From positions 118,815 through 182,814 of the forward strand of contig NZ_QUCM01000002.1 in the NCBI RefSeq assembly GCF_003473545.1: 64,000 nucleotides of DNA, given 5' to 3'. Positions within the stretch are counted from its first letter, which is position 1. Every line of letters starts with the position of its first letter. The translations under genes were made by a program, and so were the position numbers. The notes under the pieces are model-generated. The model was not told the DNA's origin. It ran no database searches and saw nothing but the letters and a program-made list of their open reading frames with translations. The stretch is from Clostridium sp. AM22-11AC. Its GTDB lineage: Bacteria; Bacillota; Clostridia; Lachnospirales; Lachnospiraceae. This document shows positions 1 to 64,000 of this stretch, one piece after another.

Positions 1-88
1 TAACCATGAGGTCTTAGGTGGATTAGGCTATAGTGATGAAGAGATCGACCAGATGATGAAAGAATTCAAGGAAGAAATGAAAAAATAA
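1..88 (+). CDS. C-terminal end of a probable class III (CaiB/BaiF) CoA-transferase, partial
   Basis: Only the last 28 codons are inside the window, in the frame that ends at TAA 86-88. The visible tail contains HEVLGGLGYSDEEI followed by an acidic and lysine-rich helix. This matches the usual ending of CaiB/BaiF CoA-transferases, where a conserved EVL..LGYS..EI segment closes the protein. The next gene begins 28 bases on, after a good ribosome binding site, so it is probably the upstream member of the acyl-CoA operon. In that setting it would move CoA onto the operon's carboxylic acid substrate. The identification rests on a short tail and is tentative. Confidence 0.5.
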   Translation, partial: NHEVLGGLGYSDEEIDQMMKEFKEEMKK

Positions 89-116
89 TACTTAACAGAA
101 GAAAAGAGGAGCAGGA

Positions 117-914
117 ATGGAAGTACCGGAATTAAAGTATGTGGATTTTGAGTTAAAAGATGGGATCGGAATGATCACCATGAACAACCCTGAAAAACTG
201 AACGCTCTTACAATGGAAGGGGCACAGTCTCTTACAAAGATATTAAACGCATGCAGTGATTCACCGGAGGTCCGTGTTATTGTGATCCGCGGCGCACAGG
301 GGAATTTCTGTGGCGGCGGTGATGTAAAGGGCATGAAATATAAAGTTGACAATAACTGCTGCGAAACAAGACCTGGTTTAAGATGCAACAATGATGTGAT
401 CCTTTCTATCGTAAATAACGCAAAGCCGGTAATAGCATGGCTGGAAGGTGCAGTAGCAGGCGGCGGCTTAAGCATTGCTCTTGCATGTGATTTTTCCTAT
501 GCACAGCTGGCATCCAAGTTTGTATTTGCATTTGTGAACATTGGCTTTATTCCGGATATGGGTTCCTCTCTTATGCTTACAAAAAACCTGGGAGCAGCAA
601 AGGCAAAAGAACTGCTGATGTTAGGCCACCGGTTTACAGGAGAACAGGCGGCAGACTGGGGCATTATCACAGCCGCCGCTGCTCCTGAAGATCTGGAAGA
701 AATGGTCATGAAGACCGCGAAAAAGCTGGCAAAAGGCCCGGCACTTGCTTATGAACGCATGAAACGTCTTGTAAACAGACAGTTATATCAGGGACTGGAA
801 GATGCTATGGAAAATGAAGGTGAATACCAGTATCAGCTGTGCAAGTCAGAAGATCATGCAGAAGCAATACATGCCTTTTTTGAAAAGAGAAAACCGGATT
901 TTAAAGGAAGATAA
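117..914 (+). CDS. Crotonase-family enoyl-CoA isomerase/hydratase-like protein
   Basis: This 265-residue protein has the crotonase fold signature. The first oxyanion-hole segment FCGGGD is at residues 64-69, and the second GAVAGGG at 111-117 is followed by ALACDF. The two glutamates that classical enoyl-CoA hydratases use for water addition align with Ser119 and Phe139 here, so simple hydratase activity is doubtful. Asp147 lies in GFIPDMG, the position of the catalytic aspartate in PaaG-type isomerases, which suggests double-bond isomerisation of an acyl-CoA. The ATG at 117 follows a purine-rich site (GAGGAGCAGG). It is flanked by a CoA-transferase end and an acyl-CoA dehydrogenase, so it acts in the same cytoplasmic acyl-CoA pathway. 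Family is certain; reaction is inferred. Confidence 0.85.
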   Translation: MEVPELKYVDFELKDGIGMITMNNPEKLNALTMEGAQSLTKILNACSDSPEVRVIVIRGAQGNFCGGGDVKGMKYKVDNNCCETRPGLRCNNDVILSIVNNAKPVIAWLEGAVAGGGLSIALACDFSYAQLASKFVFAFVNIGFIPDMGSSLMLTKNLGAAKAKELLMLGHRFTGEQAADWGIITAAAAPEDLEEMVMKTAKKLAKGPALAYERMKRLVNRQLYQGLEDAMENEGEYQYQLCKSEDHAEAIHAFFEKRKPDFKGR

Positions 915-946
915 CTTCATCTCTTATAGATAATGGAGGAAAATAT

Positions 947-2089
947 ATGGAATGGCAATTAATGACTGCAGAGCAGAAAGATATTACAGGGCTTGTTCGT
1001 AAATTCCTTGAAAATGAACTGGCACCACTGGTACAGGAGTGTGATGGAGTTTCCAGATTCCCAATGGAAGTATTTAAAAAAATGGGAGAGATCGGACTTT
1101 GGGGAATGGATATCCCGGCAGAGTACGGTGGTCCGGGATTTGATCTGCAGACTTTATCTCTTCTTCGTGAAGAGTTTGGCCGTGTAGACTGTGGTTTTGC
1201 AGTAAGCTTCGGTGCAGCCACTGTTGGATTTAAGCAGGTGCTTGCAGGCGGAAGCGAAGAGCAGAAGCGGGCTATGGCAGAAAGACTGTTAAATGGTGAG
1301 ATCTCCGCTATGTGTATCACAGAACCTCAGTCTGGTTCTGATGTAGCAGGAACCAAGACCAAGGCAGTCCGTGTAGGAGATGAGTACATTATCAATGGTA
1401 CCAAAACCTTTATTACAAACGGCGGGCTGGCAAATGTATATGTAGTAGTAGCTTCTACTAACCCGGAACTGGGACACAAAGGTTTAAGCTGCTTTATCGT
1501 TGAACGTAATACACCAGGCGTCAGCGTTGGAAAAGAAGAAAACAAGATGGGTATCCGTCTTTCTAATACAACAGATGTTATTTTCCAGGATGTACATGTT
1601 CCAGCTGAAAATATCATCGGAAAAGAAGGGGATGGCTTTAAGATCGTTATGAAGGCTCTGGAGAAATCCCGTCCTATCTGCGTAGCTCCACTGATCGGTA
1701 CTGCACAGAAGGCACTGGAGATCGCAGCTCAGTACACCAGAGAAAGATGCCCATATGGCAAACCGATTGGAAAGCTGCAGGGCATTCAGTTTAAGATCGC
1801 TGATATGGAGATCAAGCTTCAGACAGCCAGAGCTATGATGATGTATGCAGCAAAGGTAGTAGATGAAGGAAAGCCTATTTCCTGCCTGGGCTCTATCAGT
1901 AAGACCTATGTTTCAGAGGCTGTGAATGAGATCGTAGATGAAGCACTTCAGATCTTAGGCGGTTATGGATATTCTAAGGATTACCCAATTGAAAAAATGC
2001 TCCGTGATGTAAGAGTATATCGTATTTTTGAGGGAACCAATGAGGTACAGCGTCAGATCATTGGCAAGACCATTATTGGAAAATGCTGA
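947..2089 (+). CDS. Acyl-CoA dehydrogenase (FAD-dependent)
   Basis: At 380 residues this is the standard length of a short- or medium-chain acyl-CoA dehydrogenase. The N-terminal helical domain is followed by CITEPQSGSD (about residues 124-133) and the flavin-contacting ITNGG segment. The C-terminal helical domain contains QILGGYGYSKDYPIEKMLRDVR and the catalytic-base motif RIFEGTNEVQR, with the expected base at Glu362. It would oxidise an acyl-CoA to the 2-enoyl-CoA, or in an anaerobe run in reverse, with FAD passing electrons to the EtfAB pair encoded directly downstream. The ATG at 947 follows a GGAGG site. The acyl substrate cannot be read from the sequence. Confidence 0.93.
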   Translation: MEWQLMTAEQKDITGLVRKFLENELAPLVQECDGVSRFPMEVFKKMGEIGLWGMDIPAEYGGPGFDLQTLSLLREEFGRVDCGFAVSFGAATVGFKQVLAGGSEEQKRAMAERLLNGEISAMCITEPQSGSDVAGTKTKAVRVGDEYIINGTKTFITNGGLANVYVVVASTNPELGHKGLSCFIVERNTPGVSVGKEENKMGIRLSNTTDVIFQDVHVPAENIIGKEGDGFKIVMKALEKSRPICVAPLIGTAQKALEIAAQYTRERCPYGKPIGKLQGIQFKIADMEIKLQTARAMMMYAAKVVDEGKPISCLGSISKTYVSEAVNEIVDEALQILGGYGYSKDYPIEKMLRDVRVYRIFEGTNEVQRQIIGKTIIGKC

Positions 2090-2126
2090 TAAAAAGCTGA
2101 TAAAGAGCAAAGGAGAGGTGAACAGA

Positions 2127-2918
2127 TTGAAGATTCTTGTTTGTGTAAAACAGGTTCCGGATACAACAGAAATAAAGATCGATCCGGTGACAAATACATT
2201 GATTCGTAATGGAGTTCCAAGTATTGTAAATCCATTTGATAAAAATGCCCTGGAAGCTGCTTTGCAGTTAAAAGATAAATATGGGGCAGAGGTAACTGTC
2301 CTTTCTATGGGACCAGGCCAGGCAGCAGAAGCTTTAAGAGAATGCTACGCAATGGGTGCTGACAACATGGTACTGGTCAGTGACCGTGCTTTTGGTGGTG
2401 CTGACACACTGGCTACCAGCTATACACTGTCTGCTGCTATCCGCGCATTAGGTGAATTTGATCTGATCTTATGTGGAAAACAGGCAATTGACGGCGATAC
2501 CGCACAGGTTGGCCCGGAAATTGCAGAACATTTAGGTATCCCGCAGGTGACCTATGCTGCAGATATTGAATTAAATGACACAACTTTAACTGTAACAAAA
2601 GAGCAGGAAGACTGCTATGAAAAGATAGAGGTAAAACTTCCTGCCCTTCTTACAGCTGTAAAATCCTTAAATGAGCCCAGATATCCAAATATCCGCAGGA
2701 AAATGCAGGCAAACCGTATGGAAGTGCGTACATTAACAGCTGCGGACCTGCCTGAATTAGACCCGGCAAGACTTGGCTTAAAGGGTTCTCCTACCAAAGT
2801 TAAAAAGACTTTTGTTCCACCTGTTCATTCTACAGGAGTACGTGTAGAAGGAAAAGATGCAGGAGAGCAAGCCGGTAATTTATTAAAGCTGCTGTCTGAA
2901 GCTAAGATCACATTTTAG
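2127..2918 (+). CDS. etfB: Electron transfer flavoprotein subunit beta
   Basis: I place the start at TTG 2127, giving 263 residues beginning LKILVCVKQVPDT, the canonical EtfB N-terminus. An AGGAGAGG site at 2111-2118 sits 8 bases upstream. The longer open frame would overlap the dehydrogenase end and adds an unrelated tail; a GTG at 2118 lies inside the Shine-Dalgarno region. The protein shows the EtfB adenine-nucleotide-binding fold, with VNPFDKNALEAALQLKD and CGKQAIDGDTAQVGPEIAEHLG, and the C-terminal arm that reaches toward EtfA. With EtfA it forms a heterodimeric flavoprotein that exchanges electrons with the acyl-CoA dehydrogenase. It may be bifurcating, but no partner oxidoreductase is encoded here. 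Confidence 0.93.
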   Translation: MKILVCVKQVPDTTEIKIDPVTNTLIRNGVPSIVNPFDKNALEAALQLKDKYGAEVTVLSMGPGQAAEALRECYAMGADNMVLVSDRAFGGADTLATSYTLSAAIRALGEFDLILCGKQAIDGDTAQVGPEIAEHLGIPQVTYAADIELNDTTLTVTKEQEDCYEKIEVKLPALLTAVKSLNEPRYPNIRRKMQANRMEVRTLTAADLPELDPARLGLKGSPTKVKKTFVPPVHSTGVRVEGKDAGEQAGNLLKLLSEAKITF

Positions 2919-2932
2919 GAGGGGACAGACTT

Positions 2933-3937
2933 ATGAGTGATGCTAGAAATGTCTGGGTATTTATAGAAGTAGTCAGAGGAAAAATAAAAGGAGTCAGCCT
3001 GGAGCTTCTTGGACAGGGAAGAAAAATGGCAGATGACCTGGGAGAGAAATTAGTTGCCATTATCCCGGGAAATGAGATCGAAGATTTTGCAAAAATGGCT
3101 ATCCACTATGGTGCAGACGAAGCCATTGTAGTAGACCAGAAGGAATTAAAGGATTATTCCACAGATGGTTACACAAAGGCAATGTGTACCTTAATTAAGA
3201 AGTATAATCCGGCAGTGCTGCTTATCGGTGCTACCAATAATGGACGTGACTTAGGTCCAAGAGTATCCAGCCGTATGCAGACAGGACTTACTGCAGACTG
3301 TACAGAGCTGGGAGTAGATTCAGAGACCCGTCTTGTAAAATGGACCAGACCTGCTTTTGGTGGTAACCTGATGGCAACCATTCTCTGCCCGGATCACAGA
3401 CCACAGATCGGTACTGTACGTCCAGGCGTATTTAAAAAGCCAGAGGAAGATACAGGACGTAAGGGCGAGATCATCCATGAAACCGTGGAATTTGGACCAG
3501 ATGAGATCCGTACCCGCATTGTAGAGGTTATTACAGAGGCTGGCGGAGCAGATGTGAACCTGGAAGAAGCAGAGATCATTGTTTCAGGTGGCCGAGGCGT
3601 TGGCGGACCAGAAGGTTTTGAAGTATTAAAAGAGCTGGCAGATGAGATCGGTGCCCAGATCGGTGCTTCCAGAGCAGCTGTAGATTCCGGCTGGATCTCT
3701 TCTTTACACCAGGTTGGACAGACTGGAAAGAGCGTTGGACCAAAGATCTATATTGCATGTGGTATTTCCGGTGCCATCCAGCATGTGGCAGGCATGTCAT
3801 CTTCGGATGTGATCATTGCTATTAATAAAGATCCAGATGCACCGATCTTTAACATTGCAGATTACGGGATCGTAGGGGACTTATTTGAGATAATCCCGGA
3901 ACTTACAAAACGGATACGGAGCAGTAAGGCTGAATAA
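2933..3937 (+). CDS. etfA: Electron transfer flavoprotein subunit alpha
   Basis: The 334-residue protein starts at ATG 2933 after AGGAGGGG, 14 bases past etfB. The N-terminal domain pairs with EtfB. The C-terminal half is the FAD-binding domain, with SGGRGVGGPEGF, the SRAAVDSGW segment, the HQVGQTGKSVGPKIYIACGISGAIQH signature and DPDAPIF near the end. These are the diagnostic EtfA motifs. The protein carries electrons between the acyl-CoA dehydrogenase and another redox partner in the cytoplasm. Length and domain order are normal and nothing is missing. Confidence 0.95.
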   Translation: MSDARNVWVFIEVVRGKIKGVSLELLGQGRKMADDLGEKLVAIIPGNEIEDFAKMAIHYGADEAIVVDQKELKDYSTDGYTKAMCTLIKKYNPAVLLIGATNNGRDLGPRVSSRMQTGLTADCTELGVDSETRLVKWTRPAFGGNLMATILCPDHRPQIGTVRPGVFKKPEEDTGRKGEIIHETVEFGPDEIRTRIVEVITEAGGADVNLEEAEIIVSGGRGVGGPEGFEVLKELADEIGAQIGASRAAVDSGWISSLHQVGQTGKSVGPKIYIACGISGAIQHVAGMSSSDVIIAINKDPDAPIFNIADYGIVGDLFEIIPELTKRIRSSKAE

Positions 3938-3970
3938 GCCTTACTGCATCAGCTAAGATGGGAGAGGGAT

Positions 3971-5389
3971 ATGATAGAATTATTTATGGTGGTTGCGTAT
4001 TTTATCATTACCACAGCCGCGGGAAAGATCATGAATGGAAAAGGGGACAATTCCATACAGCATTTTTTTGTAGCAAAAAAGCATTTGGGAATAGGTCTTA
4101 CCGTAGCTTTAATGTTTGGGGAAATGGTTGCAGGAAGTTCTACAGTAGGAAATGCTGCCAGTGCCTTTAAAATGGGATTGTCTTCTGTATGGACCAACTG
4201 GGGAATGGTACTGGGAGTTTTGGTATTTGTGTTCTGTACGGCGAAATTTTATCGCAGAGCAGGTCATTTTGGAGTAATGTCTGTACCGGAGGCATTTGCC
4301 TTTCGCTTTGATAAGAGAGTGCGTCTGGTGGTGTTAGTCATCATCATGTTTGTATATGGGATCATATTTTCCCAGCAGCCCATTGCCGCGGCTGCCCTTC
4401 TCTCATCCATGTTAGGTGTAAATAAGGCTGTTTTAGCCTGGATCGTAGGTATTTTATTTGCCTATATGGCTCTTCATGGTTTAAAAGGCATTGCAGGAAT
4501 GAATGTGATCCATTCTCTTGTGATGTTTGCAGGAATGTTTGTAGTCAGCTTCCTTGCTGTAGGAAAAGCCGGAGGTCTGGCATATATGATGGCAAATACA
4601 CCGGCTCATTATTTTACCGTTACTTATCCGGATAAAATAACGGTAGCGGCCCAGGTGTTAGGAGCTGCTTTTTCCATGATCCTTTCTTCTACAGTTGTAA
4701 ACTGCTGTTTAGGAGCAGAGTCTTTGAAAACAGCAAAAAGTGGTATTGTCTGGTCTGGTATTCTGGTTATTCCATTTGCACTGATGCCGGCTCTGATCGG
4801 TATTGCGGGTTTTGTGACAATGCCTGATGCCCAGGCTGGAAATATCATCTATACCATGGCAGAAAGTGTTCACCCGGTATTCAGCGGTATTGTCAGCATG
4901 GCAGTTTTAGCAGCCATTCTTTCTACTGGCCCCGGACTTCTTTTATCATTATCTGCTACACTGACAAGAGACTTTTACATGCTGGTGCGGCCTCAGGCAA
5001 GTGAAAAAGAACAGATCCGGTTTTCTAAGGGCTCCATTGTTGTAATGGCCTTAGTAGCCACAGGTTTTGGACTTACTACTTCTTCTATCCTGACACAGAT
5101 ATTAGGAGCATTCCAGATCCGTTCCGTAGCAGGTGTGGTGCTGATCATTGCACTGGTATGGAAGCAGGTAAGCAACCGGGCTGCATTCTGGTCCATCCTG
5201 ATCGGCGGCATTTTAGCAGGTGTATGGCACTTTAGCGGAAATCCTTTTGGAATACAGCCTTTCTGGGCTGCAGTACCGGCAAGTGTTGTAATATTAACGG
5301 TATTGACTATGTTGGAAAAAGAAAAGATCTCACCAGATTATCTGGCTTATTATAACAAGATCAAAGACGTTTCCGACAGTGAGATCTAA
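3971..5389 (+). CDS. Sodium:solute symporter (SSS family)
   Basis: This 472-residue protein is almost entirely hydrophobic, with about 13 predicted membrane segments. The N-terminus begins MIELFMVVAYFIITTAAGK and is followed by the SSS-like loop HFFVAKKHLGIGLTVALMFGEMVAGSSTVGNAASAF. The order and spacing resemble the sodium:solute symporter family (PanF/PutP-like), which couples uptake of organic acids, amino acids or vitamins to sodium. It sits between etfA and an acyl-CoA ligase, so the likely cargo is the carboxylic acid that the operon activates and metabolises. The start at 3971 follows GGAGAGG. Family assignment is good; the substrate is inferred only from context. Confidence 0.8.
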   Translation: MIELFMVVAYFIITTAAGKIMNGKGDNSIQHFFVAKKHLGIGLTVALMFGEMVAGSSTVGNAASAFKMGLSSVWTNWGMVLGVLVFVFCTAKFYRRAGHFGVMSVPEAFAFRFDKRVRLVVLVIIMFVYGIIFSQQPIAAAALLSSMLGVNKAVLAWIVGILFAYMALHGLKGIAGMNVIHSLVMFAGMFVVSFLAVGKAGGLAYMMANTPAHYFTVTYPDKITVAAQVLGAAFSMILSSTVVNCCLGAESLKTAKSGIVWSGILVIPFALMPALIGIAGFVTMPDAQAGNIIYTMAESVHPVFSGIVSMAVLAAILSTGPGLLLSLSATLTRDFYMLVRPQASEKEQIRFSKGSIVVMALVATGFGLTTSSILTQILGAFQIRSVAGVVLIIALVWKQVSNRAAFWSILIGGILAGVWHFSGNPFGIQPFWAAVPASVVILTVLTMLEKEKISPDYLAYYNKIKDVSDSEI

Positions 5390-5401
5390 AGGGGGATATA
5401 C

Positions 5402-6961
5402 ATGATGAACGATAATGAGATCATCCGGGACTTTTTTATGAGCCGGTTAGAACGGGACGGCAAAAGTGAAACTTTGCTGGACTATACTACAGGCATTCGT
5501 TATTATTATCAGGATTTTGAAGTACGTTCCAGAAAACTTGCGAATTTCCTGACAGATAAGGCGAAAATAAAAAAAGGGGATAGAGTGGCGATCTGCGCCG
5601 GAAACTGTGTGCAGCATATTGATATGTTCTATGCCATTGTCCGCATTGGATATATTATGACTTCTTATAATGTAAAGCTGACAGAGAGAGAACTTTCAGA
5701 GCTGATCTTAAAAGAAAAGCCGTCTGTATTGCTTTATGAGGAAGAGTTTAAAGAAAAAGCAGCTGCTTTGAAAAAACGTTTCTCAGAGTTAGCATTTATT
5801 TCCATAGGAGACAAAAAGCAGGAAGGAGATCTGGCCTGTTATCAGGAGGTCTTAGAGTATTCTGATGAAGATCGCCCTCTTCCTGAGCATCAGTTTGAAG
5901 ACATAGCAATGCTTGTACATACAGGCGGAACCACAGGTATCCCTAAAGCAGCGATGATCTCCTATCGGGCTCTTTATTACAATGTGATCAATCAGGTGAC
6001 AGCTTATGGCGTTAACAACAGAGATGTAGTTTATGTATGTCTGCCTTTATTCCACGCAGCAGCCTGGAACAGCCTTCTGATGCCATTATTATATGTAGGT
6101 GCCAGAATGGTCATGACCAGAAAATTTGACAAAAAGGATGTATTCCAGATCATGAAGCAGGAACATCTTACATTCCTGTTAGGAGTTCCTACTATCTTCC
6201 AGTATATGATGGAAGATCCGGCATTTGAAACAGCTGATTTTTCTGAGATCGGACGTATCCGCTGTGGCGCAGCGCCTGCTTCTTTGGAGATTATGAGAGC
6301 TTACTGGAAAAAGGGTGTTCGATTTTGTAATGGATATGGAATGACAGAAGTAGGACCTGGCATTCTTGCAATGCCTATTAATTCCATGAGCGTAAAGGAT
6401 ATTGAGGAAAAACGCCTTTCTGTAGGCAAACCAATGGTTTATGTGAAGCTTCGCATTGTAAATGAAAAAGGCGAAGATGTTCCAAAGGGTGAAAAAGGAG
6501 AACTGTTTATCCGCTCTGCAGCCATGTTTTCCGGCTACTGGGGCGACCCGGAGGAGACAGAACTAGCATTACAGAATGGCTGGATGCATTCCGGTGATAT
6601 TGCCCAGCAGGATGAAGAAGGATATTATTACATTGTAGGCCGTAAAAAGAACATGTTTATCAGCCATGGCGAAAATATTTATCCGGTAGAGATTGAAAAT
6701 ATCATGAAGGAGTGTCCTGGTATTCACGAAGTCTGTGTGATCGGTGTACCGGATAAGCGAAAAGGTGAAGTAGGAAAAGCCATTGTAGTCTTAAGAGAAG
6801 GCTCTAAGGCTACAGCAGAAGATATAAAAGAATACTGTAGTAAAAATCTGGCAAAGATCAAACAGCCTAAGTATGTGGAGATCGTAGAAGAAATTCCACG
6901 TAACAGTGTGGGAAAGGTTCTTATGAGTAAGGTCCATGAATTATATGGAAATGTAGATTAA
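5402..6961 (+). CDS. AMP-forming acyl-CoA synthetase (ANL superfamily)
   Basis: The 519-residue protein has the full set of adenylate-forming motifs. The phosphate-binding loop HTGGTTGIPKAA is at about residues 175-186, GYGMTEVGPG lies mid-protein, and WMHSGDIAQQDEEGYYYIVGRKKNM includes the hinge. The invariant C-terminal lysine is Lys505 in PRNSVGKVL. It would activate a carboxylic acid with ATP and CoA to the acyl-CoA used by the other operon enzymes. It starts 12 bases after the transporter stop; ATG 5402 is followed by a second ATG at 5405 and either could be used. It is the last gene before a strong terminator at 6995. Chain length or aromatic preference cannot be read. Confidence 0.9.
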   Translation: MMNDNEIIRDFFMSRLERDGKSETLLDYTTGIRYYYQDFEVRSRKLANFLTDKAKIKKGDRVAICAGNCVQHIDMFYAIVRIGYIMTSYNVKLTERELSELILKEKPSVLLYEEEFKEKAAALKKRFSELAFISIGDKKQEGDLACYQEVLEYSDEDRPLPEHQFEDIAMLVHTGGTTGIPKAAMISYRALYYNVINQVTAYGVNNRDVVYVCLPLFHAAAWNSLLMPLLYVGARMVMTRKFDKKDVFQIMKQEHLTFLLGVPTIFQYMMEDPAFETADFSEIGRIRCGAAPASLEIMRAYWKKGVRFCNGYGMTEVGPGILAMPINSMSVKDIEEKRLSVGKPMVYVKLRIVNEKGEDVPKGEKGELFIRSAAMFSGYWGDPEETELALQNGWMHSGDIAQQDEEGYYYIVGRKKNMFISHGENIYPVEIENIMKECPGIHEVCVIGVPDKRKGEVGKAIVVLREGSKATAEDIKEYCSKNLAKIKQPKYVEIVEEIPRNSVGKVLMSKVHELYGNVD

Positions 6962-6994
6962 TGTCGGATATGTGAAAAAAGCAGAAAATCTTAG

Positions 6995-7030
6995 CACCGG
7001 ATGTGGATAAAAAACATCCGGTGTTTTGTT
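6995..7030 (+). terminator. Intrinsic terminator of the acyl-CoA operon
   Basis: A perfect 9-bp inverted repeat (CACCGGATG at 6995-7003 and CATCCGGTG at 7015-7023) encloses an A-rich loop and is followed by TTTTGTTGT. It lies 34 bases after the ligase stop. Confidence 0.9.
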
Positions 7031-7057
7031 GTGCCCTTTTTTCCTTTGTGTTATACT
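7029..7057 (+). promoter_or_regulatory. Sigma-A-type promoter of the ABC-F gene
   Basis: TTGTGC at 7029-7034 and TATACT at 7052-7057 are separated by 17 bases, and a TG one base before the -10 makes it an extended -10 site. Initiation near 7064 would leave the ATG at 7070 almost at the transcript end, which supports a start further downstream. Confidence 0.65.
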
Positions 7058-7093
7058 TTTCTAAGATGTATGAATAAGAGGAAAATGAACAAT

Positions 7094-8971
7094 ATGAATT
7101 TACTTACCATCGAACATTTAACAAAATCCTATACAGAACGCCTGCTGTTCAACGACACTGCTTTTTCTATCAACGAAGGAGAAAAAGTGGGTCTCATCGG
7201 TATCAACGGCACAGGAAAATCTACCTTGTTACGGATCGCTGCAGGTCTGGAGGAGCCGGATGGCGGTACGGTTGTAAAAGGCCGCAGCCTGTATATCCGC
7301 TATCTGCCCCAGATCCCGGAATTTACCCCTGGAGATACCATTCTTGACAGCATTGTAAGGGACAATAAAAACGAGCCTCATTTCAGCTCTGTGGAAGAGT
7401 TAAAGGCTTCTGCCAAGACCATGTTAAACCGTCTGGAGATCGAAGATTTTGACGCGAAAGTGGAGACTCTTTCCGGCGGACAGAGAAAACGTGTGGCTCT
7501 TGCAAGCGTTCTTTTAAGTACAGCAGATCTGCTGATCCTGGACGAGCCTACCAACCACCTGGACAGCCAGATGGCTGACTGGCTGGAAGGTTATTTAAAG
7601 GCATTTAAGGGCGCTCTTTTAATGATCACCCATGACCGTTATTTCCTGGACAGCGTTACCAACCGTATTGTAGAGCTGGACAAGGGAAAACTGTACAGTT
7701 ATCAGGGCGGTTATGAGAAATATCTGGAATTAAAGGCAGAGCGTTTAAGCATGGCAGAGGCAGCAGAGCGCAAGCGCCAGTCCATCTTGCGCACAGAGAT
7801 CGCCTGGATGCAGCGTGGTGCCAGAGCCCGTTCTACCAAGCAGAAAGCCCATATCCAGAGGTATGAGCAGCTTCGTGACCAGGAAGGTCCGGAGTATGAC
7901 AGAAATGTACAGTTGGAGTCCATTGGCAGCCGTCTGGGACGTACTACCGTAGAGCTGAAGGACATCTGCAAATCATATGGTGATAAGGTGCTGATGAAAG
8001 ATTTCACCTATATCTTCCTGAAAAATGACCGTGTAGGTATTATCGGCCAGAACGGAAGCGGAAAGTCTACGTTGATGAAGATCATTGCCGGCTGGGTACA
8101 GCCGGACTCCGGTACAGTAGAGATCGGCCAGACTGTAAAGCTGGGTTATTTCTCCCAGGAAAATGAGGCTATGGACGAAAGCCTGAAGGTGATCGACTAT
8201 ATCCGCAATGCAGCAGAGTACGTAAAGACAAAAGACGGCAGCATCAGCGCCAGCCAGATGTTAGAGCGTTTCCTGTTCCCTTCCAGTATGCAGTATACAA
8301 CCATTGGAAAGCTGTCCGGAGGTGAAAAACGCCGTCTGTACCTTCTGCGTATCCTTATGGAAGCGCCAAATGTACTGATCCTGGACGAGCCGACCAATGA
8401 CCTGGACATCCAGACGCTGATCTTACTGGAAGATTATCTGGATACATTCCCTGGTATTGTGATCACTGTATCCCATGACCGTTATTTCCTGGACCGTGTG
8501 GTAAACCGCATTTTCGCTTTTGAGGGAAATGGTGTGGTGCAGCAGTATGAGGGTGGTTTTACCGATTATCAGCGTGCATGGAATGAGCGTCATCCACAGA
8601 TCAGTGGAAATGGGGCTGGAGCCGGAAATGCAGGTTCTGGAAAGGCATCCGATAAAGATACTGACGAAGAAAACGCTGCAAATGCAAAGGCAGTGAACAA
8701 AAATAACTGGAAAGAGACTTCCGGTGCCCAGAAAAAGCTGCGTTTAAGCTACAAAGAGCAGAGAGAATGGGAGACCATTGAAGGGGATATTGCAGGTCTG
8801 GAAGAGGCCATTGCAGCCCTGGAAACAGAGATCGAGAAATCTGCCAGCAATTATACCCGTCTCAATGAACTGATGAAAGAAAAGACAGAAAAAGAGGCAC
8901 AGTTAGAAGAGAAGATGGACCGGTGGATGTATCTCACTGACCTGGTAGAGCAGATCGAGAGCCAGAAGTAG
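7094..8971 (+). CDS. ABC-F family ATPase (Uup/YfmR-like)
   Basis: I choose ATG 7094, which gives 625 residues starting MNLLTIEHLTKSYTER, the usual ABC-F beginning; in-frame ATGs at 7085 and 7070 are alternatives. There are two ABC domains and no membrane segments. The first has Walker A GINGTGKST (about residues 40-48) and signature LSGGQRKR; the second has GQNGSGKST and LSGGEKRR. The basic inter-domain linker includes QRGARARSTKQKAHIQRYEQL. A flexible Gly/Ala/Asn-rich linker leads to a C-terminal coiled coil of about 80 residues, as in Uup and YfmR. Such proteins act on the ribosome, rescuing stalled translation or protecting it from antibiotics. It stands alone under its own promoter. A resistance role is not shown. 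Confidence 0.88.
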   Translation: MNLLTIEHLTKSYTERLLFNDTAFSINEGEKVGLIGINGTGKSTLLRIAAGLEEPDGGTVVKGRSLYIRYLPQIPEFTPGDTILDSIVRDNKNEPHFSSVEELKASAKTMLNRLEIEDFDAKVETLSGGQRKRVALASVLLSTADLLILDEPTNHLDSQMADWLEGYLKAFKGALLMITHDRYFLDSVTNRIVELDKGKLYSYQGGYEKYLELKAERLSMAEAAERKRQSILRTEIAWMQRGARARSTKQKAHIQRYEQLRDQEGPEYDRNVQLESIGSRLGRTTVELKDICKSYGDKVLMKDFTYIFLKNDRVGIIGQNGSGKSTLMKIIAGWVQPDSGTVEIGQTVKLGYFSQENEAMDESLKVIDYIRNAAEYVKTKDGSISASQMLERFLFPSSMQYTTIGKLSGGEKRRLYLLRILMEAPNVLILDEPTNDLDIQTLILLEDYLDTFPGIVITVSHDRYFLDRVVNRIFAFEGNGVVQQYEGGFTDYQRAWNERHPQISGNGAGAGNAGSGKASDKDTDEENAANAKAVNKNNWKETSGAQKKLRLSYKEQREWETIEGDIAGLEEAIAALETEIEKSASNYTRLNELMKEKTEKEAQLEEKMDRWMYLTDLVEQIESQK

Positions 8972-9075
8972 GGAAGATCTGGGAAACAGCTCCTTTGCAG
9001 CAATGCTGTTTAGAGGGCATGAAGATTTAGCAGTGTAATGTAATTTAATAGAAGGAAACTGAAAGGCGGCAATAT

Positions 9076-11019
9076 ATGAAAAGAGAGTATATCATAGAAA
9101 CAAATGAAGGAAAGATCTATCCGCTGGGAGTGACAAAGACTCCGGGGGGATTTGATGTAGCATTTGTTTCTGAGAAAAGTCCGGCATTGCTGCTTTTTGA
9201 AAAGGGAAGCAGAAAACGGATGGCCAGACTTGCATTTCCGGAAAATGCCCGTATGGGGAATGTGCATTTCATGACGGTAAAAGGGGATTTTACCGGATTG
9301 GAATACGCTTTTGAGGAAGATGGAAAAGAGATCTCTGATCCTTTTGGAACCTGTTTTACAGGACGGGAAAAATGGGGAGACGAGAAGGCAGCAGGGCAGG
9401 CACTTCACACACCTTTTGAAGCAGTGAAAGAAGCCTTTGACTGGGAAGATGACAAGCGGCCTGAGATCCCAGCCAATGAGTGTATTGTATACAAGATACA
9501 CCCGAGAGGTTTTTCAAAACATGCCTCATTTAAAGGGGAAAGCTGGAAAAGGGGAACCTTTGGGGCGGTCATTGATAAGATCCCCTATATGAAAGAACTG
9601 GGAATTACTACAGTAGAAATGATGCCGCCTGTAGAATTTGATGAAGTCATGGAAGATGTTCCAGGAAAGGTAAACTACTGGGGGTACTGCTGTGGACACA
9701 GCTTTGCGCCAAAAGCAGCCTATGCAGGCGCAGCGCCGGGACAGAAAAAGGATCCGGTAAAAGAGTTTAAGACTCTGGTGAAGGCATTACATAAAGAAGG
9801 TCTGGAGCTGGTCGTTGAATTATACTTTGACGGGACACAGTCTCCTTCCTATGTGGTAGATGTACTCCGCTTCTGGGCTGCCCAGTATCATGTAGATGGT
9901 ATCCATTTAGTAGGTTATGCCCCTTTGGAAACTATTGTGAAAGACCCATATCTTTCTGATCTGAAACTTTGGGCGAAGAACTGGGATGAAGTGAGAACTG
10001 CGACGGAAACAGACAGGGGCAACAGAACCAAAGAAGAAAAGAAAGAGACCGGACGCCGTTTATCTGCTTACGAAACAGGATTTATGCTGGATATGCGCAG
10101 CTTCTTAAAGGGCGATGAAGGTATGTTAAACCAGGTGGCTCTTCATGTAAAGGACAATCCGGATGCAGTGGCTTCTATTAATTACATGGCGAATACCAAC
10201 GGCTTTACTTTAATGGATATGGTTTCTTACGATCATAAGCACAACGAGGACAATGGCGAGGAAAACCATGACGGTACCGATTACAACCAGTCCTGGAACT
10301 GTGGCGCAGAAGGACCGGTGCGAAAGAAAAAGATCATTGGCTTACGAAAACGTCAGCTTAAAAATGCTCTTGCCATGCTTTTCTTAAGCCAGGGAACCCC
10401 GTTACTTATGGCTGGTGATGAATTTGGCCGTACCCAGAAGGGAAATAATAATGCTTATTGCCAGGACAATGAGATCTCCTGGTTAAACTGGAATTTATTA
10501 GACTCTCACAAGGGGCTTTATGAGTTTACGAAAAACCTGATCGCATTCCGCAAAAAGCACAGCCTGTTCCACCGCAGTACAGAACCTACTTTAATGGATC
10601 ATAAGTCAGTAGGACTGCCGGATGTGTCTTTCCACGGGGAAAAGGCATGGTGTCCGGACTTTGAACGCTACAGCCGCCAGCTGGGGGTGTTTTACAGTGC
10701 TTCTTATGGGGAAAATGCAGACGGCAGCGAGGAACCTTATTTCTATACTGCTTACAACATGCATTGGGAGCCACATGCATTTGCACTTCCCAATCTGCCG
10801 TCAGGATATATCTGGCATCAGGTCCTTGATACAGCTGAAGACAGTATGAACGGCTTTTTGCCGTCAGGTAAGGAAAGACATCTGGATGACCAGAAAGAGG
10901 CTCTTGTCCTTGCAAGATCCATCCAGGTATTTGCAGGACTTAAATGCCCGGAAAAGAAAAAAACACAAAGCAAAGGTCCGAAAGCGAACCGGAAAGAAGG
11001 AACAGAACATGTTAAATGA
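9076..11019 (+). CDS. Degenerate GH13 (isoamylase/GlgX-like) protein, probably catalytically inactive
   Basis: This 647-residue protein keeps the scaffold of glycogen-debranching GH13 enzymes. There is an N-terminal CBM48-like beta domain, then VYKIHPRGFSKH (about 137-150), NYWGYCC (about 200-206) and MAGDEFGRTQKGNNNAYCQDNEISWLNW in the second half. All four catalytic regions are altered. Region I reads ELYFDGT instead of DVVYNHT, and the loop after it is deleted. The nucleophile motif reads VDGIHLV (273-279) with no Asp. The acid/base motif reads AKNWD (300-304) with Lys for Glu. Region IV reads NTNGFTL instead of HDGFTL. I infer a glucan-binding or regulatory role rather than hydrolysis. 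The stop overlaps the next gene by 11 bases. Confidence 0.85.
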   Translation: MKREYIIETNEGKIYPLGVTKTPGGFDVAFVSEKSPALLLFEKGSRKRMARLAFPENARMGNVHFMTVKGDFTGLEYAFEEDGKEISDPFGTCFTGREKWGDEKAAGQALHTPFEAVKEAFDWEDDKRPEIPANECIVYKIHPRGFSKHASFKGESWKRGTFGAVIDKIPYMKELGITTVEMMPPVEFDEVMEDVPGKVNYWGYCCGHSFAPKAAYAGAAPGQKKDPVKEFKTLVKALHKEGLELVVELYFDGTQSPSYVVDVLRFWAAQYHVDGIHLVGYAPLETIVKDPYLSDLKLWAKNWDEVRTATETDRGNRTKEEKKETGRRLSAYETGFMLDMRSFLKGDEGMLNQVALHVKDNPDAVASINYMANTNGFTLMDMVSYDHKHNEDNGEENHDGTDYNQSWNCGAEGPVRKKKIIGLRKRQLKNALAMLFLSQGTPLLMAGDEFGRTQKGNNNAYCQDNEISWLNWNLLDSHKGLYEFTKNLIAFRKKHSLFHRSTEPTLMDHKSVGLPDVSFHGEKAWCPDFERYSRQLGVFYSASYGENADGSEEPYFYTAYNMHWEPHAFALPNLPSGYIWHQVLDTAEDSMNGFLPSGKERHLDDQKEALVLARSIQVFAGLKCPEKKKTQSKGPKANRKEGTEHVK

Positions 11020-12160
11020 AGCTATGGAACGTTTTATCAAGGAACATGAAAAAGAGGCATATGACCTGCTTCTTACCATTGCGAAGATCCCTTCCCCATC
11101 TAATCATGAGGAAAAAAGAGCCCAGTTTTGCTGTAACTGGTTAAAGGAACAGGGGGCAGAGGGCGTCTATATTGATGAGGCATTAAATGTAGTTTATCCA
11201 GCTGCTTTAAGGGATAATGTGGATGTTTATATGGCCCATACAGACGTAGTTTTTCCAGATGAGACGGAACTTCCTTTAAAGGTGGAAAATGGACGTATCT
11301 GCTGTCCAGGAGTAGGTGATGATACTGCCTGCCTTGTATGTGTTCTTCTGGCAGCAAAATATACTGCTCTTATGATAAAAGAAGGCAAACTTAACCAGAT
11401 CCGGCCGGAAACAGAACCTGGACTGATTTTTGTATGCAATTCAGGAGAAGAAGGTCTTGGAAACCTGAAAGGCGTTAAAAAGATCTGCGAAGATTACGGC
11501 AGCCGTATGAGCACTTTCTGCACCTTCGACGGCAGTCTGGAGCATCTGGTAGATGAAGCAGTGGGATCTAACCGTTATAAAGTGACGGTACGCACTCAGG
11601 GCGGACATTCTTTTGGCAATTTTGGCAATGATAATGCCATTGAAAAACTGGCAGGTATCATTGAAAAGCTGTATCAGATCAAGGTGCCGGAAGGCGGAAA
11701 GACCACTTACAACGTGGGTACTATTTCCGGCGGTACTTCTGTTAATACTATTGCCCAGGAAGCTTCCATGCTATACGAGTTCCGCTCTGACAGAAAAGTA
11801 AATCTGGCTTATATGGAAGAAAAATTTGAGGCAGCAGTAAATGAGGCAAAGGCAGCCGGTCTTGATATTACTTATGAGATCCTGGGCATCCGTCCATGCT
11901 CCGGTGATGTAGATAAAGAACGTCAGGCACGCCTTCTTGAACGTGCAAAAGCAGCGGTAGAGACAGTGACTGGAATCTGCCCTGGAGTTGGTTCTGGTTC
12001 TACAGACTGCAATATCCCGCTTTCTATGGGAATCCCAAGCGTATGTGTGGGCTGCTATAGTGGAGCCGGCGCTCATACAAGAGAGGAATATGTAGAAGAA
12101 GCTTCCCTTCCTTTAGGATACAGAGTTGCTTTTGAGATGATATTCGGAGGCAGGTCATAA
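11009..12160 (+). CDS. M20-family metallopeptidase (peptidase T-like)
   Basis: The start at ATG 11009 gives 383 residues and follows AAGAAGG with an 8-base spacing; longer frames run back into the GH13 gene. Binuclear zinc ligands of M20 enzymes are visible: His in YMAHTDVV, bridging Asp in PGVGDDTA, the Glu pair in NSGEEGLGN, Asp in TFDGSLEH, and the last His in GAGAHTREE. The dimerisation-domain segment TQGGHSFGNFGNDNAIE is also present. It is probably a cytoplasmic di- or tripeptidase or related amidohydrolase. It overlaps the upstream GH13-like gene by 11 bases, so the two are co-transcribed even though their functions do not obviously match. Confidence 0.88.
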   Translation: MLNEAMERFIKEHEKEAYDLLLTIAKIPSPSNHEEKRAQFCCNWLKEQGAEGVYIDEALNVVYPAALRDNVDVYMAHTDVVFPDETELPLKVENGRICCPGVGDDTACLVCVLLAAKYTALMIKEGKLNQIRPETEPGLIFVCNSGEEGLGNLKGVKKICEDYGSRMSTFCTFDGSLEHLVDEAVGSNRYKVTVRTQGGHSFGNFGNDNAIEKLAGIIEKLYQIKVPEGGKTTYNVGTISGGTSVNTIAQEASMLYEFRSDRKVNLAYMEEKFEAAVNEAKAAGLDITYEILGIRPCSGDVDKERQARLLERAKAAVETVTGICPGVGSGSTDCNIPLSMGIPSVCVGCYSGAGAHTREEYVEEASLPLGYRVAFEMIFGGRS

Positions 12161-12210
12161 GCCTGTTTTTTCCTGCATAAAGATAAAAGAGAAATACATA
12201 TACATTCAGA

Positions 12211-12257
12211 TGAGGATGCTGTAAAGGCCAGACGGGTCAGGGCATCCTCATTTTTTT
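12211..12257 (+). terminator. Intrinsic terminator after the M20 peptidase gene
   Basis: TGAGGATGC at 12211-12219 pairs perfectly with GCATCCTCA at 12242-12250 and is followed by seven T residues. Confidence 0.92.
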
Positions 12258-12294
12258 CTATATGAAGTCTATACAGAGTCTATAGGAGGCAGGA

Positions 12295-14934
12295 ATGGCA
12301 CAATGGTATGGTCTGACCCAGGAAGAAGTTTTAAAGCGCCTTGGCACCAACAGGACCGGGCTAAATGAGAAAGAGGCAGAAAGAAGGCTGGAAACATATG
12401 GGGAAAATGTTTTAAAAGAACAGGAAGAAATGCCCTGGTGGCAGGTATTTTTAGGACAGTTTAAAGATCTTCTGGTCATGATCCTCATTGGGGCTGCGGG
12501 GGTATCCATGGTTACCGGAGATCCGGAAAGCGCTCTTGTGATCTTTTCCGTCCTTTTGTTAAATGCCATTTTAGGGACTGTGGAACATCAGAAAGCACGA
12601 AAATCCCTGGAAAGCTTAAAGCGACTTGCTTCTCCGGAAACACTTCTGATCCGGGAAGGACGCGTTTGTACGGCGCCATCTTCCAGGGTGGTTCCAGGGG
12701 ATATCCTGGTTTTGGAAACAGGAGGAATGGTACCTGCAGACGGCCGGATCCTTCAGTCCTGCAGCCTTACCTGCAACGAAAGTTCTCTTACAGGAGAAGC
12801 TTTAAATGTGGAAAAAAGAGAGGGAAAACTGCCGGCAGGAAAAACGCCTTTATCTCCGGGAGATCAGAGCAATATGGTCTTTTCCGGTGCTCTGATCACT
12901 GGCGGAAGGGGAACTGCGGTAGTGACGGAAACAGGAATGGATACCCAGATCGGGACCATTGCTTCCCTGATGAACCGCACAGTGGAAAAGAAAACACCTT
13001 TGCAGGCCAGTTTAGACCGGTTTTCCGGCCATCTGGCCTTAGGAATTATGGGGATCTGCGGGGCGATCTTTCTGATCAGCCTGTATCGCAGGGAGCCTGT
13101 ATTAGATGCCCTGATGTTTGCGGTAGCGCTGGCGGTTGCAGCCATCCCGGAGGCTCTTGGCTCCATTGTGACCATTGTCCAGGCAATGGGAACCCAGAAA
13201 ATGGCAAAAGAGCATGCAGTCATAAAGGACCTGAAAGCAGTGGAAAGTTTAGGCTGTGTATCTGTGATCTGTTCTGATAAAACAGGGACACTGACCCAAA
13301 ACAGTCTGCGGGCAGAGGCTGTTTGCATAAATGGGAAGGTCATGGATACAGGGCAGTTAAAAAAATATTCCCACCACCCGGATCTTTCTCTTTTCCTGCG
13401 ATCAGTCATTCTTGCAAATAATGCTTCCGGAGAGGAGATCGGGGAAAAAGAAGATCCCTTAGAGCAGGCTCTTTTACATATGGCAGAAGAAGCAGGAAAA
13501 GATCCCGGACTTCTTCGCAGGCAGTGGCGTCGTATTTCGGAGATCCCTTTTAACTCTGATAAAAAATATATGGGTGCCATATGCAGCAAAGGGGGAGAAA
13601 AGATCCTTTTTGTAAAAGGGGCGGTAGACGTTTTGCTGTCTAAATGCAGTCTGGCAGTCAATCCCTCTTTTCAGGAAGAAGAGACTGCTTCCTGGGGACG
13701 TCCCTTTTCCTTTTCTGATAAAGAGCGGATCCTTCGCCAGAACGGTCTATGGTCCAAAAAGGGAATGCGGGTTCTGGCACTGGCATGTAAACCATTAAAA
13801 GAGGAAGAAATCAGGGATGCAAAGGCGGAAAATATGATCTTTCTGGGTCTGGCTGCTATGACAGATCCACCAAGGCCGGAGTCTAAAATGGCAGTGGCAG
13901 ATGCTAAAAAAGCAGGGATCCGCACGGTCATGATCACCGGGGATCATAAAGAGACTGCGGCAGCGATCGCCTCGGAGATTGGTATTTTTACAGCTGGTGA
14001 TCTGGCTGTTACAGGAGCAGATCTGGATCAGATGAGCGATCAGCAGCTGCAGGAAAGACTGGAAAAGATCTCCGTATATGCCAGGGTGTCTCCGGAACAT
14101 AAGATCCGCATTGTGGAAGCATGGCAGAAAAAAGGGCACATTACAGCTATGACAGGAGACGGGGTAAATGACGCTCCTGCCTTAAAAAAGGCGGACATAG
14201 GGATCGCTATGGGAAAAGCAGGCACAGAAGTTTCAAGGGATGCCGCTGCCATGATCTTAACAGATGACAATTTTGCTACGATTATCAAGGCAGTGGCAAA
14301 TGGAAGAAATGTATATCGGAATATTAAAAATTCCATCCAGTTTTTGTTGTCCGGAAATATGGCAGGGATCCTTTGTGTACTGTATACATCTATCAAGGCG
14401 CTTCCATTGCCTTTTGCGCCGGTGCATCTGCTGTTTATCAACCTGCTGACAGACTCCCTTCCTGCCATTGCCATAGGTATGGAACCGGCAGACCGGGATC
14501 TTTTAAACCAGCCTCCCAGAGACCCAAAAGAAGGGATCCTTTCTTTTCCATTTGCAGGGAAGATCTTATTCCAGGGTTTTCTTATTGGTGCAGCAACCAT
14601 GTGGGCATGGGAAATGGGATATTCCCAGGGCGGGGAAGCCATTGCCAGTACTATGGCATTTTCCACTCTGACTCTGGCAAGACTGTTCCATGGTTTTAAC
14701 TGCAGGGGAAGAAAAAGCCTGCTTTCATTGGGAATAGGAAGCAATCTCTGGTGTGTTATGGCATTGTTTGTAGGTGTAGTCCTTATGTGTGCAGTGCTTT
14801 TTGTGCCTCAGCTTCAGGATGTATTTGCCGCAGGGGATCTGACAGGCTCACAGTTACTGGCAGTGGTTTTAGGTGCGCTGGCACCAACGGCAGTTATTCA
14901 GATCTACAAAATGATGAGCGCAGGAACCGCTTAA
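12295..14934 (+). CDS. P2-type cation-transporting ATPase, calcium-pump-like
   Basis: The 879-residue protein has the whole P-type ATPase layout. An N-terminal cation ATPase domain is followed by the A domain with SLTGEA, phosphorylation motif DKTGTLT with Asp328, the N domain with FNSDKKYMG, and the hinge TGDGVNDAPALKKADIGIAMG. About ten membrane segments follow. In M4 it reads PEALGSIVT rather than PEGLPAVVT, keeping the ion-binding Glu. M6 has NLLTDSLPA, which keeps the Asn and Asp of calcium site II. The M5 glutamate of SERCA site I is replaced (SGNMAGIL), so it looks like a one-ion PMCA-type exporter. ATG 12295 follows AGGAGGCAGGA. Calcium is the inferred ion. Confidence 0.88.
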   Translation: MAQWYGLTQEEVLKRLGTNRTGLNEKEAERRLETYGENVLKEQEEMPWWQVFLGQFKDLLVMILIGAAGVSMVTGDPESALVIFSVLLLNAILGTVEHQKARKSLESLKRLASPETLLIREGRVCTAPSSRVVPGDILVLETGGMVPADGRILQSCSLTCNESSLTGEALNVEKREGKLPAGKTPLSPGDQSNMVFSGALITGGRGTAVVTETGMDTQIGTIASLMNRTVEKKTPLQASLDRFSGHLALGIMGICGAIFLISLYRREPVLDALMFAVALAVAAIPEALGSIVTIVQAMGTQKMAKEHAVIKDLKAVESLGCVSVICSDKTGTLTQNSLRAEAVCINGKVMDTGQLKKYSHHPDLSLFLRSVILANNASGEEIGEKEDPLEQALLHMAEEAGKDPGLLRRQWRRISEIPFNSDKKYMGAICSKGGEKILFVKGAVDVLLSKCSLAVNPSFQEEETASWGRPFSFSDKERILRQNGLWSKKGMRVLALACKPLKEEEIRDAKAENMIFLGLAAMTDPPRPESKMAVADAKKAGIRTVMITGDHKETAAAIASEIGIFTAGDLAVTGADLDQMSDQQLQERLEKISVYARVSPEHKIRIVEAWQKKGHITAMTGDGVNDAPALKKADIGIAMGKAGTEVSRDAAAMILTDDNFATIIKAVANGRNVYRNIKNSIQFLLSGNMAGILCVLYTSIKALPLPFAPVHLLFINLLTDSLPAIAIGMEPADRDLLNQPPRDPKEGILSFPFAGKILFQGFLIGAATMWAWEMGYSQGGEAIASTMAFSTLTLARLFHGFNCRGRKSLLSLGIGSNLWCVMALFVGVVLMCAVLFVPQLQDVFAAGDLTGSQLLAVVLGALAPTAVIQIYKMMSAGTA

Positions 14935-15060
14935 ATGACGTCTGAATTGTCCGCTAAATTTTCTAAGATTATGTAAAACATTTGTGGCAAGGTGGAAAAT
15001 ATCCGAAAAATGTGATAAAGTAAGCATTAAGAAATTGCTAAATGAAATAAGGAGGCTGTT

Positions 15061-15957
15061 ATGAGGCTTGTTACATATGAAGTGGAACATAAAGGCGGTC
15101 TGGGCGTGATCAGCAGAGACGGAAAATGGGTCTATCCTCTTCGCTCCCTGGATATGGATTATAAGACCATGCAGGAACTGATCGAGGGGATCAGCGAGTC
15201 AGAAAAACAGCTGCTTGAATATGTGTCCGGTCAGGACCCTTATAAGATCAGAGGAGCGGCACCTATTGAAGAAGTAAAGTTTCTGGCGCCGATCCCAAAT
15301 CCGAAACAGGATGTGATCTGCCTGGGTATCAACTATATGGCTCACGCAGAGGAGTCTGCCCGCTACAAGAAAGAGGCATTTGGAGGCGAACGTCCCTATG
15401 CCGTTTACTTCTCCAAGCGTGTAAACGAGGCAGTGGCAAACGGCGAAGGCATTGAAAGCCATTCAGACATTGTAGCCGATCTGGATTATGAGGTAGAATT
15501 GGCTGTTATTATTGGAAAAGAAGCAAAAAATGTACCGGAAGAAGAGGTAAAAAATTACATCTTTGGTTACACCATTATCAATGACGTCAGTGCCAGAACC
15601 CTTCAGACCCAGCATAACCAGTGGTATTTTGGAAAGAGTTTAGACGGATTTTTCCCAATGGGACCATGTATCACCACAGTGGAAGATATCCCATATCCGC
15701 CAAAGCTTTCTATCCAGTCCCGTGTCAACGGGGAACTGAGACAGGACAGCAACACAGAACTGCTGATCTTTGGTATTGACCACATCGTCAGTGAGCTTTC
15801 AAAAGGCATGACATTAAAACCTGGAACCATCATTGCCACCGGCACACCGGCAGGCGCAGGAATGGGCTTTACACCGCCAAAATTCTTAAAACCTGGAGAT
15901 GTAGTAGAATGTACCATTGAAGGGATCGGCACACTTACCAATCCGGTAGTTGAATAA
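15061..15957 (+). CDS. Fumarylacetoacetate hydrolase family protein
   Basis: The 298-residue protein starts at ATG 15061 right after AAGGAGG. The N-terminal cap region is followed by the FAH core. Metal-binding and catalytic segments include NYMAHAEES, the metal-binding glutamates around DLDYEVELAVIIGKEAKNV, GYTIINDVSARTLQ, KSLDGFFPMGPCI and TGTPAGAGMGF. Members hydrolyse or decarboxylate 2,4-diketo or acylpyruvate-type compounds in the cytoplasm with Mg or Mn. The neighbours (P-type ATPase and methylglyoxal synthase) give no substrate hint. A short stem-loop without a T-run at about 15964-15986 follows the stop, so read-through into mgsA is possible. Confidence 0.88.
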   Translation: MRLVTYEVEHKGGLGVISRDGKWVYPLRSLDMDYKTMQELIEGISESEKQLLEYVSGQDPYKIRGAAPIEEVKFLAPIPNPKQDVICLGINYMAHAEESARYKKEAFGGERPYAVYFSKRVNEAVANGEGIESHSDIVADLDYEVELAVIIGKEAKNVPEEEVKNYIFGYTIINDVSARTLQTQHNQWYFGKSLDGFFPMGPCITTVEDIPYPPKLSIQSRVNGELRQDSNTELLIFGIDHIVSELSKGMTLKPGTIIATGTPAGAGMGFTPPKFLKPGDVVECTIEGIGTLTNPVVE

Positions 15958-16062
15958 ACATGTATGCTGCCTGACGGCGGCATCATCATAAATGAGCAAT
16001 TGTATACTATATATTTAGGACAGCAACACAAGAGACAGGCAACATAAGGAGGTATGCATACA

Positions 16063-16527
16063 ATGGAATTTGTCCCAATGACTATCAAGAAGCAGAAAAA
16101 TATCGCCCTGATCGCCCATGATCAGAAAAAGCATGAATTAATGGAATGGTGCAAGGAACATAAATCCATTCTGGAGAAACATTTCTTATGCGGAACCGGA
16201 ACAACTGCAAGAATGATCACCGATTATACCGGACTTCCGGTAAAGGGATATAACAGCGGCCCATTGGGAGGCGACCAGCAGATCGGCGCCAAGATCGTAG
16301 AAGGACAGATCGATTTCGTGATCTTCTTCTCCGACCCATTGACAGCACAGCCTCATGATCCGGATGTAAAGGCACTGCTGCGTATTGCACAGGTTTACGA
16401 TATTCCCATTGCAAACAATAAGGCAAGTGCAGATTTTATGATCTCATCACCTCTTATGGATGAAGAATATGAGCATGATGTGATCAATTTCAGACAGAAT
16501 ATTTCAGAACGGGCGAAACAGCTATAA
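16063..16527 (+). CDS. mgsA: Methylglyoxal synthase
   Basis: The start at ATG 16063 gives 154 residues (MEFVPMTIKKQKNIALIAHD). The AAGGAGG at 16046-16052 sits 10 bases upstream, whereas the ATG at 16054 is only one base from it. Hallmarks are LIAHDQKK near the N-terminus, CGTGTTARMI for phosphate binding, SGPLGGDQQIG with the catalytic aspartate, and FFSDPLTAQPHDPDVKALLR with the conserved His and Asp. The enzyme turns dihydroxyacetone phosphate into methylglyoxal and phosphate, a bypass that relieves phosphate limitation or sugar-phosphate excess. It lies directly ahead of glgB, joining two carbon-overflow outlets, which may be meaningful or chance. Confidence 0.95.
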   Translation: MEFVPMTIKKQKNIALIAHDQKKHELMEWCKEHKSILEKHFLCGTGTTARMITDYTGLPVKGYNSGPLGGDQQIGAKIVEGQIDFVIFFSDPLTAQPHDPDVKALLRIAQVYDIPIANNKASADFMISSPLMDEEYEHDVINFRQNISERAKQL

Positions 16528-16565
16528 TAGAAACAACATTGTTTTTGCTAAAAGGGGGCACGCAG

Positions 16566-19364
16566 ATGGAACAGAAATTATATGATATTATGGACTGGGC
16601 GGGGATTGAGGAACTGACCTATTCAGAGTCAGCCGATCCTCACAGAATGTTAGGACCACATGCAACAGAAGAAGGCTTATTGATACAGGCATTTATACCT
16701 ACCGCAACAGCGATCACTGTAAAGCTTACAGGAAATGGGAAAAAATACCCTATGGAGTTGGCAGATGAAGCAGGATTTTATGCTGTACTGATCCCAAGAA
16801 AAACAGTGACAGATTATACCTTACTTGTCACTTATGATAATGGAACCGAAGAAGAGATCCACGATCCCTATTCTTTCGGACCACAGTTTACAGAAGATGA
16901 ATTAAAGAAATTCGGTGCAGGTATCTACTACGACATTTATGAGAAAATGGGTGCTCATCCAATGACCATTGACGGAGTAGAAGGCGTTTATTTTGCAGTA
17001 TGGGCTCCATGTGCCATGCGTGTCAGTGTAGTAGGTGACTTTAACTTATGGGACGGCAGACGCCACCAGATGCGCAAAGTAGGCGAAGGAGATGCCAGCG
17101 TATTTGAGCTGTTCATTCCGGGCCTGAAAGCAGGATGCCTTTATAAATATGAGATCAAGACCAGAGCTGGACTGCCTATGATGAAGGCAGACCCATATGG
17201 AAATTATGCAGAGCTGCGTCCAAATAATGCTTCCATTGTATGGGATATCAACAATTACCAGTGGAAAGATAAAAAATGGATGGACAAGCGGGCTGCTTCT
17301 GATACAAAGGACAAGCCTTTCAATATTTATGAAGTCCATTTAGGTTCCTGGATGCGAAAAGAGATTGCCAAGGACGAAAACGGGGAAGATATCATTGGCT
17401 CCGAGTTCTACAATTACAGGGAACTGGCTGTAAAGCTGGCTGAGTATGTAAAAGATATGGGCTATACCCATGTAGAACTGCTGCCGATCATGGAACATCC
17501 TTTAGATGCTTCCTGGGGATATCAGGTAACTGGTTATTATGCTCCTACCAGCCGCTATGGAACACCGGATGATTTCATGTACTTCATGGACTATATGCAT
17601 GAACAGGGCATTGGTGTGATCTTAGACTGGGTACCGGCCCATTTCCCGAGAGATGCTTTCGGAATGGCATGCTTTGACGGAACCTGCGTCTATGAACATG
17701 CAGACCCAAGAAAGGGCGCTCATCCGCACTGGGGTACACTGATCTATAACTACGGCCGTCCGGGAGTATCTAACTTCCTCATTGCCAACGCACTGTTCTG
17801 GGCTGAGAAGTACCACGCAGACGGCATCCGTATGGACGCGGTGGCTTCCATGCTGTATCTGGATTACGGTAAAAATGACGGTGAATGGGTGGCAAATATC
17901 TACGGCGGAAATGAAAATCTGGAAGCTGTAGAGTTCTTAAAGCACTTAAATACTGTATTCAAGGGCAGAAAGAACGGTGCGGTGCTGATCGCAGAGGAGT
18001 CTACTGCATGGCCAATGATCACCGGTGATCCAAAAGACGGCGGACTTGGTTTTGATTATAAGTGGAATATGGGCTGGATGAACGATTTCACCAACTACAT
18101 GCGCTGTGATCCATATTTCCGTAAAAATAACTATGGCGAGTTGACGTTTTCCATGCTTTATGCCTACAGTGAAAACTTTGTCCTGGTATTCTCCCATGAC
18201 GAAGTCGTTCACGGAAAAGGCTCTATGATGGGTAAGATGCCGGGAGAGACTTTAGAGGCAAAGGCTGAAAACCTGCGGGCTGCCTATGGCTTTATGATGT
18301 CCCATCCAGGCAAGAAGCTGTTATTTATGGGACAGGACTATGGCCAGATCGATGAGTGGAACGAAAATGCGTCCCTGGAATGGGATCTGTTAAAATATCC
18401 GCTGCATAAGAACATGCAGACCTACGTCCGTGAGTTAAACAAGCTGTATCAGGCCCATCCGGCACTGTATGAGCAGGACTTTGATACGGAAGGCTTTGAG
18501 TGGATCAACTGCAGCTACCATGAGGAAAGCATGATCATATTCCTGCGCAGAGGCAAAGAAGAAACTCTGCTCTGTGTATGTAACTTTGATAATATGGATC
18601 ATGAGAAATTCCGCCTGGGCGTACCATTTGCAGGAAAATATAAAGAGATCTTCAACAGTGATGCAAAAGAATTTGGCGGCGAAGGCCGTACCAACAGCCG
18701 TGTGAAAGCATCCAAGAAGATAGAATGGGATGAAAGAGAGAACTCCATTGAGATCCATATCCCGCCAATGAGCTTTATGGTATTCTCCTGTACACCAGAG
18801 GAGAAGAAGGAAAGCCCGAAGAGACTGACCACAAAGAAGGAAAGCCCGAAGAGACTGACCACAAAGAAGGCAGAGCCGAAGAAGCTGGCAACAAAGAAGG
18901 AAGAACCGAAGAAGCTGACTACGGAGAAAAAAGAAGAGCCGAAAAAGTTAGCTACAAAGAAAACAGAACTCAAAAAACTGACGGCAGAGAAGAAAGAAGA
19001 GCCAAAAAAGCTTGCGACCGCCAAGACGGAAACTCACAAACTGGAGACCACGAAGGAAGAGCCAAAGAAGTTAGCAACTGCCAAGACAGAAGCTCACAAG
19101 CTGGAAACAAAAAAAGAAGAGCCGAAAAAGCTGGCAACTGCAAAAGAAGAACCAAAGAAACTGGAAACAGCAAAGCCTGAACCAGTACCAGTTTTAGCAC
19201 CTGCAGATCCGATTGCAGAGCCAGTAACAACTCCTGCTTCAGCAGTTACAAAACCAGAGCCAGCTCCATCTCCAGCACCCGCAGCCCCGGCTCCAACCTC
19301 AGCTGCAGCAAAAAAAGCAGCACTCAGAGCAGCCAAAAAAAGAGGCCGTAATAAAAAACGCTAA
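16566..19364 (+). CDS. glgB: 1,4-alpha-glucan branching enzyme with a lysine-rich repeat tail
   Basis: The start at ATG 16566 follows AAGGGGG by 8 bases and gives 932 residues. Residues 1 to about 745 are an ordinary GlgB: N-terminal CBM48-like domain, then the GH13 barrel with nucleophile Asp424 (DGIRMDAVAS), acid/base Glu477 (AEESTAWP) and Asp545 (FSHDEVVHG), and the C-terminal beta domain. It forms alpha-1,6 branches in glycogen. From residue 746 an extra 187-residue tail follows: about twelve repeats of a 10-11-residue unit (EEPKKLATK-like), then a Pro/Ala-rich linker and a terminal KKAALRAAKKRGRNKKR-like basic end. Family members normally stop near residue 640-750. The tail may bind anionic polymers or the ribosome, but this is a guess. 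Confidence 0.95.
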   Translation: MEQKLYDIMDWAGIEELTYSESADPHRMLGPHATEEGLLIQAFIPTATAITVKLTGNGKKYPMELADEAGFYAVLIPRKTVTDYTLLVTYDNGTEEEIHDPYSFGPQFTEDELKKFGAGIYYDIYEKMGAHPMTIDGVEGVYFAVWAPCAMRVSVVGDFNLWDGRRHQMRKVGEGDASVFELFIPGLKAGCLYKYEIKTRAGLPMMKADPYGNYAELRPNNASIVWDINNYQWKDKKWMDKRAASDTKDKPFNIYEVHLGSWMRKEIAKDENGEDIIGSEFYNYRELAVKLAEYVKDMGYTHVELLPIMEHPLDASWGYQVTGYYAPTSRYGTPDDFMYFMDYMHEQGIGVILDWVPAHFPRDAFGMACFDGTCVYEHADPRKGAHPHWGTLIYNYGRPGVSNFLIANALFWAEKYHADGIRMDAVASMLYLDYGKNDGEWVANIYGGNENLEAVEFLKHLNTVFKGRKNGAVLIAEESTAWPMITGDPKDGGLGFDYKWNMGWMNDFTNYMRCDPYFRKNNYGELTFSMLYAYSENFVLVFSHDEVVHGKGSMMGKMPGETLEAKAENLRAAYGFMMSHPGKKLLFMGQDYGQIDEWNENASLEWDLLKYPLHKNMQTYVRELNKLYQAHPALYEQDFDTEGFEWINCSYHEESMIIFLRRGKEETLLCVCNFDNMDHEKFRLGVPFAGKYKEIFNSDAKEFGGEGRTNSRVKASKKIEWDERENSIEIHIPPMSFMVFSCTPEEKKESPKRLTTKKESPKRLTTKKAEPKKLATKKEEPKKLTTEKKEEPKKLATKKTELKKLTAEKKEEPKKLATAKTETHKLETTKEEPKKLATAKTEAHKLETKKEEPKKLATAKEEPKKLETAKPEPVPVLAPADPIAEPVTTPASAVTKPEPAPSPAPAAPAPTSAAAKKAALRAAKKRGRNKKR
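18801..19179 (+). repeat. Tandem 30-33-bp coding repeats in the glgB tail
   Basis: About twelve units of 30 bp (occasionally 33) encode variations of KKEEPKKLAT. The first two units (KKESPKRLTT) are identical at the nucleotide level, which points to recent duplication; later units have drifted (HKLETKK, LKKLTAEK). The reading frame is kept throughout. Such tracts can change length by slippage or unequal recombination. Confidence 0.9.
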
Positions 19365-19418
19365 AAAGCTACAAAAGACATAAAGAAACTGACATAAGAA
19401 TTACAACAGGAGGTTATC

Positions 19419-20945
19419 ATGCGTCCTTCTCTGAGAAAGCTATGGATGACGATCTCCATAAAAAGAAAAATAGGAATTTTTGCAGCCATGGTCATTTTGA
19501 TCATGGCTCTTTCCGCTTCTTTTAATGTGTGGATCACCAACGTATCCCTGGGAAGCTTTGGAGGAATTTTGAATGACAACTCCCGCTGCAATGACTTTCA
19601 GGAGGCACTGGATCAGGAAATCAGAGCTTTTGAGCATTATGTGCGAAATGCAGACCAGGAAAGCCGGGATACTTACAGGGTGGCATGTGTAAGAACAGAA
19701 CGTTGCCTGTGGTCACTGCCTTCTGAGTACAGAAGGATTGGAAAAGAGCGCAGTGCCAGGACATGGAACATAAGAAATGCCTATGAAGGTTACAAAGTTT
19801 ATCGTGATGACGTAGCGGAAGGAAATAAAACAGGCAGTGAATTTGTAGACGAACTGTATTACGTATACAAAATGCAGGAGTACCTCCAGGGATATACCGG
19901 CCGTCTGGTGCAGATAACCATGGCAGAAGGAACAGAAGAGTATCAGAAAGAAGCAGCAATGTTTTCTAATATTCCGTATATTATTGTGGCCATTTCCATC
20001 GCACTTATGATCATAGCGATCTGGCTGACAAAAATTCTTTCAAATTCCGTTGCAAAACCCATTGTATCTTTGGCTGCAAGTACCAGAAAGATAGCTGCCA
20101 ATGACTTTGATGAGCCGGACCTGATCATAGAAAATAAAGATGAAATGGGAGAATTGGTCACAGCTTTCAATGTAATGAAACACAGTACCAAGGGCTATAT
20201 TGCCACCATGAAAGAAAATAACAAAATGCAGGAGCTGCTCCACAAAGAGGAATTAGAGCGCAGTGAAATGGAAAAACAGTTAGGAAGCGCAAGGCTGGAA
20301 CTGTTAAAAAGCCAGATCAATCCCCATTTTCTCTTTAATACCCTGAATATGATCGCATGTACCGCAAAACTGGAAGATGCTGTGGATACGGAAAAGATGA
20401 TCTTAAGTCTGGGAAATCTGTTCCGCTATAACCTGAAAACAAGGGAGCAGACTGTAACATTAGACCGGGAGTTAAAGATCGTAAATGACTATATGTATCT
20501 TCAGAAAATGCGTTTTGGAAGCAGGATCAAATACCGTCTGAGCCTGGAGACGGATGCGGCAGACGTGATCATTCCGTCCCTGTCCCTGCAGCCTCTTGTA
20601 GAAAATGCGGTGGTTCATGGTCTTTCTAAAAAAGAAACGGGAGGTATCCTCCATATCCGGATCTGGAAAAAGGACCGTATGCTGATCCTTTCAGTGGCAG
20701 ATACCGGCCTTGGTATGAGTCAGGAGCGGTGCGAAGAAGTTGCTGCAGCAATGAAAGAACACCGCACGGCAAAGATTGGGATCGGGCTTGGAAATATTTA
20801 TAAGCGTGTCCATATGATGTACCAAAAGGGAGATCTGCGGATCTACAGCCGGGAAGGAAAAGGAACAGTGATACAATTGATGATACCGCAGGGAGAAGAA
20901 AAACAGGGGGAAGAAGTATATGTACCGACTGCTGATCGCAGATGA
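19419..20945 (+). CDS. Sensor histidine kinase, YesM/LytS type
   Basis: The 508-residue protein has a membrane segment near residues 17-38, an extracytoplasmic helical sensor region of about 145 residues, a second membrane segment near 187-207, a HAMP domain, then a His_kinase domain with SQINPHFLFNTLN (phosphorylated His303). The HATPase part has QPLVENAVVHGL and DTGLGM. This is the class that pairs with AraC-type regulators to sense sugars or organic acids. ATG 19419 follows AGGAGG. It overlaps its regulator by 26 bases and precedes a TRAP transporter, so it probably senses the TRAP cargo. No terminator separates it from glgB, 54 bases upstream. Confidence 0.92.
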   Translation: MRPSLRKLWMTISIKRKIGIFAAMVILIMALSASFNVWITNVSLGSFGGILNDNSRCNDFQEALDQEIRAFEHYVRNADQESRDTYRVACVRTERCLWSLPSEYRRIGKERSARTWNIRNAYEGYKVYRDDVAEGNKTGSEFVDELYYVYKMQEYLQGYTGRLVQITMAEGTEEYQKEAAMFSNIPYIIVAISIALMIIAIWLTKILSNSVAKPIVSLAASTRKIAANDFDEPDLIIENKDEMGELVTAFNVMKHSTKGYIATMKENNKMQELLHKEELERSEMEKQLGSARLELLKSQINPHFLFNTLNMIACTAKLEDAVDTEKMILSLGNLFRYNLKTREQTVTLDRELKIVNDYMYLQKMRFGSRIKYRLSLETDAADVIIPSLSLQPLVENAVVHGLSKKETGGILHIRIWKKDRMLILSVADTGLGMSQERCEEVAAAMKEHRTAKIGIGLGNIYKRVHMMYQKGDLRIYSREGKGTVIQLMIPQGEEKQGEEVYVPTADRR

Positions 20946-21726
20946 TGAAATGATCGAGAGAAAGGTTCTTTTTAAAACATTAAGCCAGAACCTGAAGGGG
21001 CAGTGTGAGATCTTCCAGGCAGAAAACGGAAGAGAAGCACTGGAAATATATGAAAAAGAAAAGATCCAGATCGCCATACTGGATATTGAAATGCCAGGTA
21101 TCAACGGAATCCAGGCAGCAGAGCGGATAAGGGAGAAGGATAAAAAATGCTGTATTATCTTTCTTACAGCTTTTGATGAATTTGCCTATGCCAAGAAGGC
21201 AATCACAGTCAGGGCGTTAGATTATCTTTTAAAACCCTGGGATGAAAAAGAATTGATGCTGGTACTGGAAGAAGCCATGCGAATGGCGGGAGAAGAAAAA
21301 GATTTTCAGAAAGAAAAGACAGAAGAGGTATCCGAGGAAGAAAAACGGGACGATCCGGAAGAACTGGCAGAAGATGATGCAGGTGAAAATCTGCGCATGA
21401 ATAAAGTAACAGAGATCATACGGGACTATATCCGTGAAAATTACATGTATGATCTTTCTGTACAGGATCTGGCTGACAAGATGAATTATTCAGAGCCTTA
21501 TTTCTGCCGGCTTTTCAAGCAGAGTTTTGGACAGAATTTTACAGCGTATCTTACAGAATACCGTGTTTCCATGGCGAAAAAAATGTTAGAAGAACCTACC
21601 GTCAATATTAAGGATATAGGAAAGTCAGTAGGATACGAAGACTCTAATTATTTTACAAAAGTGTTTAGAAGGATCACAGGGCAGAGTCCTTCAGAGTATC
21701 GAAATACTGTGTTCCGGGAAAAATAA
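20920..21726 (+). CDS. Response regulator with AraC-type DNA-binding domain (YesN-like)
   Basis: The 268-residue protein begins with a CheY-like receiver (MYRLLIADDE; phospho-acceptor Asp55 in ILDIEMPG; Lys in LLKPWDEKE). An acidic linker of about 40 residues follows, then an AraC/XylS double helix-turn-helix domain from about residue 165. Its DLADKMNYSEPYFCRLFKQSFGQNF and DIGKSVGYEDSNYFTKVFRRITGQSPSEYR motifs are classical. It overlaps the kinase gene by 26 bases. The TRAP operon starts 186 bases downstream, and direct repeats upstream of the dctP promoter are good candidate binding sites, so it is probably an activator of TRAP uptake. Confidence 0.92.
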   Translation: MYRLLIADDEMIERKVLFKTLSQNLKGQCEIFQAENGREALEIYEKEKIQIAILDIEMPGINGIQAAERIREKDKKCCIIFLTAFDEFAYAKKAITVRALDYLLKPWDEKELMLVLEEAMRMAGEEKDFQKEKTEEVSEEEKRDDPEELAEDDAGENLRMNKVTEIIRDYIRENYMYDLSVQDLADKMNYSEPYFCRLFKQSFGQNFTAYLTEYRVSMAKKMLEEPTVNIKDIGKSVGYEDSNYFTKVFRRITGQSPSEYRNTVFREK

Positions 21727-21764
21727 TCTCCAAGCCAGCGCATGGCTGAATTATAACAAAAAAT

Positions 21765-21801
21765 TACGGTATAGGTCAAAATCATACTAGGATTATCAAA
21801 A
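21765..21801 (+). promoter_or_regulatory. Candidate response-regulator direct repeats upstream of dctP
   Basis: TAC-N8-TCAAAA occurs at 21765-21781 and again at 21785-21801, exactly 20 bp apart. A weaker third copy (TAC, then TCA) begins at 21805 and runs into the -35. Tandem sites about two helical turns apart just upstream of a weak -35 are typical of AraC-type activators. Confidence 0.5.
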
Positions 21802-21809
21802 ATTTACCA

Positions 21810-21838
21810 TGGTCAGAACAAGATTTTACCCTTATAAT
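21810..21838 (+). promoter_or_regulatory. Promoter of the TRAP operon
   Basis: TGGTCA at 21810-21815 and a perfect TATAAT at 21833-21838 are separated by 17 bases. The weak -35 is consistent with a need for an activator. Confidence 0.6.
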
Positions 21839-21911
21839 GAAATCAGCATAAAGAAAGCGTAAAAAAACATAAACAATATGTGAAAAACGTATTAACAGGA
21901 GGGTAAACAAA

Positions 21912-23027
21912 ATGAAAAAAAGATGGTTAAGCGCAGCACTTTGCACAGCTATGGTAGCCGGATCACTGGCAGGATGCGGATTAAAATCCCCAGAAACAAC
22001 TACTACAGCAGCAGCTACTGAGGCAGCTAAGGAGGAAGCGACCACAGCAGCAGAAGCAAAAGAGGAATCCAAAGGAGAGTCTGCAGCAGCTGGGGAGCCT
22101 GTAGGACCTGCAGTTACTCTGGTAATGGCAGAGGTTAATCCACTGGATACTATCGTTGGACAGACTGATACAGCATTCAAAGAGAAAGTAGAAGAGCTGT
22201 CCGGCGGATCTATCACTGTAGACCTGCAGGCAAGTGGTGTTCTTGGTTCTGAGAACGACGTTCTGGATACCATGCTTGGTGGTGGCGGAACTATTGATAT
22301 GTCCCGTATCTCCGCATTCGCTCTGACAAGCTACGGCGCAGAGAAGTCCGTACTTCTGTCTGTACCTTATACATTTGTAAACCGTGAACATTTCTGGAAA
22401 TTTGCAGATAGCGAACTGGCTCCAGAGTTCTTAATGGAACCGCATGACAACGGACTGGGCGTAAGAGGTCTGTTCTACGGAGAAGAAGGTTTCCGTCATT
22501 TCTTCACTGTTAAGCCAGTAAATGGTCTGGAAGACTTAAAGGGAATGAAGCTTCGTGTTTCTAACGACCCGATCATGAACGGTATGGTAGCTGGACTTGG
22601 CGCAAACGCAACTGTTGTTTCCTTCAACGAACTGTACTCCGCACTGCAGACCGGCGTTGTTGACGGTGCTGAGCAGCCAATCGCAAACTATCAGTCCAAC
22701 GCATTCCCAGAAGTTGCTCCTAACCTGATCCTTGATGGACATACCTTAGGTGCTATCCAGGTTATCATCACAGATGACGCTTGGGATAAATTAACTCCAG
22801 AGCAGCAGGATGTTCTGACCGAAGCTGGAAAGTATGCATCTGAATTCAACCGTAAGATCTCTGAAGAAGCAGAGAACAAAGTTCTGGATGAGTTAAAGGC
22901 AAATGGCGTAAACGTTGTAGAAGTAGAAGATAAGACTCCATGGCAGGAAGCTTGCAAGGACATTATCGAGTCCTCTACAAAGGATAACGCAGAACTGTAT
23001 CAGCAGATCCTTGATATGGCAAAATAA
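21912..23027 (+). CDS. TRAP transporter substrate-binding lipoprotein (DctP family)
   Basis: The 371-residue protein has a lipoprotein signal with lipobox LAGC (Cys22), then a linker of about 35 residues rich in Thr, Ala, Glu and Lys. The DctP fold follows, with GLEDLKGMKLRVSNDPIMNGMVAGLGAN (the arginine that usually binds the substrate carboxylate) and ALQTGVVDGAEQPIANY. It captures an organic acid outside the membrane and delivers it to the DctQM permease encoded next. ATG 21912 follows AGGAGG. A terminator-like hairpin after the stop could allow more of this protein than of the permease. Confidence 0.93.
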   Translation: MKKRWLSAALCTAMVAGSLAGCGLKSPETTTTAAATEAAKEEATTAAEAKEESKGESAAAGEPVGPAVTLVMAEVNPLDTIVGQTDTAFKEKVEELSGGSITVDLQASGVLGSENDVLDTMLGGGGTIDMSRISAFALTSYGAEKSVLLSVPYTFVNREHFWKFADSELAPEFLMEPHDNGLGVRGLFYGEEGFRHFFTVKPVNGLEDLKGMKLRVSNDPIMNGMVAGLGANATVVSFNELYSALQTGVVDGAEQPIANYQSNAFPEVAPNLILDGHTLGAIQVIITDDAWDKLTPEQQDVLTEAGKYASEFNRKISEEAENKVLDELKANGVNVVEVEDKTPWQEACKDIIESSTKDNAELYQQILDMAK

Positions 23028-23065
23028 TCTGAGTCAGCCAGTTAAATAGGGAAATGGTGTATTAG

Positions 23066-23100
23066 GCGCAGGGGAGCGCGTCTCTCCTGCGCTTTTAATT
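23066..23100 (+). terminator. Terminator-like hairpin between dctP and dctQ
   Basis: GCGCAGGGGAG at 23066-23076 pairs with CTCTCCTGCGC at 23082-23092 through 11 pairs (one G-U), with a 5-base loop and TTTTAATT after it. It lies inside the operon, so it probably acts as a partial terminator or an mRNA-stabilising 3' end for dctP. Confidence 0.8.
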
Positions 23101-23118
23101 AAGAAAGGGGACTGAAGA

Positions 23119-23640
23119 ATGCCTTCAATTTTTGAAAAGATCGATAAGATCCGTCCTTTGTATGATGCGGTATATAAATTTGTATTATTTATCTGCAAGC
23201 TTTTGCTTGTAGTTGATATCGCTATTACCAGTATGTCCGTTGCAGGACGTTATATCTCATTTATTCCAGATCCGGCATGGTCTGAAGAAGTAGTTCTTTC
23301 CTGTATGGCTTATATGGCTGTGCTTTCCGCAGCTCTGGCAATCCGCCGCGGTGCTCATATCCGTATGACCGCTCTTGACAGCTATCTGCCAAAGAAGCTG
23401 GTTAAATCCCTGGATATCCTTGCTGATGTAGCTGTTTTAGTACTGGCTGTCATCATGCTGACTGTAGGCTGGACTTATGCTTCCGGTATCGGTTCAAAGG
23501 GTACTTATGTAAGTATGCCTGGAGTATCCCGTTTCTGGATGTATCTGCCGGTTCCGTTAGCAGGTGTTGCGATGATCATTTTCGAGATCGAAGCACTGTA
23601 CAATCATATCAGAAGCTTTTATGTAAAGGAGGAGAAGTAG
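23119..23640 (+). CDS. TRAP transporter small permease (DctQ family)
   Basis: The 173-residue protein has four predicted membrane segments. The typical DctQ loop RYISFIPDPAWSEEVVLSCMAYMAVLSAALAIRRGAHIRM includes the conserved W-x-EE and aliphatic-R-x-GAH elements. It forms the small integral-membrane subunit that joins the large permease and interacts with the binding protein. It starts at ATG 23119 after AAAGGGG. Its stop lies next to the start of dctM, so the two are translationally coupled. Confidence 0.92.
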   Translation: MPSIFEKIDKIRPLYDAVYKFVLFICKLLLVVDIAITSMSVAGRYISFIPDPAWSEEVVLSCMAYMAVLSAALAIRRGAHIRMTALDSYLPKKLVKSLDILADVAVLVLAVIMLTVGWTYASGIGSKGTYVSMPGVSRFWMYLPVPLAGVAMIIFEIEALYNHIRSFYVKEEK

Positions 23641-23641
23641 T

Positions 23642-24937
23642 ATGGATGTAAATAGCATGGCAATTCTTATATTACTGGGAAGCTTCTTCCTTATGATCAT
23701 GCTGCGTTTCCCGATCGCATACGCAGTAGCTCTTTCTTCTGTATTCTGTCTGATGGCCCAGGGGCTTCCTCTGACTACCATCTGTCAGCAGATGGTAAAA
23801 GGTATCAGCTCTTTCAGCTTAATGGCAGTACCTTTCTTTATCACAATGGGATGCCTGATGGGTTCCGGTGGTATTTCTGAAAAACTGATCGCTCTGGCAA
23901 ATGCCTGCGTAGGCTGGATGCGAGGCGGTATGGCAATGGTAAACATCGTTGCATCTTATTTCTTTGGTGGTATTTCCGGTTCTGCATCTGCAGATACTGC
24001 TTCCTTAGGATCTATTCTGATCCCTATGATGGTTGACCAGGGATATGACGGTGACTTCTCTACTGCAGTTACTATTACTTCTTCCTGTGAGGGACTTCTG
24101 GTTCCACCTAGCCACAACATGGTTATTTATGCTACCACAGCAGGTGGTATTTCCGTAGGAAGCTTATTCCTTGCGGGTTATGTTCCGGGAGCTCTTTTAG
24201 CAGCATCCCTGATGGTTGGTTCTTACATTATTTCTGTAAAGCGCAACTATCCAAAGGGCGACAAGTTCAGCATGAAGAACCTGTTAAAGCAGTTAAGCGT
24301 TTCCTTCTGGGCATTAGCAGCCGTTCTGATCGTAGTGTTCGGCGTTGTAGGCGGTGTGTTCACAGCTACTGAGTCTGCAGCAGTTGCAGTTATCTACAGC
24401 TTGATCGTCAGCGTATTTATCTACAAAGGTCTTGACTGGAAAGGTGTTTGGAGAGTCCTGGGCGAGTGTGTAGATACTCTTTCTATCGTACTGATCCTGA
24501 TCGCAACCTCCAGTATCTTCGGTTACTGCCTTACAAGACTTCACGTACCGGATCTGGCAGCTCAGGCTATTGTTGGACTGACTGATAACCCAATCCTGAT
24601 CGCTCTGTTATTAAACCTGATCCTTCTGGTATTAGGCTGCATTATGGATATGGCTCCGATCATCCTGATCGCAACTCCTATCCTTCTGCCGATCGCAACA
24701 TCTATTGGTATTGACCCGATCCAGTTTGGTATCATGGTTGTCCTTAACTGTGGTATCGGACTTCTGACACCTCCTGTAGGTGCTGTACTTTTCATCGGTT
24801 CTGCTGTTGCAAAGATCCCGATGGAAAAGGTTGTAAAAGCAACATTACCATTCTATCTGTGCATGATCATTACCCTGCTGCTGATCACCTTCGTACCAGG
24901 AATCAGCTTATGGCTTCCAAGTGTATTTGCACATTGA
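23642..24937 (+). CDS. TRAP transporter large permease (DctM family)
   Basis: The 431-residue, strongly hydrophobic protein has about twelve membrane segments. DctM hallmarks are PFFITMGCLMGSGGISEKLIALANACVGWMRGGMAMVNIVASYFFGGISGSASADTASLGSILIPMM near the start and PIQFGIMVVLNCGIGLLTPPVGAVLF near the end. It is the sodium-driven ion-transporter superfamily channel that moves the bound organic acid inward. ATG 23642 follows AAGGAGGAG, which overlaps the dctQ stop. A strong terminator follows at 24981. Confidence 0.95.
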   Translation: MDVNSMAILILLGSFFLMIMLRFPIAYAVALSSVFCLMAQGLPLTTICQQMVKGISSFSLMAVPFFITMGCLMGSGGISEKLIALANACVGWMRGGMAMVNIVASYFFGGISGSASADTASLGSILIPMMVDQGYDGDFSTAVTITSSCEGLLVPPSHNMVIYATTAGGISVGSLFLAGYVPGALLAASLMVGSYIISVKRNYPKGDKFSMKNLLKQLSVSFWALAAVLIVVFGVVGGVFTATESAAVAVIYSLIVSVFIYKGLDWKGVWRVLGECVDTLSIVLILIATSSIFGYCLTRLHVPDLAAQAIVGLTDNPILIALLLNLILLVLGCIMDMAPIILIATPILLPIATSIGIDPIQFGIMVVLNCGIGLLTPPVGAVLFIGSAVAKIPMEKVVKATLPFYLCMIITLLLITFVPGISLWLPSVFAH

Positions 24938-24980
24938 TAGAATGACAGAAGTTTGATAAAAGTGTAGTACATATAAAAAT

Positions 24981-25010
24981 AAAGGGGGTGTCGTGGACAT
25001 CCCCTTTTAT
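24981..25010 (+). terminator. Terminator of the TRAP operon
   Basis: AAAGGGGGTGTC at 24981-24992 pairs with GACATCCCCTTT (24996-25007) over 12 pairs with one G-U, a 3-base loop and a T-run. Confidence 0.9.
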
Positions 25011-25012
25011 GC

Positions 25013-25144
25013 TATAATGTAATGAGCACAGGGAAAAACAAGCGGCTGCGAAGCAGACATTTGTTTTTTTCAAGCCATTAACGAACGAACCGCCTGCGTC
25101 AGCAGGCAGTAGAGTGCGAATGCGCGGGGTTCGTGAGTGTATAC
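25013..25144 (+). other. Structured promoter-leader element, copy A
   Basis: This intergenic block begins with an extended -10 (TGCTATAAT, 25010-25018) and ends 23 bases before the YcxB-like gene. It contains stem P1 (AAAAACAA with TTGTTTTT around CTGC-GAA-GCAG), the conserved single strand CAAGCCATTAACGAA (25071-25085), and a three-way junction. The outer stem is ACGAACC (25085-25091) with GGTTCGT (25128-25134). P3 is GCCTGC-GTCA-GCAGGC, and P4 is GTGC-GAAT-GCGC. An inverted second copy at 33205-33330 keeps every stem, with compensatory changes. I do not recognise it as a known riboswitch. It may be a cis-regulatory RNA or a mobile promoter cassette. Confidence 0.75.
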
Positions 25145-25167
25145 GCACATTCAAGGGGGACCAATTC

Positions 25168-25653
25168 ATGTACCAATACCGTTATAAAACAACCAGAGGT
25201 GAATACTGGAAAATGTCCATGTATTTCATCTACCATTCCATGACCGGCATGGTAAACCTTGTTTTTACAGCAGCTCTTATAGCTCTTACTTGTGCAAAAT
25301 GGGAGTCTTCGGGAACCGTATTCCGCATCTGTATGGTTTTAGGCTGCTGCCTTTTTCCAATCCTTCAGCCGCTGGCTGTCTATCTCAGTGCAGGAAAACT
25401 GGCATCCGGTTCCGGGGAGGACACAGAGATCCGTCTGGATGATGTTGGGATCCAGGTAAAAGTGGGAAATACTTACGATAAGATCCCGTGGAGAAAAATG
25501 GTAAGGATCGCAAAGCTGCCGGGGATGGCCATCATTTTTACAGATCCATCCCATGGATATTTACTTACAGACCGTGTCATCGGAGAAGATAAAGCAACTT
25601 TTTATGACTGGCTGATGAAAAAGCAGTCTCAGATCCAGGTAAAGTCAAAATAA
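25168..25653 (+). CDS. YcxB-like membrane protein
   Basis: ATG 25168 follows AAGGGGG by 8 bases and gives 161 residues. The N-terminus (YQYRYKTTRGEYWKMSMYF) precedes two close membrane segments at about residues 24-45 and 51-72. A soluble C-terminal domain follows with IRLDDVGIQVKVGNTYDKIPWRKMVRIAKLPGMAIIFTDPSHGYLLTDRVIG, the pattern of YcxB-like proteins. Function is unknown. It is expressed from the structured leader element just upstream and is followed 36 bases later by a lipoprotein gene of the DctP family. Confidence 0.65.
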   Translation: MYQYRYKTTRGEYWKMSMYFIYHSMTGMVNLVFTAALIALTCAKWESSGTVFRICMVLGCCLFPILQPLAVYLSAGKLASGSGEDTEIRLDDVGIQVKVGNTYDKIPWRKMVRIAKLPGMAIIFTDPSHGYLLTDRVIGEDKATFYDWLMKKQSQIQVKSK

Positions 25654-25689
25654 AAGGAAACGCAGCAGTCACAAGATCAGGAGGAAACA

Positions 25690-26697
25690 ATGATAAAAAA
25701 GAAGATATTCTGTCTGTGGGCAGCTGCGCTTATTTTAAGCGGCTGTGCCGGGGTATTTCAAGGAAAAGAAAAGGAAACGGAACCGGATTTTGTACTGACC
25801 TATGCGGAAAACCAGGCGGAAGATTATCCGACGACCCAGGGTGCAGATAAGTTTGCGGAGCTGGTAAAAGAAAAAACCGAAGGCAAAGTTGAGATACTGG
25901 TCAATGCAGGCGGAAGCCTGGGAGATGAAAAATCTGTCATTGAACAGTTGCAGTTTGGTGGTATTGATTTTGCCAGAGTATCCATTTCTACGGTAGCAGA
26001 GTACATTCCCAAGTTAAATGTACTTCAGATGCCCTATTTGTATACAGGCGCAGATCACATGTGGAAAGTACTGGAAGGTCCTATTGGAGATGATTTCCTT
26101 AATTCTTTTGATGGTTCCGGTCTGATTGCGCTTTCATGGTATGATGCAGGTGCCAGAAGTTTTTATAATTCCATAAAACCCATTGAAAAACTGGAAGATA
26201 TAAAAGGAATGACGATCCGTGTTCAGGAGTCGGAATTGATGAGTGATACAGTCCGGGCTTTAGGAGCTGTTCCGGTTCCTATGATCTATGGGGAAGTATA
26301 TTCCGGACTTCAGACTGGAAAAGTAGACGGAGCAGAGAATAACTGGCCATCCTATGAGTCTGCAGGGCATTACGAAGTGGCAAAATATTTTACAGTAGAT
26401 GAACACAGCCGTGTGCCGGAAGTTCAGATCGCTTCTACTTATACCTGGAACAAACTTCCGGAAGAATACAGGGAGATCATCCGGGAATGTGCCCAGGAGT
26501 CAGCATGGTATGAAAGAAGCCAGTGGAAAGCGAGAGAGTCTATATCCAGACAGCGCGTAGAAACAAAAGGCTGTGTGATCACCCAGCTTTCACCGGAAGA
26601 AAAACTGCGGTTCCAGCAGGCAGTTATGCCGTTATATGAAAAATACTGTGCAGAATACGTGGATATTATTGATGAGATCGTAGCGGAAGGATGGTAA
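25690..26697 (+). CDS. Second DctP-family solute-binding lipoprotein, without its own permease
   Basis: The 335-residue protein has a lipoprotein signal with the acylated Cys19 in LILSGC. The TRAP binding-protein core follows: KLEDIKGMTIRVQESELMSDTVRALGAVPVPM, with the substrate-carboxylate arginine, and VYSGLQTGKVDGAENNWPSY. It differs clearly from the DctP at 21912 and has a much shorter linker. No DctQ or DctM follows; the nearest permease genes are upstream beyond a terminator and the structured element. It may feed the neighbouring DctQM with another substrate or act as a sensor partner. ATG 25690 follows AGGAGG. Confidence 0.9.
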   Translation: MIKKKIFCLWAAALILSGCAGVFQGKEKETEPDFVLTYAENQAEDYPTTQGADKFAELVKEKTEGKVEILVNAGGSLGDEKSVIEQLQFGGIDFARVSISTVAEYIPKLNVLQMPYLYTGADHMWKVLEGPIGDDFLNSFDGSGLIALSWYDAGARSFYNSIKPIEKLEDIKGMTIRVQESELMSDTVRALGAVPVPMIYGEVYSGLQTGKVDGAENNWPSYESAGHYEVAKYFTVDEHSRVPEVQIASTYTWNKLPEEYREIIRECAQESAWYERSQWKARESISRQRVETKGCVITQLSPEEKLRFQQAVMPLYEKYCAEYVDIIDEIVAEGW

Positions 26698-26740
26698 AAT
26701 ACTTGCAGTTCGGCCATGAACTGAATAGTATCATAAAAAT

Positions 26741-26792
26741 AAAAGCTGACAGAAATTCTTTGAAAAATAAGAAGATCGGTCAGCTTTTTGTT
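26741..26792. terminator. Bidirectional terminator between convergent genes
   Basis: AAAAGCTGAC at 26741-26750 pairs with GTCAGCTTTT at 26779-26788. It is T-rich on both sides, serving the DctP gene (+) and the repeat protein gene (-). Confidence 0.85.
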
Positions 26793-26804
26793 GTTTATTA
26801 TTTG

Positions 26805-27995
26805 TTAATTTAACGGAGCAATGGTAGCAGGTGCTTCCGCTGTAGATGGTTCATGTGCTGCTGCAGTAGTAGATTTCGCTGCTTCTGTGGTTGCTGCAGT
26901 AGTGGACTTGGCAGCCGCAGTGGTAGATTTCGCTGCTGCGGTAGTGGACTTAGCAGCTGCAGTGGTGGACTTCGCTGCTGCGGTAGTGGACTTAGCAGCC
27001 GCAGTAGTAGACTTAGCAGCTGCAGTGGTGGACTTGGCTGCGGTAGTAGATTTGGCAGCCGCAGTAGTGGATTTTGCAGCTGCAGTAGTAGACTTAGCTG
27101 CAGATGATGCTTTCGTCTCAGCCTTTGTTTGTGCTTTGGTACTGCTGGTGCTGGAAGATTTTGTCTCAGAAGCCTTTGTCTCGGAAGACTTAGTTTCAGA
27201 GGCTTTGGTTTCGTTCTCAGTTTCTGTTGCTGTAGTTCCGTTCGTACCATTCTTTCCGTCTGTCGGGAACTTGCTTTCCCGGTCTTCGGTATCAATTCCG
27301 GACTGGCTGAGAGAGAAGGAAGCCTGATTTGGGTTTCCTGCCATATCTTCTACATAGACAGTAAGGGAACCTTCTTCCAGTTTAAAGGTGACTTCCCCGT
27401 TTTCCTTATCGTAGCTGTCAGGAAGGATCTTGGTTCCTGCATCATCGGTAGCATAGAGGGAGTCATAATTAATGCCGGAGATACTGTCTTCTATTGTTAT
27501 GGTAAGTGTACCGTTTTCTATTACAACACTTTCTTCATCAAAGGAAGGCGGTGTATCGTCCAGTACAGCAATATGTTCGATATCCTGGGCCTGCATACCG
27601 TTCAAACTTAATACGTAGACTTCCAGAGTACCATTGTTTGTCAGGACTGCATGATAAACGCCTTTTTCTTTCTGGAATTCAATTGGCTGGGACTCCAGAG
27701 TCGTTGTCATCTTCTTTAAAGGAAGAAGAGAGTGGACCTTAAAGCTTACATCCAGCGTTTTATAATCGGTAGTATCGCTGATTGTCATTTCAATTTTCGG
27801 TGTAGCCGTGACAATAAAAAAGATCGCCAGATTGACTGCTAAAAATGGAAGTATGTAACATAGTAAAATATGTCCGAAACTGCTGCCTTTCTTTGGACTG
27901 CGGCTGCGTCTCTGACTTGGACGGGAAGCAGCAGGGCGGGTATGTTCTGAACCACGGCTGCTTCTTGGTGCGCTGTATGATGAATGGTGTTCCAT
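26805..27995 (-). CDS. Single-pass membrane protein with a KSTTAAA repeat tail
   Basis: I choose the second ATG (27995), which has AGGAGG 8 bases upstream; the first lies only 2 bases from it. The 396-residue product has a basic cytoplasmic head, one membrane segment (residues 42-62) and an outside region of about 170 residues with beta-rich Ig-like features (DDTPPSFDEESVVIENGTLTITIEDSISGI, VTFKLEEGSLTVYVEDMAGNPNQASF). A long low-complexity stalk of Lys/Thr/Ser/Glu units and eleven KSTTAAA-like repeats ends in IAPLN. There is no sortase motif. It may be a wall-spanning surface protein; its function is unknown. Confidence 0.8.
   Translation of the reverse strand: MEHHSSYSAPRSSRGSEHTRPAASRPSQRRSRSPKKGSSFGHILLCYILPFLAVNLAIFFIVTATPKIEMTISDTTDYKTLDVSFKVHSLLPLKKMTTTLESQPIEFQKEKGVYHAVLTNNGTLEVYVLSLNGMQAQDIEHIAVLDDTPPSFDEESVVIENGTLTITIEDSISGINYDSLYATDDAGTKILPDSYDKENGEVTFKLEEGSLTVYVEDMAGNPNQASFSLSQSGIDTEDRESKFPTDGKNGTNGTTATETENETKASETKSSETKASETKSSSTSSTKAQTKAETKASSAAKSTTAAAKSTTAAAKSTTAAKSTTAAAKSTTAAAKSTTAAAKSTTAAAKSTTAAAKSTTAAAKSTTAATTEAAKSTTAAAHEPSTAEAPATIAPLN
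26862..27103 (-). repeat. 21-bp tandem repeats coding for KSTTAAA
   Basis: Eleven units of 21 bp (one of 18 bp, one separated by a short insert) code for KSTTAAA. Alternate units resemble each other more closely, giving a 42-bp higher-order period. All six frames stay open here, so the overlapping ORFs on both strands are by-products. Confidence 0.92.
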
Positions 27996-28027
27996 TACCA
28001 TTTCCTCCTTTGTTAAAAACTCTCTAT

Positions 28028-28056
28028 AGCATAGCAGAAAAACAGTTTACTTACAA
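28028..28056 (-). promoter_or_regulatory. Promoter of the KSTTAAA-repeat protein gene
   Basis: On the minus strand, TTGTAA (28056-28051) and TATGCT (28033-28028) are 17 bases apart, with a TG ahead of the -10. It is 33 bases upstream of the start codon. Confidence 0.6.
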
Positions 28057-28104
28057 GGAATTATTCATTGAGAAAGTCTTACGAAAGTGACAATAAAATA
28101 CAAC

Positions 28105-28133
28105 TTCAAAATAATGTCCGGGTATGGTATGAT
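28105..28133 (+). promoter_or_regulatory. Promoter of the HD-hydrolase/deacetylase pair
   Basis: TTCAAA at 28105-28110 and TATGAT at 28128-28133 are 17 bases apart; TGG precedes the -10. It is divergent from the promoter at 28028-28056. Confidence 0.55.
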
Positions 28134-28212
28134 GATACCAGGGTCAAAAGCACGTAGCAATCTGGTATCAGAGAGGCCAACTGAACATGGGGGAAAAGAG
28201 GTAGAGCACAAT

Positions 28213-28743
28213 ATGATAAAAGAGGCGGCTGAATTTGCAGATCGGGCTCATCAGGGCGTTTTCAGAAAGGGAACGGAGATCCCTTATATTACGCATCCGA
28301 TGGAAACTGCGGCCATCGTAACGGCATTTACAGATGAACCGGAGATGATAGCTGCGGCCCTTCTTCACGATGTAATAGAGGACGCCGGGGTTACAAGAGA
28401 AGAACTGGAAGAAAAGTTCGGCCCCAGGGTGGCATTTCTGGTAGACGGGGAAAGCGAAGATAAATCAAAAAGCTGGGTTGAACGTAAAGGTGCAACCGTA
28501 GAACGCTTGAAAACGGCAACCAGGGATGAAAAGATCCTGGCTCTTGCGGACAAATTAAGCAATATCCGCAGTACAGCCAGAGATTATCTTGTTCTGGGAG
28601 ATGAAGTGTGGCAGCGTTTCAACCAGAAAGACAAAGAGATGCAAGGCTGGTATTACAAAGGCGTGGCAGAGGCTCTGAAAGAATTTAAAGGCCACATTTA
28701 TTATGAAGAATACGTGATGCTGTGTGAAAGAGTATTTGGTTAA
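28213..28743 (+). CDS. HD-domain phosphohydrolase, MESH1/SpoT-hydrolase-like
   Basis: ATG 28213 gives 176 residues beginning MIKEAAEFADRAHQGVFRKG, the standard beginning of RelA/SpoT-type HD hydrolases; the longer open frame adds a non-conserved tail. An AAAAGAGG site lies 11 bases upstream. Metal ligands are the His in ITHPMETA, the HD pair in ALLHDVIEDAG and the Asp in ALADKLSNIR. There is no synthetase or TGS domain, so it resembles small stand-alone (p)ppGpp hydrolases or related nucleotide phosphohydrolases. The deacetylase gene starts 12 bases after its stop, so they share a transcript. Confidence 0.82.
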   Translation: MIKEAAEFADRAHQGVFRKGTEIPYITHPMETAAIVTAFTDEPEMIAAALLHDVIEDAGVTREELEEKFGPRVAFLVDGESEDKSKSWVERKGATVERLKTATRDEKILALADKLSNIRSTARDYLVLGDEVWQRFNQKDKEMQGWYYKGVAEALKEFKGHIYYEEYVMLCERVFG

Positions 28744-28755
28744 AAGGAGAAGAGA

Positions 28756-30039
28756 ATGAGAAAAATGAAAAGCAGGGTTCTTGCAGTCCTTATGGCAGCA
28801 GGAATGATCTTTACTGCCCAGGGAATGACAGTACTGGCAGGAACTACCGGTATTGGTGCGGCAAAGACTGCATCCCAGACCGGGGGACCGGGAGAGGTAA
28901 AGCAGGATATAGGTACTGTAACCGTAGATGATACACAGGAGACTTCCGGAGAAACAGGACAGAATACAGATACCCCACTTCAGGTCAACTACAGTGTATA
29001 TTTCAGAAATCAGGGCTGGAGCGATCCGGCAGCAGATAACCAGGCACTGTCAGCCTCATCAGAGTCATGGGTCACATCTATGAAAGCTAATCTGATCAAT
29101 ATTCCATCAGGAGCACAGATCGGCGTCCGTTACAAAGTAAATTTAAGCGGTACCGGCTGGCTTGACTGGAAAGCAGACGGCGTAGAAAACGGCGGGGCAT
29201 CAGCAGAAAAGCCGTTGGAAGCCATTGCCATGGAACTGACCGGTTCTTCGGCAGCTTCCTATGATCTGTACTATAAGGTATACCAGAACGGTTCCTGGAC
29301 AGACTGGGCAGTAAATGGTGCAACAGCAGGAACCGAAGGAGCAGGACTGAGAGTTGATGGCATCAAGGCATCTATTACAGCAAAAGATGCAGGAGCGCCT
29401 GCAGAGACAGCTTCTTCAACAGTAGATCCGTCAAAGCCTATGATCGCCCTGACTTTTGATGATGGTCCAAGAGCCTCTGTTACAAACCGCATCTTAGACA
29501 GTTTAAGCCAGTATGGAGGAAGAGCTACATTCTTTATGGTAGGAACCAATGTTCCACACAACGGGGATGTGATCCGCCGTATGGTAGCCCAGGGCTGTGA
29601 GGTTGCAAATCACACCAATGACCATAAATACATATCCAAACTGAGCAGTGACGGCATTGTAAGCCAGGTAAGTGCTGTAAACCAGAAAGTCGCAGCAGTC
29701 TGCGGTGTATCACCGGTTGTAATGCGTCCGCCAGGCGGCTATGTAGATGCCCATTCCCTTTCCGTTCTTGGTTCTATGGGAATGCCGGCGATCATGTGGT
29801 CCATTGATACAAGAGACTGGCAGCACAGAAATGCACAGAGGACCATCAATAACGTTTTAAGCCAGGTAAAAGATGGCGATATTATTTTAATGCATGATAT
29901 TTACGATGCTACTGCAGACGCAGCCGTAGTACTGATCCCGGAACTGACAGCCAGAGGATATCAGTTAGTTACAGTCAGCGAACTGGCAGCAGCCAGAGGC
30001 GGAATGTCAGCAGGACATAAATACAGCCAGTTCCGTTAA
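28756..30039 (+). CDS. Secreted polysaccharide deacetylase with ChW repeats
   Basis: The 427-residue protein has a signal peptide of about 30 residues and a short linker. Residues of about 75-215 contain Clostridial hydrophobic-with-conserved-W repeats (GTGWLDWKADGVENGGAS, GSWTDWAVNGATAGTEG). A NodB deacetylase domain follows from about residue 228. Catalytic features are TFDDGP (Asp235, Asp236), HTNDH (His286 and His290 as metal ligands), RPPGGYV, WSIDTRDW and ILMHD. It probably removes acetyl groups from peptidoglycan or another surface glycan. ChW repeats typically mark surface-attached Clostridial proteins. It ends at a clear terminator. Confidence 0.92.
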   Translation: MRKMKSRVLAVLMAAGMIFTAQGMTVLAGTTGIGAAKTASQTGGPGEVKQDIGTVTVDDTQETSGETGQNTDTPLQVNYSVYFRNQGWSDPAADNQALSASSESWVTSMKANLINIPSGAQIGVRYKVNLSGTGWLDWKADGVENGGASAEKPLEAIAMELTGSSAASYDLYYKVYQNGSWTDWAVNGATAGTEGAGLRVDGIKASITAKDAGAPAETASSTVDPSKPMIALTFDDGPRASVTNRILDSLSQYGGRATFFMVGTNVPHNGDVIRRMVAQGCEVANHTNDHKYISKLSSDGIVSQVSAVNQKVAAVCGVSPVVMRPPGGYVDAHSLSVLGSMGMPAIMWSIDTRDWQHRNAQRTINNVLSQVKDGDIILMHDIYDATADAAVVLIPELTARGYQLVTVSELAAARGGMSAGHKYSQFR

Positions 30040-30063
30040 TAATTAAAAATGATCCATCAAGGA

Positions 30064-30110
30064 GAGGGGATATTTGCCAGATGTATTTGACAAAATCCCC
30101 TCCCTTTTTT
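30064..30110 (+). terminator. Terminator after the deacetylase gene
   Basis: GAGGGGAT at 30064-30071 pairs with ATCCCCTC at 30095-30102, followed by CC and six T residues. Confidence 0.85.
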
Positions 30111-30111
30111 A

Positions 30112-30291
30112 TAATAAACCTACAGCTGTTTTTAACAGCTCCATGAAACATTCAGGAGACATTCAGATCTCCCATATCACAGCTATAACAGGCTTCATGA
30201 AATCATTAAAAATCCATTGAAAACCGAACCTTGACAATTAAATACAGAAACTGAACCACAGGTCTTACGTAAATATTGTGAAGGAGAAGGT
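30112..30291. other. Intergenic stretch without a recognised feature
   Basis: A TTGACA at 30231-30236 has no matching -10 at a proper distance, and TTGAAA at 30217 has only AAATAC 17 bases on. No small gene or stable hairpin with a T-run was seen. Confidence 0.5.
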
Positions 30292-31245
30292 ATGAAAGAG
30301 AAAAACAGAACATGGGGAAAATGGTATTTGAAGGGGCTGGCATTTCTTGCTACAGGAATTTTTACCAGTATGGTCGCAGGTCTTAGCGTCATGGCACAGA
30401 CAGAGCTGACTTTTACAGAGAAACTTACAATTGAAGAAGTCAGAGAACTGTCAGAACCTGAAAAAGAGTATGAAGATGAAAATGGGATCCGCTATGAATT
30501 AAAACACTGGGAATTACAGGAAAAAGAAGGGGAAGAGATTACCCGTACCCTGGAAAAACGGGTGGAATATCCCAAGGTGGAAGCTGCAGAGGAGGTTCCT
30601 GAAATCATTCTGGCAGATGAAACAGATCCCGGATGGATCCTGCTTTCCGGAAACTTATACAGAAAAAATGTAGAGATCACAGGGAAGCAGTGGAAGGAAG
30701 ATTTTTCAGTACCTGTTACATTTTATTCCTATGGGGCAGATGAATATGAATTGGGAGATCTTGTGATACCGGCAGGGGAAGACCAGCTTCTTGAAAAAAC
30801 AGCAGAGGCAGGTGACCGGATCTTAGAAGACCTGGGACTTTCTAAAGATGATTACCGGATCACCTCTTTAGTATGGAACGGAGAACCATTTTCAGATGAA
30901 AACGGGCAGATCTGCAGGGAGGCGCTGGCACTTGGAAAACGGCTTTTACAGGATTATGAAGTGCTGTATGAAGGGGAAGTAAAATGGAAAGAGCCGGATT
31001 ATTATGAACTTCATGTGATCTATCAGCTGGAAGAACCTGCAAAAATGACAGAGGAAGAAACGACCATGGAGATAAAAGAAGATCATACGGAAAAGAATGA
31101 CAGTCCGGTCAAAAGACAGGGACCCTTCTGGTATCTGGTCCGCACCGGCCTTATGATCACAGTGGCGATCGGTATACTTGGGCTTTTCATAGGACTGATC
31201 CTTTTAGTGGTCATGAAAAGGAGATCCAGAAAAGACAGATCTTAA
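30292..31245 (+). CDS. Exported membrane-anchored protein of unknown function
   Basis: The 317-residue protein begins with a basic segment and a signal or anchor helix (residues about 13-34, ending VMAQ). A 230-residue acidic outside region follows. The C-terminus has a second membrane helix (about 278-305, MITVAIGILGLFIGLILLVVM) and a basic KRRSRKDRS end, so the tail is cytoplasmic. The outer region has a repeated-looking YELKHWEL..EGEEITRTLEKRVEYP motif and a DYRITSLVWNGEPFSDENGQICREALALGKRLL segment. I recognise no family. ATG 30292 follows GAAGGAGAAGG. The flanking genes are also envelope proteins. Confidence 0.7.
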   Translation: MKEKNRTWGKWYLKGLAFLATGIFTSMVAGLSVMAQTELTFTEKLTIEEVRELSEPEKEYEDENGIRYELKHWELQEKEGEEITRTLEKRVEYPKVEAAEEVPEIILADETDPGWILLSGNLYRKNVEITGKQWKEDFSVPVTFYSYGADEYELGDLVIPAGEDQLLEKTAEAGDRILEDLGLSKDDYRITSLVWNGEPFSDENGQICREALALGKRLLQDYEVLYEGEVKWKEPDYYELHVIYQLEEPAKMTEEETTMEIKEDHTEKNDSPVKRQGPFWYLVRTGLMITVAIGILGLFIGLILLVVMKRRSRKDRS

Positions 31246-31371
31246 AAATCCCCAAAAACACATTTAAGGAAAAATTCATAAAAAATACATAGTAAAAACA
31301 CAGCTTTCGTAGTAAGATGTATCGTGCCGCAAAAAGTTAGTCCACAGGCGGCAGAGAGAGGAGAGATTTTT

Positions 31372-32193
31372 ATGAAAAAACAGTATTTAGCAGTTGCGTT
31401 TCTGGCAGTTGCACTGGGAATTACCGCTTGTTCTTCTAAAAAAGCAGATACAGAATCTACCACAGCACAGGAAGTAGAAAGTACAGAAGCGACTTCTGAT
31501 GAAGAAGTAGAAGAAGATTATTACTATGGCTTTGTCAGCCTGGTAGAAGATAATGTGATCACTGTTTCTGAAGATGGAGGTAATACCGCAAAATTTGATA
31601 TTTCAGATGCAGAGATAACAGGTGCAGATGAGATCGGCGAAGGCGATGAAGTAAACGTAGGTTTTGCCGGTGAATTAAGCAGTGATGTTACAAAGGCAAC
31701 TTCAGTAGAGATCATGACTTCCGCAGCTGAGGTTGCAAGGGAAGAAGAGGCAGATCAGGAAGATCTGGTAGTAGAAGGAACTATTGAAAGTGCAGATGAC
31801 AGCACCATTACCTTAAAGACAGAAGAAGGAACCTATACACTGAATGCACTGATCGCCCAGAAGGTAACAAAAGACGGTATCAAAGCTGGCGCAGAAGCAG
31901 AAGTAACTTACTACGGTGATCTGGAAGATCCAGATGACGCAGCAGTAGCGACCCGCATTGTAACAGCTGATGCAAAAGATACAGAAGAAGCAAAGAAGAA
32001 AACTTTAACCGGTACAGTAGCAGAAGTTGAGGCAGATCATATTGTTCTGGATACTGCAGATCCGGAAAATACCCTGTTTTCTTTTGTAGGAACAGAAGGA
32101 ATGTTTGACGGTATCAGCGTTGGTGACAAGGTAACAGTGATCTATGATGGTACACTGACCGATAAGACGGTTGCAGCACAGGGCGTAGAATAA
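31372..32193 (+). CDS. Lipoprotein with three OB-like repeats
   Basis: ATG 31372 (after AGAGGAGAG) gives 273 residues with a lipobox at ITAC (Cys20). After an acidic Thr/Glu linker, three repeats of about 65 residues follow. Each has the pattern G-x-V-x-x-x-(E/D)-x-x-x-I-x-(V/L), ending G(I/D)xxGDxVxVxYxGxL: about 51-118 (GFVSLVEDNVITVSE), 137-203 (EGTIESADDSTITLK) and 211-272 (TGTVAEVEADHIVLD). This looks like small five-stranded barrels in tandem. The extracellular role is unknown. The upstream in-frame ATG at 31324 is rejected because the lipoprotein signal begins at 31372. Confidence 0.78.
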   Translation: MKKQYLAVAFLAVALGITACSSKKADTESTTAQEVESTEATSDEEVEEDYYYGFVSLVEDNVITVSEDGGNTAKFDISDAEITGADEIGEGDEVNVGFAGELSSDVTKATSVEIMTSAAEVAREEEADQEDLVVEGTIESADDSTITLKTEEGTYTLNALIAQKVTKDGIKAGAEAEVTYYGDLEDPDDAAVATRIVTADAKDTEEAKKKTLTGTVAEVEADHIVLDTADPENTLFSFVGTEGMFDGISVGDKVTVIYDGTLTDKTVAAQGVE

Positions 32194-32220
32194 TCTACAA
32201 AAATAAAAAGAACAACTTAT

Positions 32221-32274
32221 AAAAACAGTATCCCGGGATCATCTAGATCAGGATGGTTCCGGGGTACTGTTTTT
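32221..32274. terminator. Bidirectional terminator between the lipoprotein and lysR genes
   Basis: AAAAACAGTATCCCGG at 32221-32236 pairs with CCGGGGTACTGTTTTT at 32259-32274, 16 pairs with one G-U, giving A and T tracts suited to both directions. Confidence 0.9.
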
Positions 32275-33178
32275 AATTTCTCTTATTATTACTATTATTA
32301 TTCAGGATCATTTTCTCCAGTTCTGCAGCAGCAATGCTGAGGGACTCATACTTTCTTTTTATCATACAGATATTTCGCTTGGGGATCGGCGGTTCCATAT
32401 TTAAAATGATCAGATTTTCCATATTTTCTTTTTCCAGAAAATCCGTTGGAACAAAACCGATCCCAAGGTCAGACTGTACCATAGGCAGGATCTGGTCAGC
32501 AGTCGCTGCTTCGATCTCCGGGGCAAAGGTACCGCCCCTTCTGTTAAAATAGTCGGAGTAAAAGGCAAAGGAACTTGTCTTTTCACCAAGACCGATGATG
32601 GGATATTTTTTGATCTGCTCGTCTGTAAGGGACGTTCCGGTAGAAAGGGAAAAAACACTGCTGCACACAGGCACTTCCTGGATACTTCTGAGAATACGGA
32701 AAGAAAATCCGGATATAAATTCAAAAGGTTCTGTTACAATGGCAAAATCTGCCAGTCCCCTTTTTAACATATCCATGGCCTGGGGAGTGGAATGGGTCAG
32801 GATCCGGATGTGGATGCCTGGATAGGTGTTGCGGAATTTTTTCAGGGTGGGAAGAAGGATACAGTGGAGGGCGATCTCGCTGGCTGCAATGGTAACGATA
32901 CCGGACTGCAGGCTTTTATCCCTGGCAATCTCTTGTTCCCCATAGGAAATATGTTCAAAAGCAACGGAAATATGGGCATACAGCTTTTCGCCCTCCGGAG
33001 TAAGTGCAATACCGTGTCTCTGGCGTACAAATAAAGTACATCCCAGCTCTTTTTCCAGTTTTTTCATGGTCCGGGTAATGTTTGGCTGACTGTTCAGCAG
33101 TGCTTCCGCAGCCCCTGTAAAGCTTTTGTATTTTGCAACATAGTAAAAGGTACGGTAATAATCGTAGCTGATGTCCAT
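32273..33178 (-). CDS. LysR-family transcriptional regulator
   Basis: The start at ATG 33178 gives 301 residues (MDISYDYYRTFYYVAKYKSFTGAAEALLNSQPNITRTMKKLEKELGCTLF), a typical LysR helix-turn-helix; the longer frame would run into the structured leader. A GGGGGAAAA site sits 8 bases upstream. The effector domain follows from about residue 90. The end NNNSNNKRN comes from a short ATT-rich tract. It is divergent from the kinase-like/MATE pair and may control it. Its transcript would begin in structured element copy B. Confidence 0.9.
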   Translation of the reverse strand: MDISYDYYRTFYYVAKYKSFTGAAEALLNSQPNITRTMKKLEKELGCTLFVRQRHGIALTPEGEKLYAHISVAFEHISYGEQEIARDKSLQSGIVTIAASEIALHCILLPTLKKFRNTYPGIHIRILTHSTPQAMDMLKRGLADFAIVTEPFEFISGFSFRILRSIQEVPVCSSVFSLSTGTSLTDEQIKKYPIIGLGEKTSSFAFYSDYFNRRGGTFAPEIEAATADQILPMVQSDLGIGFVPTDFLEKENMENLIILNMEPPIPKRNICMIKRKYESLSIAAAELEKMILNNNSNNKRN

Positions 33179-33204
33179 TTTGGTTTTCCCCCATATATAC
33201 ACTT

Positions 33205-33330
33205 GTATACTCAGGTTCCCCGCGCTGACGCGCTTTACTGCCTGCATTCGCAGGCGGAACCTTCGTTAATGGCTTGTGAAAAACAAATGCCGCCTTTGGC
33301 GGCGCTTGTTTTTCATGGCGCTCATTATAT
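33205..33330 (-). other. Structured promoter-leader element, copy B
   Basis: Read on the minus strand it begins with the extended -10 TGATATAAT and ends 27 bases before the lysR start. It shares the blocks GAAAAACAAGCG, CATTTGTTTTT, CAAGCCATTAACGAA and GCAGGCAGTA with copy A. Stems are P1 (AAAAACAA with TTGTTTTT, plus GCCGCC-AAA-GGCGGC), an outer stem AGGTTCC with GGAACCT, P3 (GCCTGC-GAAT-GCAGGC) and P4 (GCGC-GTCA-GCGC). Relative to copy A the outer stem differs at three positions, all compensated. The P3 and P4 loops (GTCA, GAAT) have changed places. Confidence 0.75.
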
Positions 33331-33363
33331 CAAAAACACATATCTAAATTACATTTTTAATAT

Positions 33364-33392
33364 TTTACATATATCTTGTTACGGATTATAAT
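33364..33392 (+). promoter_or_regulatory. Promoter of the kinase-like/MATE pair
   Basis: TTTACA at 33364-33369 and a perfect TATAAT at 33387-33392 are 17 bases apart, in the region shared with the divergent lysR gene. Confidence 0.65.
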
Positions 33393-33469
33393 ACAGCCGA
33401 CGTCAAAAAACAACATTCAATATTCATTCAACAACATTAATTAAAATAAATAAGAAAGAAGTGGATCAC

Positions 33470-34090
33470 ATGAAGGGCATTATTTGTATTGGAAGACAAT
33501 ATGGAAGTGGTGGCCGTGAGGTCGGTGAAAAGCTGGCAAGAAAACTGGGAATTCCCTGTTACGATAAGCTGCTGATCAAGAAAGCGGCGCTGGAGTCCGG
33601 GTTAAGCACAGATTTTATTTCCAAAACAGAAGAGTCACCGATCAACAGTATTCAGTTTTTAAGTGGAAATCCTTATGCGGATATTGCAAGCATTGGCAAT
33701 ACTTTCTATTCAGAGAGCCAGGTGACATTCAATGCAGAGAAAGAAGTGATCGAAAAGATCGCAAAACAGGGTCCATGTGTGATCATTGGTCGCTGTGCTG
33801 CTTCCATGATCCCGAAGGAGAACAGACTGTCTGTATTTATTTATTCAGATAAAGAGAGTACAGTCAAGCGTGTTATGAAGCGAAACCAGATCAGTGAAAA
33901 AGAAGCGGTCCACAGGATCAAACATATGAACAGAATGAGAAAACATTTTTATGAGTTTTATTCCGAGACTGAATGGGGACAGTCAGAAAGCTATGACATG
34001 ATGTTATCCAGCAGTAAACTTGGAATTGATGGCTGCGTGGATGTGATCATTGATGGCTTAAGGGGAATGGGGGAAATGGAAAATGAATAA
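33470..34090 (+). CDS. Cytidylate-kinase-like P-loop protein
   Basis: I choose ATG 33470 over the GTG at 33461, which gives 206 residues starting MKGIICIGRQYGSGGREVGEKLARKLGIPCYD. The Walker-type loop RQYGSGGREVG matches the cytidylate-kinase-like family found widely in Clostridia. Further landmarks are GPCVIIGRCA and KRNQISEKEAVHRIKHMNRMRKHFYEFYSETEWG. True Cmk proteins are somewhat longer and carry an NMP-binding insertion, so the natural substrate here is uncertain. It overlaps the MATE transporter gene by 8 bases and lies opposite a LysR gene. Confidence 0.8.
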   Translation: MKGIICIGRQYGSGGREVGEKLARKLGIPCYDKLLIKKAALESGLSTDFISKTEESPINSIQFLSGNPYADIASIGNTFYSESQVTFNAEKEVIEKIAKQGPCVIIGRCAASMIPKENRLSVFIYSDKESTVKRVMKRNQISEKEAVHRIKHMNRMRKHFYEFYSETEWGQSESYDMMLSSSKLGIDGCVDVIIDGLRGMGEMENE

Positions 34091-35450
34091 GGATCTGACA
34101 GTAGGAAATCCTGAAAAGGTGCTCTGGCAATTTTGTCTGCCGTTGTTTGGAAGTATTATCTTCCAGCAGTTATACAACATCGCAGACAGCCTGGTAGCAG
34201 GAAAATTTATCGGTGAAAATGCCCTGGCGGCAGTAGGAAACAGTTATGAGATTACATTGATCTTCATTGCCTTTGCATTTGGCTGCAATATGGGATGCTC
34301 TGTAGTTGTATCAAAGCTGTTTGGCGCAAAAGATTTTAAGGGAATGAAAACAGCTGTTTATACAGCCTGCATTTTCAGCGCCTTTGTATGCGTGTGCCTG
34401 ATGCTGATCGGTATCCTGGGATCCGAAGCATTGTTAAAACTGATCCGTACTCCGGATGAAGTATTTGCAGACTCCAAACTGTACCTGGATATTTATGCAT
34501 GGGGCCTGCCGTTCGTGTTCTATTATAATATTGCAACCGGTATTTTCTCTGCACTGGGAGACTCCAAGACACCGTTCTATTTCCTGGCTGCTTCCTCTAC
34601 TTCCAATATCGCAGTAGATATCTGGTTTGTAAAAGGATTTAACATGGGTGTTGCAGGTGTTGCATGGGCAACCTTCCTCTGTCAGGGTATCAGCTGTATC
34701 CTTGCAATGGTAGTTATCTTCCGCAGACTTGCAAAGATCGAAGGAAAAGAAAAAGCACCATTTTTCGATAAAAAGATCTTAATGCAGATCGTAGTGATCG
34801 CAGTGCCAAGTACCTTACAGCAGAGTTTTATCTCTCTTGGAAACATTGTGATCCAGAGTATCATCAACGGATTTGGAGCCCCTGTTATGGCAGGTTACTC
34901 AGCGGCTGTCAAGTTAAATAACCTGGTCATCACTTCTTTCACCACACTTGGAAATGGTATTTCCAACTACGCAGCACAGAACCTGGGCGCAAGAAAAATG
35001 CCACGTATCAAAGAAGGCTTCCGTGCCGGTGTTAAAATGGTATGGATGTTAAGTCTGCCCCTGTTTTTACTGTACTTCTTCGGCGGAAACATTGTCTTAA
35101 AGCTCTTTATGGACGAGCCTACAGAACTGGCAATGCATACAGGTATCATTTACTTAAAGATCCTTTCTCCGTTCTACTTTGTAGTTTCTGCAAAGCTGGT
35201 AGCAGATGGTATCTTAAGAGGTGCCGGACTGATGAAGAACTTTATGGTAGCAACCTTTACAGACCTGATCCTTCGTGTTGTACTTGCCTTTGTATTCTCT
35301 AAGACAGCACTGGGAGCAACAGGTATCTGGTGCGCATGGCCGGTAGGCTGGTGTGTTGCAACAACATTATCCATTATGTTCTACAGAAGAGGACCGTGGA
35401 AAAATGGGCAGACTGCAGCCGAAAGCAGTGTAGAAATGAATGTAGATTAA
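34083..35450 (+). CDS. MATE-family multidrug/metabolite exporter
   Basis: The 455-residue protein has twelve predicted membrane segments in two homologous halves. MATE features include LPLFGSIIFQQLYNIADSLVAGKFIGENALAAVGNSYEI at the start, and ALGDSKTPFYFLAASSTSNIAVDIWFV. The second half begins with AVPSTLQQSFISLGNIVIQSIINGFGAPVMAGYSAAVKLNNL. It would export cationic drugs or metabolites in exchange for sodium or protons. Its ATG overlaps the end of the kinase-like gene by 8 bases, so the two are translated together. Substrate is unknown. Confidence 0.92.
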   Translation: MNKDLTVGNPEKVLWQFCLPLFGSIIFQQLYNIADSLVAGKFIGENALAAVGNSYEITLIFIAFAFGCNMGCSVVVSKLFGAKDFKGMKTAVYTACIFSAFVCVCLMLIGILGSEALLKLIRTPDEVFADSKLYLDIYAWGLPFVFYYNIATGIFSALGDSKTPFYFLAASSTSNIAVDIWFVKGFNMGVAGVAWATFLCQGISCILAMVVIFRRLAKIEGKEKAPFFDKKILMQIVVIAVPSTLQQSFISLGNIVIQSIINGFGAPVMAGYSAAVKLNNLVITSFTTLGNGISNYAAQNLGARKMPRIKEGFRAGVKMVWMLSLPLFLLYFFGGNIVLKLFMDEPTELAMHTGIIYLKILSPFYFVVSAKLVADGILRGAGLMKNFMVATFTDLILRVVLAFVFSKTALGATGIWCAWPVGWCVATTLSIMFYRRGPWKNGQTAAESSVEMNVD

Positions 35451-35477
35451 AATAAAAACAGATCAACTTATAATATT

Positions 35478-35514
35478 ACCCCTCGTCTTATGAAATAGAC
35501 GGGGGATTTTTTAA
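35478..35514 (+). terminator. Terminator after the MATE gene
   Basis: CCCCTCGTCT (35480-35489) pairs with AGACGGGGG across an 8-base loop with one wobble, then ATTTTTT. Confidence 0.8.
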
Positions 35515-35535
35515 TAAAAAAACTTTTTACAAAAA

Positions 35536-35578
35536 TTAGCACTCGACTCTTGACAGTGCTAACAACAAGTGTTATAGT
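35536..35578 (+). promoter_or_regulatory. CIRCE operator overlapping the clpB promoter
   Basis: TTAGCACTC at 35536-35544, a 9-base spacer and CAGTGCTAA at 35554-35562 match the HrcA-binding CIRCE inverted repeat in 17 of 18 positions. It overlaps the -35 TTGACA (35550-35555), which is 17 bases before the -10 TATAGT (35573-35578). HrcA bound here would block the promoter, so clpB is predicted to be induced by heat or protein damage. Confidence 0.9.
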
Positions 35579-35636
35579 ACGCATAGAACAAAAAACAAGA
35601 TAACAAACACACTGTTCCGGAAAGGGGAGTGGGCAT

Positions 35637-38228
35637 ATGAATATCAATAAATTTACACAGAAATCAATGGAAGCAGTTCAGAACTGCGAAAAGCTGGCAT
35701 ATGAATATGGAAACCAGCAGATCGACCAGCCGCATCTGCTGTACAGCCTGCTGACGTTAGATGACAGCCTGATCATGAAGCTGATCACAAAGATGGGCAT
35801 TCAGGGCGACATGTTTAAAAACGAGGCAAAGCAGGCCATAGAGAAACTGACCAAGGTAAGCGGTGGCGGACAGCTGTATATCAGCAATGACTTAAACAAA
35901 GTCCTGATCAATGCAGAAGACGAAGCCAAGGCTATGGGAGATGAATACGTTTCCGTAGAACATCTTTTCCTGGCTCTGTTAAAACAGCCTTCTAAGGAAA
36001 TGAAGGACCTGTTTAAGACCTATGGTATTACCAGAGAAAAGTTCCTTCAGGCACTTTCCACTGTAAGAGGCAATCAGAGAGTGGTAAGCGACAACCCGGA
36101 GGCAACTTACGATACATTACAGAAATATGGTTACGATCTGGTAGAACGTGCCAGAGATCAGAAGCTGGATCCGGTCATCGGCCGTGACAGCGAGATCCGT
36201 AACGTAGTCCGTATCCTTTCACGAAAGACCAAAAATAATCCGGTGCTGATCGGTGAACCTGGTGTTGGTAAAACAGCCGTTGTAGAAGGTCTGGCGCAGC
36301 GAATAGTCCGTGGTGATGTTCCTGACGGCCTGAAAGATAAGAAGCTGTTTGCCCTGGATATGGGTTCTCTGGTAGCCGGTGCTAAATATAGAGGTGAATT
36401 TGAGGAACGTCTGAAAGCTGTTCTGGAAGAAGTAAAGAAGAGCGAAGGACAGATCATCCTGTTCATCGATGAGCTGCACACCATTGTAGGCGCAGGTAAG
36501 ACAGAAGGCTCTATGGACGCCGGAAACATGTTAAAGCCTATGCTTGCAAGAGGCGAACTTCACTGTATCGGTGCAACTACCTTAAATGAGTATCGTCAGT
36601 ACATTGAAAAAGATGCTGCTCTGGAACGTCGTTTCCAGCCTGTTATGGTAGCAGAGCCTACAGTTGAAGATACTATTTCCATTCTTCGTGGTTTAAAAGA
36701 GCGCTACGAAGTTTACCACGGAGTAAAGATCGCAGACTCTGCGCTTGTAAGCGCGGCAGTGCTTTCCGACCGTTATATATCCGACCGTTTCCTTCCAGAT
36801 AAGGCTATTGACCTGGTAGATGAGGCATGTGCCATGATCAAGACAGAACTTGACAGTATGCCGGCAGAGCTGGATGAACTGTCACGTAAGATCATGCAGA
36901 TGGAGATCGAGGAAGCGGCTCTTAAGAAAGAGACGGACAGACTGAGCAAAGAACGTCTGGAAGACTTACAGAAAGAACTGGCAGAACTTCATGATAAATT
37001 TGCTGCAGGCAAAGCCCAGTGGCAGAATGAAAAAGCCAGTGTAGATAAATTATCCAGTCTCCGTGAGGAGATTGAAGCTGTGAACCGCCAGATCCAGGAT
37101 GCACAGCAGAAATACGACCTGAACAAGGCTGCAGAGCTGCAGTACGGTAAACTGCCTCAGTTACAGAAAGAACTGGAAGCTGAGGAAGAAAAGGTTAAAA
37201 ATGAAGACCTCAACCTGGTACATGAAAGTGTAACCGAAGATGAGATCGCCCGTATCGTATCCAAGTGGACCGGTATCCCGGTTGCGAAACTGACAGAAAG
37301 TGAGCGCAGCAAGACCTTACATCTGGATGAAGTCCTTCACAAACGTGTAGTAGGACAGGACGAGGCAGTAGAAAAGGTTACAGATGCCATTATACGTTCC
37401 AAGGCCGGTATCAAAGATCCTACAAAGCCAATTGGTTCTTTCCTGTTCTTAGGACCTACTGGTGTAGGTAAAACAGAACTTGCAAAGGCACTGGCGGAGT
37501 CACTGTTTGACGATGAGTCCAATATGGTGCGTATTGATATGAGTGAGTACATGGAGAAACATTCGGTGGCTCGTCTGATCGGAGCGCCTCCAGGCTATGT
37601 TGGCTATGATGAAGGTGGTCAGCTGACAGAAGCAGTACGCCGTAAACCATACAGTGTTGTCCTCTTTGATGAGGTAGAAAAGGCACATCCGGATGTATTT
37701 AATGTACTGTTACAGGTACTGGATGATGGCCGTATCACCGACTCCCAGGGCCGTACCGTGGACTTTAAGAACACCATTATCATCCTTACTTCCAACATTG
37801 GTTCCCAGTATCTGTTAGAGGGAATTGATGAAAACGGAAATATCCGTGAAGAAGCAAGAGATGCGGTTATGGGAGAGTTGAGAGCCCACTTCAGACCGGA
37901 GTTTTTAAACCGTCTGGATGAAATGATCCTGTTTAAGCCTCTGACCAAGGACAATATCAGCCGTATCGTAGACCTTTGCGTAGCAGATGTGAACAAACGT
38001 CTGGCTGACAGAGAGTTGAAGCTGCGTCTGACAGATGCTGCCAAGGTATTTATCACAGATCATGGCTATGATCCTGTATATGGTGCCCGTCCTCTGAAGC
38101 GTTACCTTCAGAAGAATGTGGAAACTCTGGCTGCACGTATCATCCTTGCAGATGGAGTAGGAGAAGGCTCCGTGATCGTGATCGATGTAGATCCACAGGG
38201 AGATCACCTGACTGCCAAGGCAGAATAA
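35637..38228 (+). CDS. clpB: ATP-dependent chaperone ClpB
   Basis: The 863-residue protein has the ClpB domain order: double Clp_N repeat (1-145), first AAA+ domain with Walker A GEPGVGKT (206-213) and Walker B LFIDELHT, the long coiled-coil middle domain (about 400-530), and the second AAA+ domain with GPTGVGKT (606-613). The C-terminal domain ends in the [20 protein letters not shown] region. It lacks the ClpP-binding loop, as expected for a disaggregase that works with DnaK to resolubilise aggregated proteins. ATG 35637 follows AAGGGGAG. It is a single-gene unit with a CIRCE operator and its own terminator. Confidence 0.97.
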
Positions 38229-38256
38229 TGGTTTCTTTATTCTGATCGATGACCCG

Positions 38257-38299
38257 GGTCTGCTGCAAACAGAAATGCTTGCAGCAGACCTGTTTTTTT
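38257..38299 (+). terminator. Terminator of clpB
   Basis: GGTCTGCTGCAA at 38257-38268 pairs perfectly over 12 bases with TTGCAGCAGACC at 38279-38290, followed by TG and seven T residues. Confidence 0.95.
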
Positions 38300-38397
38300 G
38301 CTTTAATACACATTATTTTACCTATAATATAAGCATTATAAAGTGAATAAAGCAAGAAAACAGGCGGATTTTCAGGACCTAAATGCACAGATTACAG

Positions 38398-38426
38398 TTG
38401 AAATGGAAAGTAACAGATGTTATAAT
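38398..38426 (+). promoter_or_regulatory. Promoter of the DUF4250 gene
   Basis: TTGAAA at 38398-38403 and TATAAT at 38421-38426 are 17 bases apart, and TGT precedes the -10. It is the only strong promoter seen ahead of the pilus cluster. Confidence 0.7.
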
Positions 38427-38466
38427 TTTTTGTAATAATTATGTTAACAAGAAAGGAAAAGATCCT

Positions 38467-38646
38467 ATGAGTGCAATACCCAAAGATCCTATGATTTTGT
38501 TAAGCTATATAAATACCCAGTTAAGAGATAACTACAGTTCCTTAAAAGAATTGTGTCAGGCTATGGATCTGGATGAAGACCAGATCAAAAAGACTCTGTC
38601 TGACATAGGTTTTGAGTATGAGCCTGAACAAAATTGTTTTCGCTAA
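38467..38646 (+). CDS. DUF4250 small protein
   Basis: ATG 38467 follows AAAGGAAAAG and gives 59 residues. It matches the DUF4250 pattern: PKDPMILLSYINTQLRDNYSSLKELCQAMDLDEDQIKKTLSDIGFEYEPEQNCF, with the conserved DP-x-LLS-x-x-N start, LRD, central Cys and terminal aromatic. The family is small, cytoplasmic and of unknown function. A longer frame from 38383 would begin upstream of the promoter and is rejected. It precedes the pilus cluster across a terminator. Confidence 0.8.
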   Translation: MSAIPKDPMILLSYINTQLRDNYSSLKELCQAMDLDEDQIKKTLSDIGFEYEPEQNCFR

Positions 38647-38652
38647 AAAGAG

Positions 38653-38702
38653 CCGGTTTTATCTGAGCAAGCATGATCAGGTAAAGCCGGTTTTTGCTTT
38701 TT
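38653..38702 (+). terminator. Terminator between the DUF4250 gene and the pilus cluster
   Basis: CCGGTTTTATCTGA at 38653-38666 pairs with TCAGGTAAAGCCGG at 38677-38690 (14 pairs, two G-U), followed by TTTTTGCTTTTT. Only about 20 bases separate it from the first pilus gene. Confidence 0.85.
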
Positions 38703-38722
38703 AACTTCAGAAAGGAGGAAAA

Positions 38723-39913
38723 ATGGCTCTTTACAGATACAATGCCAGAGACAGGGAAAACAGAAAGTATAAAGGCGTTAAAGAAGCTGGAAGTGAAGCA
38801 GAACTGGTAAAAGCTCTGTTAGAAGACGGCCTGTACTGCTGTTCTTTGAAAAATGAAGAAAGAACTGCCTCCATGAAGCATTTTACAGTTCCGTTAAAGC
38901 TGCTTCCTCCTTTGTGCAGCCAGGTCAGTTCCATGCTGGCGGCAGGTGTTCCTCAGGCGGAGATCTTAAAAACAGCCTGTAAAACAGCGGCAAACAGGGA
39001 AATGAAGGCGCTTCTTGGTGAACTGGAAGAAAAAGTCCACAAAGGACAGACTCTTTTTGAGGCAATGGAGTCCATGCATGGCTGTTTTCCAAAACTTCTT
39101 GTGTATATGGTCCAGACAGGAGAGACCAGTGGAACCCTGGATCATATTTTAGAGAAAATGTCCAGTTATTATGAAAAAGAAGTAGAAATGGCAGGAAAGG
39201 TACGGATAGCGATGATCTATCCCTGTATCCTTTTCTTTGCATCCATAGGAGCGTCCGCCTTTCTGCTTACATCGGTTCTTCCACAGTTCAGAGTTATGCT
39301 GGCAGAATATGAACTTCCGGCTATTACCCGTTTTATGATGAAAGCAGGGGCCTATCTTCAGGATAACTGGCTTTTGTATGTCTGTTTCCTACCTTTGTTG
39401 CTTTTGTTTATGATGGCTCTTTTTGCAGTTCCATGGCTGCGTCTGCGAAGAGACCAGATGATCCTTTACATCCCTGTGATCTCAGGGCTTATGAAGACCA
39501 TTTATACATCCAGGTTTGCTTCGGCGTTCTCTGTTCTTTATGGAAGCGGAACGGGAATTTTAGAGTGTATGGATATAACGGGACATGTAATGGGAAATAC
39601 ATGGATCGAAAAGAAGCTGATAGAGGCTGCCGTAGGCTTGCAAAAAGGAGAGAGTCTTTCCCAGGCATTAAGCCGTCAGAGAATCTTTCATCCGGTATTT
39701 CTTTCCATGGTGGCTGCGGCAGAAGAGTCCGGACATCTGGAAGCTGTTTTAAAACAGGCCGGGATCTATTATGAAAAAGCAGCAGAACAGTCTGCAGTGA
39801 GAATGGTAACACTGCTGGAGCCATGTATGATCCTGATCATGGCAGCAGTGGTGGGAAGTATTGTTTTATCCATTATGCTGCCGGTATTCAGTATGTATAC
39901 AGCAATGTTATAA
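38723..39913 (+). CDS. Type IV pilus / type II secretion inner-membrane platform protein (PilC/GspF)
   Basis: The 396-residue protein has two tandem T2SSF domains and three membrane segments at about residues 155-185, 205-235 and 370-392. The N-terminus has MALYRYNARDRENRKYKGVKEAGSEAEL, the usual PilC start. The domains show LCSQVSSMLAAGVPQAEIL and FASAFSVLYGSGTGILECMDI, with MVQTGETSGTLDHILEKMSSYYE and MVAAAEESGHLEAVLKQAGIYYE as the paired motifs. It anchors the assembly ATPase to the membrane. ATG 38723 follows AAAGGAGG. It is the first gene of the pilus cluster. Confidence 0.92.
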   Translation: MALYRYNARDRENRKYKGVKEAGSEAELVKALLEDGLYCCSLKNEERTASMKHFTVPLKLLPPLCSQVSSMLAAGVPQAEILKTACKTAANREMKALLGELEEKVHKGQTLFEAMESMHGCFPKLLVYMVQTGETSGTLDHILEKMSSYYEKEVEMAGKVRIAMIYPCILFFASIGASAFLLTSVLPQFRVMLAEYELPAITRFMMKAGAYLQDNWLLYVCFLPLLLLFMMALFAVPWLRLRRDQMILYIPVISGLMKTIYTSRFASAFSVLYGSGTGILECMDITGHVMGNTWIEKKLIEAAVGLQKGESLSQALSRQRIFHPVFLSMVAAAEESGHLEAVLKQAGIYYEKAAEQSAVRMVTLLEPCMILIMAAVVGSIVLSIMLPVFSMYTAML

Positions 39914-39924
39914 AGGAGGATGCG

Positions 39925-41313
39925 ATGAAACATTATATTTATCTTACAGAAGATAAACTTTATTACATCCGAAAAGAAAATAGAGCCAGAGGCTACAGTT
40001 TTATGGGTTCCCGCACCATAACCGGACCAGAAACTGTAACTGGTGCCATGGAATCACTGGCAGATATTTATAATCTGAAAGGAAGAGCGGTCGTCCTGGC
40101 TATAGAAGCCTCTGTAAAGATCCATTTTATGAGTCTTCCGGCTTCTTCTAAGAAAACGGCTTTGCAGATGGCGGAAAAACAGCTGCTGGTCCTGGGAGAG
40201 GAAGGAGAACGCCTTCTTGCAGCTGATTTTATGCCAAATAATGGTCAGGGCATGTTAAAAGGAACTGTGTACACAGTATCAGAAGCATGGATCCGGGCCA
40301 TTGAAACGGGAGCCCTGATCACACGTTTCCGTATCCATTCCATTTTGCCGGGACCTGCGCTGTTGGCCTCTTTTCTGGAACCTTCCGATTATGGAATGAA
40401 TAAGGGAACGGTGATCTTTGTCCATCTTGCAGACCAGTCCATTGTTTTTTACCAGATGGAAAATGGACACTGCCGTCATCTGGAACATTCCAGTTTAAAA
40501 CCAGGGATGTTTGCCTATCTGGGAGAAGAAAAGGCGTTAATGGAAGAAGTGGCGGTTCTGATCCGTCGTTTTCAGACCAGGATGAAACAGGAAAGACGGG
40601 AATTTCAGATACAGGGAGTCCTGATCCAGTGTGAGTGTTTGAAAGCACCCAGATCAGACGCAGGAGTTCTTGCAAAAATGCTGGGGATCCCCTGTATGGC
40701 TCTGGGAAAAAATGGGATATGGAAACGGCAGGCATTAGCGGGAGAACTGAAAAATCTGCTTTACCGGAATACAGGTGAATTTATGGAAGGAGAAAGCTTC
40801 TATGAAAAGATAACAGAGGCAGGTTTTCCTTTAGGTCCGGTGTGCGCCAGTCTGGTAGCATTTGCAGTCATCGTTCTGAGTGCCCTGGGCGGTCAGTTTT
40901 ATACAGCCGGAAAGCTGGAACGTCTGGACCGGATCAGTGCAGACCAACAGGGTAATGATGTTACACAGGAACGAAGGGATCTGGAAGGAAAGATCAGTGA
41001 ACTGGCAAAACTGACAGCAGAAAAAAGAGAACTTGCCGGTCAGATCACACTGGATCCGGCGGTATTTTCCTGTCTGGAGCAGGCGCTTTTGCCGGAAATG
41101 GACTTGGAAACCATAGAATATCAGGCAGAGGATGCCAGCATACATCTAAAATTAAGCACCAGTAAGCCGGAGCAGGTTTCTCTGTTTTGCGAAAAAATAG
41201 AAGAAAATTCCGGATTTTCTTTACAGCAGAGTCACTGGCAGCAACAGGAAGATAAAGTAAGCGCTGCCCTGGTCTTTACAATAGGAAAGGGGGCCAAAGA
41301 TGAGGCTCAGTAA
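39925..41313 (+). CDS. PilM-PilN-like fusion protein
   Basis: ATG 39925 follows AAAGGAGG and gives 462 residues. The first about 270 residues resemble the actin-like PilM fold (KAVVLAIEASVKIHFMSLPASSKKTALQMAEKQLL, TVIFVHLADQSIVFYQMENG). One membrane helix (about 296-318, GPVCASLVAFAVIVLSALGG) is followed by a coiled coil and a PilN-like periplasmic-side domain (AVFSCLEQALLPEMDLETIEYQAEDASIHLKLS). In most systems PilM and PilN are separate and bind each other; here they appear as one chain. The family call rests on layout and position more than on strong motifs. The stop overlaps the next gene by 14 bases. Confidence 0.65.
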   Translation: MKHYIYLTEDKLYYIRKENRARGYSFMGSRTITGPETVTGAMESLADIYNLKGRAVVLAIEASVKIHFMSLPASSKKTALQMAEKQLLVLGEEGERLLAADFMPNNGQGMLKGTVYTVSEAWIRAIETGALITRFRIHSILPGPALLASFLEPSDYGMNKGTVIFVHLADQSIVFYQMENGHCRHLEHSSLKPGMFAYLGEEKALMEEVAVLIRRFQTRMKQERREFQIQGVLIQCECLKAPRSDAGVLAKMLGIPCMALGKNGIWKRQALAGELKNLLYRNTGEFMEGESFYEKITEAGFPLGPVCASLVAFAVIVLSALGGQFYTAGKLERLDRISADQQGNDVTQERRDLEGKISELAKLTAEKRELAGQITLDPAVFSCLEQALLPEMDLETIEYQAEDASIHLKLSTSKPEQVSLFCEKIEENSGFSLQQSHWQQQEDKVSAALVFTIGKGAKDEAQ

Positions 41314-41821
41314 GCGGGAACGTTTTTTACTGGCAGTTCTGACGCTGTTACTGTTGTGGACCGGTTTTTATAAATTCTGGATCGAGCCGGAAACAGATCT
41401 GTTGTTTGCCAACTTACAGGAGATCAACAGGCTGGAAGAACAGATCAAACGGGGCGGTCCCCAGGGAAAACAGAACCTGGAACAGACGGCAGAAAAACTG
41501 GAACAAGCCGGAAACGGACAGATCTATTTTGCAGATATGAGTCCGGAAAAAATGGACAGAAAGCTTTTGCAGCTTGCAGGAGAAACTGGGATACAACTTT
41601 CCGGAGTGGAAACAGGGGAAACAAAAGAGATGGATACAGCAGGTTATGTGTATACACCTCTTACACTGGAATTTGTGTGTACAGACAGGGAACAGGCAGC
41701 CGGATTTGTGGAAAAGATCAACCAGGAAGGCGCCGGTATGTGGATAAAGTCGTTGCAGTTAGAAAAAGATGAAACTGCGATGAAAGGGACCATGGAGGTG
41801 GTTTATTGTCATGACCAGTGA
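41300..41821 (+). CDS. PilO/GspM-like pilus assembly protein
   Basis: The 173-residue protein has a short basic head (MRLSKRERFL), one membrane segment (residues 9-26), a coiled-coil stretch of about 45 residues, and a C-terminal ferredoxin-like domain (GETKEMDTAGYVYTPLTLEFVCTDREQAAGFVEKINQEGAGMWIKSLQL). This is the architecture of PilO or GspM, which pair with the PilN part of the upstream fusion. It overlaps genes on both sides (14 and 11 bases), so translation is coupled. Confidence 0.7.
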   Translation: MRLSKRERFLLAVLTLLLLWTGFYKFWIEPETDLLFANLQEINRLEEQIKRGGPQGKQNLEQTAEKLEQAGNGQIYFADMSPEKMDRKLLQLAGETGIQLSGVETGETKEMDTAGYVYTPLTLEFVCTDREQAAGFVEKINQEGAGMWIKSLQLEKDETAMKGTMEVVYCHDQ

Positions 41822-42125
41822 AAAACAGGCAGGCTTTTCTCTTTTAGAGGTGATCGTAAGCACAGCCATCCTCTTTTCTGTAGCAGGAGCCTTTCTTTCC
41901 ATGACTGCTGCAAACGGAGTCCTTCTTACCAGGGAACATTCCCTGATGCAAAATGTATACGAACTGTCTGAACTGGCAGAAGAAGGACAGGGAGAATGGA
42001 CCGGAGAAGAATTAGAGATCATCTTTGAAGGAGAAGAGGAAGACGCAAGCGAAATATTTGGAAAATACATTGTGACCAGTGAAGGAGGAGACTCTATGAC
42101 TTATTACAAAAGGGGATTCCAATGA
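41811..42125 (+). CDS. Type IV prepilin-like protein (minor pilin)
   Basis: The 104-residue protein carries the prepilin leader KQAG/FSLLEVIVSTAILFSVAGAFLSM; cleavage would follow Gly8, with Glu at +5 of the mature protein. The rest is a short acidic C-terminal domain. It overlaps the PilO-like gene by 11 bases and the next pilin gene by 4. Small size and position between the PilO-like and other minor pilins suggest a GspI- or PilV-type minor pilin. Confidence 0.85.
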   Translation: MTSEKQAGFSLLEVIVSTAILFSVAGAFLSMTAANGVLLTREHSLMQNVYELSELAEEGQGEWTGEELEIIFEGEEEDASEIFGKYIVTSEGGDSMTYYKRGFQ

Positions 42126-42622
42126 GAAACAGAGATGGATTTACATTGCTGGAACTTGTAGCTGCTCTTTCACTCAGTGCGGTCATAGGGATCTGGGCAG
42201 CCGGCTTTTTCGGCAGTCAGATGCATGAATACAAAAAGCAGACGCAGATCCTTAAGACAGAGGAATTAGCAGACCGTGTCTGTTTTCAGATCACTTCCAG
42301 ACTGGATCATGCCTTCCTTTTCCGGGTGGACCCCAAAGAAAGTTCTGTTTTGTATTACTGCGAGGGATCCGGTGAATTAGGAGAACAATGGGAGCAGATA
42401 TCAGAAGAAGACTTAGGATTGGGTGCTGAGAAAGAGTATGAGGTCCGGCTGGATTTTTCTGATACACAGTCTCAAAAGGCAGTTTCTGAGATAACAGTCC
42501 TTTATAAAGGAGAGAAAGTATACTCCCGGACGATCCGGCTTTCTTCTGTTTATGGATATTTGGAGGATGGAGAGGATGAGAAAGGTGAAAACGAGAATAA
42601 AGACGGATCGCTTTCATGGTGA
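42122..42622 (+). CDS. Type IV prepilin-like protein (GspJ/PilW-type)
   Basis: The 166-residue protein begins MRNRDG/FTLLELVAALSLSAVIGIWAAGFFGSQ, a textbook prepilin peptidase site with Glu at +5. The globular part is acidic and beta-rich (VLYYCEGSGELGEQWEQI, YEVRLDFSDTQSQKAVSEITVLYKGEKVYSRTIRL). Length and order fit a GspJ- or PilW-like minor pilin. It shares an ATGA overlap with the gene before it, and the following gene starts 47 bases before its stop. Confidence 0.85.
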   Translation: MRNRDGFTLLELVAALSLSAVIGIWAAGFFGSQMHEYKKQTQILKTEELADRVCFQITSRLDHAFLFRVDPKESSVLYYCEGSGELGEQWEQISEEDLGLGAEKEYEVRLDFSDTQSQKAVSEITVLYKGEKVYSRTIRLSSVYGYLEDGEDEKGENENKDGSLSW

Positions 42623-43196
42623 TGGCCGGGAAGGCGGAAGTCTGCTATATGTGATCTTTTTTATTACACTGCTTTCTGTATTTGCCTGTGGTTTTATGGC
42701 AGTGTCCAGATATCATATAAAAATGGCTCTGAAAAACCGGGCATACATGGAAGCGCGCCTGACCACCCATATGATCCATAATTCTTTCTGCGAAGCAGTT
42801 TCAAAGGGAGAAAGTGATGCCCTTAGGCTTTTGTGGAACCAGTATGAAGGAGATCTGGAGGATGAGGAAGCAGAAGAAAATGAAAACGAAGATATACCAG
42901 AAACAGAAGGTGCCGGGGCAGACGGGATAACGAAACTGGATGCAGATGAAATACAAGATACAAATGAAAGACAGGATGCAGACGAAAGACAGGATACAGA
43001 CCTGGATTTAGAAGACCGGGAATACATAACAGAAGGAACCGGAAGTTATACCGATGAAAAAGGCGAACCCTGCGAAGTGCGTATCCGCCTGAAATTAGAA
43101 CCTGTGGAAGAAAAAGCCTATGTGGATACATGGACGAAAATATCCGGTTTTTCCATGCATTTAGAAGGAGAAGTTCCTTTACAGGATACCCCATAG
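42576..43196 (+). CDS. PilX/GspK-like minor pilin component
   Basis: I choose ATG 42576, with GGAGG 9 bases upstream, giving 206 residues; ATGs at 42552 and 42567 lack good spacing. A basic head leads to GGSLLYVIFFITLLSVFACGFMAVSRYHI, a pilin-type hydrophobic helix that lacks the usual Glu at +5, as in GspK and some PilX proteins. The middle is very acidic with an Asp/Glu/Gln-rich repeat (NERQDADERQDTDLD). It may cap the pilus tip. Its 3' end overlaps the convergent prepilin peptidase gene by 18 bases. Confidence 0.7.
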   Translation: MRKVKTRIKTDRFHGDGREGGSLLYVIFFITLLSVFACGFMAVSRYHIKMALKNRAYMEARLTTHMIHNSFCEAVSKGESDALRLLWNQYEGDLEDEEAEENENEDIPETEGAGADGITKLDADEIQDTNERQDADERQDTDLDLEDREYITEGTGSYTDEKGEPCEVRIRLKLEPVEEKAYVDTWTKISGFSMHLEGEVPLQDTP

Positions 43197-43649
43197 GCCC
43201 AGATACCAGGTAAAGATCTTTTCTTCAAAAAAGAGAAAGATCAAAATGGACACAGTAAAGAATGGTGCCATGGGAAGTCTTGTTTTCAGGGAGGCTTTCT
43301 TAAAAATGAGAAGGGGCAGACAGAACATACCTGCCAGTATATAGGCAAAAACAAGGGAGACCGCTCCGGTTGTGATTCCAAGAAAGAAGCCACAGGCAGT
43401 CATCAGTTTTACATCACCCATACCAATACCACCGCGGCTGATAAGACGGATCCCTTCCAAAAGCCCGCCGCAGAGAACAGCGCCTTCTATACGCAATAGA
43501 AGTCCGGGACCTGACCGGATGAAAAGAGAACAGAAAGACAGCAAAAAGATCAGGATGGAAACAGAGTCAGGGATATAACCTTCTTTCAGGTCTGTCCATG
43601 CAGCAATGATAAGAAGAAGAATAAACAGAAAGAAAATTCCTGCAGCCAT
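43179..43649 (-). CDS. Prepilin peptidase (A24 family), short form
   Basis: The minus-strand start at ATG 43649 follows AGGAGG and gives 156 residues. Catalytic aspartates are in AAWTDLKEGYIPD (near residue 20) and GGIGMGDVKLM (near residue 80), the GxGD-protease signature. About six membrane segments are present. The N-terminal methyltransferase domain of PilD is absent, so it only cleaves, as in archaeal-type or small Gram-positive peptidases. It is the only gene of the cluster on the minus strand, convergent with the GspK-like gene and divergent from pilB. It would process the pilins encoded around it. Confidence 0.9.
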   Translation of the reverse strand: MAAGIFFLFILLLIIAAWTDLKEGYIPDSVSILIFLLSFCSLFIRSGPGLLLRIEGAVLCGGLLEGIRLISRGGIGMGDVKLMTACGFFLGITTGAVSLVFAYILAGMFCLPLLIFKKASLKTRLPMAPFFTVSILIFLFFEEKIFTWYLGLWGIL

Positions 43650-43717
43650 ATTGCCACCTCCTGAAAAATCATCTATAAAAAAGTATAACATCTGGAAAAG
43701 AAAGGAGCAACCAGACC

Positions 43718-45367
43718 ATGAAGATCACCATTGAAGAAATGCTGGTGGAACGGGATATTATTTCCAGACAGCAGCTAGAACGGGTAAAAGAGATCCAGAA
43801 AAGTCATGAAGATAAAAGCCTGACAGATATGTTGCTTCTTTTGGGATATACAACAGAAGATGTGATCATGAACTGTTTCAGCGACCGGGATGACATGGAG
43901 ATCATCCATTTAGAGGAACGGACCGCAGATCCGGCTGCCATAGAGATGCTTCCGGAGTCCTTTATTGTGAACAATGAGATCGTACCTGTATGTTTTGAAA
44001 AAGGAGATCTTTTAGTTGCCTGCGCCTTTCCTGTAGATCCGGATATTTTAGAGGAAGCGGCGACGATCTCCGGTATGACGATCCGGCCGGTGCTGACACC
44101 TGCAGACCAGATCCAGAAGATGCTGTCGGGGATGGAAACTATAACAGAAGAGAAGAAAAAAGCAGCTGAAACCGGAAAAACAGCAGAAAAAGTGGAAAGC
44201 GCTCCTGCAGTCCGCCTGGTCAATACGCTGATCGAATCTGCATATAAGAGAAATGCCAGTGATATCCACATAGAGCCGGGAAAAGAATTTCTGACCATCC
44301 GTTTTCGTATTGACGGAGATCTGTGTATGTATACAAAGATGGAAATGTCCTATCACCGGCCGGTGGTTACCAGGCTGAAACTTATGGGAGAAATGGACAT
44401 TGCAGAAAAAAGACTTCCCCAGGATGGAAAGTACCGCTATGAAAAAGAAGAGATGGCAACAGATCTGCGAATTTCCACCCTTCCTTCCGTTTACGGGGAA
44501 AAAGTAGTATTGCGACTGCTGGGAAATGACAGGGACAGTTCCCTGATAGATGTGCGCCGTCTGGGAATGGATGAAAAGCAGGAAGAAATATTTGGCAGAA
44601 TGTTAAAAGCGCCCTTTGGCATCATTCTTGTAACAGGACCTACAGGAAGCGGAAAATCTACCACCCTTTATGCAGCCTTAAGCCAGTTGGCAGAAAAGAA
44701 GATTAACTGTGTAACTGTTGAAGACCCGGTGGAAAAGCTGATAAATGGTGTTACCCAGGTTCAGGTAAATGCCAAGGCGGGACTTACTTTTGCAACGGCC
44801 CTCCGTTCTATTTTAAGACAGGATCCGGATGTGATCATGGTGGGAGAAATACGAGATGAAGAAACAGCAGATATTGGCGTAAGAGCCGCTGTTACAGGTC
44901 ATCTGGTGCTGTCAACGCTGCATACAAACGACTGTGTCTCTGCTGTCTACCGTCTGCAAAATATGGGGATTCCCTTTTATATGATCGCTGCTGCCACCAC
45001 AGGGGTAGTGGCGCAACGACTGGTAAAAGTGCTCTGTCCTCACTGCAGGCGGAAGATAAAAGCCGGACAGCAGACAAAACGGCTGTTGTATGAGGTTTCA
45101 GGAAAGGAAGCAGAGGAAGTCTGGGAGGCAGTTGGCTGTGAAGAGTGTCTGAATACAGGATACAGCCACAGGCGGGCGATCTATGAAATGTTTGAGCTGA
45201 ACGAGACAACAAAAAATATGATCCGTGATGGAGAAACAGCAGAAAAGATCCGCCGCTACCAGAGGGAAAGAGGCTTCCTTTCTCTCCAGGAACAGGCAGC
45301 CCAGATGGTAATGAACGGTGAAATGGATATGGAAGAAGCAGAGAAAGTGATCTATTCTGCAGACTAA
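43718..45367 (+). CDS. Pilus assembly ATPase (PilB/GspE)
   Basis: The 549-residue protein has an N-terminal MshEN-type domain (MKITIEEMLVERDIISRQQLERVKEIQKS), then the ATPase core with Walker A GPTGSGKST (307-315), the Asp box IRFRIDGDL, Walker B with DVIMVGEIRDEETADI and the His box GHLVLSTLHTND. A four-cysteine zinc site is visible (CPHC with CEEC, about 445-483). This is the extension ATPase. No PilT-type retraction ATPase is in the cluster. ATG 43718 lies 69 bases from the divergent peptidase start. Confidence 0.95.
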   Translation: MKITIEEMLVERDIISRQQLERVKEIQKSHEDKSLTDMLLLLGYTTEDVIMNCFSDRDDMEIIHLEERTADPAAIEMLPESFIVNNEIVPVCFEKGDLLVACAFPVDPDILEEAATISGMTIRPVLTPADQIQKMLSGMETITEEKKKAAETGKTAEKVESAPAVRLVNTLIESAYKRNASDIHIEPGKEFLTIRFRIDGDLCMYTKMEMSYHRPVVTRLKLMGEMDIAEKRLPQDGKYRYEKEEMATDLRISTLPSVYGEKVVLRLLGNDRDSSLIDVRRLGMDEKQEEIFGRMLKAPFGIILVTGPTGSGKSTTLYAALSQLAEKKINCVTVEDPVEKLINGVTQVQVNAKAGLTFATALRSILRQDPDVIMVGEIRDEETADIGVRAAVTGHLVLSTLHTNDCVSAVYRLQNMGIPFYMIAAATTGVVAQRLVKVLCPHCRRKIKAGQQTKRLLYEVSGKEAEEVWEAVGCEECLNTGYSHRRAIYEMFELNETTKNMIRDGETAEKIRRYQRERGFLSLQEQAAQMVMNGEMDMEEAEKVIYSAD

Positions 45368-45405
45368 AATTCCAAGAGAATGTTAAGATACAAGGGAGGC
45401 AATGT

Positions 45406-45768
45406 ATGAAGAACAGAAAGTGGAAAGAAAAAAGAGGATTTACCTTAGTGGAACTGATCTGCGTGATCGCGATCATGGGCATTTTAATGGCTGTGGCAGT
45501 ACCTTCTTACAGCTGTATCCAGGAGAAATCTGCCAAACAGGTAGCTATTTCCAATGCAAGAGCCAACTATATGCAGGGAAAAGCGCAGCAGGAAATGGTA
45601 GATGCCGGTGTGCTTGCAGATTCAGAAACAGAAGCTTATAACTATGATGCCAGTGAAGACAAGGCAACCTGGGAAGGTGAGATCGGCAAGAAGAGTTACA
45701 AAGCAGAATACTCCGGAAAAACAGGTGAAGGCTACATTCTCTCAGATGATAACGGAACTGACCGGTAA
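45406..45768 (+). CDS. Type IV prepilin, major pilin candidate
   Basis: The 120-residue protein starts MKNRKWKEKRG/FTLVELICVIAIMGILMAVAVPSY, the strongest pilin leader in the cluster: basic head, cleavage after Gly11, Glu at +5. A helix follows, then an acidic globular domain of about 75 residues. It comes directly after pilB with its own GGGAGG site, and its size suits a major (GspG-like) pilin. One Cys is visible in the mature helix. Confidence 0.88.
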   Translation: MKNRKWKEKRGFTLVELICVIAIMGILMAVAVPSYSCIQEKSAKQVAISNARANYMQGKAQQEMVDAGVLADSETEAYNYDASEDKATWEGEIGKKSYKAEYSGKTGEGYILSDDNGTDR

Positions 45769-45807
45769 CAGCAGTCCAGGTTTTTGGGGAAAGCAGGAAA
45801 AAGAAAA

Positions 45808-46254
45808 ATGTTGAAGAGAATAAAAAAGTCAGGGGGATTTTCCCTGATCGAATTGCTGGCTGTCCTTGCGATCCTTTCTATTCTTATGGCAGTAGCGGTC
45901 CCGGCCACTGCAGGTTATATCAAAAGTGCCAGAAGGGCGGCTGCCTATACAGAGTCCCAGATCGCGGCAGACGCAGTACAGCTGTATCTGTATGATGAAA
46001 AAGAAGCAGGGCGCTTAACAGTAGGCAAGCTTCACAAATTAATGAATTTAAACTTAAGTGACCCGGAAAATGTTCTGGCAGATTATATTTCCGGTGGTCA
46101 GAAAAACTCCAGGATCGTATCTGTGGACGCAGATCTGAAAACAGGACAGTTAAAGAAACTGATCTATGAAAATAAATTTGTAAAAGTCAGTCTTACAGTG
46201 GATGAAGATGGCACAAGAAATATGGAAGAAGATACCATGGATAAGGCAGACTGA
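45808..46254 (+). CDS. Type IV prepilin-like protein
   Basis: ATG 45808 gives 148 residues; a TTG at 45784 in the same frame is a less likely start. The leader KKSGG/FSLIELLAVLAILSILMAVAVPATAGYIKSARRAAAYTESQIAADAVQLYL is a typical pilin helix with Glu at +5. The C-terminal half is hydrophilic. It could be the second major or an abundant minor pilin. It is the last recognised pilus gene; the following gene is only 20 bases away but belongs to another family. Confidence 0.85.
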   Translation: MLKRIKKSGGFSLIELLAVLAILSILMAVAVPATAGYIKSARRAAAYTESQIAADAVQLYLYDEKEAGRLTVGKLHKLMNLNLSDPENVLADYISGGQKNSRIVSVDADLKTGQLKKLIYENKFVKVSLTVDEDGTRNMEEDTMDKAD

Positions 46255-46274
46255 AACACGGGCAGACTATTGCC

Positions 46275-46739
46275 ATGAAAAGACAAGCTGCTTATTTATC
46301 TATTTTAAAAGATTTTTTCCGCTGCGGGATCGCCGGATGGTGCTTAGAGATCCTCTTTACATCTGTGGAAGCGTGGATGAGGGGAGATGTGAAAATGATG
46401 GGGACTACCTCTGTTATCATGTTTCCCATTTATGCGGCCGGTGCCATTCTTCCGGATATTGTAAAATGGTGCGACCGATGGTTAAGCGGACTTCCAGATT
46501 TTTTAAAAGCTGACAGGGAAGAAATATCCCCTGTGGCTTTAAAACTGCGCCATGGACTGATCTATATGGTGCTTATCTATACCGGAGAATATATAGCCGG
46601 TTCTTTTCTGATGACCAAAGGACTCTGTCCCTGGGATTATTCCCAGTGGCCGGATCAGATCCACGGAGTCATTCGTCTTGCATTTATCCCCTTCTGGTTT
46701 GGGACCGGCCTGCTTTTTGAGTCACTCTGTACCCATTGA
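46275..46739 (+). CDS. CmpB-like membrane protein (putative ABC-transporter type IV family)
   Basis: The 154-residue protein has about four membrane segments. It shows family landmarks: FFRCGIAGWCLEILFTSVEAW, IMFPIYAAGAIL and CPWDYS, followed by a Trp/Pro-rich end. Proteins of this group are common in Clostridia and are named putative ABC-transporter permeases, but transport has not been shown and no ATPase is encoded nearby. It follows the pilin gene by 20 bases. The ribosome binding site is weak. Confidence 0.7.
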   Translation: MKRQAAYLSILKDFFRCGIAGWCLEILFTSVEAWMRGDVKMMGTTSVIMFPIYAAGAILPDIVKWCDRWLSGLPDFLKADREEISPVALKLRHGLIYMVLIYTGEYIAGSFLMTKGLCPWDYSQWPDQIHGVIRLAFIPFWFGTGLLFESLCTH

Positions 46740-46743
46740 TGAC

Positions 46744-46772
46744 TTGTATTTAGGCAGGTCTTTTTATATAAT
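46744..46772 (+). promoter_or_regulatory. Promoter of plsC
   Basis: TTGTAT at 46744-46749 and a perfect TATAAT at 46767-46772 are exactly 17 bases apart, 33 bases upstream of the start codon. Confidence 0.75.
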
Positions 46773-46804
46773 AGTAACAGTTTAAACTGACAAAGGAGAA
46801 AAAT

Positions 46805-47554
46805 ATGATACGTTTGATTTTGGTGGTGTTAGCAGTGGTGCTGTATCTGATCTTTTCAATTCCGGTGCTGTCTTATTTAAAGAACCTGGAAAAAAAGGAT
46901 CCAAAGGCAGCTGCAAAGAAAAGTCTTGACCTGGTGCGGTGGATTCTGGGGATCGTAAGGGACCTGGCAGGGATCACTTATGAGGTCCGGGGACTGGAAC
47001 ATATCCCTTCCGACCGTGCAGTACTTTATGTTGGAAACCACAGAAGCTATTTTGACATTGTAATGGGTTACACTACAGTTCCGGCGCCTACCGGTTTTAT
47101 TGCCAAAAAAGAGATGATCGGTATTCCGCTGTTAAGCCAGTGGATGGTGCAGATGAACTGCCTGTTTTTGGACCGCAGCAATATAAAAGAAGGTCTAAAA
47201 ACGATCCTTACAGGAATTGAGAAAGTAAAAGGCGGCATTTCCATGTGGATCTTCCCGGAAGGAACCAGAAATAAAAGCGAAGATCCTGCAGATCTGATGG
47301 AATTCCATGAGGGAAGTTTAAAGATCGCAGAAAAAAGCGGCTGCCCGGTTATCCCCGTAGCGATCACAGGTACAGATGATGTATTTGAACGTCATATCCC
47401 ATGGATCCGGAAAAGCCATGTGATCATTGAATACGGAGAGCCTATTTATTTAAAGGAGCTTCCTTTGGATAAAAAGAAATTCCCCGGGGCCTATACCAGA
47501 GAGATCATCAGTGAGATGATAAAAAAACAGCAGCAGGAAAGAGCTGGAAAATAA
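46805..47554 (+). CDS. plsC: 1-acyl-sn-glycerol-3-phosphate acyltransferase
   Basis: The 249-residue protein begins with one membrane helix (residues 1-20). Acyltransferase motifs are VGNHRSYFDIVM (motif I, NHx4D), GFIAKKEM, FLDRSN and WIFPEGTRNKSEDPADLMEFHEGSLKIAEKSGCPVIPVAITGTDD (motifs III and IV). It adds the second acyl chain to lysophosphatidic acid in phospholipid synthesis at the membrane. It has its own promoter and AAAGGAG site. pheA follows 50 bases later, so the two may be co-transcribed without a functional link. Confidence 0.92.
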   Translation: MIRLILVVLAVVLYLIFSIPVLSYLKNLEKKDPKAAAKKSLDLVRWILGIVRDLAGITYEVRGLEHIPSDRAVLYVGNHRSYFDIVMGYTTVPAPTGFIAKKEMIGIPLLSQWMVQMNCLFLDRSNIKEGLKTILTGIEKVKGGISMWIFPEGTRNKSEDPADLMEFHEGSLKIAEKSGCPVIPVAITGTDDVFERHIPWIRKSHVIIEYGEPIYLKELPLDKKKFPGAYTREIISEMIKKQQQERAGK

Positions 47555-47604
47555 AGAAGCAACATAAGCGGTAAAAGAAAAGACATAAGCGAGGATGGAA
47601 AATT

Positions 47605-48759
47605 ATGGAAAATCTGGATCTTCAGGAAATACGGAAAAAACTGGATGGGATCGACAACCAGTTAGTAGAACTGTTTGAAAAAAGAATGGCGCTCTGTTCC
47701 GATGTAGCTGAATTTAAAATTCAGACAGGAAAGAAAGTCTACGATGGGGAGCGGGAACGGCAGAAATTAGACTCTGTGATGGCTATGGCAGACAGCGAGT
47801 TTAATAAAAAAGGCGTTTATGAACTGTTTTCACAGATTATGACCATCAGCCGCAAACTGCAGTATGGTCTTTTAGTACGTCATGGACAGGCCCTTGAGAC
47901 CGGATTTACCATGGTAGATGACCTGAAAAAAGAAGGCGTGCGCATTGCCTATCAGGGAGTGGAAGGTTCCTATGGACATGGGGCGGCCCTTCAGTATTTT
48001 GGACAGGACGCAGATGTATATCATGTAAAATCCATGGAAGATGCTATGGTGGAAGTAGAAGAGGGAAGAGCGGACTATGCGGTACTCCCTATTGAAAATT
48101 CTTCCGCAGGGGCAGTCAGCGACAATTACGATCTTCTGGTAAAGCATAATGTATACATAGTAGGAGAGACAGAACTTGCCGTAAATCACGCCCTTTTAGG
48201 ACTTCCGGGAGCAACTTTAGAGGACATCCGTCAGGTATATTCCCATCCTCAGGCACTGATGCAGTGTTCCCAGTATTTAAACAGCCACAGACAGTGGCGC
48301 CAGGTAAGTATGGAAAACACAGCTGTTTCCGCAAAGAAGGTATTAGAGGATGCAGATGTGACCCAGGCAGCTGTAGCCAGCGAGATCGCCGGAAAGCTGT
48401 ATGGTCTGAAAGTGCTCCAGCCATCCATTAATTACAATAAAAATAATGTGACCCGCTTTATCATTCTGGCAAAAGATCCGGTATACTGTAAGGGAGCCAA
48501 CAAGATCAGTATCTGTTTTGAATGTGCCCACAAGAGCGGTACTCTTTACAATATGTTAGGAAACCTGATCTACAATGGTGTTAATATGCTGATGATCGAA
48601 TCCAGACCGATCCCGGGAAGAAGCTGGGAATACCGTTTCTTTGTAGATGTGGAAGGTACCTTAAGTGATCCTGCAGTCCAGAATGCTTTAAAAGGCATTT
48701 CCGAGGAAGCAGCTACTTTAAGGGTTCTGGGAAATTATGAGGCACAGACAGATAAATAG
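47605..48759 (+). CDS. pheA: Bifunctional chorismate mutase / prephenate dehydratase (P-protein)
   Basis: The 384-residue protein combines three parts. Residues 1-90 are an AroQ chorismate mutase (LQEIRKKLDGIDNQLVELFEKRMALCSDVAEFK). Residues of about 110-290 are prephenate dehydratase (VRIAYQGVEGSYGHGAALQYFG, ADYAVLPIENSSAG, NNVTRFIIL with the catalytic Thr-Arg-Phe). A C-terminal ACT domain follows (GTLYNMLGNLIYNGVNMLMIESRPIPGRSWEYRFFVDVEG) with the ESRP phenylalanine-binding motif. It converts chorismate to phenylpyruvate with feedback inhibition by phenylalanine. No leader peptide or T-box was seen in the 50 bases upstream. Confidence 0.95.
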   Translation: MENLDLQEIRKKLDGIDNQLVELFEKRMALCSDVAEFKIQTGKKVYDGERERQKLDSVMAMADSEFNKKGVYELFSQIMTISRKLQYGLLVRHGQALETGFTMVDDLKKEGVRIAYQGVEGSYGHGAALQYFGQDADVYHVKSMEDAMVEVEEGRADYAVLPIENSSAGAVSDNYDLLVKHNVYIVGETELAVNHALLGLPGATLEDIRQVYSHPQALMQCSQYLNSHRQWRQVSMENTAVSAKKVLEDADVTQAAVASEIAGKLYGLKVLQPSINYNKNNVTRFIILAKDPVYCKGANKISICFECAHKSGTLYNMLGNLIYNGVNMLMIESRPIPGRSWEYRFFVDVEGTLSDPAVQNALKGISEEAATLRVLGNYEAQTDK

Positions 48760-48793
48760 GATATGATCCAAAATACAGAAAGAGGACAGAAAC

Positions 48794-50062
48794 ATGAATA
48801 TCAGTGAACTTGTGATCTATAGAAATTTAAAACATGAAGATCTTTTTGAGGATATGGCAGGCCTTATGGGACTGGGAAAAGAAGGACAGAAAGCAGACCC
48901 GTTTGCCTGTGCAGGAGAACTGGTGGAACTGGCAGTAGAATATGGTTTTGAGGGCAATTTATGGCACTGCTTCTTAGCGCTCTGCCTTGCAGACAATGAA
49001 AATGCCTACACTACCACCTGCGAGATCCGCGGAAATGCGGGAGGCACCCTGGATATGCTGGCAAAAAATGATTACCGCATTTTTAAGGCATTATTTGATT
49101 ATGATCTGGAAACACTGGAACCGGCAGCTATGTGGAAAGAAATTGCCCACTATCGCCCATCCAGACAGGAGAGCCGTGTATTTAACAGACGGATCCGTGA
49201 CCGCATCGTAGATCTGGCAGTCCTTTTAGAGCAGTCAGAAGATGAAAATGAATTCCAGAGCCATATGGCTGCATTTTACGGCGAATATGGTGTTGGAAAA
49301 TTTGGTTTAAACAAGGCATTCCGCATTATCGAAAAAGAAGAAGAACACAAAGTGATCATTGATCCGATCATCAATGTAGAGCATATTTACTTTAAAGACA
49401 TTGTAGGATATGAAATGCAGAAAAAGAAACTGATCGAGAATACAGAAGCCTTTATCAGCGGAAAAGAAGCAAATAATGTCCTGCTCTTTGGAGATGCGGG
49501 AACCGGAAAATCTTCCAGCGTAAAAGCCATCCTCAATGAATATTATGGTCAGGGACTGCGTATGATTGAAGTGTACAAGCATCAGTTTAAGGCACTTTCT
49601 GAAGTCTTAGAGCAGATCAAAGACCGTAACTACAAGTTTATTATCTATATGGATGACCTTTCTTTTGAAGAGTATGAGCTGGAATATAAATATCTGAAAG
49701 CGATCTTAGAGGGCGGACTTGGAAAACGTCCGAAGAATGTGCTTATTTATGCAACCTCCAACCGCCGTCATCTGATCCGTGAGAAATTCTCTGACAAGAG
49801 AGAATTAGATGATGATCTGCACAACAATGATACCGTTCAGGAGAAGCTGTCTTTAGCAGCCCGTTTCGGTGTGACCATCTACTATGGTTCTCCGGACAAG
49901 TTCCAGTTCCAGGGCATTGTAAAGGCTCTGGCAGAAAAATACCATCTGGATATGCCGGAAGAAGAACTGCTTTTAGAGGCAAACAAGTGGGAAATCAGCC
50001 ACGGCGGACTGTCCGGACGTACTGCTTCCCAGTTTATTACTCATCTGTTAGGCAGAAAGTAA
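48794..50062 (+). CDS. DUF815 AAA-type ATPase
   Basis: The 422-residue protein has an N-terminal helical region of about 190 residues, then an ATPase domain with Walker A GDAGTGKS (233-240) and Walker B FIIYMDDLSFEEYELEYKYLKAILEGGLGKRPKNVLIYATSNRRHLIREKF. This segment and the end GGLSGRTASQFI are diagnostic of DUF815. The cellular role is unknown; members are widespread cytoplasmic ATPases related to DnaC/DnaA-like loaders. ATG 48794 follows AAAGAGGAC. It lies 34 bases after pheA. Confidence 0.85.
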   Translation: MNISELVIYRNLKHEDLFEDMAGLMGLGKEGQKADPFACAGELVELAVEYGFEGNLWHCFLALCLADNENAYTTTCEIRGNAGGTLDMLAKNDYRIFKALFDYDLETLEPAAMWKEIAHYRPSRQESRVFNRRIRDRIVDLAVLLEQSEDENEFQSHMAAFYGEYGVGKFGLNKAFRIIEKEEEHKVIIDPIINVEHIYFKDIVGYEMQKKKLIENTEAFISGKEANNVLLFGDAGTGKSSSVKAILNEYYGQGLRMIEVYKHQFKALSEVLEQIKDRNYKFIIYMDDLSFEEYELEYKYLKAILEGGLGKRPKNVLIYATSNRRHLIREKFSDKRELDDDLHNNDTVQEKLSLAARFGVTIYYGSPDKFQFQGIVKALAEKYHLDMPEEELLLEANKWEISHGGLSGRTASQFITHLLGRK

Positions 50063-50083
50063 GAATGGGTGTAGTTATGCGAT

Positions 50084-50111
50084 TTTACATAAAATTTACA
50101 AAGCCTTTACT
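50084..50111 (+). promoter_or_regulatory. Pho-box-like triple repeat upstream of ppx-ppk
   Basis: TTTACA occurs at 50084-50089 and 50095-50100, and TTTACT at 50106-50111: three hexamers with an exact 11-bp period. The PhoP box of Bacillus consists of TT-x-A-C-A hexamers separated by 5 bases, which is the same geometry. It lies 136 bases before the ppx start. Confidence 0.55.
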
Positions 50112-50183
50112 CCCATATGAGGGTAAGGCAGGTTAAATTGAGGTAGAATACTGTATACAGATGTATAAAATAGAACTATTTTC

Positions 50184-50209
50184 AAATTCCCCGTTTTGGG
50201 GAATTTTTT
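50184..50209 (+). terminator. Hairpin with T-run ahead of ppx
   Basis: AAATTCCCC at 50184-50192 pairs with GGGGAATTT at 50198-50206 over a 5-base loop, followed by more T residues. It would end the DUF815 transcript. If the Pho-box promoter is real, it would sit in the ppx leader and act as an attenuator. Confidence 0.8.
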
Positions 50210-50246
50210 AAAAGAACATTACAGTTCTCTCGTAAGGAGGAAAAAA

Positions 50247-51812
50247 GTGGCAGTTAGGATGTTTGCAGCGATCGATGTAGGTTCCTTTGCACTGGAGTTA
50301 GGGATCTATGAGATCTCAGATAAAACAGGGATAAGAAATGTTGAGCATATCCGTCATGTGATCGCTTTGGGAAGCGATACCTTCAGTGAAGGGAAAATAA
50401 GTTATGACCTGGTAGATGAAATGTGCCGGGTATTGGAAAAATTTACGGAAACCATGAAAATGTACCGGGTCAAGGACTATCGTGCCTATGCCACTACTGC
50501 CATGCGTGAAGCGAAAAACAGCCGGATCATCCTGGACCAGATCCGGGTGCGCACAGGGCTGGAAGTGCACATTATCAGCAACTCGGAACAGCGCTTTATC
50601 AGCTACAAGGCCGTTGCCTCCAAAGGCGGTGAGTTTAACCAGATCATCCAGAAGGGTACAGCCATCGTGGATGTAGGTTTTGGCAGTGCACAGATCTCCC
50701 TTTTCGATAAAGACTCTCTGGTGGCTACCCAGAACCTGCCTCTTGGCAGCCTGCGTCTGCGCAGCCAGTTAGCCAAAATACCTGCCAGTGTGGACGGCCA
50801 CAGACTTCATATTGAAGAGATCGTGGATAACGAGCTGATCACATTCCGGAAAATGTACTTAAGAGACCGCCAGATCACCAATCTGATCGGTATCGGTGAC
50901 AATATTTTATATCTTATGCGCCGTCTGGGTATAAAAGGCGGGGAAAACAGGGTAGACTCAGCTGCCATGCATGCTTTTTACGATAAACTCTCCCAGATGA
51001 CCATTGACCAGATTGAGGAAAATTTCGGTGTAAACAGTGAATATGCAGCCCTTCTTCTTCCGGCAGCAACTGTGTATACAAGGATTTTAGATATAACAGG
51101 TGCGGAAATGTTCTGGATCCCGGCGATCGGCATATGTGATGGTATTGCAGCGGAATATGCCAGCGATAAAAAGCTGATCCGCTTTGACCATAACTTTGAA
51201 AATGATATTCTTGCGGCAGCCAGAAACATGGCGAAAAAATATAAGTGTCATGCCAGCCATAATCAGGTGTTGGAGCAGTATGCCATGAATATTTTTGACA
51301 GCACCAGGAGATTTCACGGATTAGGGGACAGAGAACGTCTGCTGCTTCAGATCGCAGTTACCCTTCATGCCTGCGGAAAGTTTATCAGCATGAAAAACTC
51401 CAATGAATGTGGCTATACTCTGATCATGTCTACAGAGATCATTGGTTTAAGCCATTTAGAGCGTGAGATCATTGCCAATGTAGTGCGTTATAACATCCGT
51501 GATTTCGATTATGATATGATGCAGCTGGAAACAGAAGCAGGACAGGATCTGGCAGGAGTATCTGACCGGACGGCCATTACCATTCTGATCGCAAAGCTGA
51601 CAGCAATCCTGCGTCTTGCCAACTCTATGGACAAGACCCATAAGTCAAAGCTGATCGACTGCCGTATGGCAGTAAGAGAAGGCCAGCTGGTGATCACTAC
51701 CGGTTATAAGGGTGATCTGGCCTTAGAGAGTGCCTCTTTTGAACAGAAGGCAGCTTTCTTTGAAGAAATATTTGGAATACGTCCTGTGCTGAAGCAGAAG
51801 AGGAGAGTGTAA
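50247..51812 (+). CDS. ppx: Exopolyphosphatase (Ppx/GppA family)
   Basis: I choose GTG 50247, 6 bases after AAGGAGG (50234-50240), which gives 521 residues (MAVRMFAAIDVGSFALELGIYE). The ATG at 50259 is too far from the site, and the open frame upstream runs through a hairpin. The actin-like ATPase fold shows AAIDVGS and VDVGFGSAQISLF. The C-terminal half is an HD-like helical domain (LHACGKFISMKNSNECGYTLIMSTEIIGLSHLERE). It releases phosphate from polyphosphate ends or hydrolyses pppGpp. The stop is 1 base from the ppk start, so synthesis and breakdown enzymes are co-expressed. Confidence 0.9.
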   Translation: MAVRMFAAIDVGSFALELGIYEISDKTGIRNVEHIRHVIALGSDTFSEGKISYDLVDEMCRVLEKFTETMKMYRVKDYRAYATTAMREAKNSRIILDQIRVRTGLEVHIISNSEQRFISYKAVASKGGEFNQIIQKGTAIVDVGFGSAQISLFDKDSLVATQNLPLGSLRLRSQLAKIPASVDGHRLHIEEIVDNELITFRKMYLRDRQITNLIGIGDNILYLMRRLGIKGGENRVDSAAMHAFYDKLSQMTIDQIEENFGVNSEYAALLLPAATVYTRILDITGAEMFWIPAIGICDGIAAEYASDKKLIRFDHNFENDILAAARNMAKKYKCHASHNQVLEQYAMNIFDSTRRFHGLGDRERLLLQIAVTLHACGKFISMKNSNECGYTLIMSTEIIGLSHLEREIIANVVRYNIRDFDYDMMQLETEAGQDLAGVSDRTAITILIAKLTAILRLANSMDKTHKSKLIDCRMAVREGQLVITTGYKGDLALESASFEQKAAFFEEIFGIRPVLKQKRRV

Positions 51813-51813
51813 A

Positions 51814-53952
51814 ATGGCTGAGAAAAATGATTATGTAAACCGCGAACTAAGCTGGATCGAGTTTAACTACCGTGTGTTAAGCGAAGCAAGAGATAAAAGT
51901 ACCCCTTTGTTTGACCGCCTGAAATTTTTAAGCATTACAGCTTCTAATCTGGATGAGTTTTACATGGTCCGTGTAGCTTCTTTAAAAGACATGGTCCATG
52001 CGAAATATGCCAAAAAAGATATTGCAGGACTTACTGCAAAAGAGCAGCTGGACAAGATCAGTGAAAAGACTCACCAGCTGGTAGATCTGCAGTATTCCAC
52101 CTACAACCGCTCCCTGGTACCTGCTTTAAAGCAGAATGGTCTGCGCATTGTCATGGAACATGAAGACCTTACCGAAGATGAGGCTGCTTTTGCAGATGAA
52201 TATTTCCACAAAAATGTATATCCGGTCCTTACACCAATGGCCTTTGACTCATCCAGACCGTTTCCTCTGATCCGCAATAAAACATTAAACATTGCCGCTC
52301 TTTTGAAAAAGAAGAATGAAAAAGAGGCAGAGCTGGAATTTGCCATGGTACAGGTTCCATCTGTTATCCCAAGGATTGTAGAGCTGCCGGAAGAAAAGGA
52401 TGAGAACGGAGAAACCCAGAGAGTGGTCATCCTGTTAGAGGAGATCATTGAGCGGAACATGCAGTCATTATTCTTAAATTATGACATTGTGGCATCCCAT
52501 CCTTTCCGTATCATGCGAAATGCAGATTTCTCATTAGATGAAGAAGAAGCAGTAGACCTTCTGGAAGAGATCCAGAAGCAGTTAAAGAAGCGTCAGTGGG
52601 GCGAAGCCATCCGCCTTGAGATCGAGTCCAATGTGGATAAACAGCTTTTAAAGATCTTAAAGAAGGAACTTTCCATCAGCTCCGAAGATATCTTCCAGAT
52701 ATCCGGACCACTGGATCTGACCTTTTTAATGAAAATGTATGGTCTTGATGGGTTTGACCATTTAAAGACTCCGAAATACACACCGCAGCCTGTTCCGGAA
52801 CTGATGAATGAGGACAATATTTTCACCAATATCCGCAAAGGCGATATCCTGCTCCACCATCCATACCAGAGCTTTGACCCGGTCGTTAATTTTGTCCGCA
52901 GTGCAGCAAGAGATCCGGAAGTCCTTGCCATCAAGCAGACCTTATACCGTGTCAGCGGAAATTCACCGATCATTGCGGCACTGGCAGAGGCAGCAGACAA
53001 CGGCAAGCAGGTTTCTGTTCTGGTAGAGCTGAAAGCCCGTTTTGATGAGGAAAATAATATCAACTGGGCAAAGATGTTAGAGAAAGCTGGCTGCCATGTT
53101 ATCTATGGTCTGGTGGGCTTAAAGACCCACAGTAAGATCACTCTGGTTGTCCGTATGGAAGAAGACGGTATCCGCCGTTATGTCCACCTGGGAACCGGAA
53201 ACTACAATGACTCCACTGCAAAACTGTATACAGACTGCGGTATCTTAACCTGCGATCCCCAGATCGGTGAAGACGCAACTGCTGTATTTAATATGCTTTC
53301 CGGCTATTCAGAGCCAAGAGCATGGAACAAGCTGTCAGTAGCTCCTTTATGGCTGCGCCATCGTTTCCTGCGCATGATCAACCGTGAGACAGAGCATGCA
53401 AGAGCAGGAAGAGAAGCTCACATTATGGCAAAAATGAACTCCCTTTGCGATAAGGAGATCATTTCCGCCCTTTATGACGCTTCCTGTGCAGGGGTAAAAA
53501 TAGAGCTGATCGTCCGTGGTATCTGCTGCCTGAAAGCAGGAGTTCCCGGTCTTAGCGAAAATATTTCCGTGCGCTCCATCGTAGGAAATTTCCTGGAACA
53601 CAGCCGTATTTTCTATTTCTTTAATGACGCAAGTCCGGAAGTTTATATGGGCAGTGCAGACTGGATGCCAAGAAACTTGGACCGCCGTGTGGAGATCCTG
53701 TTCCCGGTAGAAGATGAAAACCTGAAAGAAAAGGTGATCCATATCCTGAAACTGGAACTGGAAGACAATGTAAAAGCACATCTTCTCCAGCCGGATGGAA
53801 GCTACGAGAAAGTGGACAAGCGTGGAAAGGTCCTTGTAAATTCCCAGGATCAGTTCTGCGAAGAAGCCATCGAAATGGCAAAGGCCTGCCAGGAGTCAAA
53901 AGACCCGGCAGTGACCAGGATCTTCCAGCCGATCGAAAGCAGTAATGAATAA
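51814..53952 (+). CDS. ppk1: Polyphosphate kinase 1
   Basis: The 712-residue protein has the four PPK1 domains: N-terminal helical domain (YVNRELSWIEFNYRVLSEARD), head domain, and two phospholipase-D-like C-terminal domains. Landmarks are NFVRSAARDPEVLAIKQTLYRVSGNSPI, ELKARFDEENNINWAKMLEKAGCHVIYGLVGLKTHSKI with the catalytic His, VHLGTGNYN, and SADWMPRNLDRRVE. It transfers the terminal phosphate of ATP reversibly onto polyphosphate. It begins one base after ppx stops and ends at a strong terminator. Confidence 0.96.
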   Translation: MAEKNDYVNRELSWIEFNYRVLSEARDKSTPLFDRLKFLSITASNLDEFYMVRVASLKDMVHAKYAKKDIAGLTAKEQLDKISEKTHQLVDLQYSTYNRSLVPALKQNGLRIVMEHEDLTEDEAAFADEYFHKNVYPVLTPMAFDSSRPFPLIRNKTLNIAALLKKKNEKEAELEFAMVQVPSVIPRIVELPEEKDENGETQRVVILLEEIIERNMQSLFLNYDIVASHPFRIMRNADFSLDEEEAVDLLEEIQKQLKKRQWGEAIRLEIESNVDKQLLKILKKELSISSEDIFQISGPLDLTFLMKMYGLDGFDHLKTPKYTPQPVPELMNEDNIFTNIRKGDILLHHPYQSFDPVVNFVRSAARDPEVLAIKQTLYRVSGNSPIIAALAEAADNGKQVSVLVELKARFDEENNINWAKMLEKAGCHVIYGLVGLKTHSKITLVVRMEEDGIRRYVHLGTGNYNDSTAKLYTDCGILTCDPQIGEDATAVFNMLSGYSEPRAWNKLSVAPLWLRHRFLRMINRETEHARAGREAHIMAKMNSLCDKEIISALYDASCAGVKIELIVRGICCLKAGVPGLSENISVRSIVGNFLEHSRIFYFFNDASPEVYMGSADWMPRNLDRRVEILFPVEDENLKEKVIHILKLELEDNVKAHLLQPDGSYEKVDKRGKVLVNSQDQFCEEAIEMAKACQESKDPAVTRIFQPIESSNE

Positions 53953-53964
53953 AATTTAATCTGA

Positions 53965-53996
53965 GAAGGGCTGTTTACGCAGTCCTTCTTTTTTTT
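53965..53996 (+). terminator. Terminator of ppx-ppk
   Basis: GAAGGGCTG at 53965-53973 pairs with CAGTCCTTC at 53980-53988 with one G-U, followed by eight T residues. Confidence 0.9.
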
Positions 53997-54020
53997 GACT
54001 TTTTTAATTGCAATCTGCTG

Positions 54021-54050
54021 TTTAGGAAAGAATTTCTGCATTTTAGGAAA
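54021..54050 (+). promoter_or_regulatory. LytTR-type direct repeat upstream of the regulator gene
   Basis: TTTAGGAAA at 54021-54029 is repeated exactly at 54042-54050 after a 12-base spacer. The 9-12-9 geometry (21-bp period) is that of LytTR regulator binding sites. It ends 6 bases before a -35 element, which suits activation. The adjacent gene encodes a LytTR regulator, so autoregulation is likely. Confidence 0.65.
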
Positions 54051-54056
54051 AAGTGG

Positions 54057-54084
54057 TTGCAAAGAAAAATAGTTATGGTACGAT
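54057..54084 (+). promoter_or_regulatory. Promoter of the LytTR/SipW/TasA-like operon
   Basis: TTGCAA at 54057-54062, 16-base spacer, TGG and TACGAT at 54079-54084 (extended -10). It would give a leader of about 110 bases before the GTG start. Confidence 0.6.
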
Positions 54085-54200
54085 ACCAGTATCTTTTATT
54101 TTGATCTTTTTTAAATATTTCTTTTCTATCTGGAGTCTTTTTTGATCCCAACCAGTTTAAACAAAATAAAGCAAAGCTACAAAATGTAAAAGGAGAATCT

Positions 54201-54956
54201 GTGCCTATGTGGAAAATAGCAGTTGCTGACACGGCAGAGGACCATTTAACGCTTTTAAAAGATGCCCTAAAAGCGTATTTCCAGGAAACACACAGGGTAT
54301 TTTCTGTGACTTCTTATACAGATCTTACATTTCTGGAAAAAGACATGGCTCAGGGGGAACATTTTGACCTTCTGATCCTGGATCTTGTGATGAACGGCCA
54401 AAGGAGCGTTGAAGCAGTCCGGCGGATCCGGGAAAAAGAGGATGGAACCCCTCTTATATTTCTCACTGCAAACAGGGAATACGCTGTGGAAAGTTATGAA
54501 ATGAACGCACTGGATTACATGATAAAACCTTTGAAAAAGGAGCGCCTGGTGAAGCGGTTAGACCAGCTTTTCAAAAGAAAAAATCCCAGATTTTCAGTCC
54601 GTACACAGGGAGATTACAGCTATTACGGTTATGATGAACTGGTGTATTTTGAAGCCAGGGAGCACCGGGTATATGGCAGGCGAAAAGACGGAAGGGAGTT
54701 TAAATGTTCCCAAAATCTTGGCAGGATCGAAGAACAGCTGAGAGAAGATCCACGTTTTTACCGCTGCCACAGAGGCTATATCGTAAATCTGGATTACGTA
54801 GAACAGATCAGAGAAGTAATGTTGTTAAAAGGAGATCTCCGTGTTCCCTACAGGCTCAGAAACAAACGAAAAATAAAGGAAGATTACCAGCGGTATGTAA
54901 CAGAAAATATCTGTTTTTTAAAGGAGGGAAAGGGCAGTGGAAAAAGAATGGGTTAG
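54201..54956 (+). CDS. LytTR-family response regulator
   Basis: GTG 54201 lies 6 bases after AAAAGGAG; the in-frame ATG at 54207 is 12 bases away and possible. The 251-residue product has a receiver domain with phospho-acceptor Asp61 (LLILDLVMNGQ) and Lys in YMIKPLKKERL. A LytTR DNA-binding domain from about residue 133 follows (FSVRTQGDYSYYGYDELVYFEAREHRVYGRRKDGREFKCSQNLGRIEEQL, FYRCHRGYIVNLDYVEQI). No kinase is encoded next to it. It overlaps sipW by 20 bases and leads a surface-protein operon that it probably controls through the 54021-54050 repeat. Confidence 0.9.
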   Translation: MPMWKIAVADTAEDHLTLLKDALKAYFQETHRVFSVTSYTDLTFLEKDMAQGEHFDLLILDLVMNGQRSVEAVRRIREKEDGTPLIFLTANREYAVESYEMNALDYMIKPLKKERLVKRLDQLFKRKNPRFSVRTQGDYSYYGYDELVYFEAREHRVYGRRKDGREFKCSQNLGRIEEQLREDPRFYRCHRGYIVNLDYVEQIREVMLLKGDLRVPYRLRNKRKIKEDYQRYVTENICFLKEGKGSGKRMG

Positions 54957-55527
54957 CAAGATGGGAACTTTTGTGGGGACGCTTTTGTGTATCCTGATCC
55001 TGCCGGTTGTAGTTATAAACTGCACACTGTTGTTTAAAAGCCATATAAACAGGGAGCGGGTGCCGAATATTGCAGGTACTTTCCCAATGGTGGTACTGAC
55101 AGATTCCATGTATCCGGAATTTCAGGCAGGGGACCTGATTTTTTGCCATACAAAATCTGCCTCGGATGTAAGGCCAGGGGATGTGATCGCATTTTTTGAT
55201 CCTGCAGGAAACGGAAAAAGCATTGTCACCCACAGAGTGGAGTCAATTACAACAGATGAAAATGGAAGTCTGGCATGGGTTACAAAAGGGGATGCCAATA
55301 ATGTAAAGGACAATGCTGTAGTGCCGGCAAAAAATCTGGCCGGTGTATACCGCAGGCGGATCCAGGGACTGGGAAATGCAGTGGTCTTTATGCAGACGTC
55401 AAAAGGAATGATGGTCTGTGTTGTGTTCCCGATCCTTCTGTTTGTTATGTATGATGCAGTCCGCAGAAACCGATATGAAAAAAACAGAATATATGCCATG
55501 GAATGTGAAAGGAGAAATCAGGTATGA
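54937..55527 (+). CDS. sipW: Signal peptidase I, SipW/ER type
   Basis: GTG 54937 is 9 bases after AAGGAGG and gives 196 residues. One membrane helix lies near residues 10-33 and another near 150-172. The catalytic serine is Ser57 in VLTDSMYPEF, and the ER-type histidine replacing lysine is His99 in IVTHRVESI. Asp119 lies in TKGDANNVKD. This Ser-His class processes TasA/camelysin-type proteins whose signal ends differ from normal ones. The presumed substrate is encoded next, with a 4-base overlap. Confidence 0.92.
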   Translation: MEKEWVSKMGTFVGTLLCILILPVVVINCTLLFKSHINRERVPNIAGTFPMVVLTDSMYPEFQAGDLIFCHTKSASDVRPGDVIAFFDPAGNGKSIVTHRVESITTDENGSLAWVTKGDANNVKDNAVVPAKNLAGVYRRRIQGLGNAVVFMQTSKGMMVCVVFPILLFVMYDAVRRNRYEKNRIYAMECERRNQV

Positions 55528-56531
55528 AGAAAAACAAAAGGATGCGTACAGCATCAGGACTTATGATCGCAGCTCTTTTAACCACCAGTATGATCAGCGG
55601 AACATTCGCAAAATACACCACAGCAGATGCAGCCCAGGACAGCGCAAGGGCAGCAAAATGGGGCGTAAATCTGGGGATCAGCGGAAGTCTTTATGGGGAT
55701 GCTTACGCAGGAGCAGACTCCAACACCATTGTCTCCAATACGGACAGTTCCGTTACGGTTAAAAGTTCTGCTGCCGGAACCGATGTGATAGCCCCCGGAA
55801 CCAGGAATTCTAACAGTGGACTTCACATTACATTAAACGGAACCCCGGAAGTAAGCACCAGAGTATACGGAACCATCAAGACACAGAATATTTATCTGAA
55901 GAAAGGTGAATATGGGGTGATGGTGGAAGCCCATGATGTAAAGGCAGAGGATTTTGCAAATGGGGGGAATGAATACTATACGGAGACAGGTGGTGCGTAT
56001 GAAAAGGCGAAGGGGTATATACAGGGAGTTAATTATTATACCCTGGAAAACGCAGCCAATGTTGATGCCAATTACTATCCCGTAGTTTACAGCGGTGCAA
56101 AAGTAACTGGCTCAAAGACAAAAGACAGCCTCAGTGAGATCGGACAGAATATTGCTAATCTGCTGGCAGACTCCCAGCCTGTTACCGGCAGTGCAGGAAC
56201 CGGTGCAGAGCAGGGACAGACGATCTATACAGTAGAAACAGATGCTGCAAAGATCTATGCACCGGGAGAAGATCTGGCAGATCAATTAAACAATCTCTCC
56301 AGTACCAATATTACCTGGGAGTGGGAGTTTGAAGGAGATGACGGTGCGGATACGATCCTGGGGGCGCTGATCGCAGGGACAAGTAAGGTTGTGGTGAAGG
56401 ATCAGGACTCAAATTCCTACAATAAAATTTCTGTGAATGAAGGAACTGGTCTGGCTGCTGCAGATAATACCATACTTGCCTCCGTAAAAACCAGCTTCTC
56501 CATAGAATTAACTGCTGACCAGGTAGACTGA
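55524..56531 (+). CDS. TasA/camelysin-like secreted fibre protein
   Basis: The 335-residue protein has a basic head and hydrophobic core ending LLTTSMISGTFAKYTTADAAQDSARAAKWGV, the SipW-type processing region (GT-x-A-x-Y/F then a D/A-rich stretch) seen in TasA relatives. The mature part is rich in Gly, Ser, Thr, Asn and Ala and low in Cys, as expected for a fibre-forming surface protein. It overlaps sipW by 4 bases. It is much longer than the 260 residues of TasA and its central part does not match closely, so I call it TasA-like by layout and context. It stops with TGA, and the same frame stays open afterwards. Confidence 0.78.
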   Translation: MKKNKRMRTASGLMIAALLTTSMISGTFAKYTTADAAQDSARAAKWGVNLGISGSLYGDAYAGADSNTIVSNTDSSVTVKSSAAGTDVIAPGTRNSNSGLHITLNGTPEVSTRVYGTIKTQNIYLKKGEYGVMVEAHDVKAEDFANGGNEYYTETGGAYEKAKGYIQGVNYYTLENAANVDANYYPVVYSGAKVTGSKTKDSLSEIGQNIANLLADSQPVTGSAGTGAEQGQTIYTVETDAAKIYAPGEDLADQLNNLSSTNITWEWEFEGDDGADTILGALIAGTSKVVVKDQDSNSYNKISVNEGTGLAAADNTILASVKTSFSIELTADQVD

Positions 56532-56642
56532 TTATATGTTCTGTATAGACGGATCCTGAAACTGTATATCTGGATAAAAGAAAGTTATACAGCTGCTGTT
56601 TGCGAAAGATCTGCCCCGGCTTTCAAATGGAAAACCCTGTTT

Positions 56643-57152
56643 TTGCCAGGTGTATTCTTCTGGTTCATCCTTTTATTTTTCAGACGCAGGATCTATGTTA
56701 CCGGCTTTATAAAAGAAGCAGCAGGCGGAACTCTGAAATGGAGCGGAAAAGAAGAAAAAATTGCTGTGGATGGACGTTTTGTTTTGGAAAAAGTTCCCTT
56801 TGGAAAACAGAAGTGGGAAGTTCTTATGCCGGATGGTACCGCTTATCAGCTGGTTTGGAAACTGGAACGAAAGAAAAAAGAACCTGTTTCATTTGTTTTC
56901 CGGGAAAACAGTCCGTTTAAGATCCGGGTGGGAAAACAGATCCGGGCAATAGAACTGGTGCTGACTTTAAAAGAAAGTACATTCCTTCCGGACACTTCAT
57001 ACCGGGCGGTTATTGATAAAAAGCAGAAGGTATACATACCAGAGGGTGTGATCCCGCCGGAAGAAGACGGAAGCAACCGGACACCGGCAGGACTGAAGGT
57101 AGACAAAAACGGAAAATTTAGCATCGATGAACAGAGAGGCATGGATAAATGA
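56643..57152 (+). CDS. Small membrane protein with an uncertain start, in the fibre operon
   Basis: The frame ends in a stop that overlaps the next ATG by 4 bases (ATGA), which argues it is translated. No ATG or GTG with a ribosome binding site exists: TTG 56643 is the first common start, giving 169 residues, but lacks a purine-rich site. The frame stays open back to the TGA of the TasA-like gene (56529-56531), adding about 37 residues that include FKWKTLFLPGVFFW. A membrane helix (residues 2-13 of the short version, longer if extended) is followed by a basic, beta-rich soluble domain (KWSGKEEKIAVDGRFVLEKVPFGKQKWEVLMPDG). No family recognised. Confidence 0.55.
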   Translation: MPGVFFWFILLFFRRRIYVTGFIKEAAGGTLKWSGKEEKIAVDGRFVLEKVPFGKQKWEVLMPDGTAYQLVWKLERKKKEPVSFVFRENSPFKIRVGKQIRAIELVLTLKESTFLPDTSYRAVIDKKQKVYIPEGVIPPEEDGSNRTPAGLKVDKNGKFSIDEQRGMDK

Positions 57153-58699
57153 AAAAATGGATCCGCAGGTTTGTAATGACAATTCTGGGGCTGGTATTAG
57201 GCACAGGGATGTACATGATCTGTGCAGAACGTGTATTAAAAGATCCCTTTCCCATGCCTTTTGGTATCGGCTTTGCTAATGTTGTTTCAGGAAGTATGGA
57301 ACCTGCTTTAAAAAAAGGAACTCTGCTTTTAGTAAGAAAAAAGGCAGATGCAGAAATCGGGGACATTGTAGTCTACCAGTCAGGTGAGTCCATAATCGTA
57401 CACAGGATCATTTCCGCAGAAGGGGATCAGGTCATTACAAAAGGGGATGCCAATGAAACAGAGGACATTCCCATTAAACGGTCTCAGATCAAAGGTGTGG
57501 TAATGTTTAAGATCCCGGAAATTGGAAAAGGGATACAGTGGCTGCAGACCCTTGCCAGATACAGCGGTGCAGATCATAAGCAGGAAAGCGCAAAAGTGGC
57601 TGCATTTGAACATGGGGAACAGATCCTGCAGCCCTTTAGCAGAGCAGGGAAAACAGGTGATTTGCAGCCGGGAACAGACAGGGTATACGCCCTTACAGTG
57701 ACAAATGAAAAAAATGGAAATGTAAGTGAGACCAGACAAAACTATTCCATTCAGGTTACAACAGCCGGAACGCTGCCCCTTACATATGTATTAAAAAGAA
57801 ATAATACTGAGCTGGGACGTTTTTCAGAAATGGTCACAGAAAATTATCTGTTTCAGACGGCTGATATGTGGTTTGAAGCAGGAAAAAAAGAGGGCCATGC
57901 ATATGAACTGGAAGTAATATGGCCGGAAGATAAGAAAGATGTTTTATGGGCGGATGTTCCGGATCTTGTGAAAATACAGGTTCATATGGAACAGGCAGAA
58001 ACTATAGCATCAACTCTTGTAGTACCCGTTCTTGCCCGGTATCATCACAGCAGCACCCATATTTACGAAATGGCTGCAGTTCCTTTTTATTTTACCAGTG
58101 ACCGGCTGACAGAAGAAGGAAATGAATACCAGCTGTCACCGGAAACCGAGGCACTTGCAATAGAACTTCGCAATGATCAGGACGGATACAGATGGTCTGA
58201 TACGCCCATCCATTACATTTATCAGGTGAGAAAAGATGGGGAAGAAAAAGGCGGAGAAGGTATTTTGTATCCACAGCAGGGGGCAGGAAGTTCTGAGCGT
58301 ATCGTAATTCAGGATATGGCTCCGGGAGTTTATGACATAGAGGTACAGTCGTTGTCTCCTTTTGAAAAAACATTAAAGGGAACCTTTGTGATACCGGAAA
58401 AGGAAAACGATATTTTCTGTGTAAAAGAGGACCAACAGGGCAGTTTTTGTGTACAGCTGATTGTTTCTGTAAAAGATTACGAGGGGAATATAAAGATTTC
58501 CTGGCCGGAGGGACTGATACCGGATAGTACCCAGGCGGTTTTTGAGGATGTAAAGACCAGGACGGAAGATCTGTATGAGGCAGGGGAGCTGACTTTGTGG
58601 ATGAAACCTTATACGTCCCGGACTTATCGCTTTTTTAAAACAGATACAGAGACCGACTATACCTGGGATACGCAGCTAAGAGCAGAGGCAGCAGATTAA
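57149..58699 (+). CDS. SipW-type signal peptidase fused to a large extracellular region
   Basis: The 516-residue protein has a normal ER-type signal peptidase module in its first about 140 residues: membrane helix (8-26), catalytic Ser49 in VVSGSMEPAL, His85 in IIVHRIIS and Asp100 in TKGDANETED. After this comes a region of about 370 residues not found in ordinary signal peptidases. It begins AAFEHGEQILQPFSRAGKTGDLQPGTDRVYALTVTNEKNGNVSETRQNYSIQVTTAGTLPLTYVLKRN, which resembles the extracellular domains of SipW-dependent surface proteins. Later parts look beta-rich. It may process or cross-present its own class of substrate. Its ATG overlaps the stop of the upstream gene. Confidence 0.82.
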   Translation: MKKWIRRFVMTILGLVLGTGMYMICAERVLKDPFPMPFGIGFANVVSGSMEPALKKGTLLLVRKKADAEIGDIVVYQSGESIIVHRIISAEGDQVITKGDANETEDIPIKRSQIKGVVMFKIPEIGKGIQWLQTLARYSGADHKQESAKVAAFEHGEQILQPFSRAGKTGDLQPGTDRVYALTVTNEKNGNVSETRQNYSIQVTTAGTLPLTYVLKRNNTELGRFSEMVTENYLFQTADMWFEAGKKEGHAYELEVIWPEDKKDVLWADVPDLVKIQVHMEQAETIASTLVVPVLARYHHSSTHIYEMAAVPFYFTSDRLTEEGNEYQLSPETEALAIELRNDQDGYRWSDTPIHYIYQVRKDGEEKGGEGILYPQQGAGSSERIVIQDMAPGVYDIEVQSLSPFEKTLKGTFVIPEKENDIFCVKEDQQGSFCVQLIVSVKDYEGNIKISWPEGLIPDSTQAVFEDVKTRTEDLYEAGELTLWMKPYTSRTYRFFKTDTETDYTWDTQLRAEAAD

Positions 58700-58748
58700 G
58701 ATGTACTTGGGAATATGAAAAAGGGATATGAGACTATGAAAAGAGATT

Positions 58749-60563
58749 ATGAAAAAGCAGAAGAAGTATAAAATATGCAGAGGATTGTTTTTTCTGGTAT
58801 TTCTTATGGAGATTAGTGGAAGGCTGGCTTTTTGGGGAATGGCAGCAGAAAAAGAGTCAGCAGAAACGCAGACAGGGGCAGCAGGAGCATATTATGAAGA
58901 GGATGCTTTTACAGTGCTTCTGGAAACAGAGTATGCAGAGAAAAAAGTTTCTTTAAAAGAAGCATTTCACTGGTGTCCGGAATACTTACAGGGCCTTAGG
59001 GTAAAAGAGGTAGAACTCTCCCCGGGGCTTTATTTAACAGAAGAAGATCCCGGGGATTTTACAGGAGAAAGAGCCAACGGACAGTTTCGGGTTTGTTTAG
59101 AGATTAATGACAGTGGAAAAGAACTGCTTACAGAAGATGGCTGTCCCGGAAACTGGTGGATACAGGAAGAGGAAACGGTAGATCTGAATATGATCCTGGA
59201 GTTTTCAAAAGCCCTTACAGACAGTGAAAGAGAGCGGTACATTGATGTGACTCTGGGAAACGACCAGGTTACCCTTAAACGCAGGATCTGGCTGGTCTGT
59301 AAGGTGATACCGGTCAGTTTTTCCGGCTCTGGAATACTCCCAGGCTCCTGTTACCAGTTAAGATCTGCAGAGACAGAGAAAAATAAAAAAGCAGTTATAG
59401 ATGAGGCTTCATCTTTTACAGCATTTTACAATGTGCGTTCTTTTATTCCCGGAAACTATGACAGCCGGAAGATCGTCTGGAAAAAAGACGGGATGGAAGA
59501 AGGATTGCCTGTGGGGACTTCGATCATTATGACAGAGCGGTCAGAAGAGAGAAGCACAACAGATTTCTGGTATTACAAGGTGCAGGAGAAAGTCAGCAGG
59601 ATTGACCTGAATAAATTTACCCGTATGAGTGGTGATGAGGAATACAGTTATGATATGGAAAGTACAGAGTATAACTCTTTGGACTATCAATTCATGGCAG
59701 ATTTTGAAGAGTCAGAAGAGAAAGCAGAAGAAGGTTTATATCAACTGGGTTTCATAGCATCAGACAGCTCAGAAGAAGTGAAAGTTTGCCAGATGGAACT
59801 GGAAGTGCAGGTGGTGCCGGGAAAAACATATGATCTTGAAATAAGAGAAAGCGAGGAGAGAGAGGAAACACCAAAAGTTACAGTAACCTGCAAAACAGAA
59901 GATCCAACGGTTATAATAACCTGCAAAGCAGAAGATCCCCGGGAAGAGATTGCGCAAAAAGAAAAAACGTTCGCTTTGGTACTGACCGGCACAGGAGAGA
60001 CCGAACTTCCCGAAGATGCCCGGTTAAAAGTGGGAAAAAGAGAATACAGGACCAGCGGAAAAGACAGTTTTATCCTGCCGCTTGGTGATATGCAAAATGA
60101 AAATTCCAACTGGAAACTTACTTTACTTTCTGACCTGTTTCCGGAAGAAGAAAAAGAGTACCATTTTACAGCGCAGCTTTGCCGGACAGATCCATTCACA
60201 GAAAGCGGGATTTTAAAGGGGAAAACAGTAACAGAACCCCAGATGGTTGTTTTCAGGAAAGCCCAAAAAGATATAACCGGTCTGAAGATCACCGGTGTCA
60301 GGATATCAGACAGTGAGGGATGGCGAAAGGGACAGTCTTTTAATGTTCAGGTATTAAATATGCCTCCGGAAGGTCAGATAACAGTAACTGCCTATGAAGG
60401 CCTCACAGGCTGGCAGAGATCCGATGCCTGGAATGTGTCAATGGAAGAAGGAAAGATCTCAAATGCATGTGCATCAAAAGGAACTTTCCGCCTTATATTT
60501 GAAATAAAAAATGCTGCCGGAGAAGTTATCTGTTTGGCACCTTATTATTTGATCGTGAGATGA
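58749..60563 (+). CDS. Large secreted protein of unknown function in the fibre operon
   Basis: ATG 58749 after AAAAGAG gives 604 residues with a signal segment (about 10-31, CRGLFFLVFLMEISGRLAFWGMAAE). The rest is acidic and beta-rich with no membrane helix at the end and no sortase signal. It contains a short internal duplication (VTVTCKTEDPTVIITCKAEDP at about 377-397) and several EE-rich stretches. I recognise no domain. It is the last gene before the terminator at 60615 and is probably exported with the TasA-like protein, as a second matrix or adhesin component. Confidence 0.7.
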   Translation: MKKQKKYKICRGLFFLVFLMEISGRLAFWGMAAEKESAETQTGAAGAYYEEDAFTVLLETEYAEKKVSLKEAFHWCPEYLQGLRVKEVELSPGLYLTEEDPGDFTGERANGQFRVCLEINDSGKELLTEDGCPGNWWIQEEETVDLNMILEFSKALTDSERERYIDVTLGNDQVTLKRRIWLVCKVIPVSFSGSGILPGSCYQLRSAETEKNKKAVIDEASSFTAFYNVRSFIPGNYDSRKIVWKKDGMEEGLPVGTSIIMTERSEERSTTDFWYYKVQEKVSRIDLNKFTRMSGDEEYSYDMESTEYNSLDYQFMADFEESEEKAEEGLYQLGFIASDSSEEVKVCQMELEVQVVPGKTYDLEIRESEEREETPKVTVTCKTEDPTVIITCKAEDPREEIAQKEKTFALVLTGTGETELPEDARLKVGKREYRTSGKDSFILPLGDMQNENSNWKLTLLSDLFPEEEKEYHFTAQLCRTDPFTESGILKGKTVTEPQMVVFRKAQKDITGLKITGVRISDSEGWRKGQSFNVQVLNMPPEGQITVTAYEGLTGWQRSDAWNVSMEEGKISNACASKGTFRLIFEIKNAAGEVICLAPYYLIVR

Positions 60564-60614
60564 TCTCCTTCTGCAAATAGAATGTTATAGTCAGTAAAAA
60601 GCAATAAAAAACAG

Positions 60615-60659
60615 GGAACTGCTGCAGTCAGGGGAAATTTACTGCACAGTTCCTTTTTT
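60615..60659 (+). terminator. Terminator of the fibre operon
   Basis: GGAACTG at 60615-60621 and CAGTTCC at 60647-60653 form the base. An inner TGCAGT/ACTGCA helix extends the stem after a bulge, and six T residues follow. Confidence 0.85.
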
Positions 60660-60704
60660 GCCATAATTTTTCAAGAAAAAAGTAAGGAAGTAGGCGTATG
60701 TATA

Positions 60705-60713
60705 TGGTATAAT
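60705..60713 (+). promoter_or_regulatory. Extended -10 promoter of the two-component system
   Basis: TGG followed by a perfect TATAAT (60708-60713); no good -35 is visible. It is 46 bases before the response regulator start, which has an AGAGGAGG site. Confidence 0.6.
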
Positions 60714-60758
60714 GAAAGGGATGAAAGGGAAAAAACAACCAAAGAGGAGGACAATCAA

Positions 60759-61463
60759 ATGCCCGATATTAATATTCTTGTTGTAGATGATGAAAAAGAG
60801 ATTGCGGACCTGATCGAGATCTATCTGGTCAGTGATGGATATAAAGTATTTAAAGCTGAAAATGCAGAGGCTGGTCTGAGTATCCTGGATAAGCAGGATA
60901 TCCACCTGGTTCTGTTAGATATTATGATGCCTGGTATGAACGGACTGGAGATGTGCAGAAAGATCCGGGAGACAAACAATATTCCCATTATCATGCTCAG
61001 TGCTAAATCCACAGACTTAGATAAGATCTTAGGACTTGGTACAGGTGCAGATGACTATGTGACAAAGCCATTTAACCCATTGGAACTGACAGCCAGGGTA
61101 AAATCCCAGCTGCGCCGTTACACTCAGTTAAATCCAAACAGCGGTGCAAGGGAAACAGTGAACAATGAGATCACCATTAAGGGAATGAGCATTAACCGTG
61201 ACAATCATAAAGTGATCGTAGACGGAGAAGAGATCAAATTAACACCCATTGAATTTGACATCCTTTATCTGTTAGCTTCCAATCCTGGAAAGGTATTCAG
61301 CACCGATGAGATCTTTGAAAAGGTGTGGAACGAAAAAGTATACGAAGCCAACAATACAGTTATGGTACATATCCGTCGCTTAAGAGGAAAAATGAAGGAA
61401 GATACCAGGCAGAATAAGATCATCACAACTGTGTGGGGAGTAGGTTATAAGATTGAAAAATGA
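60759..61463 (+). CDS. OmpR-family response regulator (VanR-like)
   Basis: The 234-residue protein has a receiver domain with DD at 10-11, phospho-acceptor Asp54 in LLDIMMPGMNG and Lys in YVTKPFNPLEL. A winged-helix domain follows (IKLTPIEFDILYLLASNPGKVFSTDEIFEKVWNEKVYEANNTVMVHIRRLRGKM). The layout is that of VanR- and PhoP-like regulators. It overlaps the kinase gene by 11 bases. No resistance or phosphate genes lie next to it; the following gene encodes a secreted membrane protein. Confidence 0.93.
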   Translation: MPDINILVVDDEKEIADLIEIYLVSDGYKVFKAENAEAGLSILDKQDIHLVLLDIMMPGMNGLEMCRKIRETNNIPIIMLSAKSTDLDKILGLGTGADDYVTKPFNPLELTARVKSQLRRYTQLNPNSGARETVNNEITIKGMSINRDNHKVIVDGEEIKLTPIEFDILYLLASNPGKVFSTDEIFEKVWNEKVYEANNTVMVHIRRLRGKMKEDTRQNKIITTVWGVGYKIEK

Positions 61464-62601
61464 TGTAAGCAGACGCTACCGGACCAGGGTGATCACGAAC
61501 ATCATATACAGCGCCATTATTACCTGCCTGGTAGAAGTGTTCTTTGTTACAAACCTGTCTATGGTGGCACGGTATATGGGAAACAAGGGAAAAATGGTCC
61601 TGATGGTTCAGGCAATCGAAAAGCAGCATACAGCGGTGGTGCTTTTGTATCTGATCTTGGGGATCCTGCTGTTTTCCATTACATTTATGATCCTTCAGGA
61701 ACCCTATATCCGCTATATCAGTAAAATATCTGATGCAGTGCAGAATATATCAGAAGGAAACTTAAATACAGTGATCGATGTGATCGGGGATGATGAGTTT
61801 TCCGGTATGGCTGCCAATTTAAACAGGATGGCAGCGGATATCAAGCAGCTGATGGAAAAAGAGCGTGAGTCGGAGCGGACGAAAAACGAGCTGATCACTA
61901 ATGTGGCCCATGATCTGCGAACCCCTCTTACTTCCATTATCGGTTATCTGGAACTTCTGGCAGGGAACCGTCAGATCCCGGAAGATATGCAGCATAAATA
62001 CATAGAGATCGCATATGGAAAGTCGAGAAGGCTGGAGAAACTGATCGAGGATCTGTTTGGTTTTACCAAGTTAAATTATGGCAAGATCGCCATGCATGTG
62101 GGACAGCTTGATATTGTGAAGCTGTTAGGACAGCTTTTGGAAGAGGCGTATCCTAATTTTGTGGAAAAGGGTCTGTCTTATGATCTGCAGAGTAATGTGC
62201 CTGCCAAGACTATTAACGCAGACGGAAATCTTTTAGCCAGACTGTTTGACAATCTGATCGGAAATGCCATTAAATACGGGGCAGATGGAAAGCGGGTCCT
62301 GGTGCAGATCCATGCAGAAAGCGAAACAGTGACAGTTTCTGTTACCAACTATGGATATGTGATCCCGGCAGACGAGCTTCCTCTTATTTTCAATAAATTT
62401 TACCGTGTAGAGCAGTCCCGCTCCAGCAGTACAGGAGGAACCGGACTGGGACTTGCCATTGCAAAGGAGATCGTGGATATGCATGGAGGAACCATCAGTG
62501 TAGCCAGTGATCTTAACGGAACCGTATTTACTGTAAAACTTCAGGTTCGTTTTGATGTAAATAAGGAAAATTTTGGAAATATTGAGGACGAAAAACAGTA
62601 A
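61453..62601 (+). CDS. Sensor histidine kinase (VanS-like)
   Basis: The TTG at 61453 is the only early start and overlaps the regulator stop, giving 382 residues. Membrane segments lie at about residues 14-36 and 57-80 with a short outside loop, so it probably senses a membrane or envelope signal. A HAMP-like region is followed by the His box NVAHDLRTPLTSIIGYLELL (His153), then the N box DNLIGNAIKYG, and the G boxes around TGLGLAI. The pair resembles the VanRS group, which also includes many bacitracin- and lantibiotic-type sensors. Confidence 0.92.
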   Translation: MKNDVSRRYRTRVITNIIYSAIITCLVEVFFVTNLSMVARYMGNKGKMVLMVQAIEKQHTAVVLLYLILGILLFSITFMILQEPYIRYISKISDAVQNISEGNLNTVIDVIGDDEFSGMAANLNRMAADIKQLMEKERESERTKNELITNVAHDLRTPLTSIIGYLELLAGNRQIPEDMQHKYIEIAYGKSRRLEKLIEDLFGFTKLNYGKIAMHVGQLDIVKLLGQLLEEAYPNFVEKGLSYDLQSNVPAKTINADGNLLARLFDNLIGNAIKYGADGKRVLVQIHAESETVTVSVTNYGYVIPADELPLIFNKFYRVEQSRSSSTGGTGLGLAIAKEIVDMHGGTISVASDLNGTVFTVKLQVRFDVNKENFGNIEDEKQ

Positions 62602-62619
62602 TTAAAGAGGAATTACAGG

Positions 62620-64000
62620 ATGGATACAGGCAAAAATAAAATGGTTGGAATGAGAAAAAAAAGGGCGCTGAGAGGCACCCTTTTTGCGGTCATATTGTCC
62701 GCGTCCATGAGTTTTTCGGCTCTGGCTGCCATGACAGCAGACGGACCGGGAATGGGGACAGCGGCAGGGGCATCAGCAGATACTTCCGACAGTACGGACA
62801 GTGAGCAGGTGCTTAAAACAGAAGCAGCGCCGGAGGAAGGCCCTATCCGTATGGATGTGGTCTATGGATATGACAATGTGGCAAAAAGCGGGCGTTTTCT
62901 TCCACTGGATATACAGTTAGACAATACGTCAGAGGAAACCTTTGAAGGAACTTTGTGCGTTACTTCCCAGGAACCGGACTATGACGGTTACAGCAACAAT
63001 TCCCAGGAAAAATATGATACATACCGCTACGAATTTCCGGTCATGATCCAGGGAGACAGTAGCCTTGAAAAGAAGTTAAATATCTCTCTTTGCAGCAAGT
63101 CAGACCTGATGTACATCACACTTATGGATGGGGCCGGCAATGAGGTACTTAGCAAACGGCTGAAAATGGATCTGAACACAGATGCAGCCCAGCTGTTTAT
63201 CGGTGTACTTTGTGATGAGCCGGAACGCCTTTCCTATCTGGAGCAGGTAGGTGTCAATTACAGTATGCTGCGTACAAAGACCATTGACCTGTCTGTGTAT
63301 GATCTGCCGGATACAGAACTGGGACTGGACCAGTTAGATGTGCTTCTGATCACGGATTTTAACTCAGAGACCCTTACAGAAGAGCAGACAGAGGCGATCT
63401 GGGAATGGGTACACCGTGGCGGTATTTTACTGTTTGGAACAGGTGCCAGGGGAGATGAAACATTATCTGCTTTCAGTAAACAATTGCTGGAATATCCGGT
63501 TTCACCTGGAATGGTTTACGAGATCCAGATGGGACAGGACCGTACAGCCAGGGAACCGGGGGAAAATATTCTTTCCCTGGAAGGAACAGAAGTGGATTTA
63601 AAAGGCGGAACAGACCTGCTTACAAGTGGTTCCCTTACGGTTCTTTCTTCTACTTCTGTAGGAAATGGAATGGCAGCGGCAGCAATTTTTGATTTTACGG
63701 ATCTGGAAGAATATTGTTTAAAAGACAACTCCTATGCAGATTATTTCCTTACAGCACTCCTTGGTGAAGACAGAATCAATACCTTAAACAGCAACGCAGG
63801 TGGTGGAAATTACAACCAGTTCTGGTCTGTCCAGAGTCTGGTAAATACAGGAAATATTCGCAATCTTCCAAAGATCGGATTTTACATGACCCTGGCAGTG
63901 GCATATATTGCCCTGGCAGGTCCGGGACTTTACTTCTTCTTAAAACAAAGAGATCTGCGGGAATATTACCAGCCTGCAGTGGCACTGATCGCCATCTGTA
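62620..64000 (+). CDS. Secreted, membrane-anchored protein with a GATase1-like outer domain, partial
   Basis: The frame is open from ATG 62620 to the window end (460 codons), after AAAGAGG. A signal peptide (about residues 15-38, ending SALAAM) leads to an outside region. One beta-rich part (PIRMDVVYGYDNVAKSGRFLPLDIQLDN) resembles surface Ig-like folds. A second part (DQLDVLLITDFNSETLTEEQTEAIWEWVHRGGILLFGTGARGDE) resembles the GATase1-like fold used as a sensor or binding domain. Membrane helices begin at about residue 427 (GFYMTLAVAYIALAGPGLYFFLKQRDLREYYQPAVALIAI). It follows the two-component pair by 18 bases and may be a regulated envelope protein. The C-terminus is missing. Confidence 0.7.
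   Translation, partial: MDTGKNKMVGMRKKRALRGTLFAVILSASMSFSALAAMTADGPGMGTAAGASADTSDSTDSEQVLKTEAAPEEGPIRMDVVYGYDNVAKSGRFLPLDIQLDNTSEETFEGTLCVTSQEPDYDGYSNNSQEKYDTYRYEFPVMIQGDSSLEKKLNISLCSKSDLMYITLMDGAGNEVLSKRLKMDLNTDAAQLFIGVLCDEPERLSYLEQVGVNYSMLRTKTIDLSVYDLPDTELGLDQLDVLLITDFNSETLTEEQTEAIWEWVHRGGILLFGTGARGDETLSAFSKQLLEYPVSPGMVYEIQMGQDRTAREPGENILSLEGTEVDLKGGTDLLTSGSLTVLSSTSVGNGMAAAAIFDFTDLEEYCLKDNSYADYFLTALLGEDRINTLNSNAGGGNYNQFWSVQSLVNTGNIRNLPKIGFYMTLAVAYIALAGPGLYFFLKQRDLREYYQPAVALIAIC

Follow-up and report, generated by a model that had tools for sequence, protein, structure and literature searches.

A dispersed, strongly covarying hairpin and three-way-junction element at promoters and leaders of unrelated genes in Clostridium sp. 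AM22-11AC and related genomes

The window considered here, by which we mean the whole 64-kb stretch of DNA that was analysed, contains two copies of a structured element. These are copy A (25017-25160, plus strand) and copy B (33187-33330, minus strand). Of the 19 inverted pairs that were listed, theirs is the longest, at 144 nt and 74% identity. Copy A precedes a YcxB-like gene (25168-25653, plus strand, ATG at 25168), whose Pfam match of 22.8 bits, obtained with the longer frame 25114-25653, lies just below the 23.3 cut-off. Copy B precedes the gene of a LysR-family regulator (32273-33178, minus strand, ATG at 33178), which was scanned as the longer frame 32273-33247. From the end of the P2 stem to the ATG we count 33 nt for copy A and 34 nt for copy B; the 23-27 bases given in the initial annotation were counted from slightly later ends. 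A sigma-70-like promoter (TTTACA-17-TATAAT, 11/12) at 33364-33392 on the plus strand faces a cytidylate-kinase-like gene and points away from copy B, which thus sits within a divergent promoter region. Elsewhere in the window, positions 26805-28001 of the minus strand hold a 398-aa frame with overlapping 21-nt repeats (26839-27122) and without a Pfam match.

The left edge of each copy is an extended -10 box, read from the sequence and the family logo, which is TGCTATAAT in copy A (25010-25018, plus strand) and TGATATAAT in copy B (33324-33332, minus strand). It is followed by a long hairpin, P1, at 25020-25080 in copy A (fold, covariance model match, and pair counts) and at 33267-33327 on the minus strand in copy B (fold and model match). 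P1 extends beyond its earlier description, as its outer arm TAATGAGC pairs with GCCATTA within a conserved 15-mer, and this arm spans from beside the -10 box to the CATTA of that 15-mer. In copy A, the inner stem of P1 is formed by an A-tract and a T-tract that include a conserved G-U pair and a C-A mismatch, and the hairpin is closed by a GAA triloop. A three-way junction comes next on the plus strand, with the 5' arm of P2 at 25085-25091 (fold and pair counts), P3 with loop GTCA at 25092-25107, P4 with loop GAAT at 25114-25125, and the 3' arm of P2 at 25128-25134, followed by a common GAG end (all three by fold). The corresponding junction of copy B (33213-33262, minus strand; fold and model match) comprises P2 at 33262-33256 with 33219-33213, P3 at 33255-33240, and P4 at 33233-33222.

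The observed structure is real: the described fold is found in both copies, and the compensation between them is genuine. The initial annotation had reported an identical 15-base block in the two copies, together with compensated changes in the outer stem and P1 tip, and each of these is found on re-reading. The 15-mer CAAGCCATTAACGAA is exact in both copies, and only one further site in the window comes within three mismatches of it, having three. The outer stem reads ACGAACC/GGTTCGT in copy A and AGGTTCC/GGAACCT in copy B, the P1 tips differ by paired changes as had been described, a U-G pair of P4 in copy A is C-G in copy B, and the loops GTCA and GAAT are indeed swapped between P3 and P4. 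When folded as RNA, copies A and B give z scores of -4.85 and -6.01, and when folded as single-stranded DNA, -3.50 and -6.57; each fold was better than 200 of 200 shuffles. Since both kinds of fold beat the shuffles, folding energy cannot separate an RNA from a DNA level of action. A terminator scan called copy B on both strands and did not call copy A.

No family of Rfam 15 reached its gathering threshold in the window. At E values up to 10, three weak matches were seen around copy A, ending at 25004-25015, at or before the -10 box, and an Rfam scan of 20 related loci returned 10 tRNAs and a single TPP riboswitch, none of them within the element. The covariance-model search that had been proposed as a check was run with two models, R1 built from six copies and R2 from 24 copies, and it matched a dispersed family in genomes. 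R1 matched 25 of 150 genomes of one bacterial family at E<=1e-3, and R2 matched 31 of 397 genomes at E<=1e-8, whereas a class-wide draw yielded 2 matched genomes of 291, both already present in the family draws. Because scoring in the large draws covered 9 to 24 candidates for each genome, copy numbers from them are to be read as "at least". The bacterial family is that of genome G144, and we infer it to be Lachnospiraceae; among 149 genomes searched, the ClpB of the window has its best match in G144, at 76% identity. In the window itself the model matches two copies, A and B.

Using blastn, copies A and B and the copy at L004 were compared with a phage collection, and related stretches were found in six fecal scaffolds; by reading, four carry the element, one carries the junction half, and one carries another module type. 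From their open frames, we take these unannotated scaffolds to be bacterial DNA. Pattern scans with short conserved strings gave only chance matches in viral contigs and none in two other scans, and six pattern matches in genome contigs proved on reading to lack the element. Copy A had no match in plasmids or Escherichia coli genomes, and the copy at L003 had none in plasmids. Among the top entries listed in literature searches, none described the element, and the family may be among 3161 candidate RNAs from human microbiomes, which, as far as the consulted part of that report goes, are the closest resource (PMC8040213). As far as Rfam and this literature search tell, the element family is new, while its broad kind, the small dispersed structured repeat, is known. 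Its unusual traits are its position at a promoter edge, its sense orientation, its three-way junction, and a usage of pairs and loops unlike that of ordinary RNA.

Covariation was assessed in two sets of copies. Set A4 comprises 24 strong copies, six of which were used to build R1; set A5 comprises 51 copies from 12 genomes that feed neither model, namely all R2 matches of at least 91 bits from genomes not feeding R2, with weaker matches excluded. In A4, 27 of 40 pairs changed on both sides and 96.9% of cells pair; the covariation test that had been called for gave a like result in the 51 copies of A5, with two-sided changes at 33 of 40 pairs and 97.3% of cells pairing. The covariation score of A5 is 0.460, as against 0.160 in shuffled and at most 0.067 in slid alignments, and two-sided changes (316 cells) far exceed one-sided changes. 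The models used to align both sets share this structure and thereby favour it, and the slid and shuffled controls together with the single-sequence folds guard against this in part; copies within a genome are also related, such that 22 representatives of the 75 copies are left at less than 80% identity. In P1, the G-U pair and the C-A mismatch are kept in 23 of 24 copies of A4 and 50 of 51 of A5, and beside them lies a mostly purine-purine mismatch (22 of 24 and 43 of 51, respectively).

One unit of the family consists of the -10 box (or an upstream stop codon), the long hairpin P1, AACGA, the P2/P3/P4 three-way junction, and GAG. Tandem, partial, and internally deleted copies and head-to-tail modules also occur, including three junction units in a row in G327, and some genomes have a simpler form in which P1 and a short P2 make up tandem arrays before a gene. 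Hairpin tips are enlarged as nested palindromes at L098, L221, L228, and L240. A second module type, beginning GATATAATGAGCGCAAGTGAGCGGGAACAGGC, is repeated head to tail beside the junction element, and also alone, at L018 (MT835743.1, 15745-16135) and L019 (5883-6053). At L005 (50-210), the junction half is preceded by a different 5' half, beginning GAGTCAACATGCTTGCATGATTGAC, and modules therefore appear to have been exchanged. Related elements with a CCGACA.../...TTGGAG or CTGGAG junction in place of AACGA/GAG were seen at L101 (2031-2156 and 2875-2993) and L072 (1501-1620), and are perhaps a sister family. Finally, we note two elements, differing in subtype from each other, placed back to back in opposite orientation at L099 (2064-2319).

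The sense direction relative to the next gene, first noted for copies A and B, holds for most copies of the family. With genes called as the longest open frame, the downstream gene is sense in 44 of 49 assignable copies among the 51 of A5 (42 of 47 when the L224 tandem units are treated as one) and in 21 of 22 assignable copies among the 24 of A4. By gene pair, A5 has 22 sense and 2 antisense copies between same-direction genes, 20 between divergent genes, and 3 between convergent genes; convergent sites account for 3 of 47 classed pairs in A5 and 1 of 21 in A4. The genes themselves are diverse. Among 72 proteins encoded downstream of the 75 copies, a few of them doubtful short frames, only three pairs from different loci are alike, apart from a single gene that enters three times through the L224 array, and the element precedes more than 60 unlike genes. 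Many of these read as housekeeping genes, such as hisC, cmk, guaA, and murC. We reject a riboswitch for one ligand on this mix of downstream genes, which are nearly all different and do not show the recurring family or pathway expected with a metabolite riboswitch. Just 5' of the triple array of L224, a TPP riboswitch lies on the other strand (1337-1435, minus).

At the left edge, TATAAT is present in 53 of the 75 copies. A TGn comes before it in 40 of these, and 39 of the 53 carry a T at -23. A best -35 match of at least 4/6 was found in 23 copies, compared with about 7.5 in shuffles, and the position 7 nt after TATAAT, taken as the predicted start, is A in 41 of 53. Relative to this start, 35 of 53 copies, copy B among them, have the whole outer P1 arm (the 5' arm of helix 1) upstream, a count that becomes 40 of 53 if transcription starts 8 nt after TATAAT; the other 18 do not, and in copy A the arm straddles the start. 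Among the 22 copies that lack TATAAT, 11 start no farther than about 40 nt from where a same-direction gene ends. A further match to TGnTATRNT lies no more than 45 nt past the 3' end in 11 of 75 copies; shuffled flanks would give 0.34, and of 7443 other stretches 47 have the motif.

Several lines of evidence bear on whether the structure acts in RNA or DNA. In divergent contexts, which should bring no sense read-through, paired cells of helix 1 number 118 of the 124 lettered ones in 18 A5 copies and 39 of 42 in 6 A4 copies; in same-direction contexts the corresponding counts are 141 of 154 and 93 of 102. That helix 1 lies wholly 5' of the predicted start in 35 of 53 copies and is nonetheless paired in divergent contexts leans to DNA. 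So does the sparseness of G-U pairs, which outside the conserved pair occupy 40 of 2864 cells (17 of 838 among the 22 representatives), compared with 51 of 743 in 35 tRNAs from the loci examined; with the conserved pair included, the count is 113 of 2939 (3.8%) and the contrast with tRNA shrinks. G-U pairs outnumber A-C pairs 40 to 25 (p 0.08), or 17 to 10 (p 0.25) among the 22 representatives below 80% identity, an excess that leans, not significantly, to RNA or single-stranded DNA; the tRNA control shows no A-C pair, a zero that is biased because ARAGORN shows paired stems only. The loops are mostly GNA or GNNA. GNA triloops close P1 in 53 of 72 copies and P3 in 54 of 74, compared with 7 of 108 other perfect hairpins of the same loci (41 with three-base loops, either strand counted), and P4 of the representatives has GNYA and GNRA loops equally (5 and 5). 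In DNA, d(GNA) triloops and d(GNNA) tetraloops have an unusual stability, such that loops of this kind favour DNA hairpins, and the triloop enrichment accordingly leans to DNA. The consulted parts of the literature describe some short hairpins of DNA or RNA as extraordinarily stable, with GCGAAGC solved as DNA. Three traits tell against a DNA level: the copies mostly point in sense, one G-U pair is conserved, and G-U slightly outnumbers A-C. The conserved RNA or cruciform structure of the initial annotation is upheld as a conserved, covarying structure at promoters and leaders, mostly in sense; the RNA level is supported only in part, the cruciform has some support, and a riboswitch-like class is not supported.

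The distribution of copies is patchy. G246 has 15 copies at E<=1e-6, and its only genus mate in the set has 2. By reading, the hisC operon carries the element in G246, where an upstream frame ends within it, and lacks it in G543 and G158, neither locus giving a model match; the gap in G543 is not plainly empty, having a TATAATG of its own and a small hairpin. Among 22 loci of YcxB homologues (30-47% identical), none has the element of copy A. This evidence of presence and absence comes from one operon and one gene family. Being patchy, partly tandem, and absent at the related sites checked, the element behaves like a mobile repeat. Flank repeats of at least 9 nt occur in 17 of 75 copies, tandem units among these, and no clean target-site duplication was established. 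Y1 transposase genes were the only mobilising enzymes sought, and none could be assigned to the element. Of the genomes tested, 8 of 12 with the element and 6 of 10 without it have such genes, no Y1 match was found in the sequences available for the element-bearing G246, G237, G210, and G172, and the best match of 29 Y1 loci to the element model was a single one at E 0.09.

Taken together, we tentatively favour, at a little less than even chances, the reading that copies A and B belong to a dispersed, non-autonomous, MITE- or BOX-like hairpin element that folds at least partly as DNA and is kept at promoters and leaders. Many dispersed copies, with presence and absence at related sites, were found as such an element would have. 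It is possible that the element spreads as folded sense-strand DNA, through some enzyme or recombination, and that copies would survive where neither the ribosome-binding site nor the -10 box (or stop codon) is damaged. A copy would then serve the next gene as its 5' leader, and often as part of its promoter region, and may alter the expression of that gene. The sense orientation before genes speaks against this reading, as it is expected of a leader RNA and, in the part of the source consulted, absent in pneumococcal repeats (PMC3049150). Also counting against it are the 22 of 75 copies without TATAAT, the 18 of 53 in which the helix-1 arm is not wholly 5' of the predicted start, the absence of an assigned Y1 enzyme and of a clean target-site duplication, and the G543 gap with its small hairpin. 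A cis-acting leader RNA, the main alternative, possible though doubtful, which this orientation recalls, would use P1 as an attenuator, terminator, or RNase III site, while the junction near the ribosome-binding site would tune or sense something general and useful copies would be duplicated. The promoter-like left edge of 53 of 75 copies, the closeness of the 3' end to the start codon, the strong covariation, the terminator-like matches on copy B, the stacking of tandem units in front of a single gene, the conserved G-U pair, and the slight G-U excess are consistent with such an RNA. However, helix 1 wholly 5' of the predicted start in 35 of 53 copies and paired in divergent contexts too, the sparse G-U elsewhere, the even use of GNYA and GNRA in P4, the failure of the terminator scan to call copy A, and downstream genes that are nearly all unlike argue against it. 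We regard as unlikely the proposal that the -10 box is the foot of P1 folded in sense-strand DNA, which would make these elements structured promoters opened by supercoiling or single-stranded exposure, with modules that could be stacked head to tail as arrays before unrelated, often housekeeping genes.

Paired changes need not reflect selection for structure. They may also arise by hairpin-templated mutation (quasipalindrome correction) in a selfish element whose stems are kept perfect by replication errors, and the large surplus of two-sided over one-sided changes and the nested-palindrome tips would agree with this. However, the C-A mismatch and the G-U pair of P1 have been left uncorrected in nearly every copy, beside a mostly purine-purine mismatch, and junction and loop sequences are conserved as well, such that we think this quite improbable as the explanation. 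A palindrome of the REP type, mobilised by a RAYT (Y1) transposase, would likewise be small, palindromic, intergenic, and multi-copy, and most of the element-bearing genomes tested do have some Y1 gene. With GTAG/CGTC close to the P1 foot in only 2 of 75 copies and close to the 3' end in 4, Y1 genes missing from four element-bearing genomes and present in most of the genomes without an element match, and none of the 29 Y1 loci matching better than E 0.09, we rejected RAYT mobilisation on both the tag and the Y1 association, and we consider it very improbable. Two unrelated leaders that are alike by chance, or a simple local duplication, might be thought of from the window, in which there are only two copies; the family-wide matches and the covariation refute this, and we give it almost no credence.

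Among known systems, the BOX elements of Streptococcus pneumoniae (boxA-boxB-boxC) resemble the favoured MITE- or BOX-like element in being small, modular, structured, and dispersed, with repeated modules that can affect the next gene. They differ by description, since BOX elements have terminal inverted repeats and target duplications and, like RUP and SPRITE, are overrepresented between convergent genes, whereas the copies here lie mostly in sense before genes; for BOX, the shared and the differing traits follow the consulted part of the source (PMC3049150). SPRITE shares a long hairpin with a U-rich tract, terminator-like in appearance, but is a single 18-bp duplex with that tract, enriched near gene 3' ends, and no junction is described for it in the same part of that source (PMC3049150). 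The Correia elements of Neisseria are also dispersed repeats upstream of genes that bring promoters, according to the text available (PMC10969869), and a role as an RNase III target is mentioned for them in a passage of another (PMC3049150); we compare them by description and claim no shared motif. REP sequences are palindromes too, and the excerpt consulted has RAYT recognising single-stranded REP DNA (PMC3733652), but the GTAG/CGTC tag and the association with Y1 genes are lacking from the present element. Finally, the target hairpin or cruciform of DGRs offers a precedent for a DNA hairpin with a kept GRNA loop whose stem sequence may vary, as described in the portion seen (PMC3240598), but it is a single 7-10 bp hairpin beside a variable repeat.

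This work adds a strongly covarying, dispersed element family that is not in Rfam 15. It also carries a warning that RNA function is not shown by covariation alone, as many outer-arm pairs lie 5' of the predicted start and still covary, and as the copies use pairs and loops differently from tRNAs and other local hairpins. Should the promoter reading be true, these elements would be portable promoter-leader units that bring expression signals to unrelated genes.
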